Source of the DNA: Flavobacterium sp. CYK-55
Lineage (GTDB): Bacteria > Bacteroidota > Bacteroidia > Flavobacteriales > Flavobacteriaceae
DNA length: 64,000 nt
Assembly (NCBI RefSeq): GCF_018413465.1
Contig: NZ_JAHCDK010000004.1
Span: 62,001-126,000 of the forward strand
Direction of reading: 5' to 3'
Part shown: piece after piece, positions 1 to 64,000 of the stretch
How positions within the stretch are numbered: the first letter of the stretch is position 1
How the letters are laid out: the number at the start of each line of letters is the position of its first letter
Notes under the pieces: model-generated
Seen by the model: the letters and a program-made list of their open reading frames with translations, nothing else
Database searches by the model: none
What the model was told of the DNA's origin: nothing
Position numbers and translations under genes: made by a program

Positions 1-641
1 TGATAAAAATCATAGGTACTGTTGAGCACTACAGTTTGATTTTGGTAAATAACCGAAATCGGGAATACCACTTCAACAACTCCGTTAAAACCCGGAGCAT
101 CGCCAAACTGCATTAACTCTGATTGATTGTTAATCGTCACCACTTGACCATTGTAGGTCAACTGAATCGGATATACCAAATCAAAACAAAAAGTATGTTG
201 CAAATCTTCAACAAAAGTTGGCACTCCGCATTGCATGATTAGCGCAGTGAGTTCTTGTTCATTGTTGATGGTTTGCAATGCACCACCGCTTTGTACTTCA
301 AACGGGAACACAACACCTGCCAGAAACATATTAGGCGATTCATTTTGAAGAATGCTTAATAAGCCGTCCAAACTGGCAACTGTAACGGTTGTACCATTGT
401 TGTACGAAAAAGTCATCGGAAACACAAAATCAAAACACAACATCGCGGTAGCAGGATTGGCCGTGGTTGCATTTTTACCGTGGGTAACGGTGTGCTCCAA
501 TTTGAGCTTGTTCAAAACTGTTCTCAGAGCTACGCTTTGCTCTGTGGCAGTTTCGCCTTTGATGGCGTTATCATCAGAACACGAGTAAAGTGCTCCGACC
601 AACAAAACCATCGTTAGTAATAAAAATTTAATCTTTCCCAT
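1..641 (-). CDS. Repeat-containing lipoprotein, C-terminus cut by window edge
   Basis: Open reading frame starts at ATG 641 on the minus strand and is still open at base 1, so only the first 213 residues are present. The N-terminus is a lipoprotein signal: hydrophobic LLLTMVLLVG followed by lipobox LYSC with Cys21, then SDDN, so surface or outer-membrane anchoring is expected. After about residue 65 the protein is made of related modules of roughly 35-45 residues. Each has a CFDFVFP- or FDLVYP-like strand, a YN(N/G)-turn, a VTV or VTINN strand and a short helix-like SLDGLL or QELTAL. At least four modules can be seen. No catalytic motif is visible; function unknown. Confidence 0.8.
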   Translation of the reverse strand, partial: MGKIKFLLLTMVLLVGALYSCSDDNAIKGETATEQSVALRTVLNKLKLEHTVTHGKNATTANPATAMLCFDFVFPMTFSYNNGTTVTVASLDGLLSILQNESPNMFLAGVVFPFEVQSGGALQTINNEQELTALIMQCGVPTFVEDLQHTFCFDLVYPIQLTYNGQVVTINNQSELMQFGDAPGFNGVVEVVFPISVIYQNQTVVLNSTYDFY

Positions 642-736
642 AGCAATTTTTTTTATAGCGTTTTTTTTATTGAGACAACCCAATGTGTCATCACCCTCCT
701 TTTTTTTGAAACTTTTTTTCATTTTTTTTCTAAACA

Positions 737-764
737 TAAAAAAATCCCAACAAATATTGGGATT
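737..764 (-). terminator. Rho-independent terminator after dsbD
   Basis: Inverted repeat aatcccaa / ttgggatt (743-750 and 757-764). On the minus strand it is followed by a run of T, just past the dsbD stop at 771. Confidence 0.8.
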
Positions 765-770
765 CAGAGT

Positions 771-2789
771 TTATTTTTGATAGGCCGATAAACCTTTTTT
801 GAGCCAAGATTCAAAGGTTTCAACATCAACATAACTAATGGTCGGCTGTGTTGGATTTAAATTTTTCTCCTGAGCATCAATCATCACATACATCGGTTGC
901 GTATTGGTGTGATAACGGCTGATCATAAAATCGGTCCATAGATCGCCAATGGTTTCAATTTGTTCACCGGTATCTTTTGAGATGTGTTGTTCATTTTCCG
1001 GCAATGGTCTTTTATCATCTACAAACAACGAAATCAAAACCACTTGTTCTTTTAAAATAGGTAAAATGCGCGCATCTGACCATACATTGTTTTCCATTTT
1101 ACGGCAATTCACACAAGCAAATCCGGTAAAATCAAGCATAATGGGTTTATTGATTTTTCTGGCATAAGCCATTCCTTTTTCATAATCGTCAAAAACAGTA
1201 ATTCCGTGCGGACCTGATTTGGCACCTTCAGGCAATTCTTGTTGTATGGCCACAGCACCCGAATTACCCAATCCATGTGGGCTTTCGCTGTATTCAAGCG
1301 GTGGCGGGAAAGCATTGATGAGTTTGAGCGGAGCGCCCCATAAGCCCGGAATCAAATAAACAGTAAAAGTCAAAACCAAAATACCCAAAAGCAATCTTCC
1401 AACTGAAATATGCGTGAGCGGACTGTCGTGCGGCGTTGAGATTTTTCCGAAAAGATACAAAGCCAAAACACCAAAAATAGCAATCCAAATGGCCAGAAAA
1501 ACTTCGCGTTCGAGTAAATGCAACTGCAAAACCAAATCGGCATTCGACAAGAATTTAAAGGCCAAAGCCAATTCTAAAAAGCCTAAAAATACTTTTACGG
1601 TATTGAGCCAACCGCCTGATTTAGGCAACGAATTGAGCCAACCCGGAAACATCGCAAACAACATAAACGGCAAGGCCAAAGCCAATGAAAAACCGAGCAT
1701 TCCAACGATCGGGCCAATGCCTCCACGCGAAGCCGCTTCAAAAAGCAAAGTTCCGACGATTGGTCCGGTACATGAAAATGAAACTACCGCCAAAGCCAAA
1801 GCCATAAACAAAATGCCAATGATACCGCCGCGATCAGCCTGACGGTCAACTTTATTGGCCCAAGTATGCGGCAAGACAATTTCAAAGGCGCCCAAGAATG
1901 AGATGGCAAAAACCACCAAAAGAATAAAGAAAATTACATTGAACCAAACATTGGTGGCCAAAGCATTCAGTGCATCTGCCCCAAAAATAGCGGTCACAAG
2001 CGAACCTAAAATTACATAAATGGCAATGATTGAGATTCCATAAATGAGGGCATTCTTTTTTCCTTCGGCTTTGGTCTTGCTTTGCTTGGTAAAAAAACTC
2101 ACCGTCATCGGAATCAGCGGAAACACACAAGGTGTGAGCAAAGCTGCAAATCCCGAGAGAAAAGCAATCAAAAACACACCCCACAAACTGCGCGGAACGG
2201 CTTCAGAAGTGGCTTCAATCGTAGCGGTTTTTATGGTTTTTACAGCTGAAGAATCAACTACCGGGGCCACTTCAGGCGCTTCATCAACTAAAGCGGTTGT
2301 ATCAACTGAGGTCACTTCTTGAGCAACATCTACAGCCGCTTCAGAAGCAGGAATGGCAAAAGTAAATTTCTTGGTAAAGTTGCTGCACATCTGCTTGCAA
2401 GCCTGATAATCAACCGATGCATCAATGGTTTTAACACCCGGATTTACTTCAACTTCTTGCTCAAAATGCGCTTTGTTTTCAAAATACAGTTCATCCACAC
2501 CAAACACCTCATTAAAGGTTTTGTGCGTGCCGATTTCTTTGGTTTTACCAATGAGTTTAAAATCTTTTCCGGCGTTGGCATATTTAATTTCAGTAGGCAA
2601 CGAACCACCGTCCGGGGTAAATTGCGAATACATATGCCATTCTTTTTCGATTTGCGCATCTAAAACCAAAACATAATGGTTGTCTGATTTTTTGCGAACG
2701 CTGTTTTTCCATTTGACGGGATCAACCATTTGCGCATGGCCAGAAATAAGAAAGGTCAAAGACCAAAACAGAAAAAAGATTTTTTTCAT
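771..2789 (-). CDS. dsbD: Thiol:disulfide interchange protein DsbD
   Basis: 672 residues with the full three-part DsbD layout. A signal peptide (1-19) precedes an N-terminal periplasmic domain with the cysteine pair C131/C135 (CKQMC). A multi-span membrane domain (about 203-485) carries the buried cysteines C221 (TPCVFPLIP) and C340 (SFSCTGP). The C-terminal thioredoxin-like domain has C559-V-N-C562. The protein passes electrons from cytoplasmic thioredoxin across the inner membrane to periplasmic thiol partners. A low-complexity Ala/Val/Thr linker separates the first two parts. The start codon overlaps the tilS stop by 4 bp, so the two are probably translated from one message. Confidence 0.93.
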   Translation of the reverse strand: MKKIFFLFWSLTFLISGHAQMVDPVKWKNSVRKKSDNHYVLVLDAQIEKEWHMYSQFTPDGGSLPTEIKYANAGKDFKLIGKTKEIGTHKTFNEVFGVDELYFENKAHFEQEVEVNPGVKTIDASVDYQACKQMCSNFTKKFTFAIPASEAAVDVAQEVTSVDTTALVDEAPEVAPVVDSSAVKTIKTATIEATSEAVPRSLWGVFLIAFLSGFAALLTPCVFPLIPMTVSFFTKQSKTKAEGKKNALIYGISIIAIYVILGSLVTAIFGADALNALATNVWFNVIFFILLVVFAISFLGAFEIVLPHTWANKVDRQADRGGIIGILFMALALAVVSFSCTGPIVGTLLFEAASRGGIGPIVGMLGFSLALALPFMLFAMFPGWLNSLPKSGGWLNTVKVFLGFLELALAFKFLSNADLVLQLHLLEREVFLAIWIAIFGVLALYLFGKISTPHDSPLTHISVGRLLLGILVLTFTVYLIPGLWGAPLKLINAFPPPLEYSESPHGLGNSGAVAIQQELPEGAKSGPHGITVFDDYEKGMAYARKINKPIMLDFTGFACVNCRKMENNVWSDARILPILKEQVVLISLFVDDKRPLPENEQHISKDTGEQIETIGDLWTDFMISRYHTNTQPMYVMIDAQEKNLNPTQPTISYVDVETFESWLKKGLSAYQK

Positions 2790-4102
2790 AAGTGCAAAGT
2801 TATTTTGAGTATTTTTTGGGTTGAACTACTGATTTTAAAACGTTCATCTGCGCGATGGTTGACAATCCAAACCACAGCATCGCCCGAACAAAGCAACCAA
2901 GTATTTTGTTTTTCAAGCAACGAAAAGCGCTCGTCTTTAAAATATTTGCTCACTTTTTTTGATTGGCCGTTCATGCCCAGCGGATAAAAAACATCACCTT
3001 TTTGCCATAGGCGCAAACTTAATGGGTTTTGCAATTTATCAGCGTCGACAAAGATAACCGAATTGCCCAAAGCTTGCATGTCGGCTACTTGACTAATCGA
3101 AATATTTAAGGGAAAATTAACGCCATCGGTCAAAGAAACCTCAAATGTTTCATCGGTTGAAGTCTCTAATAATGGGTAAAGAATCAGTTGTTCGCGATCT
3201 TTGAGCAAACCGTAATTTTTAGAAAAAACCTGCTTGCCCGATTGCGCCGAGCACAAATCATAAACGTCTTGCCAAGCCGTAAATCCGTAGGGTTGCAACC
3301 ATTGATATAAATAGGCTTGGTGGTTTTTTCGTTTGAATAATTTCGGCAAATTGATGCTGAATTTATGTTCTTGCGCTGATACCACTTCTGCGTAAAATTG
3401 CTCGGCAGCATCATCGGCCAAAGAACGCGTTTGTTGTACATGCATCAAGGTATTTTGAAAGGATGACAGAAAATCATCCGATGTTTTTTTCAACTCAGGC
3501 ACCAAATAATGTCTTATTTGATTGCGCAAGTATTTGTCCGAAGCATTGCTGCTGTCTTCACGCCACAAAAGTTGCTCATCTTGCGCATATTTTAAAAGGG
3601 TATTTCGATCAAAAAGAAGCAACGGACGAATGATTTTTCCGTTTTGCTGCGGAATACCACAAAGCCCGTCAATTCCGGTGCCGCGGCTCAGATTAATCAG
3701 AAAAGTTTCAAGCACGTCATCGGCCTGATGCGCTGTCAAAAGATAATCGTAATTTTCTTGCGCCAACAACTCGTCAAACCAAGTATAACGCAACGCACGC
3801 GCGGCCATTTGAATCGAAATTCCTTGGTTTTGCGCATACACTTCCGTGTCAAATTTTCTGGAATAAAAAGGCAATTGATGTTCTAGCGCGTAATTTTGAA
3901 CGAACATTTCATCGGCATCGCTTTCGTCGGCACGCAAACCAAAATTAACATGAGCAATAGCTACTGAATAAGATAATTTCTGAAACAAATCAAGCAAAAC
4001 CATGCTGTCAATTCCGCCGCTGACGGCGAGTAAAAGTCTTTTTCCGTTTAAGAAACTGAAGTTTTCTTGCAGCTGTTTTTGGAATCGTTCAAACATGCTC
4101 AA
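2786..4102 (-). CDS. tilS: tRNA(Ile)-lysidine synthase TilS
   Basis: 438 residues. The PP-loop ATP pyrophosphatase signature SGGIDS is at residues 28-33, followed by the LLTAHQADDVLET segment typical of TilS. TilS attaches lysine to C34 of the CAU-anticodon tRNA(Ile), changing its specificity from AUG to AUA codons. Length and the C-terminal substrate-binding region fit the long bacterial form. It lies between pabB (18-bp gap) and dsbD (4-bp overlap) on the same strand. The start could be ATG 4102 or ATG 4096. Confidence 0.93.
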   Translation of the reverse strand: MSMFERFQKQLQENFSFLNGKRLLLAVSGGIDSMVLLDLFQKLSYSVAIAHVNFGLRADESDADEMFVQNYALEHQLPFYSRKFDTEVYAQNQGISIQMAARALRYTWFDELLAQENYDYLLTAHQADDVLETFLINLSRGTGIDGLCGIPQQNGKIIRPLLLFDRNTLLKYAQDEQLLWREDSSNASDKYLRNQIRHYLVPELKKTSDDFLSSFQNTLMHVQQTRSLADDAAEQFYAEVVSAQEHKFSINLPKLFKRKNHQAYLYQWLQPYGFTAWQDVYDLCSAQSGKQVFSKNYGLLKDREQLILYPLLETSTDETFEVSLTDGVNFPLNISISQVADMQALGNSVIFVDADKLQNPLSLRLWQKGDVFYPLGMNGQSKKVSKYFKDERFSLLEKQNTWLLCSGDAVVWIVNHRADERFKISSSTQKILKITLHL

Positions 4103-4120
4103 AGGTATACATTTGAAACA

Positions 4121-5407
4121 TTAAGTCAATACTTCACGCATGGCTTTGGCTTTGACCAAACATTCTTCGTATTCATTTTCCGGCACCGACAAAGCCGTAA
4201 TGGCACTGCCTACTGAAAATGAAACGTATTGATTTTGCTCATTATACAAAATACTGCGAATCACTACGTTGAAGTCAAAATCACCTGCTGGCGTAAAATA
4301 ACCCACCGCGCCGCTGTATAATCCGCGTTTGGTTTCTTCGAGTTGTTCGATGATTTGCAGAGCTGAAATTTTAGGCGCTCCGGTCATACTGCCCATCGGA
4401 AAAGTAGTTTGCAAAGCAGCAACAGCTTTATAGTCGGGCGACATTTCAGAGGTGATGGTTGAAATCATCTGATGCACTTGTTCAAACGAATATATCGCGC
4501 ATAATTCTTCTACTTGCACCGAGCCTTTAGCCGCGGTTCGCGATAAATCATTGCGCACCAAATCAACAATCATGATGTTTTCTGAGCGCTCTTTCGGGTC
4601 AACCGATAATTGTTCTTTGGCTTGTGCATCTAACGCAGCATCCGCAAAACGGCGCGCGGTTCCTTTGATGGGCTGTGAAATGAGTTTGTTGCCTACTTTT
4701 TTCAGATACCGCTCGGGTGAGGCCGACATCAAATAATGCTTGTAATTTCTGAGCAAAACGGCAAACGGCGGATGCGAAATGGCGTTGAGTTTTTGGAATT
4801 GTTGCCACGGATCAATAGAGGCATTTTCTGCATAAAATTCCATGCAAAAATTGGCCTCATAAACATCGCCGGCTTGAATGTGTTTTTGCAAAGATTGTAC
4901 TTTTTCAAGATAGGCTTCGGGCGAAATCCGCGCCTGAATATTTAAAGAAATTTGTGCTTCTTGACCGGAAATAGGCTGTTTTTGAATCGATGCCCAATCT
5001 TCATCAAGCTCATCCTCACACAAAGGCAAATAAGCAACTTCCAGCTTATTTCCGCGCAACAAAAACAGTTTTTTGGGTTGAAAGAAAAACAATTCCGGAA
5101 ACTGCAAACCATCAAAATTCTGAGATTTTAAATCTTCAACATCGTTTTTTAAATCATACGACAAATAGCCAAAAAGCCAATCTTGTGTGGTTTGTTGGTA
5201 TTGGCTGAGCTGTTCAAAAGCATTGTAGTGATCAGTCTGAACAGAAGTCAAAGCATCCACCGCCAAAACAAAATCAAAATCGCTGTAAGTCGCTTGATGC
5301 GCATTGCTATCGAGCAAAACCACTTCGCGAAAACTGCGCGACCATTCAAGCAATTGTTGCTTTAGCTTTTCCGGATGCTCAATAATATGTATAACCGATG
5401 TTCTCAA
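4121..5407 (-). CDS. pabB: Aminodeoxychorismate synthase component I PabB
   Basis: 428-residue chorismate-binding enzyme of the folate pathway; it makes aminodeoxychorismate from chorismate. The C-terminal half has the family motifs SQPIKGTARR, SENIMIVDLVRNDLSR and GSMTGAPK. The Lys in PIKGT marks PabB, whereas TrpE has Ala there. The only plausible start in the open frame is a TTG codon (5405-5407); no in-frame ATG lies upstream. First gene of a probable pabB-tilS-dsbD transcript. Confidence 0.9.
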   Translation of the reverse strand: MRTSVIHIIEHPEKLKQQLLEWSRSFREVVLLDSNAHQATYSDFDFVLAVDALTSVQTDHYNAFEQLSQYQQTTQDWLFGYLSYDLKNDVEDLKSQNFDGLQFPELFFFQPKKLFLLRGNKLEVAYLPLCEDELDEDWASIQKQPISGQEAQISLNIQARISPEAYLEKVQSLQKHIQAGDVYEANFCMEFYAENASIDPWQQFQKLNAISHPPFAVLLRNYKHYLMSASPERYLKKVGNKLISQPIKGTARRFADAALDAQAKEQLSVDPKERSENIMIVDLVRNDLSRTAAKGSVQVEELCAIYSFEQVHQMISTITSEMSPDYKAVAALQTTFPMGSMTGAPKISALQIIEQLEETKRGLYSGAVGYFTPAGDFDFNVVIRSILYNEQNQYVSFSVGSAITALSVPENEYEECLVKAKAMREVLT

Positions 5408-5483
5408 GATTGTTTTTTTATCGCGGCTAAAATTACAACAAAGCGGGTAAATTTATAGACTAATTAAGCAAGGCCTTATAAAC

Positions 5484-5513
5484 AAAAAGCCGTTCACAGT
5501 GAACGGCTTTTTT
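5484..5513 (-). terminator. Terminator between lpd and pabB
   Basis: Strong hairpin gccgttcac / gtgaacggc (5489-5497 and 5499-5507) flanked by A- and T-runs on either side. It sits 19 bp beyond the lpd stop, so it ends the lpd message. Confidence 0.88.
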
Positions 5514-5531
5514 ATGGTAGAAAAATTGTTT

Positions 5532-6935
5532 TTATGTGTGTAATGCACGGTTGTCGGTAGCGGCCAAAGCAGCTTCTTTGATGGCCTCGGCAAAAGTCGG
5601 ATGCGCGTGGCTCATGCGTGAAATATCTTCGGCAGAAGCACGGAATTCCATCGCGGTAACCGCCTCAGCGATTAAATCAGCAGCGCGCGCGCCAATCATG
5701 TGCACACCCAAAACTTCGTCGGTTTGAGCATCGGCCAAAATTTTGACAAATCCATCGGTATCCCCACTAGCACGCGCACGGCCCAAAGCTTTAAACGGAA
5801 AGCTTCCGGCTTTATAAGCAACGCCGGCTTCTTTGAGTTGTTCTTCGGTTTTGCCCACCGCAGCCACTTCCGGCCAAGTATACACTACGCCAGGAATCAA
5901 ATTATAGTCAATATGTGGTTTTTGTCCGGCTAAATATTCGGCCACCATCACGCCTTCTTCTTCGGCTTTATGCGCCAACATAGCTCCGCGCACCACATCG
6001 CCAATGGCGTATATGTTTGAAGCGGTCGTTTGCAAATGATCGTTTACTTGAATTTGTCCGCGATCCGTTAATTGAACACCAGCTTTTTCGGCTTGAAGCC
6101 CATCGGTATAAGGGCGACGACCCACCGCTACCAAACAGTAATCGCCTTCTAAAACCAATTCGGCACCTTTGGCATCATCGGCTTTTACCGTAACGGCTTT
6201 TCCTTTGCGGCTCACTTCTTTTACCTTGTGCGAAGTATAGAATTTCATGCCTTGTTTTTTGAGTACTTTGGTGAGTTCTTTGGAGAGCGCTGCGTCCATA
6301 CCCGGAATAATGCGGTCTAAATATTCAACCACCGAAACCTGAGCGCCCAAACGCAAATACACTTGTCCGAGCTCGATTCCGATCACACCGCCGCCAATAA
6401 TGATCAGGTGTTTAGGAATTTCAGGAAGTTTCAAAGCTTCGGTGGATGTGATGATGCGCTCTTTATCAATTTTAATAAACGGCAAACTCGACGGTTTTGA
6501 ACCGGTAGCAATAATGCTGTATTTGGCTTCAATGGTTTGCACACTGCCATCGGCAGCCGTAATGTTGATGTGCGTGGCATCGGCAAACGAACCCAAACCA
6601 TTAAAAACCGTGATTTTGTTTTTTTCCATGAGGTAGTTGATGCCACCAACGGTTTGATCTACAACTGATTGTTTGCGGGCAATCATCTGAGCCAAATTGA
6701 CTTTGACTTTACCGCTGATTTCGATTCCGTTTTCGGCCATATGCGCCAACTCGGCATAATGGTGTGATGATGACAACAAAGCTTTTGAAGGAATACAACC
6801 CACGTTGAGGCAAGTTCCGCCTAAAGAATTGTATTTTTCGATGATCGCAGTTTTGAATCCCAACTGGGCAGCACGAATAGCCGCTACATATCCACCCGGA
6901 CCAGAACCTATTATAGCAACGTCAAATGAACTCAT
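5532..6935 (-). CDS. lpd: Dihydrolipoyl dehydrogenase
   Basis: 467 residues, the E3 flavoprotein of 2-oxo-acid dehydrogenase complexes and the glycine cleavage system; it reoxidises dihydrolipoamide with NAD+. Visible features are the FAD-binding GSGPGG (residues 10-15), the redox disulfide GGTCLNVGC (C42/C47), a second dinucleotide site IIIGGGVIGIELG, and the C-terminal HAHPTFAE catalytic His-Glu pair. Stands alone between terminators, with its own promoter-like boxes upstream. Confidence 0.96.
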   Translation of the reverse strand: MSSFDVAIIGSGPGGYVAAIRAAQLGFKTAIIEKYNSLGGTCLNVGCIPSKALLSSSHHYAELAHMAENGIEISGKVKVNLAQMIARKQSVVDQTVGGINYLMEKNKITVFNGLGSFADATHINITAADGSVQTIEAKYSIIATGSKPSSLPFIKIDKERIITSTEALKLPEIPKHLIIIGGGVIGIELGQVYLRLGAQVSVVEYLDRIIPGMDAALSKELTKVLKKQGMKFYTSHKVKEVSRKGKAVTVKADDAKGAELVLEGDYCLVAVGRRPYTDGLQAEKAGVQLTDRGQIQVNDHLQTTASNIYAIGDVVRGAMLAHKAEEEGVMVAEYLAGQKPHIDYNLIPGVVYTWPEVAAVGKTEEQLKEAGVAYKAGSFPFKALGRARASGDTDGFVKILADAQTDEVLGVHMIGARAADLIAEAVTAMEFRASAEDISRMSHAHPTFAEAIKEAALAATDNRALHT

Positions 6936-6975
6936 AGAATATGATGTTTTAAAGAGGTTTTTTAAAAATTTGTGT

Positions 6976-7011
6976 CAAAATTAGGGCTTTTTTTTGAACC
7001 TTGCGGTCAAA
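6976..7011 (-). promoter_or_regulatory. Putative Bacteroidota promoter for lpd
   Basis: On the minus strand a TTTG box (7008-7011) lies 24 nt upstream of TAATTTTG (6976-6983), matching the TTTG / TAnnTTTG consensus with slightly long spacing. It is 40 bp before the lpd start. Confidence 0.5.
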
Positions 7012-7062
7012 AGATTGCTAATTTAATATGGCTATTTTTAGTTCATAATACATCTTTAAAAC

Positions 7063-7098
7063 AAAAAAAACCGCCTCCATACAGAAGCGGTTTTTTTT
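7063..7098 (-). terminator. Terminator after His-rich lipoprotein gene
   Basis: Stem ccgc / gcgg, extendable with one mismatch, enclosed by eight A and eight T. It lies directly downstream of the stop at 7116 on the minus strand. Confidence 0.8.
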
Positions 7099-7115
7099 AT
7101 ACAAAATAGTAAATC

Positions 7116-7883
7116 TTAGTGGTGGTGCGGGCCATCGTGCATATGCGTTCCTCCGTGCATGTGTTGATGCAATTGGGTAGCCAAAGCATTGTTGCCATCG
7201 GTATCATCCGGACCAATTTCAATGACACCATCGCCATCGCCGTCAACTGCTGTAGATAAATCAACATGGCTCATGATTTCGTTCAAATCAAAATTAAAGA
7301 CCAAATCATAAGTTCCGTTGGTAATCACTAAGTTTTGATTCGGATCATCGTAATCCAGCTCAAATTTCTCGTTTAAGTTGTGCCAAAAAACAAACGGAGT
7401 TCCGTCAATAGTTCCGCGCACTTCAAGTGTTTTGTTGTAGATGGGTGAAGCGCTGTCTGTACTTGGGCTCATTTTAAATTCAACTTCTTCATAGGTTCCG
7501 TTCGGAATGCTTACCGAAGTAACCGGAGCCGTGGTGTTGAGCAAATCTAAAACCCACGGACCTTGCAATTCGTTGGTATCATCGCTGTTGAAAAATCCGT
7601 GATCGTCATCGCCATCCATATGACCATTGTCGTGACCATTGTGTTCGTGACCTTGTCCGTGCTCATCTTGAGCATTGAATTCAATTTCGCGAATGTTCAC
7701 CACAAAACTGGTGATGTCAATTGCGGCTGCAGCGGCATTACGCCCGGCTGAATTGGTGTAGGTGGCACTCGCTTTAATTTGTAGTGTGGCTTGGTTGGCT
7801 GACGAGCTACTGCTGTCAGAAGAGCAGGAAGTCATTAAAAAAAACGACCCTAAAACCGGCATTAAAGTTTTGAAGTTTTTCAT
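7116..7883 (-). CDS. His-rich lipoprotein, possibly DUF4382-like
   Basis: 255 residues. Signal peptide with lipobox LMTSC, lipidated Cys20, followed by a Ser-rich linker. The middle (about 55-205) reads like the DUF4382 beta-sandwich type: INVREIE-like strand, GPWVLDLLN, IPNGTYEEVEF, VRGTIDGTPF. Two histidine-rich stretches (75-95 and 239-255, ending HHH) and an acidic DGDGDG loop (214-219) suggest metal binding. Followed by its own terminator. The family assignment is tentative and the metal role is inferred from composition only. Confidence 0.8.
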   Translation of the reverse strand: MKNFKTLMPVLGSFFLMTSCSSDSSSSSANQATLQIKASATYTNSAGRNAAAAAIDITSFVVNIREIEFNAQDEHGQGHEHNGHDNGHMDGDDDHGFFNSDDTNELQGPWVLDLLNTTAPVTSVSIPNGTYEEVEFKMSPSTDSASPIYNKTLEVRGTIDGTPFVFWHNLNEKFELDYDDPNQNLVITNGTYDLVFNFDLNEIMSHVDLSTAVDGDGDGVIEIGPDDTDGNNALATQLHQHMHGGTHMHDGPHHH

Positions 7884-8027
7884 TGTGATTTGAGTTTTAA
7901 ATTAATATTGATTGGTTTCTTTCAAAACAAACATCTGTAAACAAACCCTAAGTCTGAGGCTTGTTAAAATCTGTTTACAGTTATCTAAAGGATAAAAATC
8001 AAACGCATTATATTGCCAAACTTTATC

Positions 8028-8035
8028 TACTTTTG
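8028..8035 (+). promoter_or_regulatory. TAnnTTTG -7 box before rlmD
   Basis: TACTTTTG ends only 4 nt before the ATG at 8040. No well-spaced TTTG partner is visible upstream. If used, the transcript would be practically leaderless. Confidence 0.45.
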
Positions 8036-8039
8036 CGGC

Positions 8040-9455
8040 ATGGGAAGAAAAAAAACCGACAAAATTATTTTTGAAAATATCCGTATTACCGATGCCGGAG
8101 CCAAAGGCGTTTCGGTAGCCAAAGCACCCGACGGAAAAGTCATTTTTGTGCCAAATGTAGTACCCGGTGATGTAGCAGATATTCAAACTTTTAAAAAGCG
8201 TAAAGCCTATTATGAAGGCAAAGCCATTCGCATCAAAGAATATTCTGCCGATCGCGTGGAGCCGGTTTGCCAACATTTTGGAGTTTGCGGCGGTTGCAAG
8301 TGGCAAAACATGCGTTACGACAAACAGTTAGACTACAAACACAACGAAGTGCTCAATCATTTGCAGCGCATTGGCAAAGTGGAACTTCCCGAATTTGAAC
8401 CGATTTTGGGTTCAGCACAAACTTTTTTCTACCGCAACAAAATGGAGTTCGGGTTCTCGAATGCTCGTTGGCTCACCCAAGCCGAAATTGACAGCGAAGA
8501 CAACCACGACAACCGCAACGCCGTTGGTTTTCACATTCCGAAAATGTGGGATAAAATCCTCGATATTACGCATTGTCATTTGCAACAAGATCCGTCGAAT
8601 GACATCCGAAACGCCATTCGCACTTATGCCAATCAAAACAACTTAGCCTTTTACGATCCGCGCAACCGGGCCGGATTGCTCAGAACACTCATGATCCGAA
8701 CGGCATCCACCGGCGAAATCATGGTGCTGATTCAGTTTTTTGAAGAACAAAAAGCCCAACGCATCGCCTTGCTTGATTATCTGATACAAACTTTCCCGCA
8801 AATTACTTCGCTGCAATACGTAATCAACGGCAAAGCCAACGATACCATTTATGACCAAGACGTGATTTGTTACCACGGCCGCGATTATATTATTGAAGAA
8901 ATGGAAGGCTTGCAGTTTAGCGTGAATGCCAAATCATTTTATCAAACCAATTCGGCGCAAGCTTATGAACTCTACAAAATAACGCGCGAATTTGCCGGAT
9001 TAACAGGCTCAGAAACCGTGTATGATTTATATACCGGAACCGGAACCATTGCGCAATTCGTCTCTAAAAAAGCGCAAAAAGTCATTGGTGTTGAAAGCGT
9101 TCCTGAAGCCATTGAAGACGCCAAAGCCAATGCAAAAAGAAACAACATCACCAATTGCGAATTTTATGTAGGCGATATGAAAGCCGTGTTCAACGATGCT
9201 TTTATTGCGCGACACGGAAAACCTGATGTGGTTATTACCGACCCGCCCCGCGATGGCATGCACAAAGATGTTATTGAACAATTGCTCAAAATTGCTCCGG
9301 AGCGCATTGTTTATGTGAGTTGTAATTCGGCCACACAAGCACGTGATTTGGCGCTTTTAGACAGTCAATACCGCGTAGCACGCGTACGTCCGGTAGATAT
9401 GTTTCCGCAAACGCACCATGTAGAAAATGTTGTACTTTTACAGCGCAAAAACTGA
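8040..9455 (+). CDS. rlmD: 23S rRNA (uracil(1939)-C5)-methyltransferase RlmD
   Basis: 471 residues from ATG 8040 (MGRKKTDK). An in-frame ATG at 8013 exists but precedes the promoter-like box. An N-terminal TRAM-like domain (about 5-65) is followed by the iron-sulfur cysteines C77, C83 and C86 (CQHFGVCGGC). The SAM-binding motif is DLYTGTGTIA, then TDPPRDGMH, with the catalytic cysteine in VSCNSATQARDL. The enzyme methylates U in 23S rRNA; some Bacteroidota members also act on other positions, so substrate choice is inferred. First gene of a run with two small envelope genes. Confidence 0.93.
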   Translation: MGRKKTDKIIFENIRITDAGAKGVSVAKAPDGKVIFVPNVVPGDVADIQTFKKRKAYYEGKAIRIKEYSADRVEPVCQHFGVCGGCKWQNMRYDKQLDYKHNEVLNHLQRIGKVELPEFEPILGSAQTFFYRNKMEFGFSNARWLTQAEIDSEDNHDNRNAVGFHIPKMWDKILDITHCHLQQDPSNDIRNAIRTYANQNNLAFYDPRNRAGLLRTLMIRTASTGEIMVLIQFFEEQKAQRIALLDYLIQTFPQITSLQYVINGKANDTIYDQDVICYHGRDYIIEEMEGLQFSVNAKSFYQTNSAQAYELYKITREFAGLTGSETVYDLYTGTGTIAQFVSKKAQKVIGVESVPEAIEDAKANAKRNNITNCEFYVGDMKAVFNDAFIARHGKPDVVITDPPRDGMHKDVIEQLLKIAPERIVYVSCNSATQARDLALLDSQYRVARVRPVDMFPQTHHVENVVLLQRKN

Positions 9456-9468
9456 TTTTGATTTTGCC

Positions 9469-9984
9469 ATGAACATGAAAAAAACAGCGTTGCTCGGTTT
9501 GGTTTTATTGGTTTTTAGCTTCGGATGCGAAAAAGACGACATCTGTAGCGAGACCACACCTACTACTCCGCGATTGATTATTGATTTTTACGATTTTACC
9601 AATCCAACATTGAATAAGAATGTCACCAATTTGGCCATCATTGGCGAGGGAATGACTACGCCTTATCAGGTATACAATGGTGTAAGTAAGATTGAAGTTC
9701 CATTGGATGTTGCGCAAAATCTATCCAAATATCAGTTTGTGCTCAATTACGACAACAGCAATCCGGATTTTATCAATACTGATTGGCTTGAATTTGATTA
9801 CAGCCGCTCGCAGGTTTATGTTTCAAGAGCTTGCGGATACAAAACTTTGTTTGATTTAAACGATACCACGCCTTTTATCCATACTGATTCCACTACACCT
9901 GATGGGTTGTGGATGCGCAATATAACCGTTGTTCAACCAGCCATTTCTAACGAAGATGAAACACACCTTGAGATTTCTTTTTAG
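9469..9984 (+). CDS. DUF6452-type lipoprotein
   Basis: 171 residues from ATG 9469 (a second ATG at 9475 gives MKKTALLG). The signal ends in lipobox SFGC, followed by EKDDIC. The body has the pattern PRLIIDFYD...P...VTNLAIIG seen in the DUF6452 family of Flavobacteriaceae. It sits directly after rlmD and overlaps the next gene by 29 bp; that three-gene order is common in the family. Likely periplasmic or outer-membrane; function unknown. Confidence 0.8.
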   Translation: MNMKKTALLGLVLLVFSFGCEKDDICSETTPTTPRLIIDFYDFTNPTLNKNVTNLAIIGEGMTTPYQVYNGVSKIEVPLDVAQNLSKYQFVLNYDNSNPDFINTDWLEFDYSRSQVYVSRACGYKTLFDLNDTTPFIHTDSTTPDGLWMRNITVVQPAISNEDETHLEISF

Positions 9985-10684
9985 TTTGCTGATGCTGGGT
10001 TCGGCAATGGTTTTTGCACAAGACAAAGCGGCAAATCCCAAAGATTCGTCGGCAGTTAAAACCAATCGTTACGGCATTCGCGCCGGCGTTGATTTGTTTA
10101 AAATCGGGCGTTCATCTTATGAAAAAGACTACAAAGGTTTTGAGGTTGTAGGCGATTATCGATTGACCAAAAAATACTATCTCGCCGGTGAAATCGGAAA
10201 CGAAAACAAAACCACCGATGATGACCGACTCAACTTTACCACCAAAGGAACCTACTTTAAAGTTGGATTTGATTATAACTTATATGAGAATTGGCTTGAC
10301 ATGGAAAACATGGTTTACATCGGTATGCGCTATGGTGTGAGCGCGTTTAGCCAAACCTTGAACAGCTATAAAATCTACGATCGATATCAGTATTTCACGC
10401 CTACACAAACCATCGAATCCGGCGAAAAATTTGACGGTTTATCAGCGCAATGGGTTGAAGTCGTAGCCGGAGTCAAAGCCAAAATCATCAACAACTTCTA
10501 TTTGGGCTTTAGCTTTAGAATCAACAAATTGGTGAGCAACAAAAAGCCCGACGGTTTTGACAATTTATACATTCCGGGTTTTAACCGCACTTATGACGGA
10601 ACCTTTGGCGCGGGATTCAATTATACGCTTTCGTATATGATTCCGATATATAAGAAAAAAGTTCCGGTGAAAATTACGAATTAG
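9956..10684 (+). CDS. DUF6048-type outer-membrane beta-barrel protein
   Basis: 242 residues from ATG 9956 (MKHTLRFLFS). Signal peptide ending FAQ, then alternating amphipathic strands with many aromatic residues, as in small outer-membrane barrels. It matches the DUF6048 family that follows DUF6452 in Flavobacteriaceae. The last codons (..KITN, stop 10682-10684) are encoded within the attacga repeat that borders the next cassette, so the original C-terminus may have been altered by that insertion. Confidence 0.82.
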   Translation: MKHTLRFLFSLLMLGSAMVFAQDKAANPKDSSAVKTNRYGIRAGVDLFKIGRSSYEKDYKGFEVVGDYRLTKKYYLAGEIGNENKTTDDDRLNFTTKGTYFKVGFDYNLYENWLDMENMVYIGMRYGVSAFSQTLNSYKIYDRYQYFTPTQTIESGEKFDGLSAQWVEVVAGVKAKIINNFYLGFSFRINKLVSNKKPDGFDNLYIPGFNRTYDGTFGAGFNYTLSYMIPIYKKKVPVKITN

Positions 10685-10706
10685 AAATTACGAATTACGA
10701 ATTAGA
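10672..10706. repeat. Left inverted repeat of four-helix cassette
   Basis: Copies of the 7-bp unit attacga, with two interruptions by attagaa. The opposite-orientation copy is at 11070-11094. It contains the stop codons of the genes on both sides. Confidence 0.85.
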
Positions 10707-11064
10707 AATCAGTTTTTTTGTTGTGTAATGTCTTTTGGGTGAAGCCGATGATTTTCAGAAGTTCATTGGCATCGTACATCAAACTTTCGCTTTCTGCCTT
10801 ATCGATATAATTTGTATCTGTCAATAATCTAATCCAAAAAAGTGCTTCTCTGGCTTCTTTATATGCAATAGAAAGTTTAGACAAAAAGTCTTTTTCAGAC
10901 TGGCCTCCAATCGCTTCTTCAATATTAGCTGCGATAGAAGTTCCTGATCGAAGTAGTTGCTTGCTTAATATGTACTCTTTATTATGCTCGCACAATTGTT
11001 TGTATAAATTAACAATCCTGACAGCAAAAGCATAACTCTTAATTTGTACGATATTTTCCTTCAT
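10702..11064 (-). CDS. Four helix bundle protein (S23 / intervening-sequence type)
   Basis: 120 residues. It carries the hallmark SGTSIAANIEEAIGG.S and DFLSKLSIAYKEARE stretches of the four-helix-bundle family first known from spirochaete 23S rRNA intervening sequences. It probably forms a small cytosolic helical oligomer; biological role unknown. The gene fills the space between two inverted 7-bp-unit repeats, and its stop codon lies inside the left one. This layout suggests insertion as a unit between the convergent ends of the flanking genes. Confidence 0.88.
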   Translation of the reverse strand: MKENIVQIKSYAFAVRIVNLYKQLCEHNKEYILSKQLLRSGTSIAANIEEAIGGQSEKDFLSKLSIAYKEAREALFWIRLLTDTNYIDKAESESLMYDANELLKIIGFTQKTLHNKKTDF

Positions 11065-11069
11065 ACAAA

Positions 11070-11094
11070 AATTCGTAATTCGTAATTCGTAATT
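11070..11094. repeat. Right inverted repeat of four-helix cassette
   Basis: Three perfect units of attcgta plus att, the reverse complement of the left repeat at 10672-10706. Its right edge touches the stop codon of the small membrane protein gene (11093-11095). Confidence 0.85.
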
Positions 11095-11329
11095 ATTTAA
11101 TTTTCCTAAAGCCTTTCATAAAAATCCAGCGCATGAAAATGTGCTCACCATCATTGGTTTTAACCGCTTGAAATTGCGGAGCCAACAACGTTCCAGCCAC
11201 AAAAGCCGTAAACATCAGCCACATGCCTGATAAGTGTGAATAGGATTTAAGAATCAATTGCAATCCGATAAAAATAGCTCCGAACGAAAGCAATTGATAA
11301 ATGAGTGCGCGTATTTGTAGTTTAGTCAT
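11093..11329 (-). CDS. Small membrane protein
   Basis: 78 residues with two hydrophobic spans (about 9-27 and 34-51) and a basic C-terminal tail. No recognised domain. It starts 2 bp after the stop of the methyltransferase gene on the same strand, so the two are probably co-transcribed. Its stop codon abuts a repeat. Confidence 0.7.
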   Translation of the reverse strand: MTKLQIRALIYQLLSFGAIFIGLQLILKSYSHLSGMWLMFTAFVAGTLLAPQFQAVKTNDGEHIFMRWIFMKGFRKIK

Positions 11330-11331
11330 GA

Positions 11332-12504
11332 TTAATTTTCGTTGTAGTTAGGGTTAAACTTCGCCCGCTTACTGCCTTCATACATTTCGTATTTTACGAG
11401 TCGTGCTTCTAAACTTCCGTTGTAGAGTTTGATTTTGCGCGATGGTTTAAGGCCGACAAACTTCAAAGCTTCTAAGTTGGCAGTAATAAACCAAGCGTGC
11501 GTTCCGGGGTAATTTTGTTTTAAAGTATCGCCTATTTCGCGGTAAAAACGCTCCATTTCAATATCTAAACGTTCGCCATACGGCGGATTAAAAGCCATAT
11601 GCAACGGGCCTTGCGTTTCTTTTTGCGTATCAAAAAAGTTGCGCTCTTGCACCGTAATATATTCGCTCAAATTAGCATTGCTGACATTGTCTTTGGCTTT
11701 ATTCACGGCACTGGGCGCTTTGTCATAACCTTTAATGGTATATCTAAATTCGCGCGTGCGGTTAAGCAATGAATCTGTGACTTTGTCAAACAAATCGGCA
11801 TCCCAATCAGGCCATTTTTCAAAGGCAAATTCCCGACGGTTGATGTTGGCCGGAATATTACACGCAATCATCGCAGCTTCAACCAGTAAAGTTCCGCTCC
11901 CACACATCGGATCCAGAAAATCACTTTGTCCGTCCCAACCCGAAAGCAACAACATACCTGCGGCCAAAACTTCATTAATCGGTGCTATATTGGTGGCGGT
12001 TCTATATCCGCGATGGTGTAACGAAGCACCTGAAGTATCGAGCGAAATTGATACCTGATCGCGATCAATATGCACATGAATACGCAAATCCGGATGTTCT
12101 TTATCAATACTCGGACGCGCACCGGTTTTGGCCCGAAACTGATCCACAATAGCATCTTTAGTTTTGAGCGCCACAAATTGCGAATGCGTAAAATGCTCAG
12201 AATGCACCGTTACATCTACCACAAAAGTTTGGTTGTCGAGCAAATATTTTGACCAATCAATTTCAGAAATTCCTTTGTATAAAAGTGTATCGTTAAAAGC
12301 GCGAAAACGGTGAATCGGCTTGAGAATCTTCAGTGCCGTACGCAAAGCCAAATTAGCTTTATACATAAAACCTTTGTCGCCTTTAAAATTCACTACGCGC
12401 AATCCGGCTTGTACATCTTGGGCTCCTAGCGCTTTGAGTTCAGCAGCCAAAATTTCTTCAAAACCGAAAAAAGTTTTGGCCACCATTTTAAAATTATTTT
12501 CCAT
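11332..12504 (-). CDS. THUMP-domain class I RNA methyltransferase (RlmL/YpsC type)
   Basis: 390 residues from ATG 12504 (MENNFKMVAKTFFGFEE). The upstream in-frame start at 12528 would fall inside the promoter-like box and is not preferred. An N-terminal ferredoxin-like/THUMP part (about 1-155) is followed by a Rossmann SAM domain with DPMCGSGTLLVEAA and the catalytic NPPYGERL. Family members make N2-methylguanosine in 23S rRNA. Divergent from the next methyltransferase gene. Confidence 0.9.
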   Translation of the reverse strand: MENNFKMVAKTFFGFEEILAAELKALGAQDVQAGLRVVNFKGDKGFMYKANLALRTALKILKPIHRFRAFNDTLLYKGISEIDWSKYLLDNQTFVVDVTVHSEHFTHSQFVALKTKDAIVDQFRAKTGARPSIDKEHPDLRIHVHIDRDQVSISLDTSGASLHHRGYRTATNIAPINEVLAAGMLLLSGWDGQSDFLDPMCGSGTLLVEAAMIACNIPANINRREFAFEKWPDWDADLFDKVTDSLLNRTREFRYTIKGYDKAPSAVNKAKDNVSNANLSEYITVQERNFFDTQKETQGPLHMAFNPPYGERLDIEMERFYREIGDTLKQNYPGTHAWFITANLEALKFVGLKPSRKIKLYNGSLEARLVKYEMYEGSKRAKFNPNYNEN

Positions 12505-12525
12505 CGTAAAATCAGGTATTCGGTG

Positions 12526-12544
12526 CAAAAATAGTCTAAATTTG
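12526..12544. promoter_or_regulatory. Overlapping divergent TAnnTTTG boxes
   Basis: Minus strand TATTTTTG (12526-12533) faces the THUMP methyltransferase; plus strand TAAATTTG (12537-12544) faces the gene at 12570. The boxes are 3 bp apart back-to-back. Clear TTTG partners are not evident for either. Confidence 0.4.
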
Positions 12545-12569
12545 TCCTCGAAATTGATTCATGAGATAA

Positions 12570-13334
12570 ATGACCGAAGATTCATCAGCGAAAAACCCGC
12601 AAAAACAAGAAGTTTGCAGCAACTGGTTTGCCTCTTGGTTTGATTCGCCGTATTATCATATTTTATACAAAGAGCGCAATTATCGGGAAGCCCAGATTTT
12701 TATGGACAACCTAACGCATTACCTCAATTTGCCCGAAAAAGCCAAGGTGCTAGATTTGGCTTGCGGCAAAGGCCGACACGCTATTTACCTCAACCAATTG
12801 GGTTATGATGTACTAGGCGTTGATTTGTCGGTGAACAGTATTGAGACCGCCTCAAAAAACACCAACGAAACCTTGCGTTTTGAAGTGCACGATATGCGTG
12901 AACCGTTTGATGAAAAGTTTGATGCCATTTTTAATTTGTTCACCAGTTTCGGTTATTTCGAGTGCGATGAAGACCATCTGAAAACGCTCGTTGCCATCAA
13001 AGAAAGCCTTACCGAATACGGCTTTGGTGTGATTGATTTTATGAATGCAAACCAAGTCTTGGCCACGCTCGTTCCTGAAGAAACCAAAACCGTCGACGGC
13101 CTTGATTTTCACATCAAGCGCTATCATGCTGAAGGCTATATTTACAAAGAAATCAGCTTTACCGATCAAGGTCAAGCGTATCATTTTACCGAAAAAGTCC
13201 GCGCCTTTACCCTAGCCGATTTTCAATCGCTCATGGAGCAAGCTGGCATTTATTTGCTCGATATTTTTGGCGATTACAAACTCAAGAAATTTCACAAAAC
13301 CGACAGCGAACGTCTGATCATGATTTTCAAATGA
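12570..13334 (+). CDS. Class I SAM-dependent methyltransferase
   Basis: 254 residues. SAM motif I VLDLACGKGRHAIYLNQLG, then the acidic LGVDLS, and motif DAIFNLFTSFGYF. Resembles small Methyltransf_25-type enzymes; the substrate cannot be read from sequence. The stop overlaps the ZIP transporter start by 4 bp, pointing to one message. Confidence 0.85.
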   Translation: MTEDSSAKNPQKQEVCSNWFASWFDSPYYHILYKERNYREAQIFMDNLTHYLNLPEKAKVLDLACGKGRHAIYLNQLGYDVLGVDLSVNSIETASKNTNETLRFEVHDMREPFDEKFDAIFNLFTSFGYFECDEDHLKTLVAIKESLTEYGFGVIDFMNANQVLATLVPEETKTVDGLDFHIKRYHAEGYIYKEISFTDQGQAYHFTEKVRAFTLADFQSLMEQAGIYLLDIFGDYKLKKFHKTDSERLIMIFK

Positions 13335-14002
13335 TACCGTATTTATTACCCTTTTTATCGGTGATTTTGGGTTTCGGTTTATCCATCGGTCTGCAACCCA
13401 AAAAGAAAAAAAGCCTCAAATTGTTGTTGGCTTTTAGCGGCTCGTTTTTACTCTCAATGACGGTGGTGCATTTGCTGCCCGAAATATACCAAACCGCACA
13501 ACCGGCCGTGGGTCTGTTCATCATGCTGGGTATTTTGTTGCAAATCATCTTAGAATATTTCTCGCAAGGCGCCGAACACGGTCACGTTCATGGGCACGAC
13601 CCGCTCACAAAAATTCCGTGGTTGCTTTTGGGCAGTTTGTGTCTGCACGCTTTTCTTGAAGGCTTACCCGTGAGCCAATATCCCGAACTCGCGCTGGGCA
13701 TCAGCATCCACCACTTGCCTATTGCCATCATTCTCACGCTGTTTTTAATCAACGGAGGCTTGAGCAAAATGCAAACCCTGCTCATGATGCTGCTTTTTGC
13801 GCTCATGACTCCGGCAGGCGCCTGGATCGCGAGCAGTTGGCCGGCCGCAGCGCAATATCAATCGTATGTAACCGCACTGGTCATAGGTATTTTATTCCAC
13901 ATCTCCTCGACCATTATTTTTGAAAGCAGTGAAGGCCACAAATTCAACTTAGCCAAAATCACAGTCATTATTTTGGGCTTTGCGCTGGCTTATTTTATTT
14001 AG
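13331..14002 (+). CDS. ZIP family divalent metal transporter
   Basis: 223 residues with about seven to eight membrane spans. A histidine-rich cytoplasmic loop (HGHVHGHD, about residues 87-94) lies before the ZIP signature helices. Those carry HAFLEGLP and SIHHLPIAI, the metal-liganding His and Glu positions in the known fold. Probably imports zinc or another divalent metal. Translationally coupled to the methyltransferase upstream; a repeat-rich gap follows. Confidence 0.88.
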   Translation: MIPYLLPFLSVILGFGLSIGLQPKKKKSLKLLLAFSGSFLLSMTVVHLLPEIYQTAQPAVGLFIMLGILLQIILEYFSQGAEHGHVHGHDPLTKIPWLLLGSLCLHAFLEGLPVSQYPELALGISIHHLPIAIILTLFLINGGLSKMQTLLMMLLFALMTPAGAWIASSWPAAAQYQSYVTALVIGILFHISSTIIFESSEGHKFNLAKITVIILGFALAYFI

Positions 14003-14090
14003 GGCGTGACCACAAGGGTCGGGCTATTCGTTGCAATCTTTTTTCGTTCCTCAAAAAGGATTTTCACTGCTATCCCTCACGCGTACGGCT
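14003..14090. repeat. Long imperfect hairpin element A
   Basis: Outer arms gcgtga / tcacgc, inner gggctat against gctatccc and caatc against gattt, plus a side hairpin gacc-acaag-ggtc. The order of arm motifs resembles, in reverse orientation, the element at 17084-17165. Confidence 0.6.
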
Positions 14091-14476
14091 ATAATTCAAG
14101 CGTTTGTCATCAATGAAGCTTTTAAAGATACCTGAAGTCCACCGGACTTCCTCCTTTTAATATCTACCCGAGGCGCAGCCGAACTGAGCGAAGCTAAATC
14201 TCACGCAATCGAGACACGCTACGCTACAGACACGCTGCGCTACAGACACGGTTAAAACCTACAGACTCGCTGCACTAAAGACCCCTGCGCTTTGGGATAA
14301 AAGGAATCGTCGGTTTCACGAATTCAATTACTTCAAAAATCAACAATCGTTAATCTTCAATCGTTAATCATTACAGACCGCTGCGCTTGAGGACAAAAGG
14401 GATGGTAAGATGGATTCATCGTTGAATCAAACCTCAGAAAATGCTTTGATTGATACCATCACGATTGTTCAAAAAC

Positions 14477-14510
14477 TTTGCGTCTTTCCAAGCAAAATTC
14501 CCTACTTTTG
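14477..14510 (+). promoter_or_regulatory. Bacteroidota-type promoter for murQ operon
   Basis: TTTG (14477-14480), 22 nt, TACTTTTG (14503-14510): a full match to the consensus with accepted spacing. About 100 bp upstream of the murQ start. Confidence 0.65.
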
Positions 14511-14612
14511 AGTCATTCAAAAATGACAACATTTATTCCGCTGCACTCCATACAATTCGGCAGTAACTTGGCTCAACATAAATCATTCAACATTTAACAT
14601 ACAACATAATAA

Positions 14613-15431
14613 ATGTCCTTCACCAAAACCACCGAACAAGCCTCGCATTATCAAGCACTCGAAGAGATGTCTGTGCATGATTTACTGTGCAATATCAACC
14701 GAGAAGATCAAACCGTTCCTTTGGCCGTTGAGCGCGCTTTGCCGCAAATTGAAAAATTGGTTAGCCGCGTGGTCGAGCAACTCAAAAAAGGCGGTCGCTT
14801 GTTTTATATCGGGGCCGGAACTTCCGGTCGTTTGGGCATCGTCGATGCTTCTGAATGCCCGCCTACTTATGGCGTGCCGCATGATTTGGTCAACGGCATC
14901 ATTGCCGGTGGAGACCAAGCCATTCGCCGTGCGGTTGAAAACGCCGAAGACCACACCACACAAGCCTGGCTTGATTTAGAGGCACACCACATTGGCCCGA
15001 ATGATTTTGTGATTGGCATTGCCGCTTCAGGCACAACACCTTACGTGCTAGGCGGTCTTGAAGCCTGTAACCAAAAAGGCATCGCTACCGGTGGCATCAC
15101 TTGCAATGCCGGAAGCCCATTGGCGCTTACTGCACAATACCCCATTGAAGTAGTCGTAGGCCCTGAATTCGTTACCGGAAGCTCGCGTATGAAAGCCGGA
15201 ACCGCGCAAAAACTCGTTTTGAATATGATTTCTACCACCGCAATGATTCAGTTGGGGCGTGTAAAAGGCAACAAAATGGTTGATATGCAACTCAGCAACA
15301 ACAAACTCGTAGATCGGGGCGTGCGCATGATTATGGGCGAAATTCCGGTAAGTTATGAAGTGGCTGCCGAATTATTAGAAAAACACGGAAGTGTACGCCA
15401 AGCGGTTGCATTTTATCAATCACAATCATGA
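14613..15431 (+). CDS. murQ: N-acetylmuramic acid 6-phosphate etherase MurQ
   Basis: 272 residues. The SIS sugar-phosphate domain has GAGTSGRLGIVDASECPPTYG, the MurQ signature, and later GSSRMKAGTAQK. It cleaves the lactyl ether of MurNAc-6-P in cell-wall recycling to give GlcNAc-6-P. First gene of a five-gene run in which every junction overlaps. No anmK or MurNAc phosphotransferase gene is adjacent. Confidence 0.94.
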   Translation: MSFTKTTEQASHYQALEEMSVHDLLCNINREDQTVPLAVERALPQIEKLVSRVVEQLKKGGRLFYIGAGTSGRLGIVDASECPPTYGVPHDLVNGIIAGGDQAIRRAVENAEDHTTQAWLDLEAHHIGPNDFVIGIAASGTTPYVLGGLEACNQKGIATGGITCNAGSPLALTAQYPIEVVVGPEFVTGSSRMKAGTAQKLVLNMISTTAMIQLGRVKGNKMVDMQLSNNKLVDRGVRMIMGEIPVSYEVAAELLEKHGSVRQAVAFYQSQS

Positions 15432-15727
15432 TCGGTTTTTATCTGTTATCGGCGGCCATTCCGGTGCTTCTTGTTTGGAGCTTATGGTGGTTGCGTCGTT
15501 GGCGGAACTTCAGAGTGTATTTTTGGAGTAACTTTATATGGGCTCTTTTATATCTGACTATTTTAGGTTTTTTTGGCTCACAGTTTTTTGAGCAAGACCC
15601 ATATGGCCTCAAAAAAATTGCCCTTATATTTTTTGCCTTGCTCACACACGCTGTGGGAAGTTTTATTTTTGCTTTATTGTTCCGTTTTAAATATGCAGCC
15701 CAATGGGAACCAACCGAGAAGTCCTGA
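15428..15727 (+). CDS. Small three-span membrane protein
   Basis: 99 residues with three hydrophobic segments (about 3-20, 34-52, 65-86). Overlaps murQ by 4 bp and the next gene by 25 bp. No recognised family; the tight coupling argues that it is real and expressed with murQ. Confidence 0.75.
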   Translation: MIGFYLLSAAIPVLLVWSLWWLRRWRNFRVYFWSNFIWALLYLTILGFFGSQFFEQDPYGLKKIALIFFALLTHAVGSFIFALLFRFKYAAQWEPTEKS

Positions 15728-15936
15728 ACCAAGGAATTAAAAAATTAGCTTTTGCCTTACCGGCTCTGTTTACCGGACCGGCGGTGATATACAATGCCTT
15801 CATCAACAAGCAAAACAACTGGCATTATTTGGTGCTTGCCATAGGCATTGCCATTTGTTTAACCGGCGTTTATTTGATGTTTCGCGGTATTCAGCTCATG
15901 GTTAAAAGTATGTTTGATTACAACGATGACGAATGA
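15703..15936 (+). CDS. DUF6095-type small membrane protein
   Basis: 77 residues: a short polar start (MGTNREVLNQGIKKLAF), two membrane spans with a PALFTGPAVIYNAFIN loop between them, and an acidic tail. Looks like the DUF6095 family of Flavobacteriaceae; function unknown. Overlaps both neighbours. Confidence 0.75.
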   Translation: MGTNREVLNQGIKKLAFALPALFTGPAVIYNAFINKQNNWHYLVLAIGIAICLTGVYLMFRGIQLMVKSMFDYNDDE

Positions 15937-16511
15937 ATGACTTGCTCTACATAGACCAAACCTTTGAACATTATCAAGGGCAAAACGGGCGCATTGCCAA
16001 CAAAGAATTTGACGGTTGTCATTTTGTAAATTGTCAATTCTCAGGTTGTGATTTTTCGGGCAGTATTTTTACCGATTGCACTTTTACCGAATGCAACTTA
16101 TCCATGGCACAACTGGCCGGTGTACAACTGGCTTCGGCTGTTTTTAAAAACTGTAAAATGCTCGGACTGCGTTTTGAAGCCTGCTCAGACTTTTTGTTTG
16201 CTGTTGCTTTTGATCATTGCGCGTTAGACTTTTCGTCGTTTGCGCGCAAAAAAATGCCCAAAACCTCGTTTGCCGGTTGTTCGCTCAAAGAAGTCAGCTT
16301 TATTGAAACTGATTTATCACAAGCCGACTTTGACCATGCCGATTTAACGCTGGCCGTTTTTAACCAAACGCAATTGGCCGGTGCCGATTTTACCACAGCG
16401 CGCAACTTTACCATTGATCCGCAATACAACCCGATGAAAAAGGCCAGATTTTCAAGCCACGGACTCATTGGTTTGCTCTCACAATACGATATTAAACTTG
16501 ATTTGTCATGA
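15933..16511 (+). CDS. Pentapeptide repeat protein
   Basis: 192 residues dominated by A(D/N)LXX-type pentapeptides such as CDFSG, CNLSM, ADFDH, ADLTL and ADFTT, which form a right-handed quadrilateral beta-helix. Many repeat positions carry Cys and Phe. Related folds include Qnr-type gyrase protectors, but nothing here shows that activity. Coupled to its neighbours by 4-bp overlaps. Confidence 0.88.
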   Translation: MNDLLYIDQTFEHYQGQNGRIANKEFDGCHFVNCQFSGCDFSGSIFTDCTFTECNLSMAQLAGVQLASAVFKNCKMLGLRFEACSDFLFAVAFDHCALDFSSFARKKMPKTSFAGCSLKEVSFIETDLSQADFDHADLTLAVFNQTQLAGADFTTARNFTIDPQYNPMKKARFSSHGLIGLLSQYDIKLDLS

Positions 16512-17083
16512 AAATAACCGAAACCTATCTCGAAAGCGTTCGCAAGCAATTTTTGTATTATAAAACCATAGGCGAAAAAGCCATGTATCAGTTGGCGCCT
16601 GAACAACTTTTTGTGATGACCAACGATGACACCAACAGCATCGCTATGATTGTCAAACACATGTCGGGCAATATGCTTTCGCGCTGGACTGATTTTTTAA
16701 CCACCGACGGCGAAAAAGAATGGCGCAACCGCGACAGCGAATTTGAAAATGATTTGCAAACGCCTGAGCAAGTTTGGGCTTTGTGGAATCAAGGTTGGTC
16801 GTGCTTTTTAGGGGCGCTTGACAGCTTATCGGCTGAGCAATTAAGTGAAATTATATACATTCGCAATGAAGGCCACACGGTCATGGAAGCCCTCAACCGA
16901 CAGTTGGCACATTATCCGTATCACATAGGGCAAATAGTGTTTTATGCCAAACAACTCAAAGCCACACCGTGGGAAAGTTTGTCGATTCCGCGCAATGCTT
17001 CGGGTAGTTATAATGCTGATAAGTTTGCGCGTGAGAAAGGCATTCGTAACTTTACCGACGATGAGCTGAACCGTTTGCGCTAA
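16508..17083 (+). CDS. DUF1572 / DinB-like protein
   Basis: 191 residues of the DinB four-helix fold, DUF1572 branch. Metal-type histidines are placed as expected: KHMSGNM in the second helix and HYPYHIGQIV near residue 135. Family members are putative metal-dependent enzymes of unknown substrate or thiol-transferase relatives. Last gene of the murQ run. Confidence 0.85.
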   Translation: MKITETYLESVRKQFLYYKTIGEKAMYQLAPEQLFVMTNDDTNSIAMIVKHMSGNMLSRWTDFLTTDGEKEWRNRDSEFENDLQTPEQVWALWNQGWSCFLGALDSLSAEQLSEIIYIRNEGHTVMEALNRQLAHYPYHIGQIVFYAKQLKATPWESLSIPRNASGSYNADKFAREKGIRNFTDDELNRLR

Positions 17084-17165
17084 CCCGCAGCCCTGGTGGA
17101 AGTGGCGTCCTTGCCGGCCGGGGTTCGGCCTGCAAGACACAACGAACGACAGGAATAGCTGCCCA
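17084..17165. repeat. Long imperfect hairpin element B
   Basis: Arms cagccctg...gtggcgtccttgc and gcaagacaca...cagg..agctg pair imperfectly, with an inner GC-rich hairpin ggccg / cggcc. It lies between the murQ run and a lipoprotein gene and is much richer in GC than its surroundings. Same general architecture as 14003-14090 read on the other strand. Confidence 0.6.
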
Positions 17166-17175
17166 AATAAAAAAC

Positions 17176-17547
17176 ATGAAAAAATATCTACTTTTATTTT
17201 TACCTCTGCTGCTGAGCGCTTGCTACCAAACCGAGTGCAACTGCAACGATTTTAAAACCGGAAAATTTGAATCTGAAGTGCTCATCAACGGCGTAACACA
17301 ACGCACCGTTTCTGTCCGCACGGATTCATTGGTGATTGAAACCTATAAAGGAAAAACCGATACCGCGACGATTCGTTGGGTGAGCGATTGCGAATATGTT
17401 TTGCGTCAGATTCACCCCAAAACCATGGCCGAGCAAAAGGCTATTTCAATAAAAATTTTGACTACCAGCCAAAATTCCTATACTTTTGAATTCGGTTTGG
17501 TGGGCGACGATGCGCGCCAAAAAGGAACCGCTCACAGAATTGAATAA
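17176..17547 (+). CDS. Small lipoprotein
   Basis: 123 residues. Signal peptide with lipobox LLSAC, then C-N-C-N-D. The body has beta-type strands (FESEVLINGVTQRTVSV, SLVIETYKG, YTFEFGLVG). Such proteins appear in Flavobacteriaceae next to terC but I know no function. Ends 11 bp before terC, probably one transcript. Confidence 0.78.
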   Translation: MKKYLLLFLPLLLSACYQTECNCNDFKTGKFESEVLINGVTQRTVSVRTDSLVIETYKGKTDTATIRWVSDCEYVLRQIHPKTMAEQKAISIKILTTSQNSYTFEFGLVGDDARQKGTAHRIE

Positions 17548-17558
17548 ACCAATATTTC

Positions 17559-18332
17559 ATGGAAATTTTTCTTAACCCGAATGCCTGGGTAGCCTTATTA
17601 ACCCTGACTTTTTTAGAAATTGTCTTGGGTATTGACAACATTATTTTTATCTCAATTACTACCGGAAAATTGCCCGAAGAACAGCGCAAGAAAGCCACCA
17701 AACTCGGTATGTTCTTAGCCATGTTTATGCGCATTGTATTGCTTTTAGGCATTTCAGTGCTCATTGCCATGAAAGAACCTTGGCTGAGTTTTCATTACGA
17801 TTGGTTTAGCGCAGAAATTTCGGGGCAAAGCATTATTTTGTTGTTGGGCGGTTTGTTTTTGATGTACAAAAGCACGCATGAAATTCACGAAAAAGTAGAT
17901 CAGAAAGGCCAAGAAGAAAAAGAAATCAAAAGCACGGCTGCCGCTTCATTTGGCAAGGTTATTCTGCAAATTATTATGATTGATTTGGTGTTCTCGTTTG
18001 ATAGTATTCTCACGGCAGTGGGTATGACCAACGGCATTGAAGGCGCTTTGTACATCATGATTACCGCGGTGATTATCTCGGTGCTCATCATGATGCAGTT
18101 TGCAGTTCCGGTAGGGAATTTTGTCAACAAACATCCGTCTATTCAGATTTTGGGCTTGTCTTTTTTGATTTTGATTGGTTTTATGCTCATCACAGAAAGC
18201 GCGCATTTGGCCCATGCTTCGTTCTTGGGCAACCATGTTGAGAGCGTTCCGAAAGGCTATTTGTATTTTGCCATAGCGTTCTCGTTGTTGGTAGAAGTAC
18301 TCAATATGAAAGCGAGTAAGAAAAACAAATAA
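17559..18332 (+). CDS. TerC family membrane protein
   Basis: 257 residues, about seven spans, with the TerC acidic membrane motifs LEIVLGIDNIIFIS near the start and IDLVFSFDSILTAVG in the second half. The family is linked to tellurite resistance and, in several bacteria, to manganese export; which applies here is open. Confidence 0.9.
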   Translation: MEIFLNPNAWVALLTLTFLEIVLGIDNIIFISITTGKLPEEQRKKATKLGMFLAMFMRIVLLLGISVLIAMKEPWLSFHYDWFSAEISGQSIILLLGGLFLMYKSTHEIHEKVDQKGQEEKEIKSTAAASFGKVILQIIMIDLVFSFDSILTAVGMTNGIEGALYIMITAVIISVLIMMQFAVPVGNFVNKHPSIQILGLSFLILIGFMLITESAHLAHASFLGNHVESVPKGYLYFAIAFSLLVEVLNMKASKKNK

Positions 18333-18351
18333 ACCTGCGCGGTTTCAAAAC

Positions 18352-18382
18352 GACCTGCAAGGTTTTCAAAACCTTGTAGGTC
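18352..18382. repeat. Palindromic repeat gacctgcaagg / ccttgtaggtc
   Basis: A 31-bp near-perfect palindrome directly after terC, preceded by a partial copy (acctgcgcggtttcaaaac). Separate from the terminator that follows. Confidence 0.7.
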
Positions 18383-18392
18383 TATAAAAAAC

Positions 18393-18422
18393 AAAGGCTG
18401 TCTCAAACAAGACAGCCTTTTT
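18393..18422. terminator. Bidirectional terminator between terC and parC
   Basis: Stem aaaggctgtct / agacagccttt with T-runs on both strands, lying between the convergent ends of terC and parC. Confidence 0.88.
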
Positions 18423-18423
18423 T

Positions 18424-21132
18424 CTATTCTAACGACAAAGTAATTTGTCCGTCATCATCGAGTTCAGTCGGAATATCCGGAGCGTCTATTTCATCTAAAG
18501 CTGCCATGGTTTCTTCAGGCTCAGCTTCTTCAGGCGCTTCATAAGGCAACGATTCGAGCAAATTGATTTGTTTGAGCTTATCAGTCGTGAGTTGGTTTCC
18601 GAGCGCTTTAAAGCCTTTGACGGTGATGAAGGCTTCCATATCTACCACCAAATTCTCTTTTTGTACACCTTTGTTTTTGGCAAACACCAATTCGGCCACC
18701 GGACGATAATCGGTCGAGACAATCTCTAAACGCGTATTGGGGTGATCATTGATAAATGAATCGTCTTTACCTTCGGTCTCAACCAAGAAACGTTTGAGAA
18801 AGTAACGTTCTTTCTCGCCATCGTAATAAATGGCCGAAATCGGTTTGGTCGGTATCCACTTTTCAAGCACAATCATATCTTCGTCAAAGTGCGTGGTGAG
18901 TTCCGGAATAATGGTTTTGATTTTTCCGGATTGATGAATAATCAGCAAACGATCATTGGGTTTAAACTCACCCAAAAGTTCACCACGGCCGTCTACGTTG
19001 AGGCGCTGAACGGTATCGTCAAACCAAACTTTTCTAGGGCGCAAGGTGGAGATGCCTTTTTCTTTGAGTTCAATTTTCTTGATCGGATATTTGCTCACGG
19101 TGTTTCCGCGAGAAGCGCGTCCTTTGATCATGACCTCGGCAAAATCAACATCCCATTTGAGTTTTTTGATGCTGCCCACCTGACGCAATAAAATGGTCAC
19201 GGTTTCGGCTTCACCATTCGGATTGGCCGAGAAATACAACACCATACTGCCCGGTTTTTCTTGGGTCAAATCATAAAACTTATCACGCGTAATGCCCGAA
19301 ACATTGAATCGTTTGATGAACGCAGCTCCGTTTTTTCCATCGCGATAAATCATGTTGTAAATGGTGCGTTTGTCATTTTTGTCAAACACAGCGGCGTAAA
19401 TGATGTCTTTGCCAATGAACTTTTTGTCATCCACCTTGGCCACCATCATGCGGCCATCGCGCAAGAATACAATGACATCATCAATGTCAGAACAATCGGC
19501 TATGTATTCATCGCGTTTGAGGCTGGTTCCGATAAAACCTTCCTCGCGGTTCACGTATAATTTGGTGTTGCGCAAAACCACTTTGGTCGCCTCAATCGTA
19601 TCAAAGTTGCGAATCTCGGTTTGACGCTCACGACCTTTGCCGTATTTGTCTTTGAGGTTCTGAAAATAAGCAATCGCAAAATCAGTCAAATGGGCTAAAT
19701 CGTGTTTGACTTGTTCCATTTCGGCTTCGAGTTTGGCAATGCCTTCATCGGCTTTGTCTGAGTCAAAACGCGTGATGCGGATCATCGGAATCTGCGTGAG
19801 CTTTTGCAAATCATCATCGTTAATCTCGCGCACAAAATCTTTCTTGAACTTGTCAAATCGCTTGTATAAATAAGCATACAAAGATTCTCTGTCTGAATAC
19901 AATTTGAAGTCAATGTACATTTCTTCGCGGATGAAAATCTTCTCGAGCGTTGATAAATGCCATTTGTTTTCAAGTTCATCCAATTGAATTTCAAGCTCGC
20001 GTTTGAGCAAATCTTTGCTGCGTTCGGTTGAAAGGCGCAACATTTCAGAAACCCCCATAAACACCGGACTGTTGTTGACAATCACGCAACCCAAAGGAGC
20101 AATAGATGTTTCACAAGCGGTAAACGCATACAAGGCATCAATGGTTTTATCAGGCGATACGCCCGGCGGAAGGTGAATTAAGATTTCAACCTCAGCGGCT
20201 GTGTTGTCTTCAATCTTTTTGACTTTGATTTTGCCTTTTTCATTGGCCTTTAAAATACTGTCAATCAGCGACGAAGTGTTGGTGGTAAACGGAATTTGAT
20301 TGATCACCAAAGTCTGTTTGTCGAGTTGCGAAATTTTGGCGCGCACCCGAACGCGTCCACCGCGCATACCGTCATTGTAATTCGATACATCAGCAATACC
20401 GGCCGTCGGGAAATCAGGAAATATCGCGAAAGGTTTTCCTTTGAGAATTTTAATCGAAGCGTCAATGAGCTCGTTGAAATTGTGCGGTAGAATTTTGGTC
20501 GATAAACCTACGGCAATCCCTTCGCCTCCTTGGGCCAGCAACAACGGAAACTTGACCGGCAAATGAATCGGCTCGTTTTTTCGACCGTCATAACTCAGTT
20601 GCCAATTCGTGACTTTGGGCGAATACAAAATGTCTTGCCCAAGCTTTGAAATGCGCGCTTCAATATAACGCGAAGCCGCAGCACCATCGCCTGTGAGGAT
20701 GTTTCCCCAGTTTCCTTGCATGTCAATGAGCAAGTCTTTTTGACCAATTTGTACAATCGCATCACCAATACTGGCATCACCGTGCGGATGGTATTGCATC
20801 GTGTGCCCGACTATGTTGGCTACTTTGTTGTAGCGTCCGTCGTCGAGTTCTTTCATCGAGTGCATGATGCGTCGCTGCACGGGCTTAAAACCGTCTTCAA
20901 TAGCGGGCACCGCGCGCTCGAGAATTACATACGAGGCATAATCCAAAAACCAATCTTTATACATACCGGTTACCTTGGTAATGGTATCGTCGGGGTTTTC
21001 GTCGTTTTCGTAAAAATGACTTCCGGTGGATGGGCGAATCACATCGTCAAAACCTTCAGCGTTTTCATCGGCTGAGGCTTCGTTGGAGGGTTCTCCTTCG
21101 GGAAGGTTATCAAATTCTTCTTCGTCTTTCAT
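18424..21132 (-). CDS. parC: DNA topoisomerase IV subunit A
   Basis: 902 residues. An acidic N-terminal extension (1-50) is followed by the breakage-reunion domain with the catalytic tyrosine Y156 in ASRYIEARIS and HPHGDASIGDAIV before it. The C-terminal part is divergent and ends in an acidic tail. The enzyme unlinks daughter chromosomes together with ParE. parE lies upstream on the same strand, but the two are split by about 875 bp holding a repeat cassette. GyrA is the alternative; the parE neighbour and sequence favour ParC. Confidence 0.9.
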   Translation of the reverse strand: MKDEEEFDNLPEGEPSNEASADENAEGFDDVIRPSTGSHFYENDENPDDTITKVTGMYKDWFLDYASYVILERAVPAIEDGFKPVQRRIMHSMKELDDGRYNKVANIVGHTMQYHPHGDASIGDAIVQIGQKDLLIDMQGNWGNILTGDGAAASRYIEARISKLGQDILYSPKVTNWQLSYDGRKNEPIHLPVKFPLLLAQGGEGIAVGLSTKILPHNFNELIDASIKILKGKPFAIFPDFPTAGIADVSNYNDGMRGGRVRVRAKISQLDKQTLVINQIPFTTNTSSLIDSILKANEKGKIKVKKIEDNTAAEVEILIHLPPGVSPDKTIDALYAFTACETSIAPLGCVIVNNSPVFMGVSEMLRLSTERSKDLLKRELEIQLDELENKWHLSTLEKIFIREEMYIDFKLYSDRESLYAYLYKRFDKFKKDFVREINDDDLQKLTQIPMIRITRFDSDKADEGIAKLEAEMEQVKHDLAHLTDFAIAYFQNLKDKYGKGRERQTEIRNFDTIEATKVVLRNTKLYVNREEGFIGTSLKRDEYIADCSDIDDVIVFLRDGRMMVAKVDDKKFIGKDIIYAAVFDKNDKRTIYNMIYRDGKNGAAFIKRFNVSGITRDKFYDLTQEKPGSMVLYFSANPNGEAETVTILLRQVGSIKKLKWDVDFAEVMIKGRASRGNTVSKYPIKKIELKEKGISTLRPRKVWFDDTVQRLNVDGRGELLGEFKPNDRLLIIHQSGKIKTIIPELTTHFDEDMIVLEKWIPTKPISAIYYDGEKERYFLKRFLVETEGKDDSFINDHPNTRLEIVSTDYRPVAELVFAKNKGVQKENLVVDMEAFITVKGFKALGNQLTTDKLKQINLLESLPYEAPEEAEPEETMAALDEIDAPDIPTELDDDGQITLSLE

Positions 21133-21140
21133 TTATTTGG

Positions 21141-21472
21141 GTAACACAAAGTTTCGCTATGTGTTTATTTGGTTATTTTGAGTCATTCTTTTTTTGGTAA
21201 CACAAAGTTTCGCAAAGTTTACACTAAGTTGCACAATGTATTTATTTGATTATTTTGAGTCATTCTTTTTTTGGTAACACAAAGTTTCGCAAAGTTTACA
21301 CTAAGTTGCACAATGTGTTTATTTGGTTATTCTGAGTCATTCTTTTTTGTAACACAAAGTTTCGCAAAGTTTACACTAAGTTGCACAATGTGTTTATTTA
21401 GTTATTCTGGGTCATTCTTTTTTTGGTAACACAAAGTTTCGCAAAGTTTACACTAAGTTGCACAGTGTGTTT
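21141..21472. repeat. Five-copy tandem repeat, about 77 bp per unit
   Basis: Unit begins gtaacacaaagtttcgc, continues with aaagtttacactaagttgca, and ends with gtgtttatttggttattct and a gtcattc T-run. Copies start at 21141, 21197, 21274, 21349 and 21426. The first copy lacks the central part. It fills the space between the parC start and the GxxExxY stop. Confidence 0.93.
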
Positions 21473-21473
21473 T

Positions 21474-21911
21474 TTAATTATTTAAAATCAATCTTTTAAT
21501 ACCATCTTTTAGAGACCTTTTATAAAAATTGATTAACAATCCTAATTTGGCATCAGATAGTTTCATATAAGTGAGGCATTGGGCAATATGTTCTGTGCTG
21601 ATGTCTTGCACAACTTTCAACTCAACAATCACTTTTTTATTTACAAACAAATCGACTCTGTAGCCACAATCAATTTTTATCTGATCATAAACAACCGGAA
21701 ATCCTTTTTCTTGTTCAACTTGCAAACCTTCACGCTTCAATTCAAACGCTAAACATTCGCGATAAACTTTTTCAAGCAATCCAGAACCTAGTCTTGAATG
21801 CACTTTGTAAGCACAATCAAGCACTTTTCTACTAATCTCATTTTCCTCAAACATCACTATTGGCGTATATAATTTAACTTCGTGTAAACTTCGTGCAACT
21901 TTGTGCTCCAC
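21474..21911 (-). CDS. GxxExxY protein, PD-(D/E)XK nuclease family (PDDEXK_3)
   Basis: 145 residues from ATG 21911; the likelier family-like start is ATG 21854 (MFEENEISRKVLDCAYKVH), giving 126 residues. It shows the name-giving G-SGLLEKVY stretch (43-50) and putative nuclease residues D87 (YRVDLF), E97 and K99 (VELKVV). The fold is a restriction-endonuclease-like core; the biological role of the family is not established. The first 19 residues of the long form are translated repeat DNA. The gene sits between inverted copies of a cacaaagtt-type repeat, inserted between parE and parC. Confidence 0.85.
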   Translation of the reverse strand: MEHKVARSLHEVKLYTPIVMFEENEISRKVLDCAYKVHSRLGSGLLEKVYRECLAFELKREGLQVEQEKGFPVVYDQIKIDCGYRVDLFVNKKVIVELKVVQDISTEHIAQCLTYMKLSDAKLGLLINFYKRSLKDGIKRLILNN

Positions 21912-22007
21912 CTTCTACAAGCACTTTCCCACTAATCGCATTTTACTTAAACATAACTATTGGCGTGTAATTTAACTTCGCGTAAACTTCGAGCAACTTT
22001 GTGCTCC
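21818..22007. repeat. 100-bp direct duplication of GxxExxY 5' end
   Basis: Copy 21818-21909 covers the gene start; copy 21918-22007 is its diverged duplicate, which ends at the parE stop codon. Both end in acttcgtgcaactttgtgctcc-type sequence, the opposite orientation of the motif in the 77-bp array. Confidence 0.88.
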
Positions 22008-23858
22008 TTACTCAACCGCATCTAATTCTACCTTCAAATTATTGATGATAAAGTCTTGTCGATCCGGCGTATTTTTACCCATATAAAACTCGAGCAAAGT
22101 TTCAATCGGGGTAGCTCTATCGAGCATCACCGGATCTAGACGAATGTTATCGCCAATAAAGTGTTTGAATTCATCGGGCGATATTTCTCCGAGCCCTTTA
22201 AATCGGGTAATCTCAGGTTTGGGTTTGAGTTTTTCAATGGCTGCGATACGCTCTTCATCGCTGTAGCAATAGATGGTTTCTTTTTTGTTGCGCACCCGAA
22301 ACAACGGTGTTTGCAAAATAAACAAATGCCCTTCTTTGATGAGTTCGGGGAAAAACTGTAAAAAGAAGGTTATAAGCAGCAAACGAATGTGCATACCATC
22401 CACATCGGCATCGGTGGCAATGACAATGTTGTTGTAGCGCAAACTGTCGTAATCTTCTTCAATGTCAAGCGCCGCTTGCAACAGGTTGAACTCTTCGTTT
22501 TCGTAGACAATCTTTTTGGTCATGCCATACGAATTGAGTGGCTTTCCGCGCAAACTAAATACCGCTTGCGTATTCACATCGCGGCTTTTGGTAATCGAGC
22601 CCGAAGCCGAGTCGCCCTCGGTGATAAACAACGTACTCTCAAGGCAGCGCTCATGCTTGGCATCGGTAAGATGCACCCTACAATCGCGCAATTTTTTGTT
22701 GTGCAAACTGGCCTTTTTGGCACGTTCGCGTGCTAGTTTTCTGATGCCCGAAAGCTCTTTGCGCTCGCGCTCGGCTTGCAAGATTTTCTTGAGCAACGCA
22801 TCGGCCACTTCAGGATTTTTATGCAAGAAATTATCGAGTTTGGTCGCGACAAAATCATTGATAAACGTTCGTATACTTGGGCCATTCGGGCCAATATCGG
22901 TCGAGCCTAATTTGGTTTTGGTTTGTGATTCAAATACAGGCTCCTCAACTTTAACCGAAACGGCAGCCACGATTGATTTGCGAATATCTGAAGCTTCGAA
23001 GTTTTTGTTGTAAAAATCGCGAATGGTTTTAACCACCGACTCTCTAAACGCGTTCAAGTGCGTTCCGCCTTGGGTGGTGTTTTGCCCGTTCACAAACGAG
23101 TGATACTCTTCAGAATACTGCGACTTGCTGTGGGTCAGGGCCAACTCAATATCATCGCCTACCAAATGAATGATCGGGTAAACGGTATCTTCATCGGCAA
23201 TGGTTTCTTGCAATAAATCTTTGAGGCCAAAATCAGAATAATACTTATCTCCGTTAAAATAAATGGTCAGGCCTGTATTGAGGTAGCAATAGTTTTTAAG
23301 CATACGCACCACGTATTCATGGCGGTATTTATAGTTTTTAAAGATCACATCATCGGCCACAAAACTCACTTTGGTTCCGCGGCGTTTGGTGCTTTCTTGA
23401 ATTTCTTCTTCTAAGGTAAGATCACCGGCTTTAAACTCGGCGGCCTTTTGTTGGTTGTCACGCACCGACTCAACCCGAAAGTAGTTCGACAAAGCATTGA
23501 CTGCCTTGGTACCCACCCCGTTGAGTCCGACTGATTTTTTAAAGGCTTTGGAATCATATTTTCCGCCGGTGTTCATTTTTGAAACTACATCAACCACTTT
23601 GCCCAGCGGAATACCACGTCCATAATCGCGTACGGTAACCATTTTATCTTTGACCGTTACCTCAATGGTTTTGCCCGCGCCCATGACAAACTCATCAATA
23701 CAGTTGTCAATGACTTCTTTGAGCAAGATGTAAATACCATCGTCGGGCGCTGAACCGTCGCCGAGTTTTCCGATGTACATACCCGGCCGCATACGGATGT
23801 GCTCTTTCCAGTCTAGCGAGCGTATATTATCTTCGGTATATTGTGTTTGTTCAGACAT
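22008..23858 (-). CDS. parE: DNA topoisomerase IV subunit B
   Basis: 616 residues: GHKL ATPase with EVIDNCIDE and GRGIPLG, a transducer region, and TOPRIM with TEGDSASG and [12 protein letters not shown]. The length without a large insert and the pairing with parC support ParE rather than GyrB. Its stop codon directly abuts the duplicated repeat of the GxxExxY cassette. Confidence 0.93.
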
Positions 23859-24027
23859 AGCAAGAAAAATCGAATAGCACGCTAATGTAAGGCATTGCTG
23901 CTGATTTTAAAAGACGTAAGAATCAAAGTTATCAAACGGATATTGACAATAAAAACACGAGGCATTCATGCGCAACATCAAAGAAAAACACCGAGCATTT
24001 TGAATCGTACAAGGCTATATATTGTAG

Positions 24028-24705
24028 TTACTTACTATATACCCAGCCCAACAGCAAAGCATATGAATTTGAACGAACGATATTGCCGTCAAAAGTATTG
24101 TTTTTGTTGGTCTGAAAAACCCCGTGACTGTTGCGCACTTCAACAACAAGATGGTTTTTAGGGTTTAACTGAAAAGCCTTTCCTGCGCCCAAAACAAAAC
24201 CAAAATCAAATTTATTATTGTATTCAAATGTGCTGCTTGTAAAATCAGTCACCGACGCGTACAATGCGTTATCGCCCTCGCCTTTTGCCTCTGAATCGAG
24301 CAAATAGCCCATAAATATTCCGCCGTTGACAAAAAAACCTTTGGCTTTTTTAAAATGGTATTGAATCATGACCGGCAAAGTGATGTATTGGTAACTGTAA
24401 ACAACGGTTTCTGTTACAGTAGGTGAACTATCAACTTCCTGCCGCATTTGCAATTCACCCACTGCTTTGCTTTTTTTATTTTCATAAAAGAAATTGGTTT
24501 TGATAGAGAGGTTTTCTTTGAGGTAATATTCATAAGCAATACCCAGGCTTAAACCGGGCGCATAGCTGTAATCGAGGCCCGAAACATCCATTCCTCTGAA
24601 TTTAGAATAGTTGGGCCCCACAGTAATGCCATATCGCTGACGATACTGGGCCCATGAGTGGCTGATGACAAAGAACACAAAAAGAAGGTAAAGCGTTTTT
24701 TTCAT
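24028..24705 (-). CDS. PorT-type outer-membrane beta-barrel protein
   Basis: 225 residues from ATG 24705 (MKKTLYLLFVFF); the upstream in-frame ATG at 24732 has no signal-peptide logic. Signal peptide ends SWAQ. The body is a small barrel: YGITVGPNYSKFRG, GLSLGIAYEYYL, LPVMIQYHF and FGFVLGAGKAF, closing in aromatic LLLGWVYSK. Typical of the outer-membrane beta-barrel domain (OMP_b-brl) proteins of Bacteroidota. Ligand unknown; stands alone. Confidence 0.85.
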   Translation of the reverse strand: MKKTLYLLFVFFVISHSWAQYRQRYGITVGPNYSKFRGMDVSGLDYSYAPGLSLGIAYEYYLKENLSIKTNFFYENKKSKAVGELQMRQEVDSSPTVTETVVYSYQYITLPVMIQYHFKKAKGFFVNGGIFMGYLLDSEAKGEGDNALYASVTDFTSSTFEYNNKFDFGFVLGAGKAFQLNPKNHLVVEVRNSHGVFQTNKNNTFDGNIVRSNSYALLLGWVYSK

Positions 24706-25238
24706 GATGTATGGATTATATTTTGAGGCCACAAGATATTATTTTTTAGTTATATTTTGGAGAGGCTGAGAAACTGCGCGGAATGATTAACGATGGTTGA
24801 TTTTTGAAACATTGGTGTAACCGAGAACATATTACAGGTTTAAAAAGTGTAAAAGGTTTAAGAAGTTTAGTTGAAGCCCCATTCGTAATTCGTAATTCAT
24901 AATTCGTAATTCATAATTCGTAATTCTTACAGCGTAGCGGTCTTACAGCGCAGCGGTCTTACAGCGTAGCGGTCTGTAGGCGCAGCCGTGTCTATAGCGT
25001 AGCGTGTCTCTAAATCAGCCGTATCCTGTCATTCCGACGCAGGAGGAATCTCACCCCTCATCTCAGGCACTCAGGCACTCAGCGCCTCAGGCACTTTTTT
25101 TTGCTTCTGTAAGAAATTTTACTACATTTACCACACTCACCACTTTATTTACTGCATAATAACCGCCGCTTGAGAGGAGACTTTTGAGGGTGGAGGTTTT
25201 TTTTAGAACTTAAGAGGTATATACTAGTTACCAGCAAT
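24706..25238. repeat. Repeat-filled gap upstream of DUF6438 gene
   Basis: 533 bp with no gene. It contains a gtttaaaaagtgtaaaagg-type segment (24834-24880) shared with 28320 and 28459; an attcgta / attcata 7-bp array (24881-24926); a 16-bp array (24925-25004); and a ctcaggca tandem (25062-25094). Confidence 0.8.
24925..25004. repeat. 16-bp tandem array
   Basis: Three near-identical units of tcttacagcgtagcgg, followed by two diverged units of the same length. It is the reverse complement type of the units at 29223 and 14213. Confidence 0.85.
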
Positions 25239-26162
25239 ATGAAGAACCTGATACTAATATTCGTAATCATTTTTTCAAACGCAGCATTTGGAAATAAAAT
25301 AGATGAACTTAAAACAGATAAGGATGTTGAGGATTTTATAAAAATTGTAGCTCCTGAATTCGTAAAGAAAATATGGAAAGATTATGATCGTGGAAATTTT
25401 AGAATCGTTTCAACAGATACTATTTATGCAAACCTAAAATGTCAAAAGGTTTTTAATAAGTCCGAGATAAATAATTGGGAAAAAGTAGATATTAATAATG
25501 ATGGGCTAACAGATTTACTCTTCATTCCGCATTACTATGGATATTCACAGTACATTATCATTGACGAGGGCAATAATAATTTTAATCTAACTAGGTTTAT
25601 TATTGATTTTGATATCTGTGAATATGTGAAACCAATTAAAGTAAATCGGGAAAACCAATTAAAAATAAGAAAAGTAAATAGACTGTCATTTGGCACAATT
25701 TCAAGCAGCGAACCATATATCGCAATAGATACTTTAACCTACAAATTCAATTCTTTCATAGAGTTTAATAGCAAAAAAATCACTCAGGATCGAGTCAAAT
25801 TAATAAAAGTAAAAACATCTTATTGTTTGGGACTTTGTCCAAGTTTCGAATTAGAAATAAACTATGATGGGCATATGGTATTTAATGGTTTAGGTTATAC
25901 CAATTTCATCGGAAAATCTACATCAAATGCCGAATTAAAAAAAATCCAAGAAATCGAAGATTTGATCAATTATATTGATTTAAAAAACTTGAAGGACAAT
26001 TACAGTGTAAGTTGGACTGATAGTCAGACAATATATTTAGAAATAGAATTCCAAGATGGATTTTCTAAGAAAATTACTGACTATGGATTAATTGGAACTT
26101 ATGGTCTAAACAGTCTATATTCAAAATTAATAGATATTGGAACTAAAACTAATTGGAAATAA
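25239..26162 (+). CDS. Secreted DUF6438-type protein
   Basis: 307 residues. Signal peptide (1-18, ending AAFG). A central calcium-type loop DINNDGLTD (84-92) resembles FG-GAP/VCBS repeats. The C-terminal part (about 186-300) has the DUF6438 pattern SYCLGLCPSFELEINYDG followed by G.GYTNFIGK. Clearly lower in GC than its neighbours and surrounded by repeats, so probably acquired. Followed by an attC-like inverted pair. Function unknown. Confidence 0.8.
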   Translation: MKNLILIFVIIFSNAAFGNKIDELKTDKDVEDFIKIVAPEFVKKIWKDYDRGNFRIVSTDTIYANLKCQKVFNKSEINNWEKVDINNDGLTDLLFIPHYYGYSQYIIIDEGNNNFNLTRFIIDFDICEYVKPIKVNRENQLKIRKVNRLSFGTISSSEPYIAIDTLTYKFNSFIEFNSKKITQDRVKLIKVKTSYCLGLCPSFELEINYDGHMVFNGLGYTNFIGKSTSNAELKKIQEIEDLINYIDLKNLKDNYSVSWTDSQTIYLEIEFQDGFSKKITDYGLIGTYGLNSLYSKLIDIGTKTNWK

Positions 26163-26170
26163 ACACATAC

Positions 26171-26309
26171 TGCTGCCAACCGCGGTCATGACTTATGGCT
26201 TTATTTTTCAAGCTTCTAGCCTGTTTTTCACAAACAAAACTCTATCTTAGTGGAGTAACCGCGACTCGCTCATCATCCAAAAAATATACCTGCAAACCGT
26301 TAGGCAACA
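26171..26309. repeat. attC-like inverted pair
   Basis: Left tgctgccaaccg (26171-26182) is nearly complementary to right cgttaggcaaca (26298-26309). The right arm contains GTTAGGC, a perfect GTTRRRY core; the left has gccaac where RYYYAAC is expected, lacking one base. The 139-bp spacing and its position just after a plus-strand ORF match a gene-cassette layout. It may be coincidence. Confidence 0.4.
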
Positions 26310-26311
26310 TT

Positions 26312-28237
26312 TTAAACTACAGCTAAATAAGCCTGATTTGGGTGATTAATCATGTCAGAATGCAAAAATCTGAGTCTATTTTTATCTATCAAAGGTTTTA
26401 AATATTTTCGGCTCAAATAATTATCCCCTTTATCGAGAATACTACCCAATTCTGCAAGCTTAAATGGTCGAATTGTGCATATTTCAATAATGATATTCTC
26501 TATGGTTTCTGTAGTCTCTCTACCACGCATGTGATAAATTTTACCTTGTAGTCTAAAAGGTAATTCTTCCAATAATGTTTTTCTATTAATTTCTCTAGCT
26601 TCTGTACTCAAACCTTCATCTGAAATTTCAACAATTTCATTATCAACCACATTGAGATTTAGAACTTCTGTACTAGTGAATTTGGGTTCTGTACTAATTA
26701 AATTAGGTTCTGTACTAATTAAATTAGGTTCTGTATTAATTTCTTTAAGTTCTATACTGGGCATTCTGTCACTTAATTGTTCTCCAGGTCTATAATAAGT
26801 AGCCTTACCTTTACCAAAAAGGGTTAATAAATTCAACTTTCTCAAAGAACGCAAATCTGTAGTAGCTTTAAGAGCATCACAGTCTGACATTTGACGATAT
26901 GTCAAATTATCAATAGCTCCAACTTCACGAACAAAAATTAAAGCTTGTTTCTGAGAATCATTAAGATTGAAAGAATTGAATCGATTAAGCCAAACCAAAT
27001 CTTTTTCATCAAGAAAATGATGTAATAATAATCTGGCTATAAATTCATTATCTTCTCTACTAGATTCAAAAGTAGGAGGAGCAAGTTTAGCATCAATCAT
27101 CAATCTTCTCATTGCTCTTATCCCAGATCCTTTGGTTTCTGCTAAATTTGTTTCATGGAAAACGGCAGCAATAAAAGAATTTCTTGTTTCTGATCCTGGG
27201 AAACCTAATTTATCTTCAGGCTTGAGAGAGAATCCCGGATTTATAATTTCAATTCTATTATCATATCTAATTATTTGTGTTGGTTTGTGTTCCCTATATG
27301 ATCTATGCATTAAAGCATTTACGATAGCTTCTCTGAGCGCCAATATTGGTAATCCTGTTACTTGTGCTTGAATTTGATCTTTATCCATCAGAAAACCTTT
27401 CGGTAAATCAGTATTGATTGCCTCAATTACTTTATAAACATTTAAAAGTAATGGACCTCTCATATCGATTGAAGTGAACCTTGATTCAGGATTTTCAACC
27501 CAGACATTACCGGGAACTCTTATGTAGTCAACTCTCAACATAGGAAAAGTTCTTCTCTGAGCAGATGATTTACCAAAAAGAAGGAGACCGGCTAATGTTA
27601 AAACTCCATTTTCAAGGCAACCTAAAGCAGTTAATAATTCATCATCCTCATAAGTCAATTCCTCAGCTGTAGGTAAAACTTTAGCTCTTAAATTTCTATA
27701 TCTATTTATTGCGCTTTCATCAATATCATTGATACTTGTCCCTTCGACAGGCGTTTTATCATAACTTTTACCAAAATTATTGTAAAAAATGACCATGTCA
27801 TCTTCAGTACAATGCATGTCTGATGAACCAATTCGCCTCATAGCGCCGCTGGGCAAGCCCATTTTTGTAAAATATAGCGGTTTTTGGAGGTTATCTAATT
27901 CTTTAATTTTTACCACAATAACATTTTTGCCTTCAAGTTTCTCGACTGATATAATTGGCCTGACTGGCAGATTGAACATAATTGCAGATTGAGTAGCTAT
28001 TTCTTGTTGAATCTTATCAGGGTTTTCAACCCCTACAACTATGTACTGAGGAAAAAGAGAATCCTGAACTGCTGATACTCCAATTAAAATATAACCCTCT
28101 TGCAATCCTGGTTCATTTGAATATGCATTAATAGTTTCCATTAATGATTTTCCTGCTTCACTGCTTAGCTTAGCCTCAATCCAAGGCGTTTCATCTAGAG
28201 AATTTAACTGATTAAAAAGTTCTTGAGCAGATTTCAT
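26312..28237 (-). CDS. AlbA_2 / Schlafen-type ATP-binding protein
   Basis: 641 residues. The N-terminal AlbA_2 (Schlafen) domain starts ETPWIEAKLSSEAGKSLMETINAY and covers about 15-135. A putative HATPase_c_4 region (about 290-390) has LREAIVNALMHRSYREHKPTQI and the GSGIRAM loop. A winged-helix part follows and a further domain ends the protein. Between them lies a 7-residue repeat (NLISTEP) from a 21-bp DNA repeat at 26664-26747. Such proteins are proposed DNA-binding regulators or ATP-dependent helicase-like proteins, and AlbA_2 proteins occur in defence contexts. Low GC and repeat surroundings suggest transfer. Confidence 0.85.
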   Translation of the reverse strand: MKSAQELFNQLNSLDETPWIEAKLSSEAGKSLMETINAYSNEPGLQEGYILIGVSAVQDSLFPQYIVVGVENPDKIQQEIATQSAIMFNLPVRPIISVEKLEGKNVIVVKIKELDNLQKPLYFTKMGLPSGAMRRIGSSDMHCTEDDMVIFYNNFGKSYDKTPVEGTSINDIDESAINRYRNLRAKVLPTAEELTYEDDELLTALGCLENGVLTLAGLLLFGKSSAQRRTFPMLRVDYIRVPGNVWVENPESRFTSIDMRGPLLLNVYKVIEAINTDLPKGFLMDKDQIQAQVTGLPILALREAIVNALMHRSYREHKPTQIIRYDNRIEIINPGFSLKPEDKLGFPGSETRNSFIAAVFHETNLAETKGSGIRAMRRLMIDAKLAPPTFESSREDNEFIARLLLHHFLDEKDLVWLNRFNSFNLNDSQKQALIFVREVGAIDNLTYRQMSDCDALKATTDLRSLRKLNLLTLFGKGKATYYRPGEQLSDRMPSIELKEINTEPNLISTEPNLISTEPKFTSTEVLNLNVVDNEIVEISDEGLSTEAREINRKTLLEELPFRLQGKIYHMRGRETTETIENIIIEICTIRPFKLAELGSILDKGDNYLSRKYLKPLIDKNRLRFLHSDMINHPNQAYLAVV

Positions 28238-28855
28238 GTAAGAAAATTAAAATCCAAAAATACACAAATAGCAGGTAATTTACTAGCAAAACGTCACCTA
28301 ACATGTGCTCAGGTAGCAATACAAGTTTAAAAAGAATAAAAGGTTGAGAAGTTTATATTGAAGCCTAATTCGTAATTCATTCAGCGCAGCAATCGTTCTC
28401 CTCATTCCAACACAAGAGCAATCTCAGACACTTCCCTTCTCAAGTGCTCCATTAGCAATACAAGTTTAAAAAGAGTAAAAGGTTGAGAAGTTTATTTTAA
28501 AGCCTAATTCGTAATTCATAATTCGTAATTCATACAACGACGCGTGTATAGCGTAGCGTACCCCACACCAAACCCCACAGTTTCACGCAACTATCCACCA
28601 CACCCAAATTCCACCAACCACCGCACACGTACGGCCATGACCGCTGCGCTCAGTAGCCGCCAATGTTGGGTTCGACACGCACTGCGCTGGTACTGTTAAA
28701 GGCCAGAGCTCCCACAACGGTGCTGGTAAAGCGCTATACAAATTTATGCCAAAATGGCTTTCGCACAGCGGGGGTAGCACCCCAAAAATGTTAAAATTGC
28801 AAAAAAAGGCTTTTTTGTACGAAAAGAGTTATAATTCCGGCATTTTTAAAAAGGG

Positions 28856-28953
28856 TTTGTAGCAGATTGAAGGCAGGTTCAAGGCAGTCTGTTCGAGAAA
28901 AAAGCCGTTTTGTGCTACAAAGGTGCCTTAAATCTGTTTTGGATCTCGAACCT
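28856..28953. other. Block with crossed complementary segments
   Basis: tttgtagca (28856-28864) complements tgctacaaa (28913-28921). cagattgaaggca (28863-28875) complements tgccttaaatctg (28924-28936) with one mismatch. gttcgaga (28891-28898) complements tctcgaac (28944-28951). The pairs cross rather than nest. Confidence 0.55.
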
Positions 28954-29222
28954 TTCAGAGCGCAAAATGGGCGTTATGGGCAATGGGCTTGCCAACAACT
29001 TTAACAAAATTTTAAGAAGCAGTACTCCCCCCACCTGCTCCATACTAAAAAAACCTCATACAACCTTTATTGACTGGCTTTTTTACGCACAAACAGCACT
29101 TAAAAACAACGGCAAAAAAGCGCTTTTTTGGGTATTTTTACAGAAAATCTACCTTAAGGCTTTAACAAATTATTAAGAAAAACAAGGTGTTTTTAGATAC
29201 GGTTTGTGGCTAGGTGGTTGAG

Positions 29223-29310
29223 GGACACGCTGCGCTATAGACACGCTGCGCTATAGACACGGCTGCGCCTACGGACACGTTGCACTACAGACCGCTGCGC
29301 TTTAGGACAA
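29223..29310. repeat. 16-17-bp tandem array
   Basis: Two perfect units of gacacgctgcgctata, then degenerate units (gacacggctgcgccta, gacacgttgcactaca, gaccgctgcgctttag). Same family as the arrays at 14213 and, inverted, 24925. Confidence 0.85.
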
Positions 29311-29322
29311 AAGGGATGGTCT

Positions 29323-29686
29323 CGGTTTCACGGATTCAATTACTTCAAAAATCAAAGTTCGTTAATCTTCAATCGTTAATCATTCCAAACCGCTGCGCTC
29401 CATACAATTCGCCTAGGGCTCGGGTCGTTCATTATTATAGCCTGCTGCGCTGTTGGAAAGAAGTGATGTTTATCGGTTTCACGAATTCAATTACTTCAAA
29501 AATCAAAAAATCGTTAATCTTCAATCGTTAATCATTCCAAACCGCTGCGCTCCATTCAATTCGCCTACAGCTCGGGTCGTTCATTATTATAGCCTGCTGC
29601 GCTGTTGGAAAGAAGTGATGTTTATCGGTTTCACGAATTCAATTACTTCAAAAATCAAAAATCGTTAATCTTCAATCGTTAATCAA
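29323..29686. repeat. 151-bp tandem direct repeat, 2.4 copies
   Basis: Copies start at 29323, 29474 and 29626, each with cggtttcacgaattcaatta at the start. Then come ttaatcttcaatcgttaatc, the segment ccgctgcgctcca, and gttggaaagaagtgatgttt. The last copy is cut at 29686. A single related core is at about 14317-14372. Confidence 0.93.
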
Positions 29687-29714
29687 TAAGCTCAGGCACT
29701 CAGCCGCTCAGTCT

Positions 29715-31229
29715 CTACTTCTGATAATATTTCCCCAACTTCATATTGAGTTCTTTGGGGTTAAAAGGCTTGATGATGTATTCGTTGATGCCAATTTGCA
29801 GGGCGCGATCCAGATAGCCAAATGAGGCCGAAGCGGTGAGTGCAATAATGGGTATGAGTTTATCGGTCTGACGAATACTGATGGTAGCATCGTAACCATC
29901 CATCACAGGCATAGAGAGATCCATGAGGATAACATCATAGTGGTTTTGGTTGTATTTTTCAATGCCAACAAGCCCGTTCTCGGCTGTGTCAACCTCAACA
30001 TCCCATTGGCTCATGATTTTTTGGGCAATTTTGGTGTTGATGAGGTTGTCTTCAACGAGCAAAACTTTGAGTCCTTTGAGGTTTTCTTCTTTGTAATCGT
30101 CGTGCAAATCGTGGGTATTGACGGCTGCGTGTTTGAGGTCAATAGGCAAATGCATCGTGAAGTAAAAGTTTGAGCCCACGCCTACTTCGCTTTCAAATTT
30201 AATTTCTGAGCCCAATAACGCCAGTAGCTTTTTGGTGATCACCAGCCCTAGTCCGGTGCCGCCGTATAAGCGTGAGGTTTTGGTTTCGGCTTGAGAGAAT
30301 TTTTCAAAAATAGTTTCAAACTTACTGGGTTCAATACCTATTCCGCTGTCAATAACTTCAATTTTAAAGGTTGAGAAATTGCTTTGTACGGCAATTTGTT
30401 TGAGCCTGATTTTGATTTTACCTTCATAGGTAAATTTAATTGCATTTGATACCAAATTAGTCACCACTTGATTGATGCGTAAGGGGTCACTGATTAAATT
30501 GGGCACAAAGTCAGTATCGGCAATTACTTCAATGGTATTGAGGTTTTCTGAGGCTCGAGCCTCCATTGATTTGGCAATTTGATGAATTAAGTCTTGCAGG
30601 TTAAACGGTATTTTCTCGATGTCAACTTTGCCGGCTTCAATTTTGCTAAAGTCAAGAATATCGTTGATGAGCAAGAATAAATTTTGGGCCGAATTCTTTA
30701 ATACTTCAATATTTTCATGAAAACTCTGTAGTGAGTTTTCTTTTTCCATAATGTAGATCAAACCAATAATGGCGTTGAGTGGGGTTCTGATTTCATGACT
30801 CATAATAGATAAAAAATCAGACTTGGCATCATTGGCCTTCTTGGTATCGGCTATAGAATCGTATAACTTTTTTTGAATTTCAGCTTTGATTTCTATCTCT
30901 TTGTGCAGTATGTGCAACAAATCAAGTAGGTTTTCATCGTCTAATTCATGTCCTTCGGCATTGAGTTGTTTGATGGCCTCGACGAGTTTTTTTTGAAAGA
31001 ACCTTCTTTTTTCGAGTTCGTCTTTGAGTTTAGAGGTTATATCGGCGTATTCTTTGTCATTGAGTTGTGAGGATTGCTCTGAAAGTTCGGCATCTTTATC
31101 GTAATTATTGTAGGTTTGGTTGACTACTTTGATAAAAGATTGCAGCGCAGGATTTTGCTCAATGAATTCTTCACTCAGAAACTTATCGAGTTGTCGCTTT
31201 AGATTTCTATGAAGTTGTGACTTGTCCAT
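29715..31229 (-). CDS. Hybrid histidine kinase - response regulator
   Basis: 504 residues, soluble (no membrane span). A helical N-terminal region (1-130, likely coiled coil) leads to the HisKA domain with phospho-acceptor H145 in SIMSHEIRTPLNAI. The ATPase domain has NLVSNAIKFT, DSGIGIE and GGTGLGL (N262 region to 329). A C-terminal receiver has phospho-acceptor D437 (VILMDLSMPVMDG). No output domain, so it must pass the signal to another protein. It starts 2 bp after the FIST gene stop, so the FIST protein is the likely sensor partner. Confidence 0.92.
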   Translation of the reverse strand: MDKSQLHRNLKRQLDKFLSEEFIEQNPALQSFIKVVNQTYNNYDKDAELSEQSSQLNDKEYADITSKLKDELEKRRFFQKKLVEAIKQLNAEGHELDDENLLDLLHILHKEIEIKAEIQKKLYDSIADTKKANDAKSDFLSIMSHEIRTPLNAIIGLIYIMEKENSLQSFHENIEVLKNSAQNLFLLINDILDFSKIEAGKVDIEKIPFNLQDLIHQIAKSMEARASENLNTIEVIADTDFVPNLISDPLRINQVVTNLVSNAIKFTYEGKIKIRLKQIAVQSNFSTFKIEVIDSGIGIEPSKFETIFEKFSQAETKTSRLYGGTGLGLVITKKLLALLGSEIKFESEVGVGSNFYFTMHLPIDLKHAAVNTHDLHDDYKEENLKGLKVLLVEDNLINTKIAQKIMSQWDVEVDTAENGLVGIEKYNQNHYDVILMDLSMPVMDGYDATISIRQTDKLIPIIALTASASFGYLDRALQIGINEYIIKPFNPKELNMKLGKYYQK

Positions 31230-31231
31230 GG

Positions 31232-32371
31232 TTATAATTCAAACATAGTGGCTATGGTCATGGTTTGATTGTGCAGTTCACAAGCCACATGATCAAGCGT
31301 AGGTGAAATTTCGCCGTACGAATAAAATCCGCATAATATAGTTGCTTGACCAAAGGTATCTTTGACGATTTCGAGTTCTTCTTCAACGCGATCGTCCAAC
31401 ACTATGCGACGTCCAACACAACTAACCAACAAAGCCAACTGATGTGCTGAGACTTTATTTTGGGCTTTGACAGCGGCTTGAGCCGAAGCTTCAATGAGCC
31501 TATCGGTATTAGCTTTCATCAATCGAACCGACGAACCTTCGGGTAGGTTTCCGGCAAAAGTCATTGATTTGTTTTCTTCATCAATTGACAAAATGGTTCT
31601 GACTACTGATGTATTGCTGTCTTTTTCACGCATGGATAGCGGAAAATACAGCGACGAGCCCGGCAATTCATCGGCATATTTACCCAAATAATCTTTGTAT
31701 AAATCTAAGGCATGGCGATCGCCGATTTTGTATAAAACATTTTTGTGTGATTGGGTTACTTCGCGTTCAGGGCCAAAGTCGCCCCAACCGCCTTCTGATC
31801 CAAAGCCAAAGCAGATGTTTTGACCGTAAAACCCGATGGCTACAATCTTACCTGCCGAGGCATCTTGATTCAGACCTACGATGGTTTTTTCAAAGTGGTA
31901 TTCATCGCCGGCCAACCCGCCAAAAATGGGAATCTCTTTATTGGTTTTACCAATAAGTTCTTCAATAAGTTCGGTTCCGTTGACCTTGCTGCCTTCTGAA
32001 AGCACCAGAATTCCTTTGAGGTCATCAGCGCCTAAATCATTTTTTATTTGGGTTCCTAAATCAGGTAAGTTTGCATTTGAGATGATATCAACAACGGTAG
32101 CTTTGACTTGTGTTTTTTCAAATTGAATTGCCGTTGCAACGATATCATCTTCAATAACACATTGATTTGATATTTGCCCCGATGACGAACAAATAACAAT
32201 TTGAGCGTTGGGATATTTAGATTTTAAAAAAGTAAACGGACGTGCATCTTCAAGAAGTGTTCTTTGACCAAAGGCCAAAACCAGTGTTGCTTTTTGCGCA
32301 TCAAAACCTGAATGCTGAAAAACAGTTGAAGATTGATTGGAAGTACTGATCAGCAGTTGTTCTACATTCAT
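31232..32371 (-). CDS. FIST domain sensory protein
   Basis: 379 residues with FIST N-terminal (about 25-220) and FIST C-terminal (about 225-360) domains. Visible features are NAQIVICSSSGQIS, IPIFGGLAGDEYHFEKT, VAIGFYGQNICFGFGSEGGWG, and late LLVSCVGRRIVL followed by ILCGFYSYGEISP. FIST is a predicted intracellular small-ligand-binding sensor, possibly for amino acids. Cytosolic, with no signal peptide. Co-transcribed with the hybrid kinase downstream. Confidence 0.9.
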   Translation of the reverse strand: MNVEQLLISTSNQSSTVFQHSGFDAQKATLVLAFGQRTLLEDARPFTFLKSKYPNAQIVICSSSGQISNQCVIEDDIVATAIQFEKTQVKATVVDIISNANLPDLGTQIKNDLGADDLKGILVLSEGSKVNGTELIEELIGKTNKEIPIFGGLAGDEYHFEKTIVGLNQDASAGKIVAIGFYGQNICFGFGSEGGWGDFGPEREVTQSHKNVLYKIGDRHALDLYKDYLGKYADELPGSSLYFPLSMREKDSNTSVVRTILSIDEENKSMTFAGNLPEGSSVRLMKANTDRLIEASAQAAVKAQNKVSAHQLALLVSCVGRRIVLDDRVEEELEIVKDTFGQATILCGFYSYGEISPTLDHVACELHNQTMTIATMFEL

Positions 32372-32448
32372 GTGTTTGCTCCTTGAATAAAAAAGAGTTT
32401 TAAATAGTTTTGGGTTGTATAAAGTAAAGCAATGCGAATGGAATAAAC

Positions 32449-32474
32449 AAAAAAACCTGTAAATAATTTACAGG
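32449..32474 (-). terminator. Terminator after ychF
   Basis: Hairpin cctgtaaa / tttacagg (32456-32474). On the minus strand it is followed by a T-run, 28 bp past the ychF stop. Confidence 0.85.
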
Positions 32475-32501
32475 CTTTGTAGTATTTGTTTGACAATCAA
32501 T

Positions 32502-33596
32502 TTAGACATTGAATCTAAAATGCATCACATCACCGTCTTTGACAATATATTCTTTGCCTTCAACACGCAGTTTTCCGGCTTCTTTAACTTTGGCTTCTGA
32601 GCCGTATTGTGAGAAATCTTCGTAGGCAATCACTTCAGCGCGGATGAATCCTTTTTCAAAATCAGTGTGAATTACACCGGCTGCTTTTGGCGCTGTATCC
32701 CCTACATTAATGGTCCAAGCGCGTACTTCTTTGACTCCGGCTGTAAAATACGTTTGCAATTTGAGCAACTTATAGGCAGCGCGAATCAAAACGGCTGAAC
32801 CCGGTTCGGTTAAACCCATATCTTCCAGAAAAACTTGTCGTTCTTCGTAGCTTTCTAACTCGGTGATATCTGCCTCGGCACCCACCGAAAGAATAATTAC
32901 TTCTGCATCTTCGTCTTTCACGAGTTCACGAACTTGCTCTACATATTTGTTTCCGTGTACGGCCGAACCTTCATCAACATTACACACATACAAAACAGGT
33001 TTGTTGGTAATGAGCTGAAAATCTTGCATTAATGCTTCTTCATCTTGGTTTTGCAAAACTACCGTTCTGGCTGATTTTGCTTGCAATAAAGCTTCGCGAA
33101 TGCGGTCTAAAAGTGCTTTTTCGGCTTGCGCTTCTTTGTTGCCGGTTTTGGCCGCGCGATTTACTTTTTCAAGGCGTTTTTCAACTGTTTCTAAATCTTT
33201 TAACTGCAACTCAACATCAATGGTTTCTTTGTCGCGGATGGGGTTTACGTTGCCGTCCACATGCACAATATTGTCGTTGTCAAAACAGCGCAAAACGTGT
33301 ATGATGGCGTTGCATTCGCGGATGTTTCCGAGGAATTGATTTCCTAATCCTTCACCCTTGCTGGCCCCTTTGACCAAACCTGCAATATCAACAATATCAA
33401 CGGTTGCCATTTGTACACGTTCGGGTTTAACGAGCTCTTCTAAACGCACAATGCGCGGATCGGGAACGTTGACCACACCAATATTGGGCTCAATGGTACA
33501 AAACGGAAAGTTAGCGCTTTGTGCTTTGGCGTTAGACAAACAATTAAACAAAGTTGATTTCCCGACGTTGGGCAATCCGACAATTCCTGCTTTCAT
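32502..33596 (-). CDS. ychF: Redox-regulated ATPase YchF
   Basis: 364 residues, the Obg-related P-loop ATPase. G1 GLPNVGKS at residues 7-14, DIAGLVKGASKGEGLGN for switch II, and the non-canonical NVDE in place of NKxD, which explains ATP preference in this family. The C-terminal TGS domain ends in KDGDVMHFRFNV. Ribosome-associated; stand-alone gene with terminator. Confidence 0.96.
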   Translation of the reverse strand: MKAGIVGLPNVGKSTLFNCLSNAKAQSANFPFCTIEPNIGVVNVPDPRIVRLEELVKPERVQMATVDIVDIAGLVKGASKGEGLGNQFLGNIRECNAIIHVLRCFDNDNIVHVDGNVNPIRDKETIDVELQLKDLETVEKRLEKVNRAAKTGNKEAQAEKALLDRIREALLQAKSARTVVLQNQDEEALMQDFQLITNKPVLYVCNVDEGSAVHGNKYVEQVRELVKDEDAEVIILSVGAEADITELESYEERQVFLEDMGLTEPGSAVLIRAAYKLLKLQTYFTAGVKEVRAWTINVGDTAPKAAGVIHTDFEKGFIRAEVIAYEDFSQYGSEAKVKEAGKLRVEGKEYIVKDGDVMHFRFNV

Positions 33597-33678
33597 ATTG
33601 AGTGGAGATTAACCGTTAAAAAAGGTGTGCAAATATAACGGTTTAAATCTTTTTTAAAAGCGCGGTTTTGGGTAAATT

Positions 33679-34845
33679 TTATTCGGGTAATTCATCGAGC
33701 GTTTCGAGCACTTTTTGCTCTTCTTCGGTGGCTGTTAAGCCTGATTCTTCCCAATATTTTGACAACACAATATCTTTTTTATTGTACAGTGTTTTGTCTT
33801 TGAAAACCTCAGATTCTTTGTAGGTGTAATTTTGGGTACTAAACTGAGTCGTTAAAAAATAGTTCCGCACTTCAATGTCTTTGTTTTTGTCTTTCTCAAC
33901 TTTTTCAAAACCGATTTCTTCTTTTGAACTCAGCAAGTAGTAGTTGTTGTTCTGAATTTTGTATATATTTTTATACATTGATTTGTAGACGTTTTTGGCC
34001 CCAACTCTGGTTTTGTCTTTGAGTTGCGCCAAAACTGCGGGCGAAACACTTGAGCTAACTTCAACAATTAATTTGCGTTTCGGATCATAAATAATCGAGA
34101 AATCATCGTGCATACCCGACGAATTTTCATTAGGAACAGCACTGATGATATTGAACTCTTTGTTTTTTGAGTAAACTTTAATCACAAAATCGTAATCGCG
34201 GCGCGCTTCAGACACCAACAGCGGATTGAGGTACTTAAAGTTGTAGTAATTCTCCATGATGTCATTGAGGTTGTAGCCCAATAAATCCGGAATCACGTCT
34301 TGTTCAATAAGGCTTCGCGAGCGGTTTTGCTCCACCAGTATAACCGCATCTATGTTTTTGGATTTGCCGAGCAACTGAAAATTCATAAGCCCATCGTTGT
34401 AATAGGCATAATTGCCATTGAGTTTAAAAAACTCGCGGGAGTACACCTTAAGTCGGCCGGGAACCGTTAGTTTTAGTTTTGAATTTTCAATAAGTGAAGC
34501 TAATATTTTTTGCGGGTGTTTGTTGAATACTAAAATCTCTTCTAGATCAGTAACATTATTGCGCAAATAGACCACCGTTGATTTTTCTTTGAGCGACAAC
34601 GAACGAATATTAACCGGTAAATAAGACGAATGCCTGATTTGAATATTAGACGCACCGGTGAGTTCAAAAGTCACGATGCCTTCAGCATTACTGAGTAAAT
34701 TTTGCTTGGTTTTAAGAATCGTGACTGTGGCATCCTCAATAGGCTGGTGCGTTTCTTCATCTTGAAGGATAAGAATGCGCTCCACCTTTTGGGCAGAAAC
34801 AGAAATTGAAAGTAAAACAAAAATGAATGCTATTCTTTTTAGCAT
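33679..34845 (-). CDS. Secreted protein with CPD-like (carboxypeptidase regulatory) domain
   Basis: 388 residues. Signal peptide ends VSAQ. Residues about 20-100 form a carboxypeptidase-regulatory-like beta-sandwich (ILQDEETHQPIEDATVTIL, GIVTFELTGASNIQIRHSSYLP), also typical of TonB-dependent receptor N-termini. The remaining 280 residues match no domain I recognise and end in a Glu-rich tail. Likely periplasmic or outer-membrane associated. Confidence 0.82.
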   Translation of the reverse strand: MLKRIAFIFVLLSISVSAQKVERILILQDEETHQPIEDATVTILKTKQNLLSNAEGIVTFELTGASNIQIRHSSYLPVNIRSLSLKEKSTVVYLRNNVTDLEEILVFNKHPQKILASLIENSKLKLTVPGRLKVYSREFFKLNGNYAYYNDGLMNFQLLGKSKNIDAVILVEQNRSRSLIEQDVIPDLLGYNLNDIMENYYNFKYLNPLLVSEARRDYDFVIKVYSKNKEFNIISAVPNENSSGMHDDFSIIYDPKRKLIVEVSSSVSPAVLAQLKDKTRVGAKNVYKSMYKNIYKIQNNNYYLLSSKEEIGFEKVEKDKNKDIEVRNYFLTTQFSTQNYTYKESEVFKDKTLYNKKDIVLSKYWEESGLTATEEEQKVLETLDELPE

Positions 34846-34946
34846 ATAACCCTAGATTTTAACAGATATATTGAGATTTTTTCAACACAATAACCAAATC
34901 AAAATAATCTATCTGGGTTAAAAATATAAATCTGAAAGAAATTGAC

Positions 34947-34973
34947 AAAAAAAATCCTGAAATAAATTCAGGA
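34947..34973 (-). terminator. Terminator after ferredoxin gene
   Basis: Hairpin tcctgaa / ttcagga (34955-34961 and 34967-34973) with T8 following on the minus strand, just past the ferredoxin stop at 34980. Confidence 0.85.
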
Positions 34974-34979
34974 AATTTC

Positions 34980-35372
<393 letters not shown>

Positions 35373-35393
35373 TTATTTTGCTTATTTTTGCTG

Positions 35394-35425
35394 CAAAATT
35401 ACAATCAAAACTGTATATAAACAAG
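35394..35425 (-). promoter_or_regulatory. Bacteroidota-type promoter for ferredoxin
   Basis: Minus strand CTTG (35422-35425), 20 nt, TAATTTTG (35394-35401). The box pair matches consensus apart from one base and lies 64 bp upstream of the start codon. Confidence 0.6.
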
Positions 35426-35431
35426 TAACGA

Positions 35432-36490
35432 ATGTCACAAAACGATAAAATCAAAAGTTTTACAGAATTAGGAAAGTTTCTGGCCCAGTTTTCACCAAAC
35501 AACACCACGCGCAATACAGCTGTAAAACACAATGATTTGTTTTTTGATCGTTTTGAGGCGCTCATTGAGCTCTCGCCCTCGCACAACGGTTGGTTTACGC
35601 CAGAACAAGTGTATTTTGCGGTGCAATCATGGGCTGAGGCTTTGACCGAAGAAAACCTCCGTCAGTGGCTTTCGGCTTATACAGAAAAAGAAGTTGCGCC
35701 CAAAACTGTAGGTTTGGTTTTGGCCGGAAATATTCCGCTGGTGGGTTTTCACGATTTTTTATCGGTGCTGGTTTCTGGCCACAACGTTTTGGTGAAGACC
35801 TCATCAAACGATCAAAAATTATTGCCTTTTTTGGCTGAATATCTGTGTGCGGTTTTGCCTGAATTTAAAAATCAAATCACTTTTACATCCGGCCAGCTCG
35901 AAAACTATGATGCTGTGATTGCCACCGGAAGCAACAATACTGCGCGTTATTTTGAATATTATTTTAAAGACAAACCGAGTATTATTCGCAAATCGCGAAA
36001 TTCAGTGGCGGTTTTAAACGGACAAGAAACTCAAGAACAACTCGTGGCTTTGGGCGAAGATATTTTTAGGTATTTTGGCCTTGGTTGCCGCAACGTATCA
36101 AAATTGTTTGTACCCAAAGGTTATGATTTTACGCGCTTTTTTGAAGCGATGTTTGCCTATCAAGACGTGATTCACTACCCCAAATACGCCAACAACTATG
36201 ATTACAACAAAGCGGTTTTTTTGATGAGCAATTTTAAAATTCTCGACAACGGTTTTTTGACCATCAAAGAAGACAGCAGTTACGCCTCGCCTATTTCAAG
36301 TGTTTTTTATGAATATTACGATTCAATTGAAGATGTGAAAACCAGACTTGAAACAGACCGTGATTTATTGCAATGCATCGTGTCTGACCATTTGATTCAA
36401 GGCAGCATTCCGTTTGGAAAAACACAAAAACCCGAACTTTGGGATTATGCAGATCATGTAGATACTTTGGATTTTTTATTGAATTTGTAA
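35432..36490 (+). CDS. Acyl-CoA reductase (LuxC-like)
   Basis: 352 residues of the LuxC / acyl-CoA reductase branch of the aldehyde dehydrogenase superfamily. Visible pieces are VGLVLAGNIPLVGFHDFLSVL, KTSSNDQKLLPFL, IATGSNNTARYFEYYF and the nucleophile region GLGCRNVSKLFVP with a Cys. It would reduce acyl-CoA to aldehyde with NADPH; the physiological substrate is unknown. Divergent from the ferredoxin gene. Confidence 0.88.
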   Translation: MSQNDKIKSFTELGKFLAQFSPNNTTRNTAVKHNDLFFDRFEALIELSPSHNGWFTPEQVYFAVQSWAEALTEENLRQWLSAYTEKEVAPKTVGLVLAGNIPLVGFHDFLSVLVSGHNVLVKTSSNDQKLLPFLAEYLCAVLPEFKNQITFTSGQLENYDAVIATGSNNTARYFEYYFKDKPSIIRKSRNSVAVLNGQETQEQLVALGEDIFRYFGLGCRNVSKLFVPKGYDFTRFFEAMFAYQDVIHYPKYANNYDYNKAVFLMSNFKILDNGFLTIKEDSSYASPISSVFYEYYDSIEDVKTRLETDRDLLQCIVSDHLIQGSIPFGKTQKPELWDYADHVDTLDFLLNL

Positions 36491-36681
36491 AAAGTAATTT
36501 TAGAAGATTTTATTCAGTAAAAATCTAAAATCAAAGAAAATTTCGCAACAAATACCGATAAACTACCGCTTTTTGTTTATTAACTACAACGTTTTCGTTA
36601 ATAACATATACAAAACTGAGCGTAGAATAAATTGTTGTAATCGAATGCAATTCCGAGATTTGCTGCTTAAATTTTTATACT

Positions 36682-37767
36682 ATGCTCACCGAAGTCATCA
36701 AGAAACACAATTACAGCGCAGGTCCATGCATACTGCCACAAGAAGTTTTTGAAAAATCAGCACAAGCTATTTTGGATTTTAACGGATCCGGCTTATCGAT
36801 TTTAGAAATTTCGCACCGCAGCAAAGATTTTATCGCCGTTATGGATGAAGCGCGCGCTTTGGTTTTAGAACTCCTCGGGCTTACCGGCAAAGGTTATCAA
36901 GCTTTGTTTTTGAGCAGCGGCGCCAGTATGGAATTTTTGATGGTTCCGTATAATTTGATGAAAGAAAACGGGAAAGCCGCTTATCTTGACACCGGAACTT
37001 GGGCCAACAACGCCATCAAAGAAGCTAAATTGTTTGGTCAGACTGAAGTGGTTGCCTCTTCAAAAGACGCCAATTACAACTTTATTCCGAAAGATTATAC
37101 AATTCTGGCTGATGCAGATTATTTTCACTGCACGAGCAACAACACCATTTTTGGAACACAGATGAAAAGCTTTCCGAAAACGGGCATTCCGATGGTGTGC
37201 GATATGAGTTCGGATATTTTCTCGCGCGTTTTAGATTTTTCACAATTTGATTTGATTTACGCCGGAGCTCAGAAAAATATGGGCCCTGCCGGAACGACTT
37301 TGGTGGTGGTCAAAGAAGAAATTCTGGGCCATACCGGACGCACAATTCCGAGTATTTTAGATTATCAGAAACACATCAAAGCCGACAGTATGTACAACAC
37401 GCCGCCGGTGTTTCCGGTGTATGCCTCATTGCTCACTTTGCAATGGATTAAAAACAACGGAGGCATTGCGGCCATGGAAAAAATCAACAACGCCAAAGCC
37501 GAATTGCTTTACAATGAAATTGATCGCAATCCATTATTCAGAGGAACCGCTCAAGTAGAAGACCGCAGCGCCATGAACGCAACGTTCTTGCTCAACGACG
37601 AGTCTAAAGCCGCTGAATTTGACCAAATGTGGAAAGCCGCAGGCATCTCAGGAATTGCAGGACATCGTTCGGTGGGTGGTTATCGCGCCTCAATGTATAA
37701 CGCGCTTCCGCTAGAGAGCGTTCAGGTACTCGTAGAGGTGATGCGCGCTTTTGAACAAAAAGCTTAA
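36682..37767 (+). CDS. serC: Phosphoserine aminotransferase SerC
   Basis: 361 residues, PLP aminotransferase class V. HNYSAGPCILP at the start, SSGASMEFLMVPYNL in the substrate region, and the PLP lysine in YAGAQKNMGPAGTTLV. It converts 3-phosphohydroxypyruvate to phosphoserine. Followed after 192 bp by serA, giving the first two steps of serine synthesis. Confidence 0.95.
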   Translation: MLTEVIKKHNYSAGPCILPQEVFEKSAQAILDFNGSGLSILEISHRSKDFIAVMDEARALVLELLGLTGKGYQALFLSSGASMEFLMVPYNLMKENGKAAYLDTGTWANNAIKEAKLFGQTEVVASSKDANYNFIPKDYTILADADYFHCTSNNTIFGTQMKSFPKTGIPMVCDMSSDIFSRVLDFSQFDLIYAGAQKNMGPAGTTLVVVKEEILGHTGRTIPSILDYQKHIKADSMYNTPPVFPVYASLLTLQWIKNNGGIAAMEKINNAKAELLYNEIDRNPLFRGTAQVEDRSAMNATFLLNDESKAAEFDQMWKAAGISGIAGHRSVGGYRASMYNALPLESVQVLVEVMRAFEQKA

Positions 37768-37779
37768 GCGAACAGTACT

Positions 37780-37885
37780 GCCCCCCTAGCCCGGATTATT
37801 TGAAATTAAAAGGAGGACAGCCAGTGGCTGTCAGGTATTTTTGCTTTAGCAAAACACTTTAAAAACAATCAGCCGGAACAGCTTC
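37780..37885. repeat. Long imperfect hairpin element C between serC and serA
   Basis: Left agcccggattatttg...ttaaaag pairs imperfectly with right cttt...aatcagccggaacagc. The centre has a hairpin gacagcca-g-tggctgtc. Shares its begin-end layout with elements at 14003 and 17084. Confidence 0.5.
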
Positions 37886-37959
37886 AAAAAAAAAATAAAT
37901 AATCAACGAGTGAAAAGCTCCTAAACTCAGTCGCTCAGTAACTCAGCAACTCTAAATAA

Positions 37960-38922
37960 ATGAAAGTATTAGCCAACGACGGAATCTCAAAAAGCGGCAT
38001 TGCTGCTCTTGAAAAAGGCGGATTCGAAGTGATTACCACCAAAGTAGCCCAAGAACAAGTGTCTGCGTATATGAATGCAAATCAGATTGAAATTTTACTG
38101 GTGCGCAGTGCCACCAAAGTGCGCAAAGAACTCATTGATAGTTGCCCCAACCTCAAAATCATCGGTCGCGGTGGTGTGGGTATGGACAATATTGATGTAG
38201 ACTATGCGCGCAGCAAAGGCATTCACGTGATCAACACACCGGCTTCGTCGTCAGAAAGTGTGGCAGAATTGGTGTTTGCTCATTTGTTTACCGGTGTGCG
38301 CTTTTTGCAAGACGCCAACCGCAATATGCCGCTTGAAGGCGACAGCAATTTTGACGGATTGAAAAAAGCCTATGCCAACGGTATTGAATTGCGCGGAAAA
38401 ACACTCGGCATCATCGGCTTTGGTCGCATTGGGCAAGCTACGGCCAAAATGGCTTTGGGCTTGGGTATGAAAGTAATTGCCGCCGATAAATTTGTAGACA
38501 ACGCGCAGATTAAAGTAGATTTTTACAACGGTCAGTTTATCAATGTAGATATCGTGACTGAGCCTTTAGAAGACGTAATCAAGCACGCTGATTTTATTAC
38601 ACTGCACGTTCCGGCGCAAGAAGGTTATGTGATTGGGGCCGATGAAATTGCAACGATGAAAAAAAATGTGGGCATTATTAACTGCTCTCGTGGTGGTGTC
38701 ATTGACGAAGTAGCGCTGATAGCTGCTTTGGACGAAGAAAAAGTTTTATTTGCCGGTTTGGATGTTTTTGAAAACGAACCGAATCCGGAGATTCAGATTT
38801 TGATGCATCCGAAGATTTCGCTCACACCGCACATTGGTGCCGCAACGCTCGAAGCACAAGACCGAATCGGGACTGAATTGGCCGAGCAAATCATCAGTTT
38901 GATGAAATCAGAGAAAGTGTAA
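37960..38922 (+). CDS. serA: D-3-phosphoglycerate dehydrogenase, short form
   Basis: 320 residues. D-2-hydroxyacid dehydrogenase fold with NAD motif GFGRIGQATAKMAL, NCSRGGVIDE, and active-site His in LTPHIGAATLEAQ. It lacks the C-terminal ACT domain of the long enzymes, so serine feedback of that kind is not expected. Pathway partner of serC just upstream. Confidence 0.93.
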   Translation: MKVLANDGISKSGIAALEKGGFEVITTKVAQEQVSAYMNANQIEILLVRSATKVRKELIDSCPNLKIIGRGGVGMDNIDVDYARSKGIHVINTPASSSESVAELVFAHLFTGVRFLQDANRNMPLEGDSNFDGLKKAYANGIELRGKTLGIIGFGRIGQATAKMALGLGMKVIAADKFVDNAQIKVDFYNGQFINVDIVTEPLEDVIKHADFITLHVPAQEGYVIGADEIATMKKNVGIINCSRGGVIDEVALIAALDEEKVLFAGLDVFENEPNPEIQILMHPKISLTPHIGAATLEAQDRIGTELAEQIISLMKSEKV

Positions 38923-38943
38923 TTTACTTCAGATTTATAGTAC

Positions 38944-38971
38944 AAAAGCCGGGTTCACGCTCGGCTTTTTT
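38944..38971 (+). terminator. Terminator after serA
   Basis: Stem aaaagccg / cggctttt (38944-38951 and 38962-38969) with a T-run, 22 bp after the serA stop. Confidence 0.85.
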
Positions 38972-39006
38972 TATTACATTTGATGGAACGCTAATACCTT
39001 AAAATC

Positions 39007-39564
39007 ATGTTTGAACAACTCACACAACTCGTACAGCAATTTGGTCAAGACGCCGTAGTCAACAATTCAGAGGTTCCGAATGAACATAACCAAGAGGTTA
39101 TGAATACGGCCAGTGAATCAATCCTTTCAGGCTTAAAAAACATCGCGGCACAAGGCGGAACTGCTGATTTGGCAACACTCATGCAAGGCAACAATGCCGG
39201 CGATGCATCAAACCCTGTGGTGCAACAACTCACTGAAAAGCTCACAGGTGATTTGGGTGAAAAATTTGGTTTGAGCAGTGAGGCAGCTTCGGGCGTGGCC
39301 GGAAATTTAATACCACAAGTATTGGGCAATTTGGTCAATAATGCCAAAGACCCGAACCACAAGGGTTTTGAAATGTCTGATTTGGTGGGCGCGATTACCG
39401 GCGGACAAGGTAGTTCTGGTTTGATGGATGCGATTAGTCAATATGGTGGTCAGTTTGGGCTCGATCAAAACGCCGACGGAAAAGTTGATATGAGCGATGC
39501 GATGGCTGCTGTGAGCAAAAAAGGCGGGATTGGCGGTTTGCTCGGAAAACTATTTGGCAGATAA
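39007..39564 (+). CDS. DUF937-type protein
   Basis: 185 residues, Ala/Gly/Asn-rich. Begins MFEQLTQLVQQFGQDAVVNN, has a helical middle, an EF-hand-like DQNADGKVDMSDAM (about 156-169), and ends GGIGGLLGKLFGR. Matches the DUF937 (YidB-like) pattern. Cytosolic by appearance; role unknown. Confidence 0.82.
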   Translation: MFEQLTQLVQQFGQDAVVNNSEVPNEHNQEVMNTASESILSGLKNIAAQGGTADLATLMQGNNAGDASNPVVQQLTEKLTGDLGEKFGLSSEAASGVAGNLIPQVLGNLVNNAKDPNHKGFEMSDLVGAITGGQGSSGLMDAISQYGGQFGLDQNADGKVDMSDAMAAVSKKGGIGGLLGKLFGR

Positions 39565-39648
39565 AACCAGAGGTTGGTTGATGTTAAATCTATTTGAAAA
39601 GCAAGTGGATTGAGCCTATTTGACTAACTTTAGGCCAAATTCAAGAAA

Positions 39649-40059
39649 GTGAAAATCGGTTTTAAAATATTTCTGTTTCTAGGCGTTGTTGTGCTCTGTT
39701 CGGCTTGGAATAAACATCTGACCCAACCAAAACCAACAGTTGATTTTCGGAAAGTTTCTGATACGGTGCGCATTGCCAATGATTCGATTGAGTATGAAAT
39801 CATCATCATCGAACCCGGATTTGACAGTTGGCTCGCTACCGCCAAACCCAGAAATTATTTTTCACTGGTTTATCTTGAAAACAAAAACAGAATGTGGGTT
39901 TCTGAGTGGAACCAACGCGTATTGGACAATCGATATAATCAGAATTTATACGAAATGCGCATTGACTATCAGCCGCACATTCGCTACGGCTTTGAAGTCA
40001 ACTATCTTTTATATCAATATTTTAGCTATTTTCAGCAACGATACAAGCAACGATTGTAA
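39649..40059 (+). CDS. DUF6146-type protein
   Basis: 136 residues with a GTG start. Hydrophobic N-terminus (KIFLFLGVVVLCSAW) serves as a signal or anchor, possibly lipidated at the Cys. The rest shows YEIIIIEPGFDSWL, WVSEWNQRVLDN and IDYQPHIRYGFEVNYLLYQYF, the DUF6146 pattern of Flavobacteriaceae. Neighbour of DUF6787, a usual pairing. Confidence 0.82.
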   Translation: MKIGFKIFLFLGVVVLCSAWNKHLTQPKPTVDFRKVSDTVRIANDSIEYEIIIIEPGFDSWLATAKPRNYFSLVYLENKNRMWVSEWNQRVLDNRYNQNLYEMRIDYQPHIRYGFEVNYLLYQYFSYFQQRYKQRL

Positions 40060-40090
40060 ATCGGCTTATCTTTGCTCTCATTTCTGACTT

Positions 40091-40405
40091 ATGCCTACTT
40101 TTAAACAGCGCTGGAACATTCAATCAAACACGCAACTTACGGTGATCATCATTGTGTTTGCGCTGACGGGTTCGTCATCAGCTTGGTTGTCCAAACCATT
40201 TTGTTTGTGGTTGGGCATCACCAAAGAAGAATTGGGTTTTTGGTTTACACCGGTTCGGTTGCTGTTGATTTTTCCGATCTATCAAGTGTTGTTGGTCTTG
40301 ATTGGTTTTTTATTCGGGCAATTTGAATTCTTCTGGAAGTTTGAAAAGAAAATACTCCGCAGCATGCGTTTGGGTTTCTTATTGCCCAAAGAAAATAAAG
40401 ATTAA
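40091..40405 (+). CDS. DUF6787-type membrane protein
   Basis: 104 residues with two membrane spans (about 17-33 and 55-75). It has the conserved TGSSSAWLSKPF and FPIYQVLLVLIGFLFGQFEFFWKFEKK stretches. A TATCTTTG box lies at 40067-40074, just upstream. Convergent with msrA, overlapping by 4 bp. Function unknown. Confidence 0.82.
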   Translation: MPTFKQRWNIQSNTQLTVIIIVFALTGSSSAWLSKPFCLWLGITKEELGFWFTPVRLLLIFPIYQVLLVLIGFLFGQFEFFWKFEKKILRSMRLGFLLPKENKD

Positions 40406-40944
40406 CTTTTGAGCCAATCGTCAAAATATTTCCTGAGTTTACTGACCTTTGGGCTGATCACAAAACTGCAATAACCTTGTTCAGGATTGCGATTGTAGTA
40501 GTTGTGATGATATGATTCGGCCTCATAAAAAATCGTCGCTTGTTCAAGTTGTGTCACCACCGGCGCATCAAAAATTTCCATGGTTTTGAGTTGTGCTAAA
40601 TAAGTCTCTGCTGCTTTTTTTTGTTCTTCATCTACATAAAAAATCGAGCTTCTGTATTGGGTGCCGATGTCGTTGCCTTGACGATTGAGCGTGGTTGGAT
40701 CATGCGTAGCAAAAAAGATGTTGAGCAACATTTCAAATGAAATAACCGCCGGGTCAAAAACAATTTCAATGGCTTCAGCATGCCCGGTATGTCCGGTGCA
40801 AATTTGCTCATAAGTTGGATTCGGACGACGACCGCCGATATAACCCGGTGTGACTTTTTGAACGCCGCGAATGTTCAAGAAGACGGCTTCGGTACACCAA
40901 AAGCATCCACCGGCTAAAATAGCTTTTGAAAGTGAAGTTTGCAT
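40402..40944 (-). CDS. msrA: Peptide methionine sulfoxide reductase MsrA
   Basis: 180 residues from ATG 40944; the upstream in-frame ATG at 41013 would read through the promoter and is rejected. Catalytic GGCFWCTEA has C14 and C17, followed by GYIGG and the substrate segment [20 protein letters not shown]. It repairs S-form methionine sulfoxide. No MsrB fusion or neighbour. Confidence 0.95.
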
Positions 40945-40958
40945 AGAATTGTTTTGCG

Positions 40959-40966
40959 CAAAGATA
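40959..40966 (-). promoter_or_regulatory. TAnnTTTG box for msrA
   Basis: TATCTTTG on the minus strand, 14 bp before the msrA ATG. The leader would be only a few bases long. Confidence 0.45.
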
Positions 40967-41022
40967 AAACAAACACGCGCTTGATGATAAAAATTTGTTT
41001 CTTTGCAAGACATTCAAAGCTC

Positions 41023-41688
41023 ATGATTTCAGCGCAAAATATTTTTAAAAACTACGACGAGCTTCAAGTGCTCAAAGGTGTTGATTTGTTTATAGCCAAA
41101 GGCGAAATTGTCTCGATTGTCGGAGCCTCGGGCGCCGGTAAAACTACTTTGTTGCACATTCTCGGAACCTTAGATAAACCCACCGTTCACGAAGGAACAA
41201 AACTTGAAATTGACGGTCAGGATATTTTAAAAATGAATGATAAGACTTTGTCGCAATTCCGAAATCATCATTTGGGTTTTATCTTTCAGTTTCATCAACT
41301 TTTGCCCGAATTTACAGCACTTGAGAACGTTTGTATTCCGGCATTCATCGCTCAAAAAGACAAAAAAGAAACCGAGACCGAGGCGCTCAGATTGCTTGAA
41401 TATTTAGGCCTTTCTGAAAGAGCACACCACAAACCCTCGGCACTTTCGGGCGGTGAACAACAACGCGTAGCCGTAGCCAGAGCGCTCATTAATAAACCGG
41501 CTGTTATTTTTGCCGATGAACCATCGGGCAATCTAGATACGCTATCAGCCGAAAACCTGCACCAATTGTTTTTTAAATTGCGCGATGAACTTGGGCAAAC
41601 CTTTGTGATTGTGACCCACAACGAAGAACTCGCGCAAATGGCCGACCGTAAACTCGTGATGGTAGACGGTCAAATATCCGGTAGATAA
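41023..41688 (+). CDS. ABC transporter ATP-binding protein (LolD-like)
   Basis: 221 residues from ATG 41023 ([11 protein letters not shown]), the usual LolD start. Walker A GASGAGKT (34-41), signature [15 protein letters not shown], Walker [14 protein letters not shown]-loop THN. Belongs to the LolD/MacB/FtsE group that powers lipoprotein release or similar exporters. The partner permease gene is not adjacent; the next gene is an unrelated membrane protein. Confidence 0.88.
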
Positions 41689-41689
41689 A

Positions 41690-43384
41690 ATGGTACTGAT
41701 TTTAATTTCATGGATGTACATTGCGCTGACTTGTGTTCATTTGGGGCTCGGCTTATCATATTTCATTAAATTAAAAACCAACCAACTCATTCCGGTGCTG
41801 ATTTATGGCTTGTTTTCAGTGGCCATGCTGAGCTCGATTTGGGCGGTTTGGGGCCGCATTAATATTGAGTTTCATCTGTTTTTATTGGCGCTCAACGGCT
41901 TGATATACGCTTCAAACAAAAAGCAAATTCACCAAATTTATCAAGATTTTGTGGGTGATTTAAAAGCGCTTTCGGTTCTGATAAAAGTGCTTTTAGCTGT
42001 GGTAACGATGCTGATTATAGCGCAATGTGCCACGGCTCCGTTTGTGATTGACAATGAAACTTATTACATCCAAACCATCAAATGGCTCAATGAATATGGA
42101 CTGGTTAAAGGTTTGGCGAATTTGCATATTTCACTCGGGCAAATCAGTGGTTGGCACATCCTGCAGAGCGCATTTAGTTTTTCTTTTTTGCATCAGAATT
42201 TCAATGACTTAAGCGGATTTTGTTTGCTCATCGGAAATACTTTCGCGTTTTTAAAACTCCATGAATACTTTAAAACGCACCAGATTGCTGATTTGCTCAT
42301 GGGTTTATTTCCGGTGGCCAATGTGTTGTTTTTTCAGTTGATCAGTGCGCCATCGCCGGATATTCCGGTTTATGTTTTGAGTTTTATGCTGTTTTATTAT
42401 TTGATGCAACATTTAAAAAGCGAAGACATCGCCCACTTTCATTTTATGGCATTGCTGGGCTTTTTTATTTTGTTTGTCAAGATTACAGCCTTTGCGCTGA
42501 TTTTGATTCCGTTGTTGGTTTTGACCCTGCATTTTAAAAAATGGAGCAACCAATTACTTCCCATCGGCTTTTTGGGTTTGTTGACTTTAATTTTGTTTGT
42601 CACCAAAAACGCCATTACATCGGGGTTACCGCTTTTTCCGTTAACGCATTTGAGGTTGCCGGTTGATTTTGCTGTGCCTTTGAGCAGCGCCGAATTCTAT
42701 TTTAACTCCGGCAAAATGTGTCTGTTTTTTGTCACACCACAAGAATATCAATCGATGAGTTTTTTGCAAATCGCACTGCGTTGGTTGTTTGCCTCAAAAA
42801 TAAGCGGCCTGATCAATGTATCAACTGTTTTGATTTTGCTCATGAGTCCGATTTTTATTTACAAATTCCACCACAAAAAAGAGCTGTGGTTTATTTATGG
42901 CGTTTCGGTCATTGAATTTGCGCTGTTGCTGTTGAGTTCTCCGGTGTATCGTTACTTTATTTATTTGACGCTTTTTTGGGGCTTTTTTATTGTGATTTGT
43001 TTGATTCAGAATCAAAAATTCATTTCCGGCGTTTATGCCATTTCTGTTATGGCAACCGCTTTTGTATTGTTTTTTCCGTTGAACTTTGATGGGTTAACCC
43101 AAAACAAACTCATCAGTCAAAACAGTCCGTTTTCATTCAAGAATGTTATTTTTCCGCATAAAAATTCAAAACTTCAAACCACCTATAAAGTTGTTCAAAA
43201 CCGGAACTTAAAGTACAATGCTCCGGTGCAAAGTGAATTCTTTTGGGCCAACGGCGACGGAAATTTACCGTGTGTGAACCAAGAGCAAATTGATTATTTT
43301 GAACAAACACTAGGCGTGGTTCCGCAAATGCGCGGAGCAAATCTAAGCGACGGATTTTATACGAAATCAACCCCAAAACAATGA
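41690..43384 (+). CDS. Large polytopic membrane protein
   Basis: 564 residues with roughly a dozen membrane spans and a soluble C-terminal 90 residues. The overall look is that of membrane glycosyltransferases or ligases (acidic residue in IDNETYYIQTIKWL after the early spans), or of the LIC_10190-type uncharacterised family. It starts 1 bp after the LolD-like gene and overlaps the next gene by 4 bp. I do not recognise a specific function. Confidence 0.75.
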   Translation: MVLILISWMYIALTCVHLGLGLSYFIKLKTNQLIPVLIYGLFSVAMLSSIWAVWGRINIEFHLFLLALNGLIYASNKKQIHQIYQDFVGDLKALSVLIKVLLAVVTMLIIAQCATAPFVIDNETYYIQTIKWLNEYGLVKGLANLHISLGQISGWHILQSAFSFSFLHQNFNDLSGFCLLIGNTFAFLKLHEYFKTHQIADLLMGLFPVANVLFFQLISAPSPDIPVYVLSFMLFYYLMQHLKSEDIAHFHFMALLGFFILFVKITAFALILIPLLVLTLHFKKWSNQLLPIGFLGLLTLILFVTKNAITSGLPLFPLTHLRLPVDFAVPLSSAEFYFNSGKMCLFFVTPQEYQSMSFLQIALRWLFASKISGLINVSTVLILLMSPIFIYKFHHKKELWFIYGVSVIEFALLLLSSPVYRYFIYLTLFWGFFIVICLIQNQKFISGVYAISVMATAFVLFFPLNFDGLTQNKLISQNSPFSFKNVIFPHKNSKLQTTYKVVQNRNLKYNAPVQSEFFWANGDGNLPCVNQEQIDYFEQTLGVVPQMRGANLSDGFYTKSTPKQ

Positions 43385-44145
43385 ACCAAAGCGAGCTTAA
43401 AGAATTTCTGGACGAAAAGGTAGATTTGTACAACAGGCCGGTTTTTATTGATTCTGATCCGATTCAGATTCCGCATCGGTTTTCAGTAAAAGAAGATATT
43501 GAAATAGCCGGATTTTTGGCGGCCACTTTGGCTTGGGGCAACCGAAAAATGATCATCAACAGCACCAACAAACTCATGAATTTGATGGGCAACGCGCCTT
43601 ATGATTTTGTCATGTCGCACTCTGAAAACGATCTTGAAAAACTAGAAGGTTTTGTACACCGAACTTTTAACGCAACTGATGCCCAAACCTTTGTAATTGC
43701 CCTCAAAAATATCTACCAAAACCATCATGGGCTTGAAAATGTTTTTAGTCAAAATGGGCAAACCGACCGATTACAAAACAATATTCATCATTTTCGAAAT
43801 GTATTTTTTGAAATTGAACACAAGGCCAGAACACAAAAGCATGTTTCAGATCCGATGAAAAATTCTGCGGCCAAAAGAATCAATATGTTCTTGCGTTGGA
43901 TGGTTAGAGATGACGGACGCGGAGTTGATTTAGGTATTTGGAAAAGTATTCCAACCTCAAGACTCTCTTGTCCTTTAGATGTTCACTCGGGAAACGTTGC
44001 CAGAAAATTAGGTTTGTTGACCCGTAAACAAAATGATTTTGCGGCTTTGGAAGAACTTGATACCAACCTTAGAAAATTAAATGCGATTGATCCGGTTAAA
44101 TACGATTTTGCTCTTTTTGGGCTTGGTGTTTTTGAAGGATTTTAG
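43381..44145 (+). CDS. TIGR02757 / DUF2400 family protein
   Basis: 254 residues. Carries AGFLAATLAWGNRKMIINS, NMFLRWMVRDDGRGVDLGIW and CPLDVHSGNVARKLGLLTRK, the family signatures. The HhH-like arrangement resembles DNA glycosylases but the function is not established. Translationally coupled to the membrane protein upstream. Confidence 0.9.
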   Translation: MNQSELKEFLDEKVDLYNRPVFIDSDPIQIPHRFSVKEDIEIAGFLAATLAWGNRKMIINSTNKLMNLMGNAPYDFVMSHSENDLEKLEGFVHRTFNATDAQTFVIALKNIYQNHHGLENVFSQNGQTDRLQNNIHHFRNVFFEIEHKARTQKHVSDPMKNSAAKRINMFLRWMVRDDGRGVDLGIWKSIPTSRLSCPLDVHSGNVARKLGLLTRKQNDFAALEELDTNLRKLNAIDPVKYDFALFGLGVFEGF

Positions 44146-44312
44146 AATCAGAAAGAGGATTGAAAATTTATAATCAGCTGGTTATAAAATTTAACATTTT
44201 TTCAGTAGGGTGGCTCGCATGTTAATTGTCTCATAAAATAAGGATATTCTTAAATTTAGAGCTAAATTTGCGACGCCAATTCAGATTTTATAAAAAAACT
44301 ACTTAACCTGCT

Positions 44313-45347
44313 ATGAAAAAAATAATCTCACAAAGAGTTTCACTTCTTGTTGTAATTGCTGTTTTGTTGGTTTCTAACCTAATCACTTTTACGATTATTT
44401 CTCGAAAATACGCCAACACAGAAACCACAGAAATTTCAGAAGCCGGCATAGGGCAAAGCTGCGGTTACAATGTAAAAAGGTTAGATGGGTATAAATATGT
44501 TAAGCCCTTGTTGTTTGTTGACAACCAATACGAATCTGACGAGCTTGCTCAGTTAAAAAGCACGCTTACAAGTATGGTGGACAACTTCAAGAATAGTGGC
44601 AATCTGAACTCAGCTTCAATTTATATTAAAGAGTACAATTCTAACGGATGGATGGGAATAAACCCAGATGAAAAGTATATGCCGGGTTCATTAATGAAAG
44701 TTCCGGAGCTGATAGCCTATCTAAAAATGGAAGAATTGCACCCGGGAACTCTTGACAAAGTCTTAACCCTTAAAGGGCGTTATATAGCTGATAAACATCC
44801 GCAGTATTTATCAAAATCTATTCAAGTAGGCCAAAATTACTCCGTTCGAGAGCTATTGCGCTATATGATTGAATATTCAGACAACGATGCAACTTCGCTT
44901 TTGTTTGACCACATGGACAAAACAATTTTCAAAAAAGTTTTTACTGATTTTGGTATGAAATGCCCTGATTTGTCGGCACAGAATTATCCGATTACCTCTA
45001 GAGAATATACTTATTTTATGAGGGCATTGTATAATGCTTCATACTTGAACACTAAAAACTCTGAGTTTGCTACGGAACTTCTTGCCAAATGCAATTTCAA
45101 AAAAGGCATGGTGGCCGGCTTGCCCTCTGATATAAAAATTGCCCATAAATTTGGTGAATCAGGTGACCCTATGGAAAAGCATTTGAGTGAATCAGCTGTG
45201 ATATATTTGAATAATAGCCCCTACACTATAACCATCATGACCAAAGGAAAAGACATGAATAAATTGCCTGAGGTTATCAAACAATTGTCCACTACCGTTT
45301 ATCAGTTTATGCGCAACAGAGATAATACTTCTTTAGCGGCATCATAA
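44313..45347 (+). CDS. Class A beta-lactamase-related serine hydrolase
   Basis: 344 residues with an N-terminal membrane anchor (about 9-29). Active-site motifs: S126-L-M-K129 (SxxK), S189-D-N191, and K279-F-G in place of K-T/S-G. It could be a beta-lactamase relative or a D-Ala-D-Ala peptidase-like enzyme. Preceded by a TAAATTTG box at 44263-44270. The changed third motif makes true penicillinase activity less certain. Confidence 0.8.
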   Translation: MKKIISQRVSLLVVIAVLLVSNLITFTIISRKYANTETTEISEAGIGQSCGYNVKRLDGYKYVKPLLFVDNQYESDELAQLKSTLTSMVDNFKNSGNLNSASIYIKEYNSNGWMGINPDEKYMPGSLMKVPELIAYLKMEELHPGTLDKVLTLKGRYIADKHPQYLSKSIQVGQNYSVRELLRYMIEYSDNDATSLLFDHMDKTIFKKVFTDFGMKCPDLSAQNYPITSREYTYFMRALYNASYLNTKNSEFATELLAKCNFKKGMVAGLPSDIKIAHKFGESGDPMEKHLSESAVIYLNNSPYTITIMTKGKDMNKLPEVIKQLSTTVYQFMRNRDNTSLAAS

Positions 45348-45349
45348 GC

Positions 45350-45378
45350 ATTGAGGTTTCATAAAAAGTGTACCTTTG
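45350..45378 (+). promoter_or_regulatory. Promoter for DEAD-box helicase
   Basis: ATTG (45350-45353), 17 nt, TACCTTTG (45371-45378), 19 bp before the ATG at 45398. The box also decides the start, because the upstream GTG at 45368 lies before it. Confidence 0.6.
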
Positions 45379-45397
45379 CGCCAAACTTAAGCGGCAG

Positions 45398-46744
45398 ATG
45401 AGCACATTTGAAGAATTTGGTTTACCTAAATCAGTTCAGAAAGCAATTGACGAATTAGGCTATACTACGCCAACCCCTATCCAAGAAAAATCTTTTCCGG
45501 TGATCATGTCTGGGCGTGATATGATGGGAATTGCACAAACCGGAACCGGAAAAACTTTAGCCTATTTACTTCCGTTACTCAAACTGTATAAGTTTAGCCA
45601 TTCGCATATACCTAAAATATTAATTCTTGTACCCACCCGCGAACTTGTGGTACAAGTTACCGAAGAAGTTGAAAAGCTGACCCAATATATGTCGGTGCGA
45701 ACTTTGGGCATTTATGGCGGAGTAAACATCAATACACAGAAAACAGCCGTTTATCAAGGCATTGATATTTTGGTCGGAACACCCGGTCGCGTAATGGATT
45801 TGGCACTAGACAACGTAGTTCGATTTGACGAAACAACCAAACTCGTCATTGATGAATTTGATGAAATGCTCAACCTCGGGTTCAGAGTACAACTCACGTC
45901 CATTTTGGCGATGATGCGACCAAAAAGACAAAACATTTTGTTTTCGGCCACCATGACTGATGATGTTGATGCGGTTTTAAACGATTACTTTGATTTCCCT
46001 CAAGAAGTAAGCTTGGCAGCTTCAGGAACACCCATTGAAAAAATATCACAGTCTTCTTATCCGGTAGCAAATTTTAACACCAAAATCAATTTGCTCAAAC
46101 ATCTATTAAAAGATGAATCCATGAGCCGGGTTTTGATTTTTGTCAACAATAAAAAACACGCTGATTTAATTTTTGAGGGAATTGAAGAAGATTTTGGTCA
46201 TGAATTTGGGCTTATCCATTCAAATAAATCACAGAATTATCGCCTCAATACGATGGCCGAATTCCAACTCGGCAACCTCAGGGGTATCATCACCACCGAT
46301 GTCATGGCGCGCGGATTGGATATTTCAGACATTACACATGTGATTAATTTTGAAATGCCTGAAACGCCTGAAACTTATATTCACCGTATTGGTAGAACCG
46401 GTCGCGCTGACAAAACCGGTAACGCCATCAGTTTTTTTACACCTAAAGAAGAGGAACGAAAAATTGAAGCAGAAGTTTTGATGAATCGAGAAATTGAAGT
46501 TGTTGATTTTCCGGAACATGTTGAGATTTCAGATAAACTCATTGGTTCAGAAAAAAGCCGACAACCGGTAAAATTCTTGCTCAAAAAACCGAAACTTGAG
46601 GGCGATGGTGCTTTTCAGGAAAAGGCAAAAAAGAACCAAAAAGTCAATTTGGGCGGGCCATCTAAAACCAAAAAGAAAACACATGGTTCTGTAAACCGGA
46701 ATCTGTTAAAAACACAAAGTCAAAAAAGAAAAGGAAAAAAATAG
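45398..46744 (+). CDS. DEAD-box RNA helicase (RhlE-like)
   Basis: 448 residues from ATG 45398 (MSTFEEFGLP). Q motif PTPIQEKSFP, motif I AQTGTGKT (46-53), PTREL, TPGR, motif III SAT, and HRIGRTGR. Motif II is D-E-F-D (152-155) rather than DEAD. The C-terminal tail (about 385-448) is Lys-rich and likely binds RNA. Cytosolic, acting in ribosome assembly or RNA turnover by family analogy. Confidence 0.92.
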   Translation: MSTFEEFGLPKSVQKAIDELGYTTPTPIQEKSFPVIMSGRDMMGIAQTGTGKTLAYLLPLLKLYKFSHSHIPKILILVPTRELVVQVTEEVEKLTQYMSVRTLGIYGGVNINTQKTAVYQGIDILVGTPGRVMDLALDNVVRFDETTKLVIDEFDEMLNLGFRVQLTSILAMMRPKRQNILFSATMTDDVDAVLNDYFDFPQEVSLAASGTPIEKISQSSYPVANFNTKINLLKHLLKDESMSRVLIFVNNKKHADLIFEGIEEDFGHEFGLIHSNKSQNYRLNTMAEFQLGNLRGIITTDVMARGLDISDITHVINFEMPETPETYIHRIGRTGRADKTGNAISFFTPKEEERKIEAEVLMNREIEVVDFPEHVEISDKLIGSEKSRQPVKFLLKKPKLEGDGAFQEKAKKNQKVNLGGPSKTKKKTHGSVNRNLLKTQSQKRKGKK

Positions 46745-46792
46745 CACCGATTATTGACTTTTGATTGCTATTTTTGACAAACAAAATTCAGC

Positions 46793-48718
46793 ATGCAATT
46801 TAAACATCCGGAAATTCTTTACTTCCTCTTTTTACTGGTTATTCCGATACTGGTACATTTGTTTCAATTGCGTCGATTTAAGAAAGAATATTTTACTAAT
46901 GTTCGGTTCTTACAACAAATCTCTATTCAAACCCGCAAGAGTTCACAAATCAAAAAATGGTTGTTGCTCGCCACGCGTTTGCTATTGTTGACCTTCTTGA
47001 TTTTGGCATTTGCCCAACCTTATTTTGAGGCCAAAGACAGCAAAAATAGCCATAACTCGATGTATATTGTTTTGGACAATTCGTACAGCATGCAGGCCAA
47101 AGGACAAAAAGGCCCATTGTTTCAACGAGCGGTTGAAGATTTACTCGAACACGTTCCGGAAAATCAAACCTTCTCGTTATTGACCAATTCTGAAACGTAT
47201 TGGAACACCGACATCAAATCAATCAGAAAAGAATTACAACATTTGAATTATAGTCCGTTGCCGTTTCAGTTAGAAAGCGCGATGGCTAAAATTAAAGCCC
47301 ACGAACCATCATCTGCCAAAGATATCGTAGTGATTACCGATGCTGTAGGTTTGCAAGCGCAACAGCTCAAAAGCATTGACAAAAGTTGGAATACTACTTT
47401 TATCACACCCAAATCAGAACAAAAGAGCAATGTGTCTGTTGACAGTGTTTTTGTGAGTCAAACTTCGGCCCAGTTTTACGAAATTGGTGTACAACTCACC
47501 GCTTACGGACAAACCAAAGAACTTCCGATTGCTTTGTACAATCTCGACAAGCTTATGGCCAAAACCATTGTTTCAATGGAAACTGATTCAAAACTGATGC
47601 GATTTACCATACCGAAAAATGATTTTCAGGGTTATGTTTCAATTACCGACAATGCTTTATTGTATGATAACACCTATTATTTAAGCATTTCAAAACCAAA
47701 AAAAGTCAATGTTTTGAGTATAGGCGATGCCGATAAAAGCAACTTTTTAAATAAGATTTACACGCCGGATGAATTCAATTACGGGAATTATTCATTGCGC
47801 GAACTTGACTACAACAAAATAGAAGAAAACGATGCCATAGTGCTCAACGAACTCGCCGAAATTCCACAAGCACTTCAAACTACGCTAAAAGATTTTACAG
47901 CCAAAGGCGGAAACATTATTGTGATTCCATCAATGCAATGCAAACTCACCAATCTCAATCAATTTTTGAGTCAATTGGGGCAAATTCAGTTACAAAACCC
48001 AAAAGCTTCAGAAAAACTCATCACCAAAATATCCTTCAAAAATCCGGTGTTTAGCAGTGTCTTTGAAAAACAAGTAGCCAATTTTCAATACCCAAAAACC
48101 CAAAGCCAATTTGGCATTAGCAATGCTTATCCGGCCATTTTGAGCTATGAAGATCAAAGTGTTTTTCTGAGTTCTATACAAAATCCGTTGGGCGCCGTAT
48201 ATGTTTTTGCCGCTGCGCTCAATACACAAAACTCAAATTTTCAACGCTCACCGCTGATTGTTCCGGTGTTTTACAATATGGCGCTAAGCAGAGCCAAAAC
48301 CGGGGTTGCGGCTTATACCATTGGTGAAAATAATCCGATTTTGGTGGATACCACGCTGGGTAAAGATGAAATATTACGCATTGAAAACCCTCGTGAGAAA
48401 TTTATTCCAACGCAACAAATCTTGAGCAACAAAGTAAAACTTAATTGTAGTGAAGCGCCACAGTTGGCTGGGAATTACTCGGTATTTCAAGGAAATAATG
48501 CGCTCAAAAATGTGAGTTTCAACTATTCACGCACCGAAAGCAAGCCTGACCCTGAGGCCGTAAATGCTTTATCAGATTTTACCATCAAACCCAGCGTAGA
48601 TCGATTTTTTGACGCTTTACTGACCGAAAGAACTGATCAAACCCTCTGGAAATGGTTAGTGGTTTTGACACTTATCTTTTTGACACTCGAAATATTCATT
48701 CAAAAACTGGTCAAATGA
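46793..48718 (+). CDS. BatA / VWA-domain membrane protein
   Basis: 641 residues. The N-terminal BatA domain has two membrane helices (9-25 and 61-80) flanking QLRRFKKEYFTNVRFL. A VWA-like domain has MIDAS-type D-N-S-Y-S (DNSYSMQ) and VVITDAVG. A long beta-rich extracytoplasmic part and a C-terminal helix (about 618-636) complete it. Related to the Bacteroides aerotolerance proteins, but here alone with a pyrC-like gene. Overlaps that gene by 4 bp. Confidence 0.87.
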   Translation: MQFKHPEILYFLFLLVIPILVHLFQLRRFKKEYFTNVRFLQQISIQTRKSSQIKKWLLLATRLLLLTFLILAFAQPYFEAKDSKNSHNSMYIVLDNSYSMQAKGQKGPLFQRAVEDLLEHVPENQTFSLLTNSETYWNTDIKSIRKELQHLNYSPLPFQLESAMAKIKAHEPSSAKDIVVITDAVGLQAQQLKSIDKSWNTTFITPKSEQKSNVSVDSVFVSQTSAQFYEIGVQLTAYGQTKELPIALYNLDKLMAKTIVSMETDSKLMRFTIPKNDFQGYVSITDNALLYDNTYYLSISKPKKVNVLSIGDADKSNFLNKIYTPDEFNYGNYSLRELDYNKIEENDAIVLNELAEIPQALQTTLKDFTAKGGNIIVIPSMQCKLTNLNQFLSQLGQIQLQNPKASEKLITKISFKNPVFSSVFEKQVANFQYPKTQSQFGISNAYPAILSYEDQSVFLSSIQNPLGAVYVFAAALNTQNSNFQRSPLIVPVFYNMALSRAKTGVAAYTIGENNPILVDTTLGKDEILRIENPREKFIPTQQILSNKVKLNCSEAPQLAGNYSVFQGNNALKNVSFNYSRTESKPDPEAVNALSDFTIKPSVDRFFDALLTERTDQTLWKWLVVLTLIFLTLEIFIQKLVK

Positions 48719-49968
48719 AAACACTGCTCAAACAAGCAAAGATTATCGACCCTAAGAGCGCTTTTCACCAACAAACGGTTGATGTGCTTATTGAAAACGG
48801 TTCGATACAGAATATCGCGTCTAATCTACAACCCGATTCAGATGTTCAGATGGTTGAACTTGAAAATCTTCATCTCTCGCGCGGCTGGTTTGATTCAAGC
48901 GTGTGTTTTGGCGAACCTGGTTTTGAACAGCGAGAAACCATTGAAAACGGTTGTTTGGTTGCGGCACTCAGCGGATTTAGTTCAGTAGCGCTTCAACCAA
49001 ATTCAGAGCCGATTCATGATAACCAAACTGCAATTTCATGGGCGAAAAGTAAGGCTGAAAAAACAGCGGTTAACCTCTACCCTATTGGCGCGCTCACCAA
49101 AGAGTCAGCCGGAAAAGAACTGGCCGAATTATACGATATGAAAAACGCCGGAGCAATTGCATTTGGCGATTATCATAAAGACATTTCCAACAGCAATTTA
49201 CTCAAGTTAGCGCTTCAATATACACAAGACTTTGGTGGACACATCATTGCTTTTTCGCAAGATCAGAACCTCAAAGGCAACGGCGTTGTCAACGAAGGAA
49301 TAGTATCGACTCGTTTAGGCTTGAAAGGAATTCCAGCACTGGCAGAAGAAATTCATGTGGCGCGCAATTTATTTTTATTAGAATACACCGGTGGAAAACT
49401 GCATATTCCGACCATCTCATCAGCGACTTCAGCAGCTTTGATCAAACAAGCCAAGGCAAAAGGTTTACAGGTTTCATGTAGTGTTGCGGTTTCAAATTTG
49501 GTGTTGACTGATGAAGTTCTGGACGGATTTGACACGCGCTACAAACTCATGCCGCCTTTGCGCAATGAAATAGACAGACAAGCTCTTTTGGCTGCGGTTG
49601 TTGACGGAACGATTGATGTAATTACCTCAGATCATCAGCCCATTGATATAGAAGGAAAAAAACTCGAATTTGATTTGGCCAGCTATGGAAGCATTGGTTT
49701 AGAAAGTGCTTTCGGAGCCTTGAATTCAGTACTTTCGTTGGAGATGGTTATTGAAAAACTCACGGCAGCAACCCATGTTTTTGGTGTAGAATCGAGTTCA
49801 ATCAACATCGGACAAAAAGCCAATTTAACCTTGTTCAACCCGAATATGGAATGGATTTTTTCAGAAAAAGACATCCTTTCAAAATCAAAAAACGCTGCTT
49901 TTCTGGGGCAAAAACTCAAAGGTAAAGCCTACGGAATTTTCAACCGAAACCAATTGATTTTATCATGA
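48715..49968 (+). CDS. Dihydroorotase-like protein, probably non-catalytic
   Basis: 417 residues from ATG 48715 (MKTLLKQAKI), overlapping the BatA stop by 4 bp. The amidohydrolase/dihydroorotase frame is clear: GWFDSSVCFGEPGF, NSEPIHDN, TSDHQPID. But the H-x-H zinc motif is replaced (D60-S-S62-V-C64-F), the usual H-E-D reads S-Q-D (FSQDQNL), and the PHH motif reads VSN. The zinc site is therefore lost. It resembles inactive PyrC'/PyrX partners of aspartate transcarbamoylase; a structural role in pyrimidine synthesis is inferred. Another gene must supply dihydroorotase. Confidence 0.85.
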   Translation: MKTLLKQAKIIDPKSAFHQQTVDVLIENGSIQNIASNLQPDSDVQMVELENLHLSRGWFDSSVCFGEPGFEQRETIENGCLVAALSGFSSVALQPNSEPIHDNQTAISWAKSKAEKTAVNLYPIGALTKESAGKELAELYDMKNAGAIAFGDYHKDISNSNLLKLALQYTQDFGGHIIAFSQDQNLKGNGVVNEGIVSTRLGLKGIPALAEEIHVARNLFLLEYTGGKLHIPTISSATSAALIKQAKAKGLQVSCSVAVSNLVLTDEVLDGFDTRYKLMPPLRNEIDRQALLAAVVDGTIDVITSDHQPIDIEGKKLEFDLASYGSIGLESAFGALNSVLSLEMVIEKLTAATHVFGVESSSINIGQKANLTLFNPNMEWIFSEKDILSKSKNAAFLGQKLKGKAYGIFNRNQLILS

Positions 49969-50291
49969 CCGACGACCTAATCAAAGAAGGCAAAACTGCC
50001 GCAATTACCAGTTATATTTTGTTTATCGGCGTGCTTATTGCGCTATCGATGAACTCCGAAACCCGCAACCGTTTTGCCGCTTTTCACATTCGGCAAGCTT
50101 TGGGTTTGACCATAACCTTCTTCTCACTTGGTCTCATCGTAAGTAATTTTGATAATTTGATGATTAGTTTCTCGATGTGGATATTCATTTTTGTGCTTTG
50201 GAGCTACGGATTTATGAGCGCCATTCAAGGCAAAACAAGAGCCATTCCGCTCTTAGGCAATTGGTTTCAAAAAGTATTTCATTTTATATAA
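49965..50291 (+). CDS. Small membrane protein (DUF4870/Tic20-like)
   Basis: 108 residues with three hydrophobic segments and a central RFAAFHIRQALGLTI stretch, as in the small DUF4870/Tic20-like family, often labelled import component. Overlaps the dihydroorotase-like gene by 4 bp and is followed 3 bp later by the hydrolase, so part of one operon. Confidence 0.78.
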   Translation: MTDDLIKEGKTAAITSYILFIGVLIALSMNSETRNRFAAFHIRQALGLTITFFSLGLIVSNFDNLMISFSMWIFIFVLWSYGFMSAIQGKTRAIPLLGNWFQKVFHFI

Positions 50292-50294
50292 TCT

Positions 50295-50945
50295 ATGGCT
50301 TTTTCACTCTATCACTTAGTTCGCGAACCTAAGATTAAACTCGATCAAAATCCGCTTTTGTTATTGCTACACGGCTATGGGAGCAACGAAGAAGATTTGT
50401 TCTCATTTGCCTCAGAATTGCCCGATGAATATTATGTTATATCAGCGCGCGCGCCTTATGATTTGATGTACGGAAGTTATGCTTGGTATGCCATTAACTT
50501 TGATGCCGATGAAAATAAATTTTCTGATTTAGACCAAGCCCGCAGCTCTCGCGATTTGATTGCTGGTTTTATTGATGAACTAATTGATAATTATGCCATT
50601 GATGCTCAAAAAATCACCTTGATTGGTTTTAGTCAAGGAAGTATTTTGAGTTATGCGGTGGCTTTATCACATCCTGAAAAGGTGCAGCGAGTGGTTGCGA
50701 TGAGCGGTTACTTAAACTTGGATATGATGGCTGAAAATTACGCGCAAAACGATTTTTCAAGCCTCAAGATTTTTGCATCACACGGAACTGTTGATCAGGT
50801 TATTCCGGTGGATTGGGCTCGCAAAGTTGCGCCAGCTTTAGAGCAACTCAAGATTGATGTAACTTATAAAGAATATCCGGTAGGACACGGTGTGGCGCCG
50901 CAAAACTTCTTTGACTTTAGAAATTGGCTCGCGCAAACGCGCTAA
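50295..50945 (+). CDS. Alpha/beta hydrolase (carboxylesterase/phospholipase type)
   Basis: 216 residues. Oxyanion-side LLLHGYGSNEEDLF, nucleophile S113 in GFSQGS, D167 in GTVDQVIP and H198 in VGHGV complete the triad. Belongs to the small soluble Abhydrolase_2 esterases; the natural substrate is unknown. Last gene of the BatA operon; its stop touches the convergent next gene. Confidence 0.9.
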   Translation: MAFSLYHLVREPKIKLDQNPLLLLLHGYGSNEEDLFSFASELPDEYYVISARAPYDLMYGSYAWYAINFDADENKFSDLDQARSSRDLIAGFIDELIDNYAIDAQKITLIGFSQGSILSYAVALSHPEKVQRVVAMSGYLNLDMMAENYAQNDFSSLKIFASHGTVDQVIPVDWARKVAPALEQLKIDVTYKEYPVGHGVAPQNFFDFRNWLAQTR

Positions 50946-51446
50946 TTATTTGTCATAAACCACCGATTGAATCACTTCAAATGAAACGGTTTTATCGGGA
51001 TTGATAAAATACTTGAGTAAAACTTCGCCCCAGTATTGACCATCGCTACAATCGGCCACTATCCAACGATGATTGAGCACTTTAGCTTTGTTGATGATGA
51101 ATTTTTTTCCGCCAATGGGTGCTTGCCCGGTATACGGATTTCCGGCCGGATTATCATTGAACGCAATAAGCGCATCGGTCACAAATTTTGAAAGTTCTTC
51201 ATAGGAACCAAACTGCGGAATATTGGCATTGTCAAAATAATTTTGAGCATTTTGATCTTTCTCAATTGAAAAATAATCGGCATCAACCATTTTGTTTTGC
51301 AAACTTTGAATACTGTCTTTTAAGCTTTTTCGAACAACTTCGGTATGATTTTGATCAAAAGTTGATTTCTGATTAAAATACATATAGGTAAAAATATTCA
51401 TCAAAGCAGCAATGATAAACAAGTATAAAAACAGTGATTTTTTCAT
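50946..51446 (-). CDS. Membrane-anchored conserved protein
   Basis: 166 residues. An N-terminal helix (5-24) probably anchors the protein. A charged helical region (30-60) precedes a compact domain with KVLNHRWIVADCSDGQYWGEVLLKYF. I do not know this family's function. On the minus strand just after the metallo-hydrolase gene (2-bp gap), so co-transcribed with it. Confidence 0.78.
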   Translation of the reverse strand: MKKSLFLYLFIIAALMNIFTYMYFNQKSTFDQNHTEVVRKSLKDSIQSLQNKMVDADYFSIEKDQNAQNYFDNANIPQFGSYEELSKFVTDALIAFNDNPAGNPYTGQAPIGGKKFIINKAKVLNHRWIVADCSDGQYWGEVLLKYFINPDKTVSFEVIQSVVYDK

Positions 51447-51448
51447 GA

Positions 51449-52213
51449 TTATAAAGTAATTTCTAAATTATCGTAGGCTACAAAAACATGTTTGGGTAAT
51501 TTCTTTTGAATGTCTTGATGAAATCCGAATAAGTGACTGATGTGCGTGAGGTATGCGCGTTCAGGCTTGACCAAATCAATAAACTCTAAAGCTTCTTGAA
51601 GATTAAAATGTGAATGATGTGGCTCTTCACGCAAAGCATTCACCACCAAAACTTGTACGCCTTTTAACTTGTCAATTTCATGTGGATCAATCGTTTTTAC
51701 ATCGGTTAAATAGGCAAAATCGTCAATTCGATAACCAAAAACCTGCAATCGTCCGTGATCAACATTTATAGGAATAGCCATTTTATCGCCTATTTTAAAA
51801 GGTACATCTGGTAAAACTTCAATCGGTTGAACTGATGGCGCTCCGGGGTATTTGTTTTCGGTCTCAAAAACATAGTCAAATCGCTTTTGCAAATTGGCAA
51901 TGACCCGCGCATGAGCATAAATCGGAATGTCGCCTTGACGAAAGTTAAAAGGTCTGATATCGTCTAGACCGGCGGTATGATCGGCATGTTCGTGGGTGTA
52001 GAGAATCCCATCAATTTTTGGGCAGCGTGAAGTGATCATTTGCTGACGAAAATCAGGGCCGCAATCAATGATGTACGAATAATCATCCCAATGAATCCAT
52101 ACTGAAACCCGCAAACGAGTGTCTTTGGGATCGTCACTTTTGCATACAGAATGTTGGCTCCCGATGACCGGAATTCCTTGTGAGGTTCCTGTTCCTAAAA
52201 AGTAGACTTTCAA
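51449..52213 (-). CDS. MBL-fold metallo-hydrolase (PhnP-like)
   Basis: 254 residues. Metal motif THEHADHTAGLDD (HEHADH at 74-79), GTGTSQGIPV at the N-terminus, and NVDHGRLQVFGYRIDD followed by LTHISHLFGFH. Resembles cyclic phosphodiesterase PhnP and related enzymes; substrate not deducible. A promoter region shared with the divergent gene lies upstream. Confidence 0.9.
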   Translation of the reverse strand: MKVYFLGTGTSQGIPVIGSQHSVCKSDDPKDTRLRVSVWIHWDDYSYIIDCGPDFRQQMITSRCPKIDGILYTHEHADHTAGLDDIRPFNFRQGDIPIYAHARVIANLQKRFDYVFETENKYPGAPSVQPIEVLPDVPFKIGDKMAIPINVDHGRLQVFGYRIDDFAYLTDVKTIDPHEIDKLKGVQVLVVNALREEPHHSHFNLQEALEFIDLVKPERAYLTHISHLFGFHQDIQKKLPKHVFVAYDNLEITL

Positions 52214-52250
52214 TTATGTTATTTTTTTACAAAAATACTATTAATTCTCT

Positions 52251-52279
52251 TTTGCAAAAGGGCTGTTTTACTAACTTTG
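52251..52279 (+). promoter_or_regulatory. Bacteroidota-type promoter
   Basis: TTTG (52251-52254), 17 nt, TAACTTTG (52272-52279), 28 bp before the ATG at 52308. One of the best consensus matches in the window. Confidence 0.68.
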
Positions 52280-52307
52280 TGATGAATTTTTATGTTTGCT
52301 TCCCAAA

Positions 52308-53771
52308 ATGGACAAAGAAACCAGGATTAAAGGCGATAGAGCTATTGAGCATATCCCCGCGACCAAAGACAAAGCGCTTCGAATCAATCTAAATGAAAAT
52401 ATTTACGGAACTTTTGCCGAGATTGGCGCCGGTCAAGAAACGGTAAGGCATTTTTTTAGAGCCGGAGGTTCGTCAGGTACGATTGCTAAAGCGATGAGTG
52501 CTTATGACAAAGATTTTAGTGACGCTATTTATGGAATTGAAGATGACGGACGTTATGTAACCGAGAGTCGTTTGAAAAAAATGTTGGCCCATGAAACCAA
52601 TCTTATGGAAAAACGTTTGAGTCGTGAAAAGCATCCGAGCAAATTGTTTTTTAGCTATGCCAATACAGTAGCAACTATTGATTTCGCTAAACAATTTAAA
52701 GGCCATGGTTGGGTAGGAATTCGTTATCAACTTGATCCTGATGAAGACTACAATGACATCATTATTCACATCAGATTTAAAGAAACCGATGCCCGCTTGC
52801 AACAAGAAACCTTGGGGATTTTGGGTGTAAACTTGATTTATGGAGCTTTTTATAAATTCCATGAACCTAAAAAATTACTGCGCTATTTATACGATCATCT
52901 TGACAAAGATCAATTAGAGATTGACACGATCAACTTTTCAGGTCCGCGTTTCTCGCATATTGACAATCGTTTGATGAGTTTGCAATTGGTTAAAAACGGA
53001 ATGACCGATGCGGTAATGTTTGATCCGCAAGGAAACAACGTTTTACCAGCCGCCATTTTGTACAAAAAAAATATATTGGCTTTGCGCGGAAGTTTCAGAC
53101 CCGTAACCAAAGTAAACATGGACATGTATGAGCATTCACTCAATATGTTCTTAGCCGAAAATAAAGTAGACAAAGACAACACGCTTGTTGTTTTTGAAAT
53201 CACCTTATCAAATCTTCGTTCTGAAGGCGAAATTGACGAACGCGACTTTATGGATAGAGCAGAATTGCTTTGTTCATTAGGGCAAACCGTAATGATTTCA
53301 AATTTTCAAGAATATTATCGCGTGGTTGAATATTTCTCAGCCTACACCAAAGCTCGTATGGGATTGGCCATGGGCGTGAACAACTTGGTGGATATTTTTG
53401 ACGAAAAGTACTATCGCCATTTGAGCGGTGGCATTCTCGAAGCATTTGGAAAATTGTTTTATCGCGATTTAAAAGTATTCCTATATCCTATGTTAGGAGA
53501 TGATGGCGAAGTAATCAATTCTGAAAACCTCAAAGTTCATCCGCGTATGAAAGAACTGTATAAGTTCTTTAAATTCAACGGAAAAGTAGTCGATATTGAA
53601 GGGTTTGATTTGCACAACTTACAAGTATTCTCTCGTGAAGTACTCAAAATGATCAGCCAAGGAAAAACCGGCTGGGAGAGTATGCTTCCGGCGGGTATTG
53701 CTGAACTCATCAAAAAAGACCAGCTTTTTGGTTATGATCCGAATAAAGTTCTTGAAGAAAGTAACTCATAA
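52308..53771 (+). CDS. Conserved cytosolic protein of unknown function
   Basis: 487 residues from ATG 52308 (MDKETRIKG). Similar proteins are widespread in Bacteroidota and often carry the label TonB-dependent receptor or nicotinate-nucleotide adenylyltransferase, but I see no signal peptide, plug or barrel. Conserved-looking pieces are FAEIGAGQETVRHFFRAGG, SGTIAKAMSAYDKDFSDAIYG and DAVMFDPQGNNVLPA. Ends at a strong terminator. Function unknown. Confidence 0.85.
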   Translation: MDKETRIKGDRAIEHIPATKDKALRINLNENIYGTFAEIGAGQETVRHFFRAGGSSGTIAKAMSAYDKDFSDAIYGIEDDGRYVTESRLKKMLAHETNLMEKRLSREKHPSKLFFSYANTVATIDFAKQFKGHGWVGIRYQLDPDEDYNDIIIHIRFKETDARLQQETLGILGVNLIYGAFYKFHEPKKLLRYLYDHLDKDQLEIDTINFSGPRFSHIDNRLMSLQLVKNGMTDAVMFDPQGNNVLPAAILYKKNILALRGSFRPVTKVNMDMYEHSLNMFLAENKVDKDNTLVVFEITLSNLRSEGEIDERDFMDRAELLCSLGQTVMISNFQEYYRVVEYFSAYTKARMGLAMGVNNLVDIFDEKYYRHLSGGILEAFGKLFYRDLKVFLYPMLGDDGEVINSENLKVHPRMKELYKFFKFNGKVVDIEGFDLHNLQVFSREVLKMISQGKTGWESMLPAGIAELIKKDQLFGYDPNKVLEESNS

Positions 53772-53801
53772 AAAAGGCCGCTTATTCAAGCGGCCTTTTT
53801 A
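53770..53801. terminator. Bidirectional terminator
   Basis: Stem aaaaaggccgctt / aagcggccttttt with loop attc, between the convergent ends of the 52308 gene and bcp. Confidence 0.92.
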
Positions 53802-53802
53802 T

Positions 53803-54255
53803 TTATTTGAGAATCTGAGCGGTATGCTCTTTTGATTTCACATCGGTGATGACTTCTGCAATTTTTGAGTGTTCATCAATGACAAAAGTGATGCGGTGAA
53901 TACCATCAAAAACTTTTCCCATAAATTTCTTCGGCCCCCAAACGCCAAACGCATTAATGACTGAGCGATCTTCATCGGCCAAAAGCGGGAAAGGTAAATC
54001 GTATTTTTTCTTAAAATTAGCTTGAACCTTGGCTGAATCTGCACTTACACCTAAAATAGCATAACCCTGCGCCAAAAACTGATTATAATTATCGCGAAGA
54101 TTACATGCTTCGACGGTGCAAGTGGGAGTATTGGCTTTTGGGTAAAAATAAACGACCATTTTTTTGCCTTGATAATCAGACAAACTATGTTGTTTTCCGT
54201 CTTGATCTAATGCTGAAAATTGCGGAGCGGCATCGCCCGGTTTTAATGTTGTCAT
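53803..54255 (-). CDS. bcp: Thioredoxin-dependent thiol peroxidase (Bcp/PrxQ)
   Basis: 150 residues from ATG 54255 (MTTLKPGDAAPQF). Peroxidatic C46 in NTPTCTVEAC and resolving C51, the PrxQ spacing. It reduces hydroperoxides with thioredoxin. Divergent from nth over about 100 bp. Confidence 0.94.
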   Translation of the reverse strand: MTTLKPGDAAPQFSALDQDGKQHSLSDYQGKKMVVYFYPKANTPTCTVEACNLRDNYNQFLAQGYAILGVSADSAKVQANFKKKYDLPFPLLADEDRSVINAFGVWGPKKFMGKVFDGIHRITFVIDEHSKIAEVITDVKSKEHTAQILK

Positions 54256-54352
54256 AGGAAATTCGGTTATAAATTTTAATCGGGTGAATGAATGTAGAAT
54301 ATTGGCTAAAAACATCTATTTGTGTATACTTGTAAGGTTAAAATTAAAGACA

Positions 54353-54988
54353 ATGACTCAGAAAGAACGTGTAACATTTGTTATAAATACGTTAAATGAA
54401 CTCTATCCGGATGTTCCGGTGCCGCTCGATCACAAAGATGCTTATACTTTGTTGATTGCTGTCTTGCTTTCAGCTCAATGCACTGATGTTCGCGTGAACC
54501 AAATTACGCCTTTATTATTTGCCAAAGCTGATAATCCGTATGATATGGTGAAACTTTCTGTTCAAGAAATTCAAGATATTATTCGTCCTTGTGGTTTATC
54601 ACCGATGAAATCAAAAGGAATTTACGGCTTGTCGCAAATTTTAATCGAAAAACACAACGGTGAAGTTCCGCAGAGTTTTGAAGACTTAGAAGCGCTTCCG
54701 GCTGTCGGGCACAAAACGGCCAGTGTAGTGATGAGCCAGGCTTTTGGCGTTCCGGCTTTTCCGGTGGATACGCATATTCACCGACTGATGCATCGCTGGA
54801 ATTTATCCAACGGAAAAAACATAGTTCAAACTGAAAAAGACGCCAAACGACTGTTTCCGAAAGAACTTTGGAACAAACTCCATTTGCAGATTATATGGTA
54901 CGGACGAGAATATTCGCCGGCACGCGGCTGGAATCTTGAAAAAGACGTCATTACGCGCACCATTGGAAGAAAAGAATTCGTGAAATAA
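54353..54988 (+). CDS. nth: Endonuclease III without iron-sulfur cluster
   Basis: 211 residues from ATG 54353 (MTQKERVTF). HhH-GPD fold with LPAVGHKTASVV (catalytic K121) and FPVDTHIHR (catalytic D139), as in Nth that excises oxidised pyrimidines. The C-terminal end (WYGREYSPARGWNLEKD) has none of the four cysteines (C-x6-C-x2-C-x5-C) that hold the 4Fe-4S cluster in E. coli Nth. A terminator follows. Confidence 0.9.
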   Translation: MTQKERVTFVINTLNELYPDVPVPLDHKDAYTLLIAVLLSAQCTDVRVNQITPLLFAKADNPYDMVKLSVQEIQDIIRPCGLSPMKSKGIYGLSQILIEKHNGEVPQSFEDLEALPAVGHKTASVVMSQAFGVPAFPVDTHIHRLMHRWNLSNGKNIVQTEKDAKRLFPKELWNKLHLQIIWYGREYSPARGWNLEKDVITRTIGRKEFVK

Positions 54989-54997
54989 TCAGCATAA

Positions 54998-55024
54998 AAA
55001 ATCCCGGCCTAAACCGGGATGTCT
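54998..55024 (+). terminator. Terminator after nth
   Basis: Stem atcccgg / ccgggat (55001-55020), followed by a T-rich stretch, 12 bp after the nth stop. Confidence 0.82.
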
Positions 55025-55025
55025 T

Positions 55026-55169
55026 TTAATTAGCAATGCTTTCTATTTTTAAGTTTCCCACTTTGATAAAGTGGAGTGCTTTTGAATAATTGAGTAAAAA
55101 AGAGATGGTTTCTTTTTTGGGTAACATGTTTGAAGTTGCTAATGTTTTCTTAGTGTAGAGTTTTGCCAT
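55026..55169 (-). CDS. Small ORF downstream of sigma factor
   Basis: 47 residues, ATG 55169 to TAA 55026. Begins MAKLYTKKTLATSN and continues LPKKETISFLLNYSKAL, ending LKIESIAN. It is basic with one amphipathic helix. It follows the sigma factor gene by 52 bp on the same strand. Composition and position make it a plausible small protein, but without comparison it could be a chance ORF. Confidence 0.55.
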   Translation of the reverse strand: MAKLYTKKTLATSNMLPKKETISFLLNYSKALHFIKVGNLKIESIAN

Positions 55170-55221
55170 AAAGCTGTTTTTGTGTTTACAACCTTACAAC
55201 GCAGCAACTTTTACATTATTG

Positions 55222-55806
55222 TTAATTGGTTAAAATAATTTGATGCTTATCAATTACTTTTCTCAAATTCATGAGCGCGTATCGCATACGACCCAAGGCC
55301 GTATTAATGCTAACACCCGTAATTTCTGAGATTTCTTTAAAACTCAAATCTTGATACATGCGCATCATGAGCACATCTTTCTGATCTTGTGGCAATTCTT
55401 CAATGAGTTTGCGCAAATCGCTTTCAACTTGCTCAACGATCATTTTGTTTTCAATAGTTGGATTGTTATCGCTCATGATGGAGAAGATAGAAAACTCTTC
55501 TGTTTCACGAAACATCGGCATTTTTTTGTTTCTTCTGAAATGATCGATGATTAAATTGTGGGCAATTCTCATGACCCAAGGCAAAAACTTTCCTTCTTCG
55601 TTGTACGAATTTGATTTTAACGTTTTGATGACTTTGATAAAAGTATCTTGGAATAAATCATCTGCCAAGTCGCGATCGGCTATTTTTGAGTAAATAAAAC
55701 CGTACACCTTAGACTGATGACGTTGAATTAATGTAGCCAAAGCAGACTCGTCGCCGGCTATATAATTCTTAACCAATAAAGCATCTGGGATTTGAACACT
55801 AGCCAT
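55222..55806 (-). CDS. ECF-type RNA polymerase sigma factor
   Basis: 194 residues. Region 2 has DLADDLFQDTFIKVIKTL and WVMRIAHNLIIDHFRR. Region 4 has LPQDQKDVLMMRMYQDLSFKEISEITGVSINTALGRMRYAL, a helix-turn-helix. No anti-sigma gene is adjacent; only a 47-residue ORF follows. Its regulon cannot be told from the sequence. Confidence 0.93.
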   Translation of the reverse strand: MASVQIPDALLVKNYIAGDESALATLIQRHQSKVYGFIYSKIADRDLADDLFQDTFIKVIKTLKSNSYNEEGKFLPWVMRIAHNLIIDHFRRNKKMPMFRETEEFSIFSIMSDNNPTIENKMIVEQVESDLRKLIEELPQDQKDVLMMRMYQDLSFKEISEITGVSINTALGRMRYALMNLRKVIDKHQIILTN

Positions 55807-56078
55807 AAAATTACCTTTTAGTTTTAATAATAAATTTGGAGAAATGTCTCTAAAAAGTAGTTTTACGTAATAGGCAATAGTGTTAAAGAATGATTAATTA
55901 TAATCCAAATATAGCATAAAGTTTTTCTCAAAAACAAATGAAGATTGAAACTTTAACAATTTTAATGCAATAATTCAATGAATATTAAATGCATTTTATC
56001 CAATTTAAATAATTGTTGTTGATGCAATTTTAACGAATGTACAGATTGACTTCCATAGAATTTCACGGCTGAATTATA

Positions 56079-56086
56079 TATCTTTG
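56079..56086 (+). promoter_or_regulatory. TAnnTTTG box for uvrA
   Basis: TATCTTTG, 17 bp before the uvrA ATG. A TTTG partner at normal spacing is not clear (an ATTG lies at 56045-56048). Confidence 0.45.
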
Positions 56087-56103
56087 CGCACATTTATTTT
56101 GCC

Positions 56104-58893
56104 ATGAAAACTGTTGATTTTTCGAAGCTCGAACCCCAAAAAAACATCTTGATCAAAGGTGCGCAAATGCACAACCTCAAAAATCTGGATGTGGCCATTC
56201 CGCGCAATAAACTCGTAGTAATTACCGGACTTTCAGGTTCCGGAAAATCATCTTTGGCTTTTGATACACTTTATGCTGAAGGGCAAAGACGTTATGTGGA
56301 GAGTTTATCATCGTATGCGCGTCAGTTTTTGGGCAGATTAGACAAACCCAAAGTTGAATACATCAAAGGGATCGCTCCGGCCATTGCCATTGAACAAAAA
56401 GTCAACACTACCAATGCGCGTTCAACGGTGGGCACTACCACTGAAATTTACGATTATCTCAAACTTTTGTTCGCCAGAATTGGCAAAACCTACTCTCCTA
56501 TTTCAGGACAAGAAGTCAAGAAAAACTCAGTCTCAGATGTAGTTGATGCCGTCAAAAATATGGAGATGGGCAGCAAATGGTTGCTTTTGGCTCCGATTCA
56601 ATTAGAAAAAGACCGAAAACTCGATGACAAGCTCAAAGTATTGTTGCAACAAGGTTTTGCTAGGATATTATCTAAAGGTGAAATGCTTCGTCTAGACGAA
56701 ATTGATTTGGCTTCGGTTGACAATAAAAATCTTTATTTAGTTGTTGATCGTATTATTGTTAAAGACGATGAAGAGTTCTACAACAGGCTTTCAGATGCTG
56801 TTCAAACTGCTTTTTTTGAAGGAAAAGGTTTCTGTCAACTAAACGCTTTAGATTCACCCGAAAAAATATCTTTCAGCCATAATTTTGAGTTGGATGGTAT
56901 GAGTTTTCTCGAACCGAATATTCATCTATTCAGCTTCAACAATCCTTATGGAGCCTGCCCTGTTTGCGAAGGTTATGGCAATATCATTGGGATTGATCCT
57001 GATCTGGTGGTGCCCAATACTTCTTTATCTATCTATGAAAACGCAATTTACCCTTGGCGCGGAGAAAGCATGAGTTGGTATCGCGATCAATTGGTGAACT
57101 CCGCTTATAAATTTGATTTCCCGATTCACAAACCTTATTTTGAACTCAGTACAGCACAAAAAGAGTTACTCTGGACAGGCAACAGCTATTTTCAAGGTTT
57201 GAATGATTTTTTTCAGGAACTTGAAGAGAAAAATTACAAAATTCAAAACCGCGTGATGCTTTCGCGCTACCGCGGAAAAACCACCTGCCACAGTTGTAAA
57301 GGCCGAAGATTAAGACCCGAAACATCATATGTAAAAGTAGGAGGGCAAACCATCTCAAATTTGGTAGATTTACCCATCAAACAATTGGTAGCGTTTTTTA
57401 AAAATCTAGAATTATCCGATTACGACCAAAAAGTGGCTAAACGATTACTGATTGAAATCAACAACCGATTGAAGTTTTTGTCTGAAGTAGGCCTTGAATA
57501 TTTGACACTCAACCGAAATTCAGCCACGCTTTCAGGCGGAGAATCGCAACGGATCAACTTGGCAACTTCATTGGGTAGTAGTTTGGTGGGCTCGATGTAT
57601 ATTTTAGATGAACCGAGTATTGGTCTTCATCCAAAAGATACGGAAAGGCTCATCAATGTTTTGCTTTCATTGCGCGATTTGGGCAACACGGTTTTGGTGG
57701 TTGAACACGACGAAGACATTATGAAAGCTGCTGATATGATTATTGATATTGGCCCAGAAGCCGGCACTTTTGGTGGAAAATTAGTAGCTCAAGGCACTTA
57801 TGCCGAAATATTAAAATCAGATTCCCTTACATCGCAATACCTCAGTGGACAGATGAAAATTTCTGTTCCGAGAAGTCGCCGCAAATCAAACAGTTATATT
57901 GATATTTTAGGCGCACGCGAGAACAATCTACAGAACATTGATGTGCGTTTCCCGTTAGAAATGCTCACGGTAATTACAGGTGTTTCAGGCAGCGGGAAAA
58001 GTACTTTGGTCAAAAAAATTCTCTATCCTGCTATTCAGCGAAAACTCGAAGGTGTAGGCGAAAAAGCCGGACAGTTTAGCGATATGCAAGGCTATTATCA
58101 CAAAATACATCACATTGAATATGTGGATCAAAACCCCATTGGTCGAAGCTCACGTTCAAATCCGGTGACGTATATCAAAGCTTATGATGACATTCGCGAT
58201 TTGTTTTCAAAAGAAAAACTGTCTAAAATTCGCGGTTATCAGCCCAAACATTTTTCGTTTAATGTTGATGGCGGCAGATGTGAAACTTGTAGCGGAGAAG
58301 GTAGCATCAATGTAGAAATGGTATTTATGGCCGACGTGCAATTGCCCTGCGATACTTGTGGCGGAAAACGTTTTAAGAAAGAAATCCTCGAAGTAAATTT
58401 TGAGGGTAAAAACATTGATGACATACTCTCGATGACTATTGATGACGCTGTTGATTTTTTTGAAACGCATAAGCAAACGAAAATTGTTCAAAAACTTCAA
58501 CCTTTGCGTGATGTAGGATTGGGTTATGTACAACTCGGTCAGTCATCTTCAACTTTATCAGGAGGCGAAGCACAGCGCATTAAGCTTGCCTCTTTTTTGG
58601 TTAAAGGAAATACCAAAGAAAAAGCCCTATTCATCTTTGACGAACCCACAACTGGGCTTCATTTTCACGATATCAAAAAACTATTGGCTTCATTTGATGC
58701 CCTGATTGAAAAAGGGCATTCGATTATAGTAATTGAGCACAACATTGATTTGATTAAATGTGCCGATTATATCATTGATTTAGGCCCTGAAGGCGGTGAA
58801 AACGGCGGAAACTTATTAGCTGTTGGAACACCAGAAGAAATTGTTCAAAATAAAAAATCAATTACCGGAAAATACCTTAAGGAAAAGCTCTAG
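56104..58893 (+). CDS. uvrA: UvrABC system protein A
   Basis: 929 residues, the damage-sensing ATPase of nucleotide excision repair. Two ABC modules: Walker A GLSGSGKSS (42-50) and a second GVSGSGKST; signatures TLSGGESQRINLA and TLSGGEAQRIKLA. Zinc-finger cysteines appear in CPVCEGYG, CHSCKGRR, CETCSGEG and CDTCGGKR. Overlaps the stop of the convergent next gene by 4 bp. Confidence 0.97.
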   Translation: MKTVDFSKLEPQKNILIKGAQMHNLKNLDVAIPRNKLVVITGLSGSGKSSLAFDTLYAEGQRRYVESLSSYARQFLGRLDKPKVEYIKGIAPAIAIEQKVNTTNARSTVGTTTEIYDYLKLLFARIGKTYSPISGQEVKKNSVSDVVDAVKNMEMGSKWLLLAPIQLEKDRKLDDKLKVLLQQGFARILSKGEMLRLDEIDLASVDNKNLYLVVDRIIVKDDEEFYNRLSDAVQTAFFEGKGFCQLNALDSPEKISFSHNFELDGMSFLEPNIHLFSFNNPYGACPVCEGYGNIIGIDPDLVVPNTSLSIYENAIYPWRGESMSWYRDQLVNSAYKFDFPIHKPYFELSTAQKELLWTGNSYFQGLNDFFQELEEKNYKIQNRVMLSRYRGKTTCHSCKGRRLRPETSYVKVGGQTISNLVDLPIKQLVAFFKNLELSDYDQKVAKRLLIEINNRLKFLSEVGLEYLTLNRNSATLSGGESQRINLATSLGSSLVGSMYILDEPSIGLHPKDTERLINVLLSLRDLGNTVLVVEHDEDIMKAADMIIDIGPEAGTFGGKLVAQGTYAEILKSDSLTSQYLSGQMKISVPRSRRKSNSYIDILGARENNLQNIDVRFPLEMLTVITGVSGSGKSTLVKKILYPAIQRKLEGVGEKAGQFSDMQGYYHKIHHIEYVDQNPIGRSSRSNPVTYIKAYDDIRDLFSKEKLSKIRGYQPKHFSFNVDGGRCETCSGEGSINVEMVFMADVQLPCDTCGGKRFKKEILEVNFEGKNIDDILSMTIDDAVDFFETHKQTKIVQKLQPLRDVGLGYVQLGQSSSTLSGGEAQRIKLASFLVKGNTKEKALFIFDEPTTGLHFHDIKKLLASFDALIEKGHSIIVIEHNIDLIKCADYIIDLGPEGGENGGNLLAVGTPEEIVQNKKSITGKYLKEKL

Positions 58894-59360
58894 TTTTCTT
58901 GTGAAGGCATATCAGGCGCATCATCAGCAAAGAAAAGATTGAAAACAAAAATCTTTACATAGCGCGTTTCATTGCTTTCAAATGAATAAGTAATTTTTTT
59001 TGCTTTAGGGTCAAGTGACAATTTTCCGCGCGCACTTTTAGAACGCAAAATCCAAGTTGCGACCCCTTCTTCATCTAACGAATAATTGACTATTGAACCG
59101 TGGTATAAACGGGTTTTTCCATCATCAGTTAGCGCTATAGCAATATACCCATTGCTTTTGGTGTTGATTTCACGTATATCGATAACAGAACTTTCATACT
59201 CTGTATCTTTCAAATCATAAGCTTCACGCTCTTGATTCCAAACATAAAACAAACGGCTATCTGAACTAAAACGACGCTGTTCATTGACCTTTACAGGAGT
59301 AGTTTGGGCATTTGAGAAAAAAACTACAAATAAGAAAACAGTACTGAGGATATACTTCAT
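58890..59360 (-). CDS. Secreted conserved protein
   Basis: 156 residues. Signal peptide ends FSNAQ. The beta-rich body has YVWNQEREAYDL, VIDIREINTKSNGYIAIALTDDGKTRLYHG and ATWILRSKSARGKLSLD. No recognised domain. Convergent with and overlapping the end of uvrA. Confidence 0.78.
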   Translation of the reverse strand: MKYILSTVFLFVVFFSNAQTTPVKVNEQRRFSSDSRLFYVWNQEREAYDLKDTEYESSVIDIREINTKSNGYIAIALTDDGKTRLYHGSIVNYSLDEEGVATWILRSKSARGKLSLDPKAKKITYSFESNETRYVKIFVFNLFFADDAPDMPSQEN

Positions 59361-59581
59361 GGGGTTGAAAAATTTTCGCCAAAAATATGAAAATTGATTG
59401 AATAGAAATGAGTTTGAGAAAAAAATACCTACCTACGTAAAAATCTATCTTTCTGATAATCTGAAACATAAAAACCTCCCGTTTTATTTTGTGGTTTAAA
59501 TCATCTTTTTTGGCATACCACTTGCAATTGGGTTAGCAACGGCCGAAATGAGTTTGGCCTTCACTTTAAACACGATGCCTT

Positions 59582-60118
59582 ATGAAAACAATTACTCTTT
59601 TGACCGCTGTTGTTTGGTTAACCGGAGCAGCAGCCTCAGCATCAACCCTTCGTTCTTTGACAAACAAAAACAATTATTTTGATGAGCCAATCACATTTAC
59701 CGAACGAGGAATTAAGTTTTACATTTTTACCGACGGTGGTTTTGATTTCAGTACAAATACTGAAGCAAGTTCAGAAGTAGTATACCGCAATGGTCGACGC
59801 CATTCAGAACCAAAAGGTGTTCGCATCACTCGAGATACACAAGGTCGTATCAGAAGTATTGGAAAAGTTTATATGAACTACGATGAACAAAACAGAATCA
59901 AAAGAATTGGTAGTGTATTTATGAATTACAACCGATTTGCTTTATCAGAAGTGGGTGGTTTGAGAATTATCTATAACTGTAGAGGTGAAATCACAAAAAT
60001 ACTAGGTTCTGTAAAAAGTTGTCAAACTTGGTATAATAGTTGTAACGATGATTCTAGTCATTTTGAAGAGTATTCTACGCACACTGGAACTTATTACAGA
60101 ACCGGTAAAGAAAGATGA
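59582..60118 (+). CDS. Secreted protein with internal repeat
   Basis: 178 residues. Signal peptide ends AAASAS. The middle repeats a motif: GRIRSIGKVYMNYDEQN and NRIKRIGSVFMNYNRF, preceded by PKGVRITRDTQ. The tail has a Cys-containing SCQTWYNSCNDD. Looks like small conserved flavobacterial proteins of unknown function. Followed by a terminator. Confidence 0.78.
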   Translation: MKTITLLTAVVWLTGAAASASTLRSLTNKNNYFDEPITFTERGIKFYIFTDGGFDFSTNTEASSEVVYRNGRRHSEPKGVRITRDTQGRIRSIGKVYMNYDEQNRIKRIGSVFMNYNRFALSEVGGLRIIYNCRGEITKILGSVKSCQTWYNSCNDDSSHFEEYSTHTGTYYRTGKER

Positions 60119-60145
60119 TAATAGTTAAAAATTGGGTTATTGATT

Positions 60146-60180
60146 AAATCCCGCTAATCAGAGCATTGGCGGGATTTTTT
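60146..60180. terminator. Terminator between secreted protein and flippase genes
   Basis: Stem aaatcccgc-t-aat / att-g-gcgggattt with loop cagagc and T-run, between convergent genes. Confidence 0.88.
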
Positions 60181-61649
60181 TATGTCTTTTTAAAAAACTT
60201 CATGGTTTTGTGATCTATTAAATCATTGATTTCGCTCGAAACTTGCCAACGATAATTTAGAAAAACATAAATCGGTACAATCAATGCTGACTTAGCTATA
60301 ATATTAACCAAAGGGTGAAAATTAAAATCCCAAAAATAAAACATCAAAAACACCAAGGCCATAATAACAAATGACTTAAGCGTATTGATTGTAAACGGAA
60401 ACAAATTCATCTTACGCACAACAAACCAAAGCTTAATTGTATTATAAATACAAACTGAAATGAGTGTTGCCCACGCAGCGCCTTCAATTCCATAAGGAGG
60501 AATCAAAAGCATGTTGAGACCAATCATCATAAAAACAAGCAACAAACCAAACATCAATACCCAACGATAATACTTTGTATTGAGAATAATAGCATTGTTG
60601 TTCCCGAGAATCACATCGTAAAATTTTGACAATCCAATAACAAAAACCACAGTGATTCCACCGCTGTAATCAGAAGGTATTAGCTCATATATTTGTCGGA
60701 TGTTGACAAAAATACCCAACATCACCATACCTCCGATCACCTGAAGAGTAATAGCACTTTTTTGATATAAATCCTGTAATTCTCTATGTTTGTTCTCGCC
60801 GATAAGTTTGGCTGTAATCGGATAAATAATTTGCAACATAGCCCGGCTCGGAACAGCAATAACCGTCGCGATAAAAATAGCTACTGAATAAAGCGCATTA
60901 CTGCTGATATCTCTGTAGGCCGGAATCATAACTTTATCAAAATCCATGAGTAATACAGCTACTCCACCCGACAGAATAATAAAAAACGAGTAACCAAAAA
61001 TCTCTTTACTGTTGTGTGGTAATTTAAAATGTAAACGCGGAGTTTTGACATACATCGCATAGGCTTTCATCACCAAAAATTGTATAATATATGCCCCCAA
61101 CAAGCCATAAATGAATCCATCTTTGGTCATCCAGTCAAAATGAACCGAAAACAGCATTCCCATCACCAACAGTCGAACCAAAACTTCACTAATAAAATTT
61201 CCTAAAACAGACTGCATGTGAACTTTGACCCAAGCATAATAAATCTCAAAATAGCCCATGCAAATACCAATAATCGGAATCAACCAAAAAAAGGGTTTTA
61301 TACCGGGGTTCTCGCTGATGACCCAATAAGCAATTTGATCATAAAAAGAATAAAAAGCAATCAGCAGTGGAATTATCAGCAAGAGCGGCATCCAAAGCAT
61401 GAAGCTTAAAAAAGTCTCCCGCTGTTGCTCATCACGGCAATTAGAATAAAACCGAATCAAAGTACTATGAACCCCAAAAGCCATAAGCGGCATCATAATG
61501 TTGGAAGCCGACAGTAAAAAGGCCACCATACCATAATGTGTTTTTCCTAAAAAATGAGTGTAGAAAAAAAGTGCATTGACCGCTCCAATGCCAAAACCCA
61601 GAAAAGTAATAATGGTATTTTTTATCGATTGACTTTGAACGATGCCCAT
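60180..61649 (-). CDS. Polysaccharide flippase (Wzx/MATE-like)
   Basis: 489 residues with about 12-14 spans. IKNTIITFLGFGIGAVNALFFY at the start, RAMLQIIYPITAKL in the middle, and IPPYGIEGAAWATLIS as in lipopolysaccharide/O-unit flippases. It moves undecaprenyl-linked sugar units across the inner membrane. Downstream of the glycosyltransferase gene by 12 bp on the same strand. Confidence 0.88.
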   Translation of the reverse strand: MGIVQSQSIKNTIITFLGFGIGAVNALFFYTHFLGKTHYGMVAFLLSASNIMMPLMAFGVHSTLIRFYSNCRDEQQRETFLSFMLWMPLLLIIPLLIAFYSFYDQIAYWVISENPGIKPFFWLIPIIGICMGYFEIYYAWVKVHMQSVLGNFISEVLVRLLVMGMLFSVHFDWMTKDGFIYGLLGAYIIQFLVMKAYAMYVKTPRLHFKLPHNSKEIFGYSFFIILSGGVAVLLMDFDKVMIPAYRDISSNALYSVAIFIATVIAVPSRAMLQIIYPITAKLIGENKHRELQDLYQKSAITLQVIGGMVMLGIFVNIRQIYELIPSDYSGGITVVFVIGLSKFYDVILGNNNAIILNTKYYRWVLMFGLLLVFMMIGLNMLLIPPYGIEGAAWATLISVCIYNTIKLWFVVRKMNLFPFTINTLKSFVIMALVFLMFYFWDFNFHPLVNIIAKSALIVPIYVFLNYRWQVSSEINDLIDHKTMKFFKKT

Positions 61650-61661
61650 ACAAATCGATTA

Positions 61662-62936
61662 TTAGAGTAAACTGGATAGTTTTTTGGTAAGACTCTGACG
61701 AGAATATTGATCAACGCCCACGGCATGTACACTCAAGTTTTTTTCAAGATACTTTGTATACCATTGTTTCAGAGTTTGTTTGATCTCCTCTTTAGCGGCA
61801 TAATCATAAAAAACACCGGTGTTGGTTTGTTGTATTATATTAGAAAAATCCGAACCTCTGGGTCCAATCGCAAGAATAGGCCTATTGGATATCATATATT
61901 CAAATAATTTACCCGGAATAATACTAATGGTATTGGCTGAATTTATTTCAATAAGCAACAGAACTTGTGACTTTCTCTGGTGAACTATTGCTTGCTGATG
62001 CGAAACATATCCCAGATTATTTACAAATTCACCCAAATTATAACTACCTATAGTATCTAAAACTTCTTTACTTACTGTACCTATAAGCTTAAGTTCTAAA
62101 TTTTGTGCAAAACCGGGAATCTCTTTAACCAAATCTGAAATGGCTTGCCAAAGATGCACAGGGTTTCGCTCAGATAAAAAAGAGCCGATATGTGCCAAAC
62201 TAAATTTTTCATCTAAAGTTTGCTTTGCCACCTTTTCCATATCAAAACCATTTGTAATTACGGTAATCGGTTGAACGGTTTTTTTCTCAAACTCAACTTT
62301 TGTACTCGGGCTGGTCACAATAATCTCATCTGCTAGGTTGAGCACTCTTTTTTCTAGCATTTTATGTTTGTAAGCAGCATTTTCTGATAAATGAAGTTTA
62401 TCGTGATACCCAATAGTAGTCCACGGATCTCGAAAATCAGCCAACCAACGCACTGAGAGTTGTTCTTTTAATTTTAAACCAATCAAATGTAAGCTATGTG
62501 GCGGACCAGTGGTAATAACCGTATCAATTTGATGTTCTTGAATATATTTTTTGAGATAACGAACTGAAGGTTTTACCCATAAAACCCGTGCATCAGGGAT
62601 AAATAAATTACCGCGAACCCACAATAAAAAACGATCAATTTGGGTTTGCTTACGCTCGTTAGGAATAATACCAGCACTGATTTTTTTAGTTTTATCCTTT
62701 GAAAAAAAAGAGGCCAAGGCATAAGGCTCAAAAATTCTCTGTTTTAAAACCGTCGTTTTTTCAGAAACTTCATCTAAAAGGTGCTCATCAATAATGGGAT
62801 AAGAAGGATTTTCAGGCACGTAAACAATGGGTTGAAACCCAAAATCAGGTAAATATTTCACAAATTTTAACCAACGCTGAACACCGGGTCCGCCTGCCGG
62901 AGGAAAGTAATAAGTGATGATCAGCACTTTTTTCAT
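61662..62936 (-). CDS. Family 4-type glycosyltransferase
   Basis: 424 residues. N-terminal YYFPPAGGPGVQRWLKF and LADFRDPWTTIGYH; the C-terminal GT-B domain has VITNGFD, IGSFLSERNP and IPGKLFEYMISNRPILAIGP. Resembles GT4 enzymes of surface polysaccharide synthesis. Sugar donor unknown. Lies between the YfhO-like gene and the flippase. Confidence 0.88.
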   Translation of the reverse strand: MKKVLIITYYFPPAGGPGVQRWLKFVKYLPDFGFQPIVYVPENPSYPIIDEHLLDEVSEKTTVLKQRIFEPYALASFFSKDKTKKISAGIIPNERKQTQIDRFLLWVRGNLFIPDARVLWVKPSVRYLKKYIQEHQIDTVITTGPPHSLHLIGLKLKEQLSVRWLADFRDPWTTIGYHDKLHLSENAAYKHKMLEKRVLNLADEIIVTSPSTKVEFEKKTVQPITVITNGFDMEKVAKQTLDEKFSLAHIGSFLSERNPVHLWQAISDLVKEIPGFAQNLELKLIGTVSKEVLDTIGSYNLGEFVNNLGYVSHQQAIVHQRKSQVLLLIEINSANTISIIPGKLFEYMISNRPILAIGPRGSDFSNIIQQTNTGVFYDYAAKEEIKQTLKQWYTKYLEKNLSVHAVGVDQYSRQSLTKKLSSLL

Positions 62937-62945
62937 GGTTAAAAT

Positions 62946-64000
62946 TTAGTTGTTTTGATCTTTGTGGGTAAACCAAAGTTTTTTTCTTTCAAAATACAAT
63001 CCGCCAACAATGAGCATCAACATTAAGGCTGAACTTCCTAAAGCTATTGAACTACCGGTTTTTACTACTTCAGGTTCAAACTTAAATTCAATTTTATGAT
63101 GACCCGCCGGAACTTGCATTGCACGCAAAACATAATCAACCCTAAAATGAGGTACTAATTTTCCGTCAAGATAAGCGTTCCATCCTTCGGCATAATACAT
63201 CTCAGAAAAAACAGCCAAGCCTGCATTTGTATTATTAGAAACGTAAGTTAAATGATTAGGCAAATATTGCGTGAGTTTGATTGAAGCCAGACTGTCTTTG
63301 ACAAACTCTTGTTCGGTGATGTTCAAATGTGCAAAATCATTCTTGTTTACTGCCGCAATATTTTTGGTATCGAGTTTATTTAAAATACGCATTTCTTCAT
63401 TGGCTGTGCTTACAAGGTGAAGCTTTTGAACAAACCAAGCGTTGCCATTGGCCATATCGTTAAGCATCGGAACAGCCGCTCCGGTTGAATCGGTTTGAAT
63501 GATGTACTTTACATTGAGCATATCCAAGACACCCATATTATTTTTGGCAATTTGATAATCAAAAAGTTGCTGCATTCTTCTGGGTTTTGCAGCGTGATAT
63601 CCACCAATTGAACTATGAAAATACGACGCTCTTGCACTACTCATGTTTCCGTCAATGTCAAAAACCCTAAAATGAGATTTATCGTTTTGAATCATTTGAT
63701 CGGCAGCATTTGGTGCAAACGGAGCATCAACTTCGTGGGCGCTCAAAAAGTCAGAGCTACTCACATAATTTCGGTCGATAAAAAACAAATCACCCACCAT
63801 AAAAATACCAATCAAAATAATCGCGCTGTTTTTTTGTATGCGCTCTTTTTGAAACAGCCAAAGTAAAACCGAAACAACCATCATGAAAAACCCACTGCGC
63901 AATAAATCAGCCATATACAATGATTTTCTGTCTGATCTGAGTGCTTCTACAAAGTCCGGTCCGTAGTTTTGTCGGTAGTAAGCATCCATTGGGCCTGCAT
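62946..64000 (-). CDS. YfhO-like membrane protein, N-terminus beyond window
   Basis: 351 codons visible; the frame is open to the right edge (reads ..AGPMDAYYRQ), so the ATG at 63989 is not the true start. Two membrane spans (about 30-50 and 55-72 of the visible part) precede a long extracytoplasmic domain with IDGNMSSARASYFHSSIGGYHAAKP and FSEMYYAEGWNAYLDGK. A final helix precedes a basic tail. YfhO-type proteins are putative glycosyltransferases of the cell envelope. Confidence 0.88.
   Translation of the reverse strand, partial: AGPMDAYYRQNYGPDFVEALRSDRKSLYMADLLRSGFFMMVVSVLLWLFQKERIQKNSAIILIGIFMVGDLFFIDRNYVSSSDFLSAHEVDAPFAPNAADQMIQNDKSHFRVFDIDGNMSSARASYFHSSIGGYHAAKPRRMQQLFDYQIAKNNMGVLDMLNVKYIIQTDSTGAAVPMLNDMANGNAWFVQKLHLVSTANEEMRILNKLDTKNIAAVNKNDFAHLNITEQEFVKDSLASIKLTQYLPNHLTYVSNNTNAGLAVFSEMYYAEGWNAYLDGKLVPHFRVDYVLRAMQVPAGHHKIEFKFEPEVVKTGSSIALGSSALMLMLIVGGLYFERKKLWFTHKDQNN

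Follow-up and report, generated by a model that had tools for sequence, protein, structure and literature searches.

The parE–parC locus and the unit between its genes

The window, i.e., the whole stretch of 64,000 nucleotides of Flavobacterium sp. CYK-55 DNA that was analyzed, contains a parE-type gene for topoisomerase subunit B (22008–23858, reverse strand) and a parC-type gene for topoisomerase subunit A (18424–21132, reverse strand; NF009397 above its cut-off), which are the upstream and downstream host neighbors, respectively, of a small GxxExxY / PDDEXK_3 nuclease gene (21474–21854, reverse strand; 126 aa from its ATG start; TIGR04256, PF13366). Inverted copies of the word CACAAAG lie on both sides of this gene. 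The first-pass annotation had described the gene and its repeats as one unit filling the junction, and the borders that it gave are accurate: the outer repeat ends at 22007, at the parE stop, and the array side starts at 21141, leaving 8 bp to the start of parC. The likely start of the nuclease gene is the ATG at 21854; a longer GTG frame, to 21911, runs through an arm.

The 3′ side is occupied by a tandem array (21144–21497; TRF score 568), the 77-bp unit of which consists of an arm (CACAAAGTTTCGCAAAGTTTACACTAAGTTGCACAATGTG) and a spacer of approximately 40 bp, and the end of which overlaps the last codons of the nuclease gene. The array had been counted at five copies; it is present as such, but amounts to 4.6 copies, namely four full ones and a 47-bp partial copy. 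The 5′ side comprises an inner arm (21870–21909), inverted relative to the array, and an outer copy (21918–22007), in which a duplicated gene start (21918–21969; about 12 codons, coding lost) is followed by an outer arm (21968–22007) that ends beside the parE stop. The two copies of approximately 100 bp that had been reported on this side are real and agree over 52 nt at 87% and over 40 nt at 95% identity. Since the beginning of the gene (~12 codons) is contained in both, they reflect a tandem duplication of the arm together with the gene start, and the outer copy is a dead gene fragment.

The inverted arms around the gene are 83–87% complementary over 30–35 nt: positions 21876–21905 match 21201–21230, 21278–21307, and 21430–21459 at 87%, and positions 21876–21910 match 21348–21382 at 83%. 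A core in opposite orientation on the two sides, as proposed previously, is thus borne out, and with up to three mismatches it occurs six times in the window vs. 0.09 times expected. The GxxExxY gene and the 77-bp repeat are each found at one place in the 3.15-Mb genome (53 contigs), in which no further copy of the repeat was found; the two-unit CRCARAG pattern has five matches in this genome, four of them within the array and one outside the window. We take the unit to be an old insertion between parE and parC, the arms of which were enlarged via tandem duplication.

Family, fold, and selection of the GxxExxY protein

The protein is a clear member of the TIGR04256 / PF13366 family (TIGR04256: E 3e-43, 146.7 bits, curated cut-off 35; PF13366: E 6e-42, 143.1 bits, curated cut-off 22). 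PF13366 is the sole Pfam family that it matches, and a Y1 (HUH) transposase domain is absent. Twelve positions are invariant in 31 diverse members (G23, G25, E28, Y31, L35, D68, E78, K80, Q92, G105, N109, and F110), and the putative PD-(D/E)XK active-site set consists of E28, D68, E78-x-K80, and Q92. The nuclease residues predicted earlier as D87, E97, and K99, which correspond to D68, E78, and K80 when counted from the ATG, are therefore among the invariant ones. No cysteine is invariant or nearly so across the 31 sequences.

The fold model of the window protein (pLDDT 89.8, from 21 sequences) displays a PD-(D/E)XK fold, for which the best aligned chain is SSO0001 (4ic1; VIA-align Z 9.7), followed by 3ijm (Z 8.4) and archaeal Hjc (Z 7.1). 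Foldseek also returned SSO0001 (4ic1), along with lambda exonuclease, at E 7e-3 each. As no Foldseek match against the PDB has an E below 0.001, the fold kinship rests on the VIA-align Z of 9.7 together with the motif order E, D, ExK, QxxxY, which is common to GxxExxY and Cas4/RecB nucleases. The enzyme resembles nucleases of the Cas4/RecB type, SSO0001 being a Cas4. One relative, L199, has weak similarity to Cas4 (PADLOC 5.5e-5; Pfam 7e-4, under the cut-off), and the PADLOC matches that bear on an anti-phage role are likewise weak (PDC-M36A 5.4e-5; Cas4 5.5e-5). Cas4 holds four cysteines for an iron–sulfur cluster; unlike the Cas4/RecB nucleases, the GxxExxY protein is 126 aa long, has no conserved cysteine, and is accompanied by its own repeats on both sides. 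Cas4 has a place in CRISPR adaptation modules; at the locus of the window, the genes next to GxxExxY are parE and parC.

Selection on the gene is purifying: among 16 parE-site genes, dS was usable in 100 of the 120 pairs, and the median dN/dS of these is 0.063. Despite this, parE-site GxxExxY genes diverge faster than their host neighbors: the median identity to the window is 75.8% for GxxExxY (15 loci), 91.8% for the C-terminal part of ParE (15 loci), and 83.9% for the N-terminal part of ParC (13 loci). GxxExxY genes are present in 79 of the 101 sampled genomes of the genus, at one to nine copies each, and GxxExxY proteins in 122 of 247 sampled Bacteroidota genomes (120 of them above the family cut-off).

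Matched arms and subfamily-specific words at GxxExxY loci

The association of gene and inverted arms extends well beyond the window. The set that was compared comprises 143 genes, each unique and with no less than 150 bp of sequence to either side, retained from 172 gene matches after duplicates and short ones were removed; it represents a part of the GxxExxY genes found, best-scoring first. The 250 bp upstream of each gene were aligned to the reverse complement of the 250 bp downstream, and the score was compared with those of 100 dinucleotide shuffles. All shuffles were beaten at 108 of the 143 GxxExxY loci vs. none of 41 control genes of the same loci, and the test was passed by 22 of the 29 phylum-wide loci, i.e., Bacteroidota outside the genus; 35 of the 143 loci did not pass. 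The first-pass annotation had suggested that a nuclease gene is tied to its own repeats and that the flanks of GxxExxY loci be compared, and this comparison upholds the suggestion, with matched inverted arms at most loci and words that differ by subfamily. For 111 loci compared earlier, the downstream flank belonging to the gene itself has a median rank of 4th of 111, and 84 loci beat all shuffles; nine words counted, the word units have the expected orientation on both sides at 73 of these loci and the wrong one at eight. At one locus, that of a Kapaibacteria MAG (L061), strong arms are reversed, with CTTTGTG upstream and CACAAAG downstream. The outer ends of the arms often begin with AACC or ACC, the 18 gene-less sites among those examined for this having been picked by that very pattern.

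By inspection, the word of the arms is characteristic of the protein subfamily: CACAAAG for the window type, CGCAAAG or CACAAAG for the LESAYEECLFYEL type, CACAGAG or CACAAAG for the LESAYQECL type, CACAGATT or CACGGATT for the LEVVYKDALE type, CGCAGATTT for the QIRG type, CATTAAG for the LESVYEKCLKYE type, CACATAG for the VYHKCLLEE type, and ACGAATTA for the GAGFLEAVYEEAL type. This co-variation was quantified by comparing the upstream flank of one gene with the downstream flank of another at sites with unrelated outer flanks. The mean cross-side score rises with protein identity from 19.4 (30–40%) through 21.0 (50–60%) and 29.8 (70–80%) to 37.4 (above 80%, 17 pairs), and the Mantel r is 0.264, with a maximum of 0.084 among 200 permutations. 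Word similarity follows GxxExxY protein identity at non-orthologous sites.

A lack of any functional link, in which simple intergenic repeats would have come to lie beside the gene by chance, is consequently highly improbable; other short-word arrays with no known gene in the window would suit it, but the locus-matched words, their co-variation with the protein, and the difference between GxxExxY and control genes refute it unless the 41 controls are unrepresentative.

Members in other phyla show the arrangement to varying degrees. In Gemmatirosa (Gemmatimonadota), a frame-shifted GxxExxY gene lies between two complete CGCAGAG hairpins (−51.5 and −44.2 kcal/mol), and this hairpin occurs in two of 72,556 plasmid records, both from the same strain, at no fewer than 40 and 39 places. 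A Bacteroides plasmid carries matched arms behind radA (score 45). A Sphingomonas plasmid (L195) holds a GxxExxY gene in the fabD–fabG operon, between the two genes and 2 bp ahead of fabG; CGCGAAG words are present on its upstream side alone. Treponema, Fusobacteria, Persicobacter, and Prevotella plasmid loci have low arm scores of 19–24.

Carriage of the gene as cargo of viruses or plasmids was considered and rejected. None of 50,697 phage records matches the window protein, viral contigs scanned three times with three further family members, in a way that detects close relatives only, gave no relative, and the eight matching records among 72,556 plasmid records are all typed as non-mobilizable. 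Distant viral look-alikes exist among the predicted structures of the virus nucleases G8DDC4 and R4TGU4, and an algal-virus gene carries the GxxExxY annotation.

Gene-less hairpins and their abundance

The two-unit CRCARAG pattern has 1375 matches in the 101 genomes of the genus, compared with 19 for the reversed pattern. Twenty sites (L229–L248) were picked, mostly where two listed matches faced each other, and none of the 20 contains a GxxExxY frame. Most of them are hairpins of approximately 80–140 bp, the outer ends of which resemble TTTAACCGCAAAG / CTTTGCGGTTAAA; the pattern is one-sided in three, and one is longer. One such solo hairpin, which folds at −33.9 kcal/mol (z −8), was used as a DNA query in 23 chosen large-genome relatives, where it has sharp edges at 96 bp. 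Its matches, as rough counts in which 21 candidates were scored per genome and a palindrome may count on both strands, number 28–57 in 16 genomes and 2–14 in the other seven. Compared with the 143 GxxExxY genes, its arms find a match on the two flanks of 29 when the orientation is as expected and of one when it is wrong, and the four best matches belong to a single subfamily, ALKVHQ..LESAYE.CLFYEL. Dispersed hairpins that lack the gene thus accompany it, as expected from the likeness to the RAYT system, albeit with another enzyme family, that had been drawn from the sequence of the window.

The abundance of the hairpins is related to the presence of the gene. CRCARAG matches have a median of 7 in the 79 genomes with GxxExxY and of 0 in the 22 genomes without; the pattern is wholly absent from seven of the former, which have the gene without the pattern, and from 15 of the latter, leaving seven that have the pattern without any GxxExxY gene. 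Pattern count and gene count are correlated (Spearman 0.57), the genes' own arms being included in this value. These arms contribute a mean of 0.37 matches per gene (109 genes, genus-centered sets), and their removal at this rate lowers the correlation to 0.48; removal of two matches per gene, far above the measured mean, lowers it to 0.19 (p 0.06). At least 10 matches remain in 26 of the 79 genomes after the former correction and in 19 after the latter, vs. one of the 22 genomes without the gene. The CATTAAG word is found in all 17 genomes with its subfamily, defined by matches of E 1e-40 or better, at a median of 14, and in 42 of the 84 others, at a median of 0.5; leaving out the three genomes with weaker matches (G046, G071, and G097) gives medians of 22.5, for the remaining 14 of the 17, and 1. 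The CATTAAG subfamily genes that were read add 0–2 matches each. For CACATAG, the link to its broadly defined subfamily is weaker (14/29 vs. 17/72 genomes, p 0.0012). The p-values for abundance are too small, since related genomes are not independent points, and the own-arm correction somewhat weakens the abundance argument; our estimate for gene and repeats as one module was nonetheless kept, since most of its weight is carried by the matching of the arms, the co-variation, and the solo hairpins.

Movement of the repeats by another enzyme, such as a Y1 transposase of the RAYT type or an IS, with the GxxExxY genes as passengers or targets, would be compatible with the Y1 transposases found in 68 of the 101 genomes and with a Y1–repeat correlation of 0.39 before correction. 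In this comparison, which covered the Y1 type only, the Y1 correlation nevertheless falls to −0.01 after correction for genome size and GxxExxY count, while that of GxxExxY remains at 0.44 after correction for genome size and Y1 transposase count. Additionally, three genomes (G004, G053, and G054) have 93, 32, and 38 pattern matches, respectively, and no Y1 match, and the words follow the GxxExxY subfamilies; the involvement of such an enzyme is therefore regarded as quite improbable.

The position of the hairpins raises a different explanation. Among 25 solo sites (20 CRCARAG and five CATTAAG), ten lie between convergent and nine between tandem genes, with none between divergent genes and the other six without a call. 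The site of the 96-bp hairpin itself, behind one conserved gene, carries the hairpin in 15 of the 23 genomes, one of which lacks the outer right end, a divergent form in two, and none in six, and most of these six have, as judged by eye, another terminator-like hairpin at that place. Such 3′-end positions and replacements, as well as the strong purifying selection on parE-site genes, would agree with a host function without mobility, in which the hairpins act as terminators or mRNA ends, the nuclease processes or regulates them, and the copies arise via ordinary recombination. However, 3′ ends also tolerate insertions, and the change of the word between subfamilies, the patchiness of gene and hairpins, and the gene-tied abundance are more typical of selfish DNA. 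A host function is accordingly judged rather unlikely.

In the genome G089, evenly spaced CACATAG pairs were considered as a recent amplification; this was rejected, as the flanks, too, are common to 12 of the 14 copies read, so that a 120-bp CACATAG hairpin rides inside a longer dispersed repeat. The copies of this longer repeat are L279–L285 and L287–L291. A second palindrome, CCCGATAGCTATCGGG or a near-variant, is nested in the hairpin arms at L257, L260, L255, L269, L271, and L229. A generic alignment of solo arms was poor.

Occupancy of the parE–parC junction and the question of mobility

ParE was found in 97 of the 101 sampled genomes of the genus, and 70 of the 97 junctions were read (30 + 40 loci). 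The GxxExxY gene lies at parE–parC in six of them, the genome of the window included, and is absent from 64, which confirms the existence of empty sites that the first-pass annotation had proposed looking for; six of the 70 junctions lack a parC beside parE owing to a contig end or a long insert. Neither do the junctions all carry the same gene without repeats, nor are the repeats scattered without a link to GxxExxY genes. Among the 27 nearest relatives in named genomes, mostly Flavobacterium, 22 are located at the same parE end.

On a ParE/ParC tree, for which 73 of 92 junctions were usable, with a few genomes in twice and approximately 240 columns, explaining the 24 occupied and 49 empty rows takes 13 changes of occupancy, compared with a mean of 20 for shuffled rows, and at least six of the 13 are forced by well supported branches. 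As judged by eye, the empty junctions of scattered lineages have in common a stretch in front of parC that looks ancestral and that is reduced to its final CATAA at several occupied junctions; a sequence common to separate empty lineages and lost from occupied ones makes the occupied state look derived. The patchy occupancy fits both repeated gain and interspecies exchange of alleles. Moreover, 23 of 60 listed junctions hold other inserts of at least 200 bp, and one of these junctions (L053) also has a GxxExxY gene; the inserts include DUF1016_N and NTase_sub_bind genes (Pfam; one example each, L116 and L091). The parE–parC junction is an insertion hotspot, and, given the other inserts, it is not special to the GxxExxY gene. 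By likeness, DUF1016-like or NTase_sub_bind-like occupants were noted at junctions L080, L090, L091, L094, L116, L126, L129, L130, L132, and L053.

The number of forced changes and the ancestral-looking sequence of the empty junctions would be expected of a homing-like selfish gene, which cuts unoccupied alleles and is copied in by repair, its arms serving mainly for binding and as repair homology. We regard this as unlikely: dozens of gene-less hairpins at many sites would be left unexplained, the tree rests on the small number of columns given above, exchange of alleles between species predicts the same pattern, and the junction receives other inserts too.

The mobility of the unit, which had been put forward with the first description of the locus, fares less well in direct comparisons. 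No target-site duplication (at least 4 nt at the ends) was found in 18 solo hairpins, which speaks against a DDE-type transposon, and a screen of the 143 genes for recent transposition, in which pairs with long common flanks were set aside as orthologs, found no two genes more than 87% identical whose sites were judged to differ. The nearest relatives mostly share the parE site, and the 77-bp repeat of the window is confined to its array within its own genome. Nevertheless, the GxxExxY gene and its repeats look like one co-evolving unit, which is probably mobile.

Comparison with known systems and proposed mechanism

In the RAYT–REPIN system, as described by its authors, a gene lies between inverted repeats, gene and repeats co-evolve, and hairpins are dispersed through the genome (PMC2817692, PMC3116915); the title of a further source (PMC3733652) gives GTAG or CGTC as tags of the REP ends. 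The GxxExxY genes resemble this system in four respects: they are flanked by two inverted repeats at most of the loci compared, they co-evolve with these repeats, as indicated by the Mantel correlation, their protein diverges faster than its neighbors, and their presence tracks the abundance of dispersed hairpins, although the genome of the window has no dispersed copies of its 77-bp repeat. In contrast to RAYT, which is a Y1/HUH transposase of the IS200/IS605 kind, the GxxExxY protein has a PD-(D/E)XK fold, and its arms are runs of 7–8-nt words, often with an AACC-type outer end. A likeness also exists to MITEs and TIR transposons, since a gene-bearing unit is accompanied by short relatives that lack the gene but have identical inverted ends; the unit differs from them in having no transposase and no target-site duplications at its solo relatives, and its ends consist of self-folding runs of words.

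We consider it fairly probable that the unit in the window is a member of a large family of repeat–nuclease modules, which would be similar to RAYT/REPIN and built on an unrelated nuclease. The anatomy of RAYT–REPIN combined with a different enzyme leads us to propose a nuclease that cuts and spreads the hairpins of its own word; by this analogy, binding, cutting, and movement would all be attributed to the GxxExxY protein. The module would consist of a gene for a single-domain, Cas4/RecB-like PD-(D/E)XK protein between two inverted arms, each arm being a few copies of a 7–8-nt word specific to the protein subfamily (CACAAAG in the window), and the two arms could pair into a long hairpin. The nuclease is envisaged to recognize its own word in the arms and to cut there, probably at arm hairpins formed in single-stranded DNA, and repair or integration of the product may then copy the arms, with or without the gene, to other intergenic sites. 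Solo arm pairs of approximately 50–130 bp, which frequently lie just behind genes at their 3′ ends, would accordingly represent non-autonomous copies. Recognition, cutting, and copying are inferred in this scheme, while the observations behind it are the anatomy, the matching of the arms, the coupling of word and subfamily, the solo hairpins and their association with the gene, the variable presence of a hairpin at one orthologous site, and the purifying selection on parE-site genes. The more far-reaching reading, in which GxxExxY genes with their word arms make up a class of small mobile DNA that is new, hairpins are copied by a lone Cas4/RecB-type nuclease from its own word with no transposase of a known kind, and successive subfamilies have rewritten the word, has in our judgment an even chance of being correct.

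In the literature that was searched, with subscription papers outside its scope, no description of a link between GxxExxY and repeats was found; the name GxxExxY was encountered only as an annotation, in passages that neither mention repeats nor give a role for the protein. The tie to hairpins would give the GxxExxY family a testable function and a visible class of intergenic repeats its cause. If true, the way of life of RAYT–REPIN arose also with an unrelated nuclease, and many intergenic word repeats in Bacteroidota and some other phyla are the footprints of one enzyme family. Since the words are specific to subfamilies, protein–DNA recognition could be read from natural pairs.

Other repeats in the window

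Arrays of AATTCGT-type words are located at 11070–11094, 24881–24926, and 28505–28534 and resemble the ACGAATTA word of another GxxExxY subfamily; as the genome has one GxxExxY gene only, they are perhaps relics. Arrays of a 16-bp GACACGCTACGCTACA-type word, to which no gene was matched, are present at 14212–14250, 24925–25013, and 29224–29305. An Rfam search of the repeats at the unit and at five other loci (L239, L241, L193, L233, and L205) gave no match. Elsewhere in the window, two Flavo-1 RNA matches score above the gathering threshold, at 14013–14094 (reverse strand) and 17085–17160 (forward strand), the latter of which begins right behind a gene end, as solo hairpins do.
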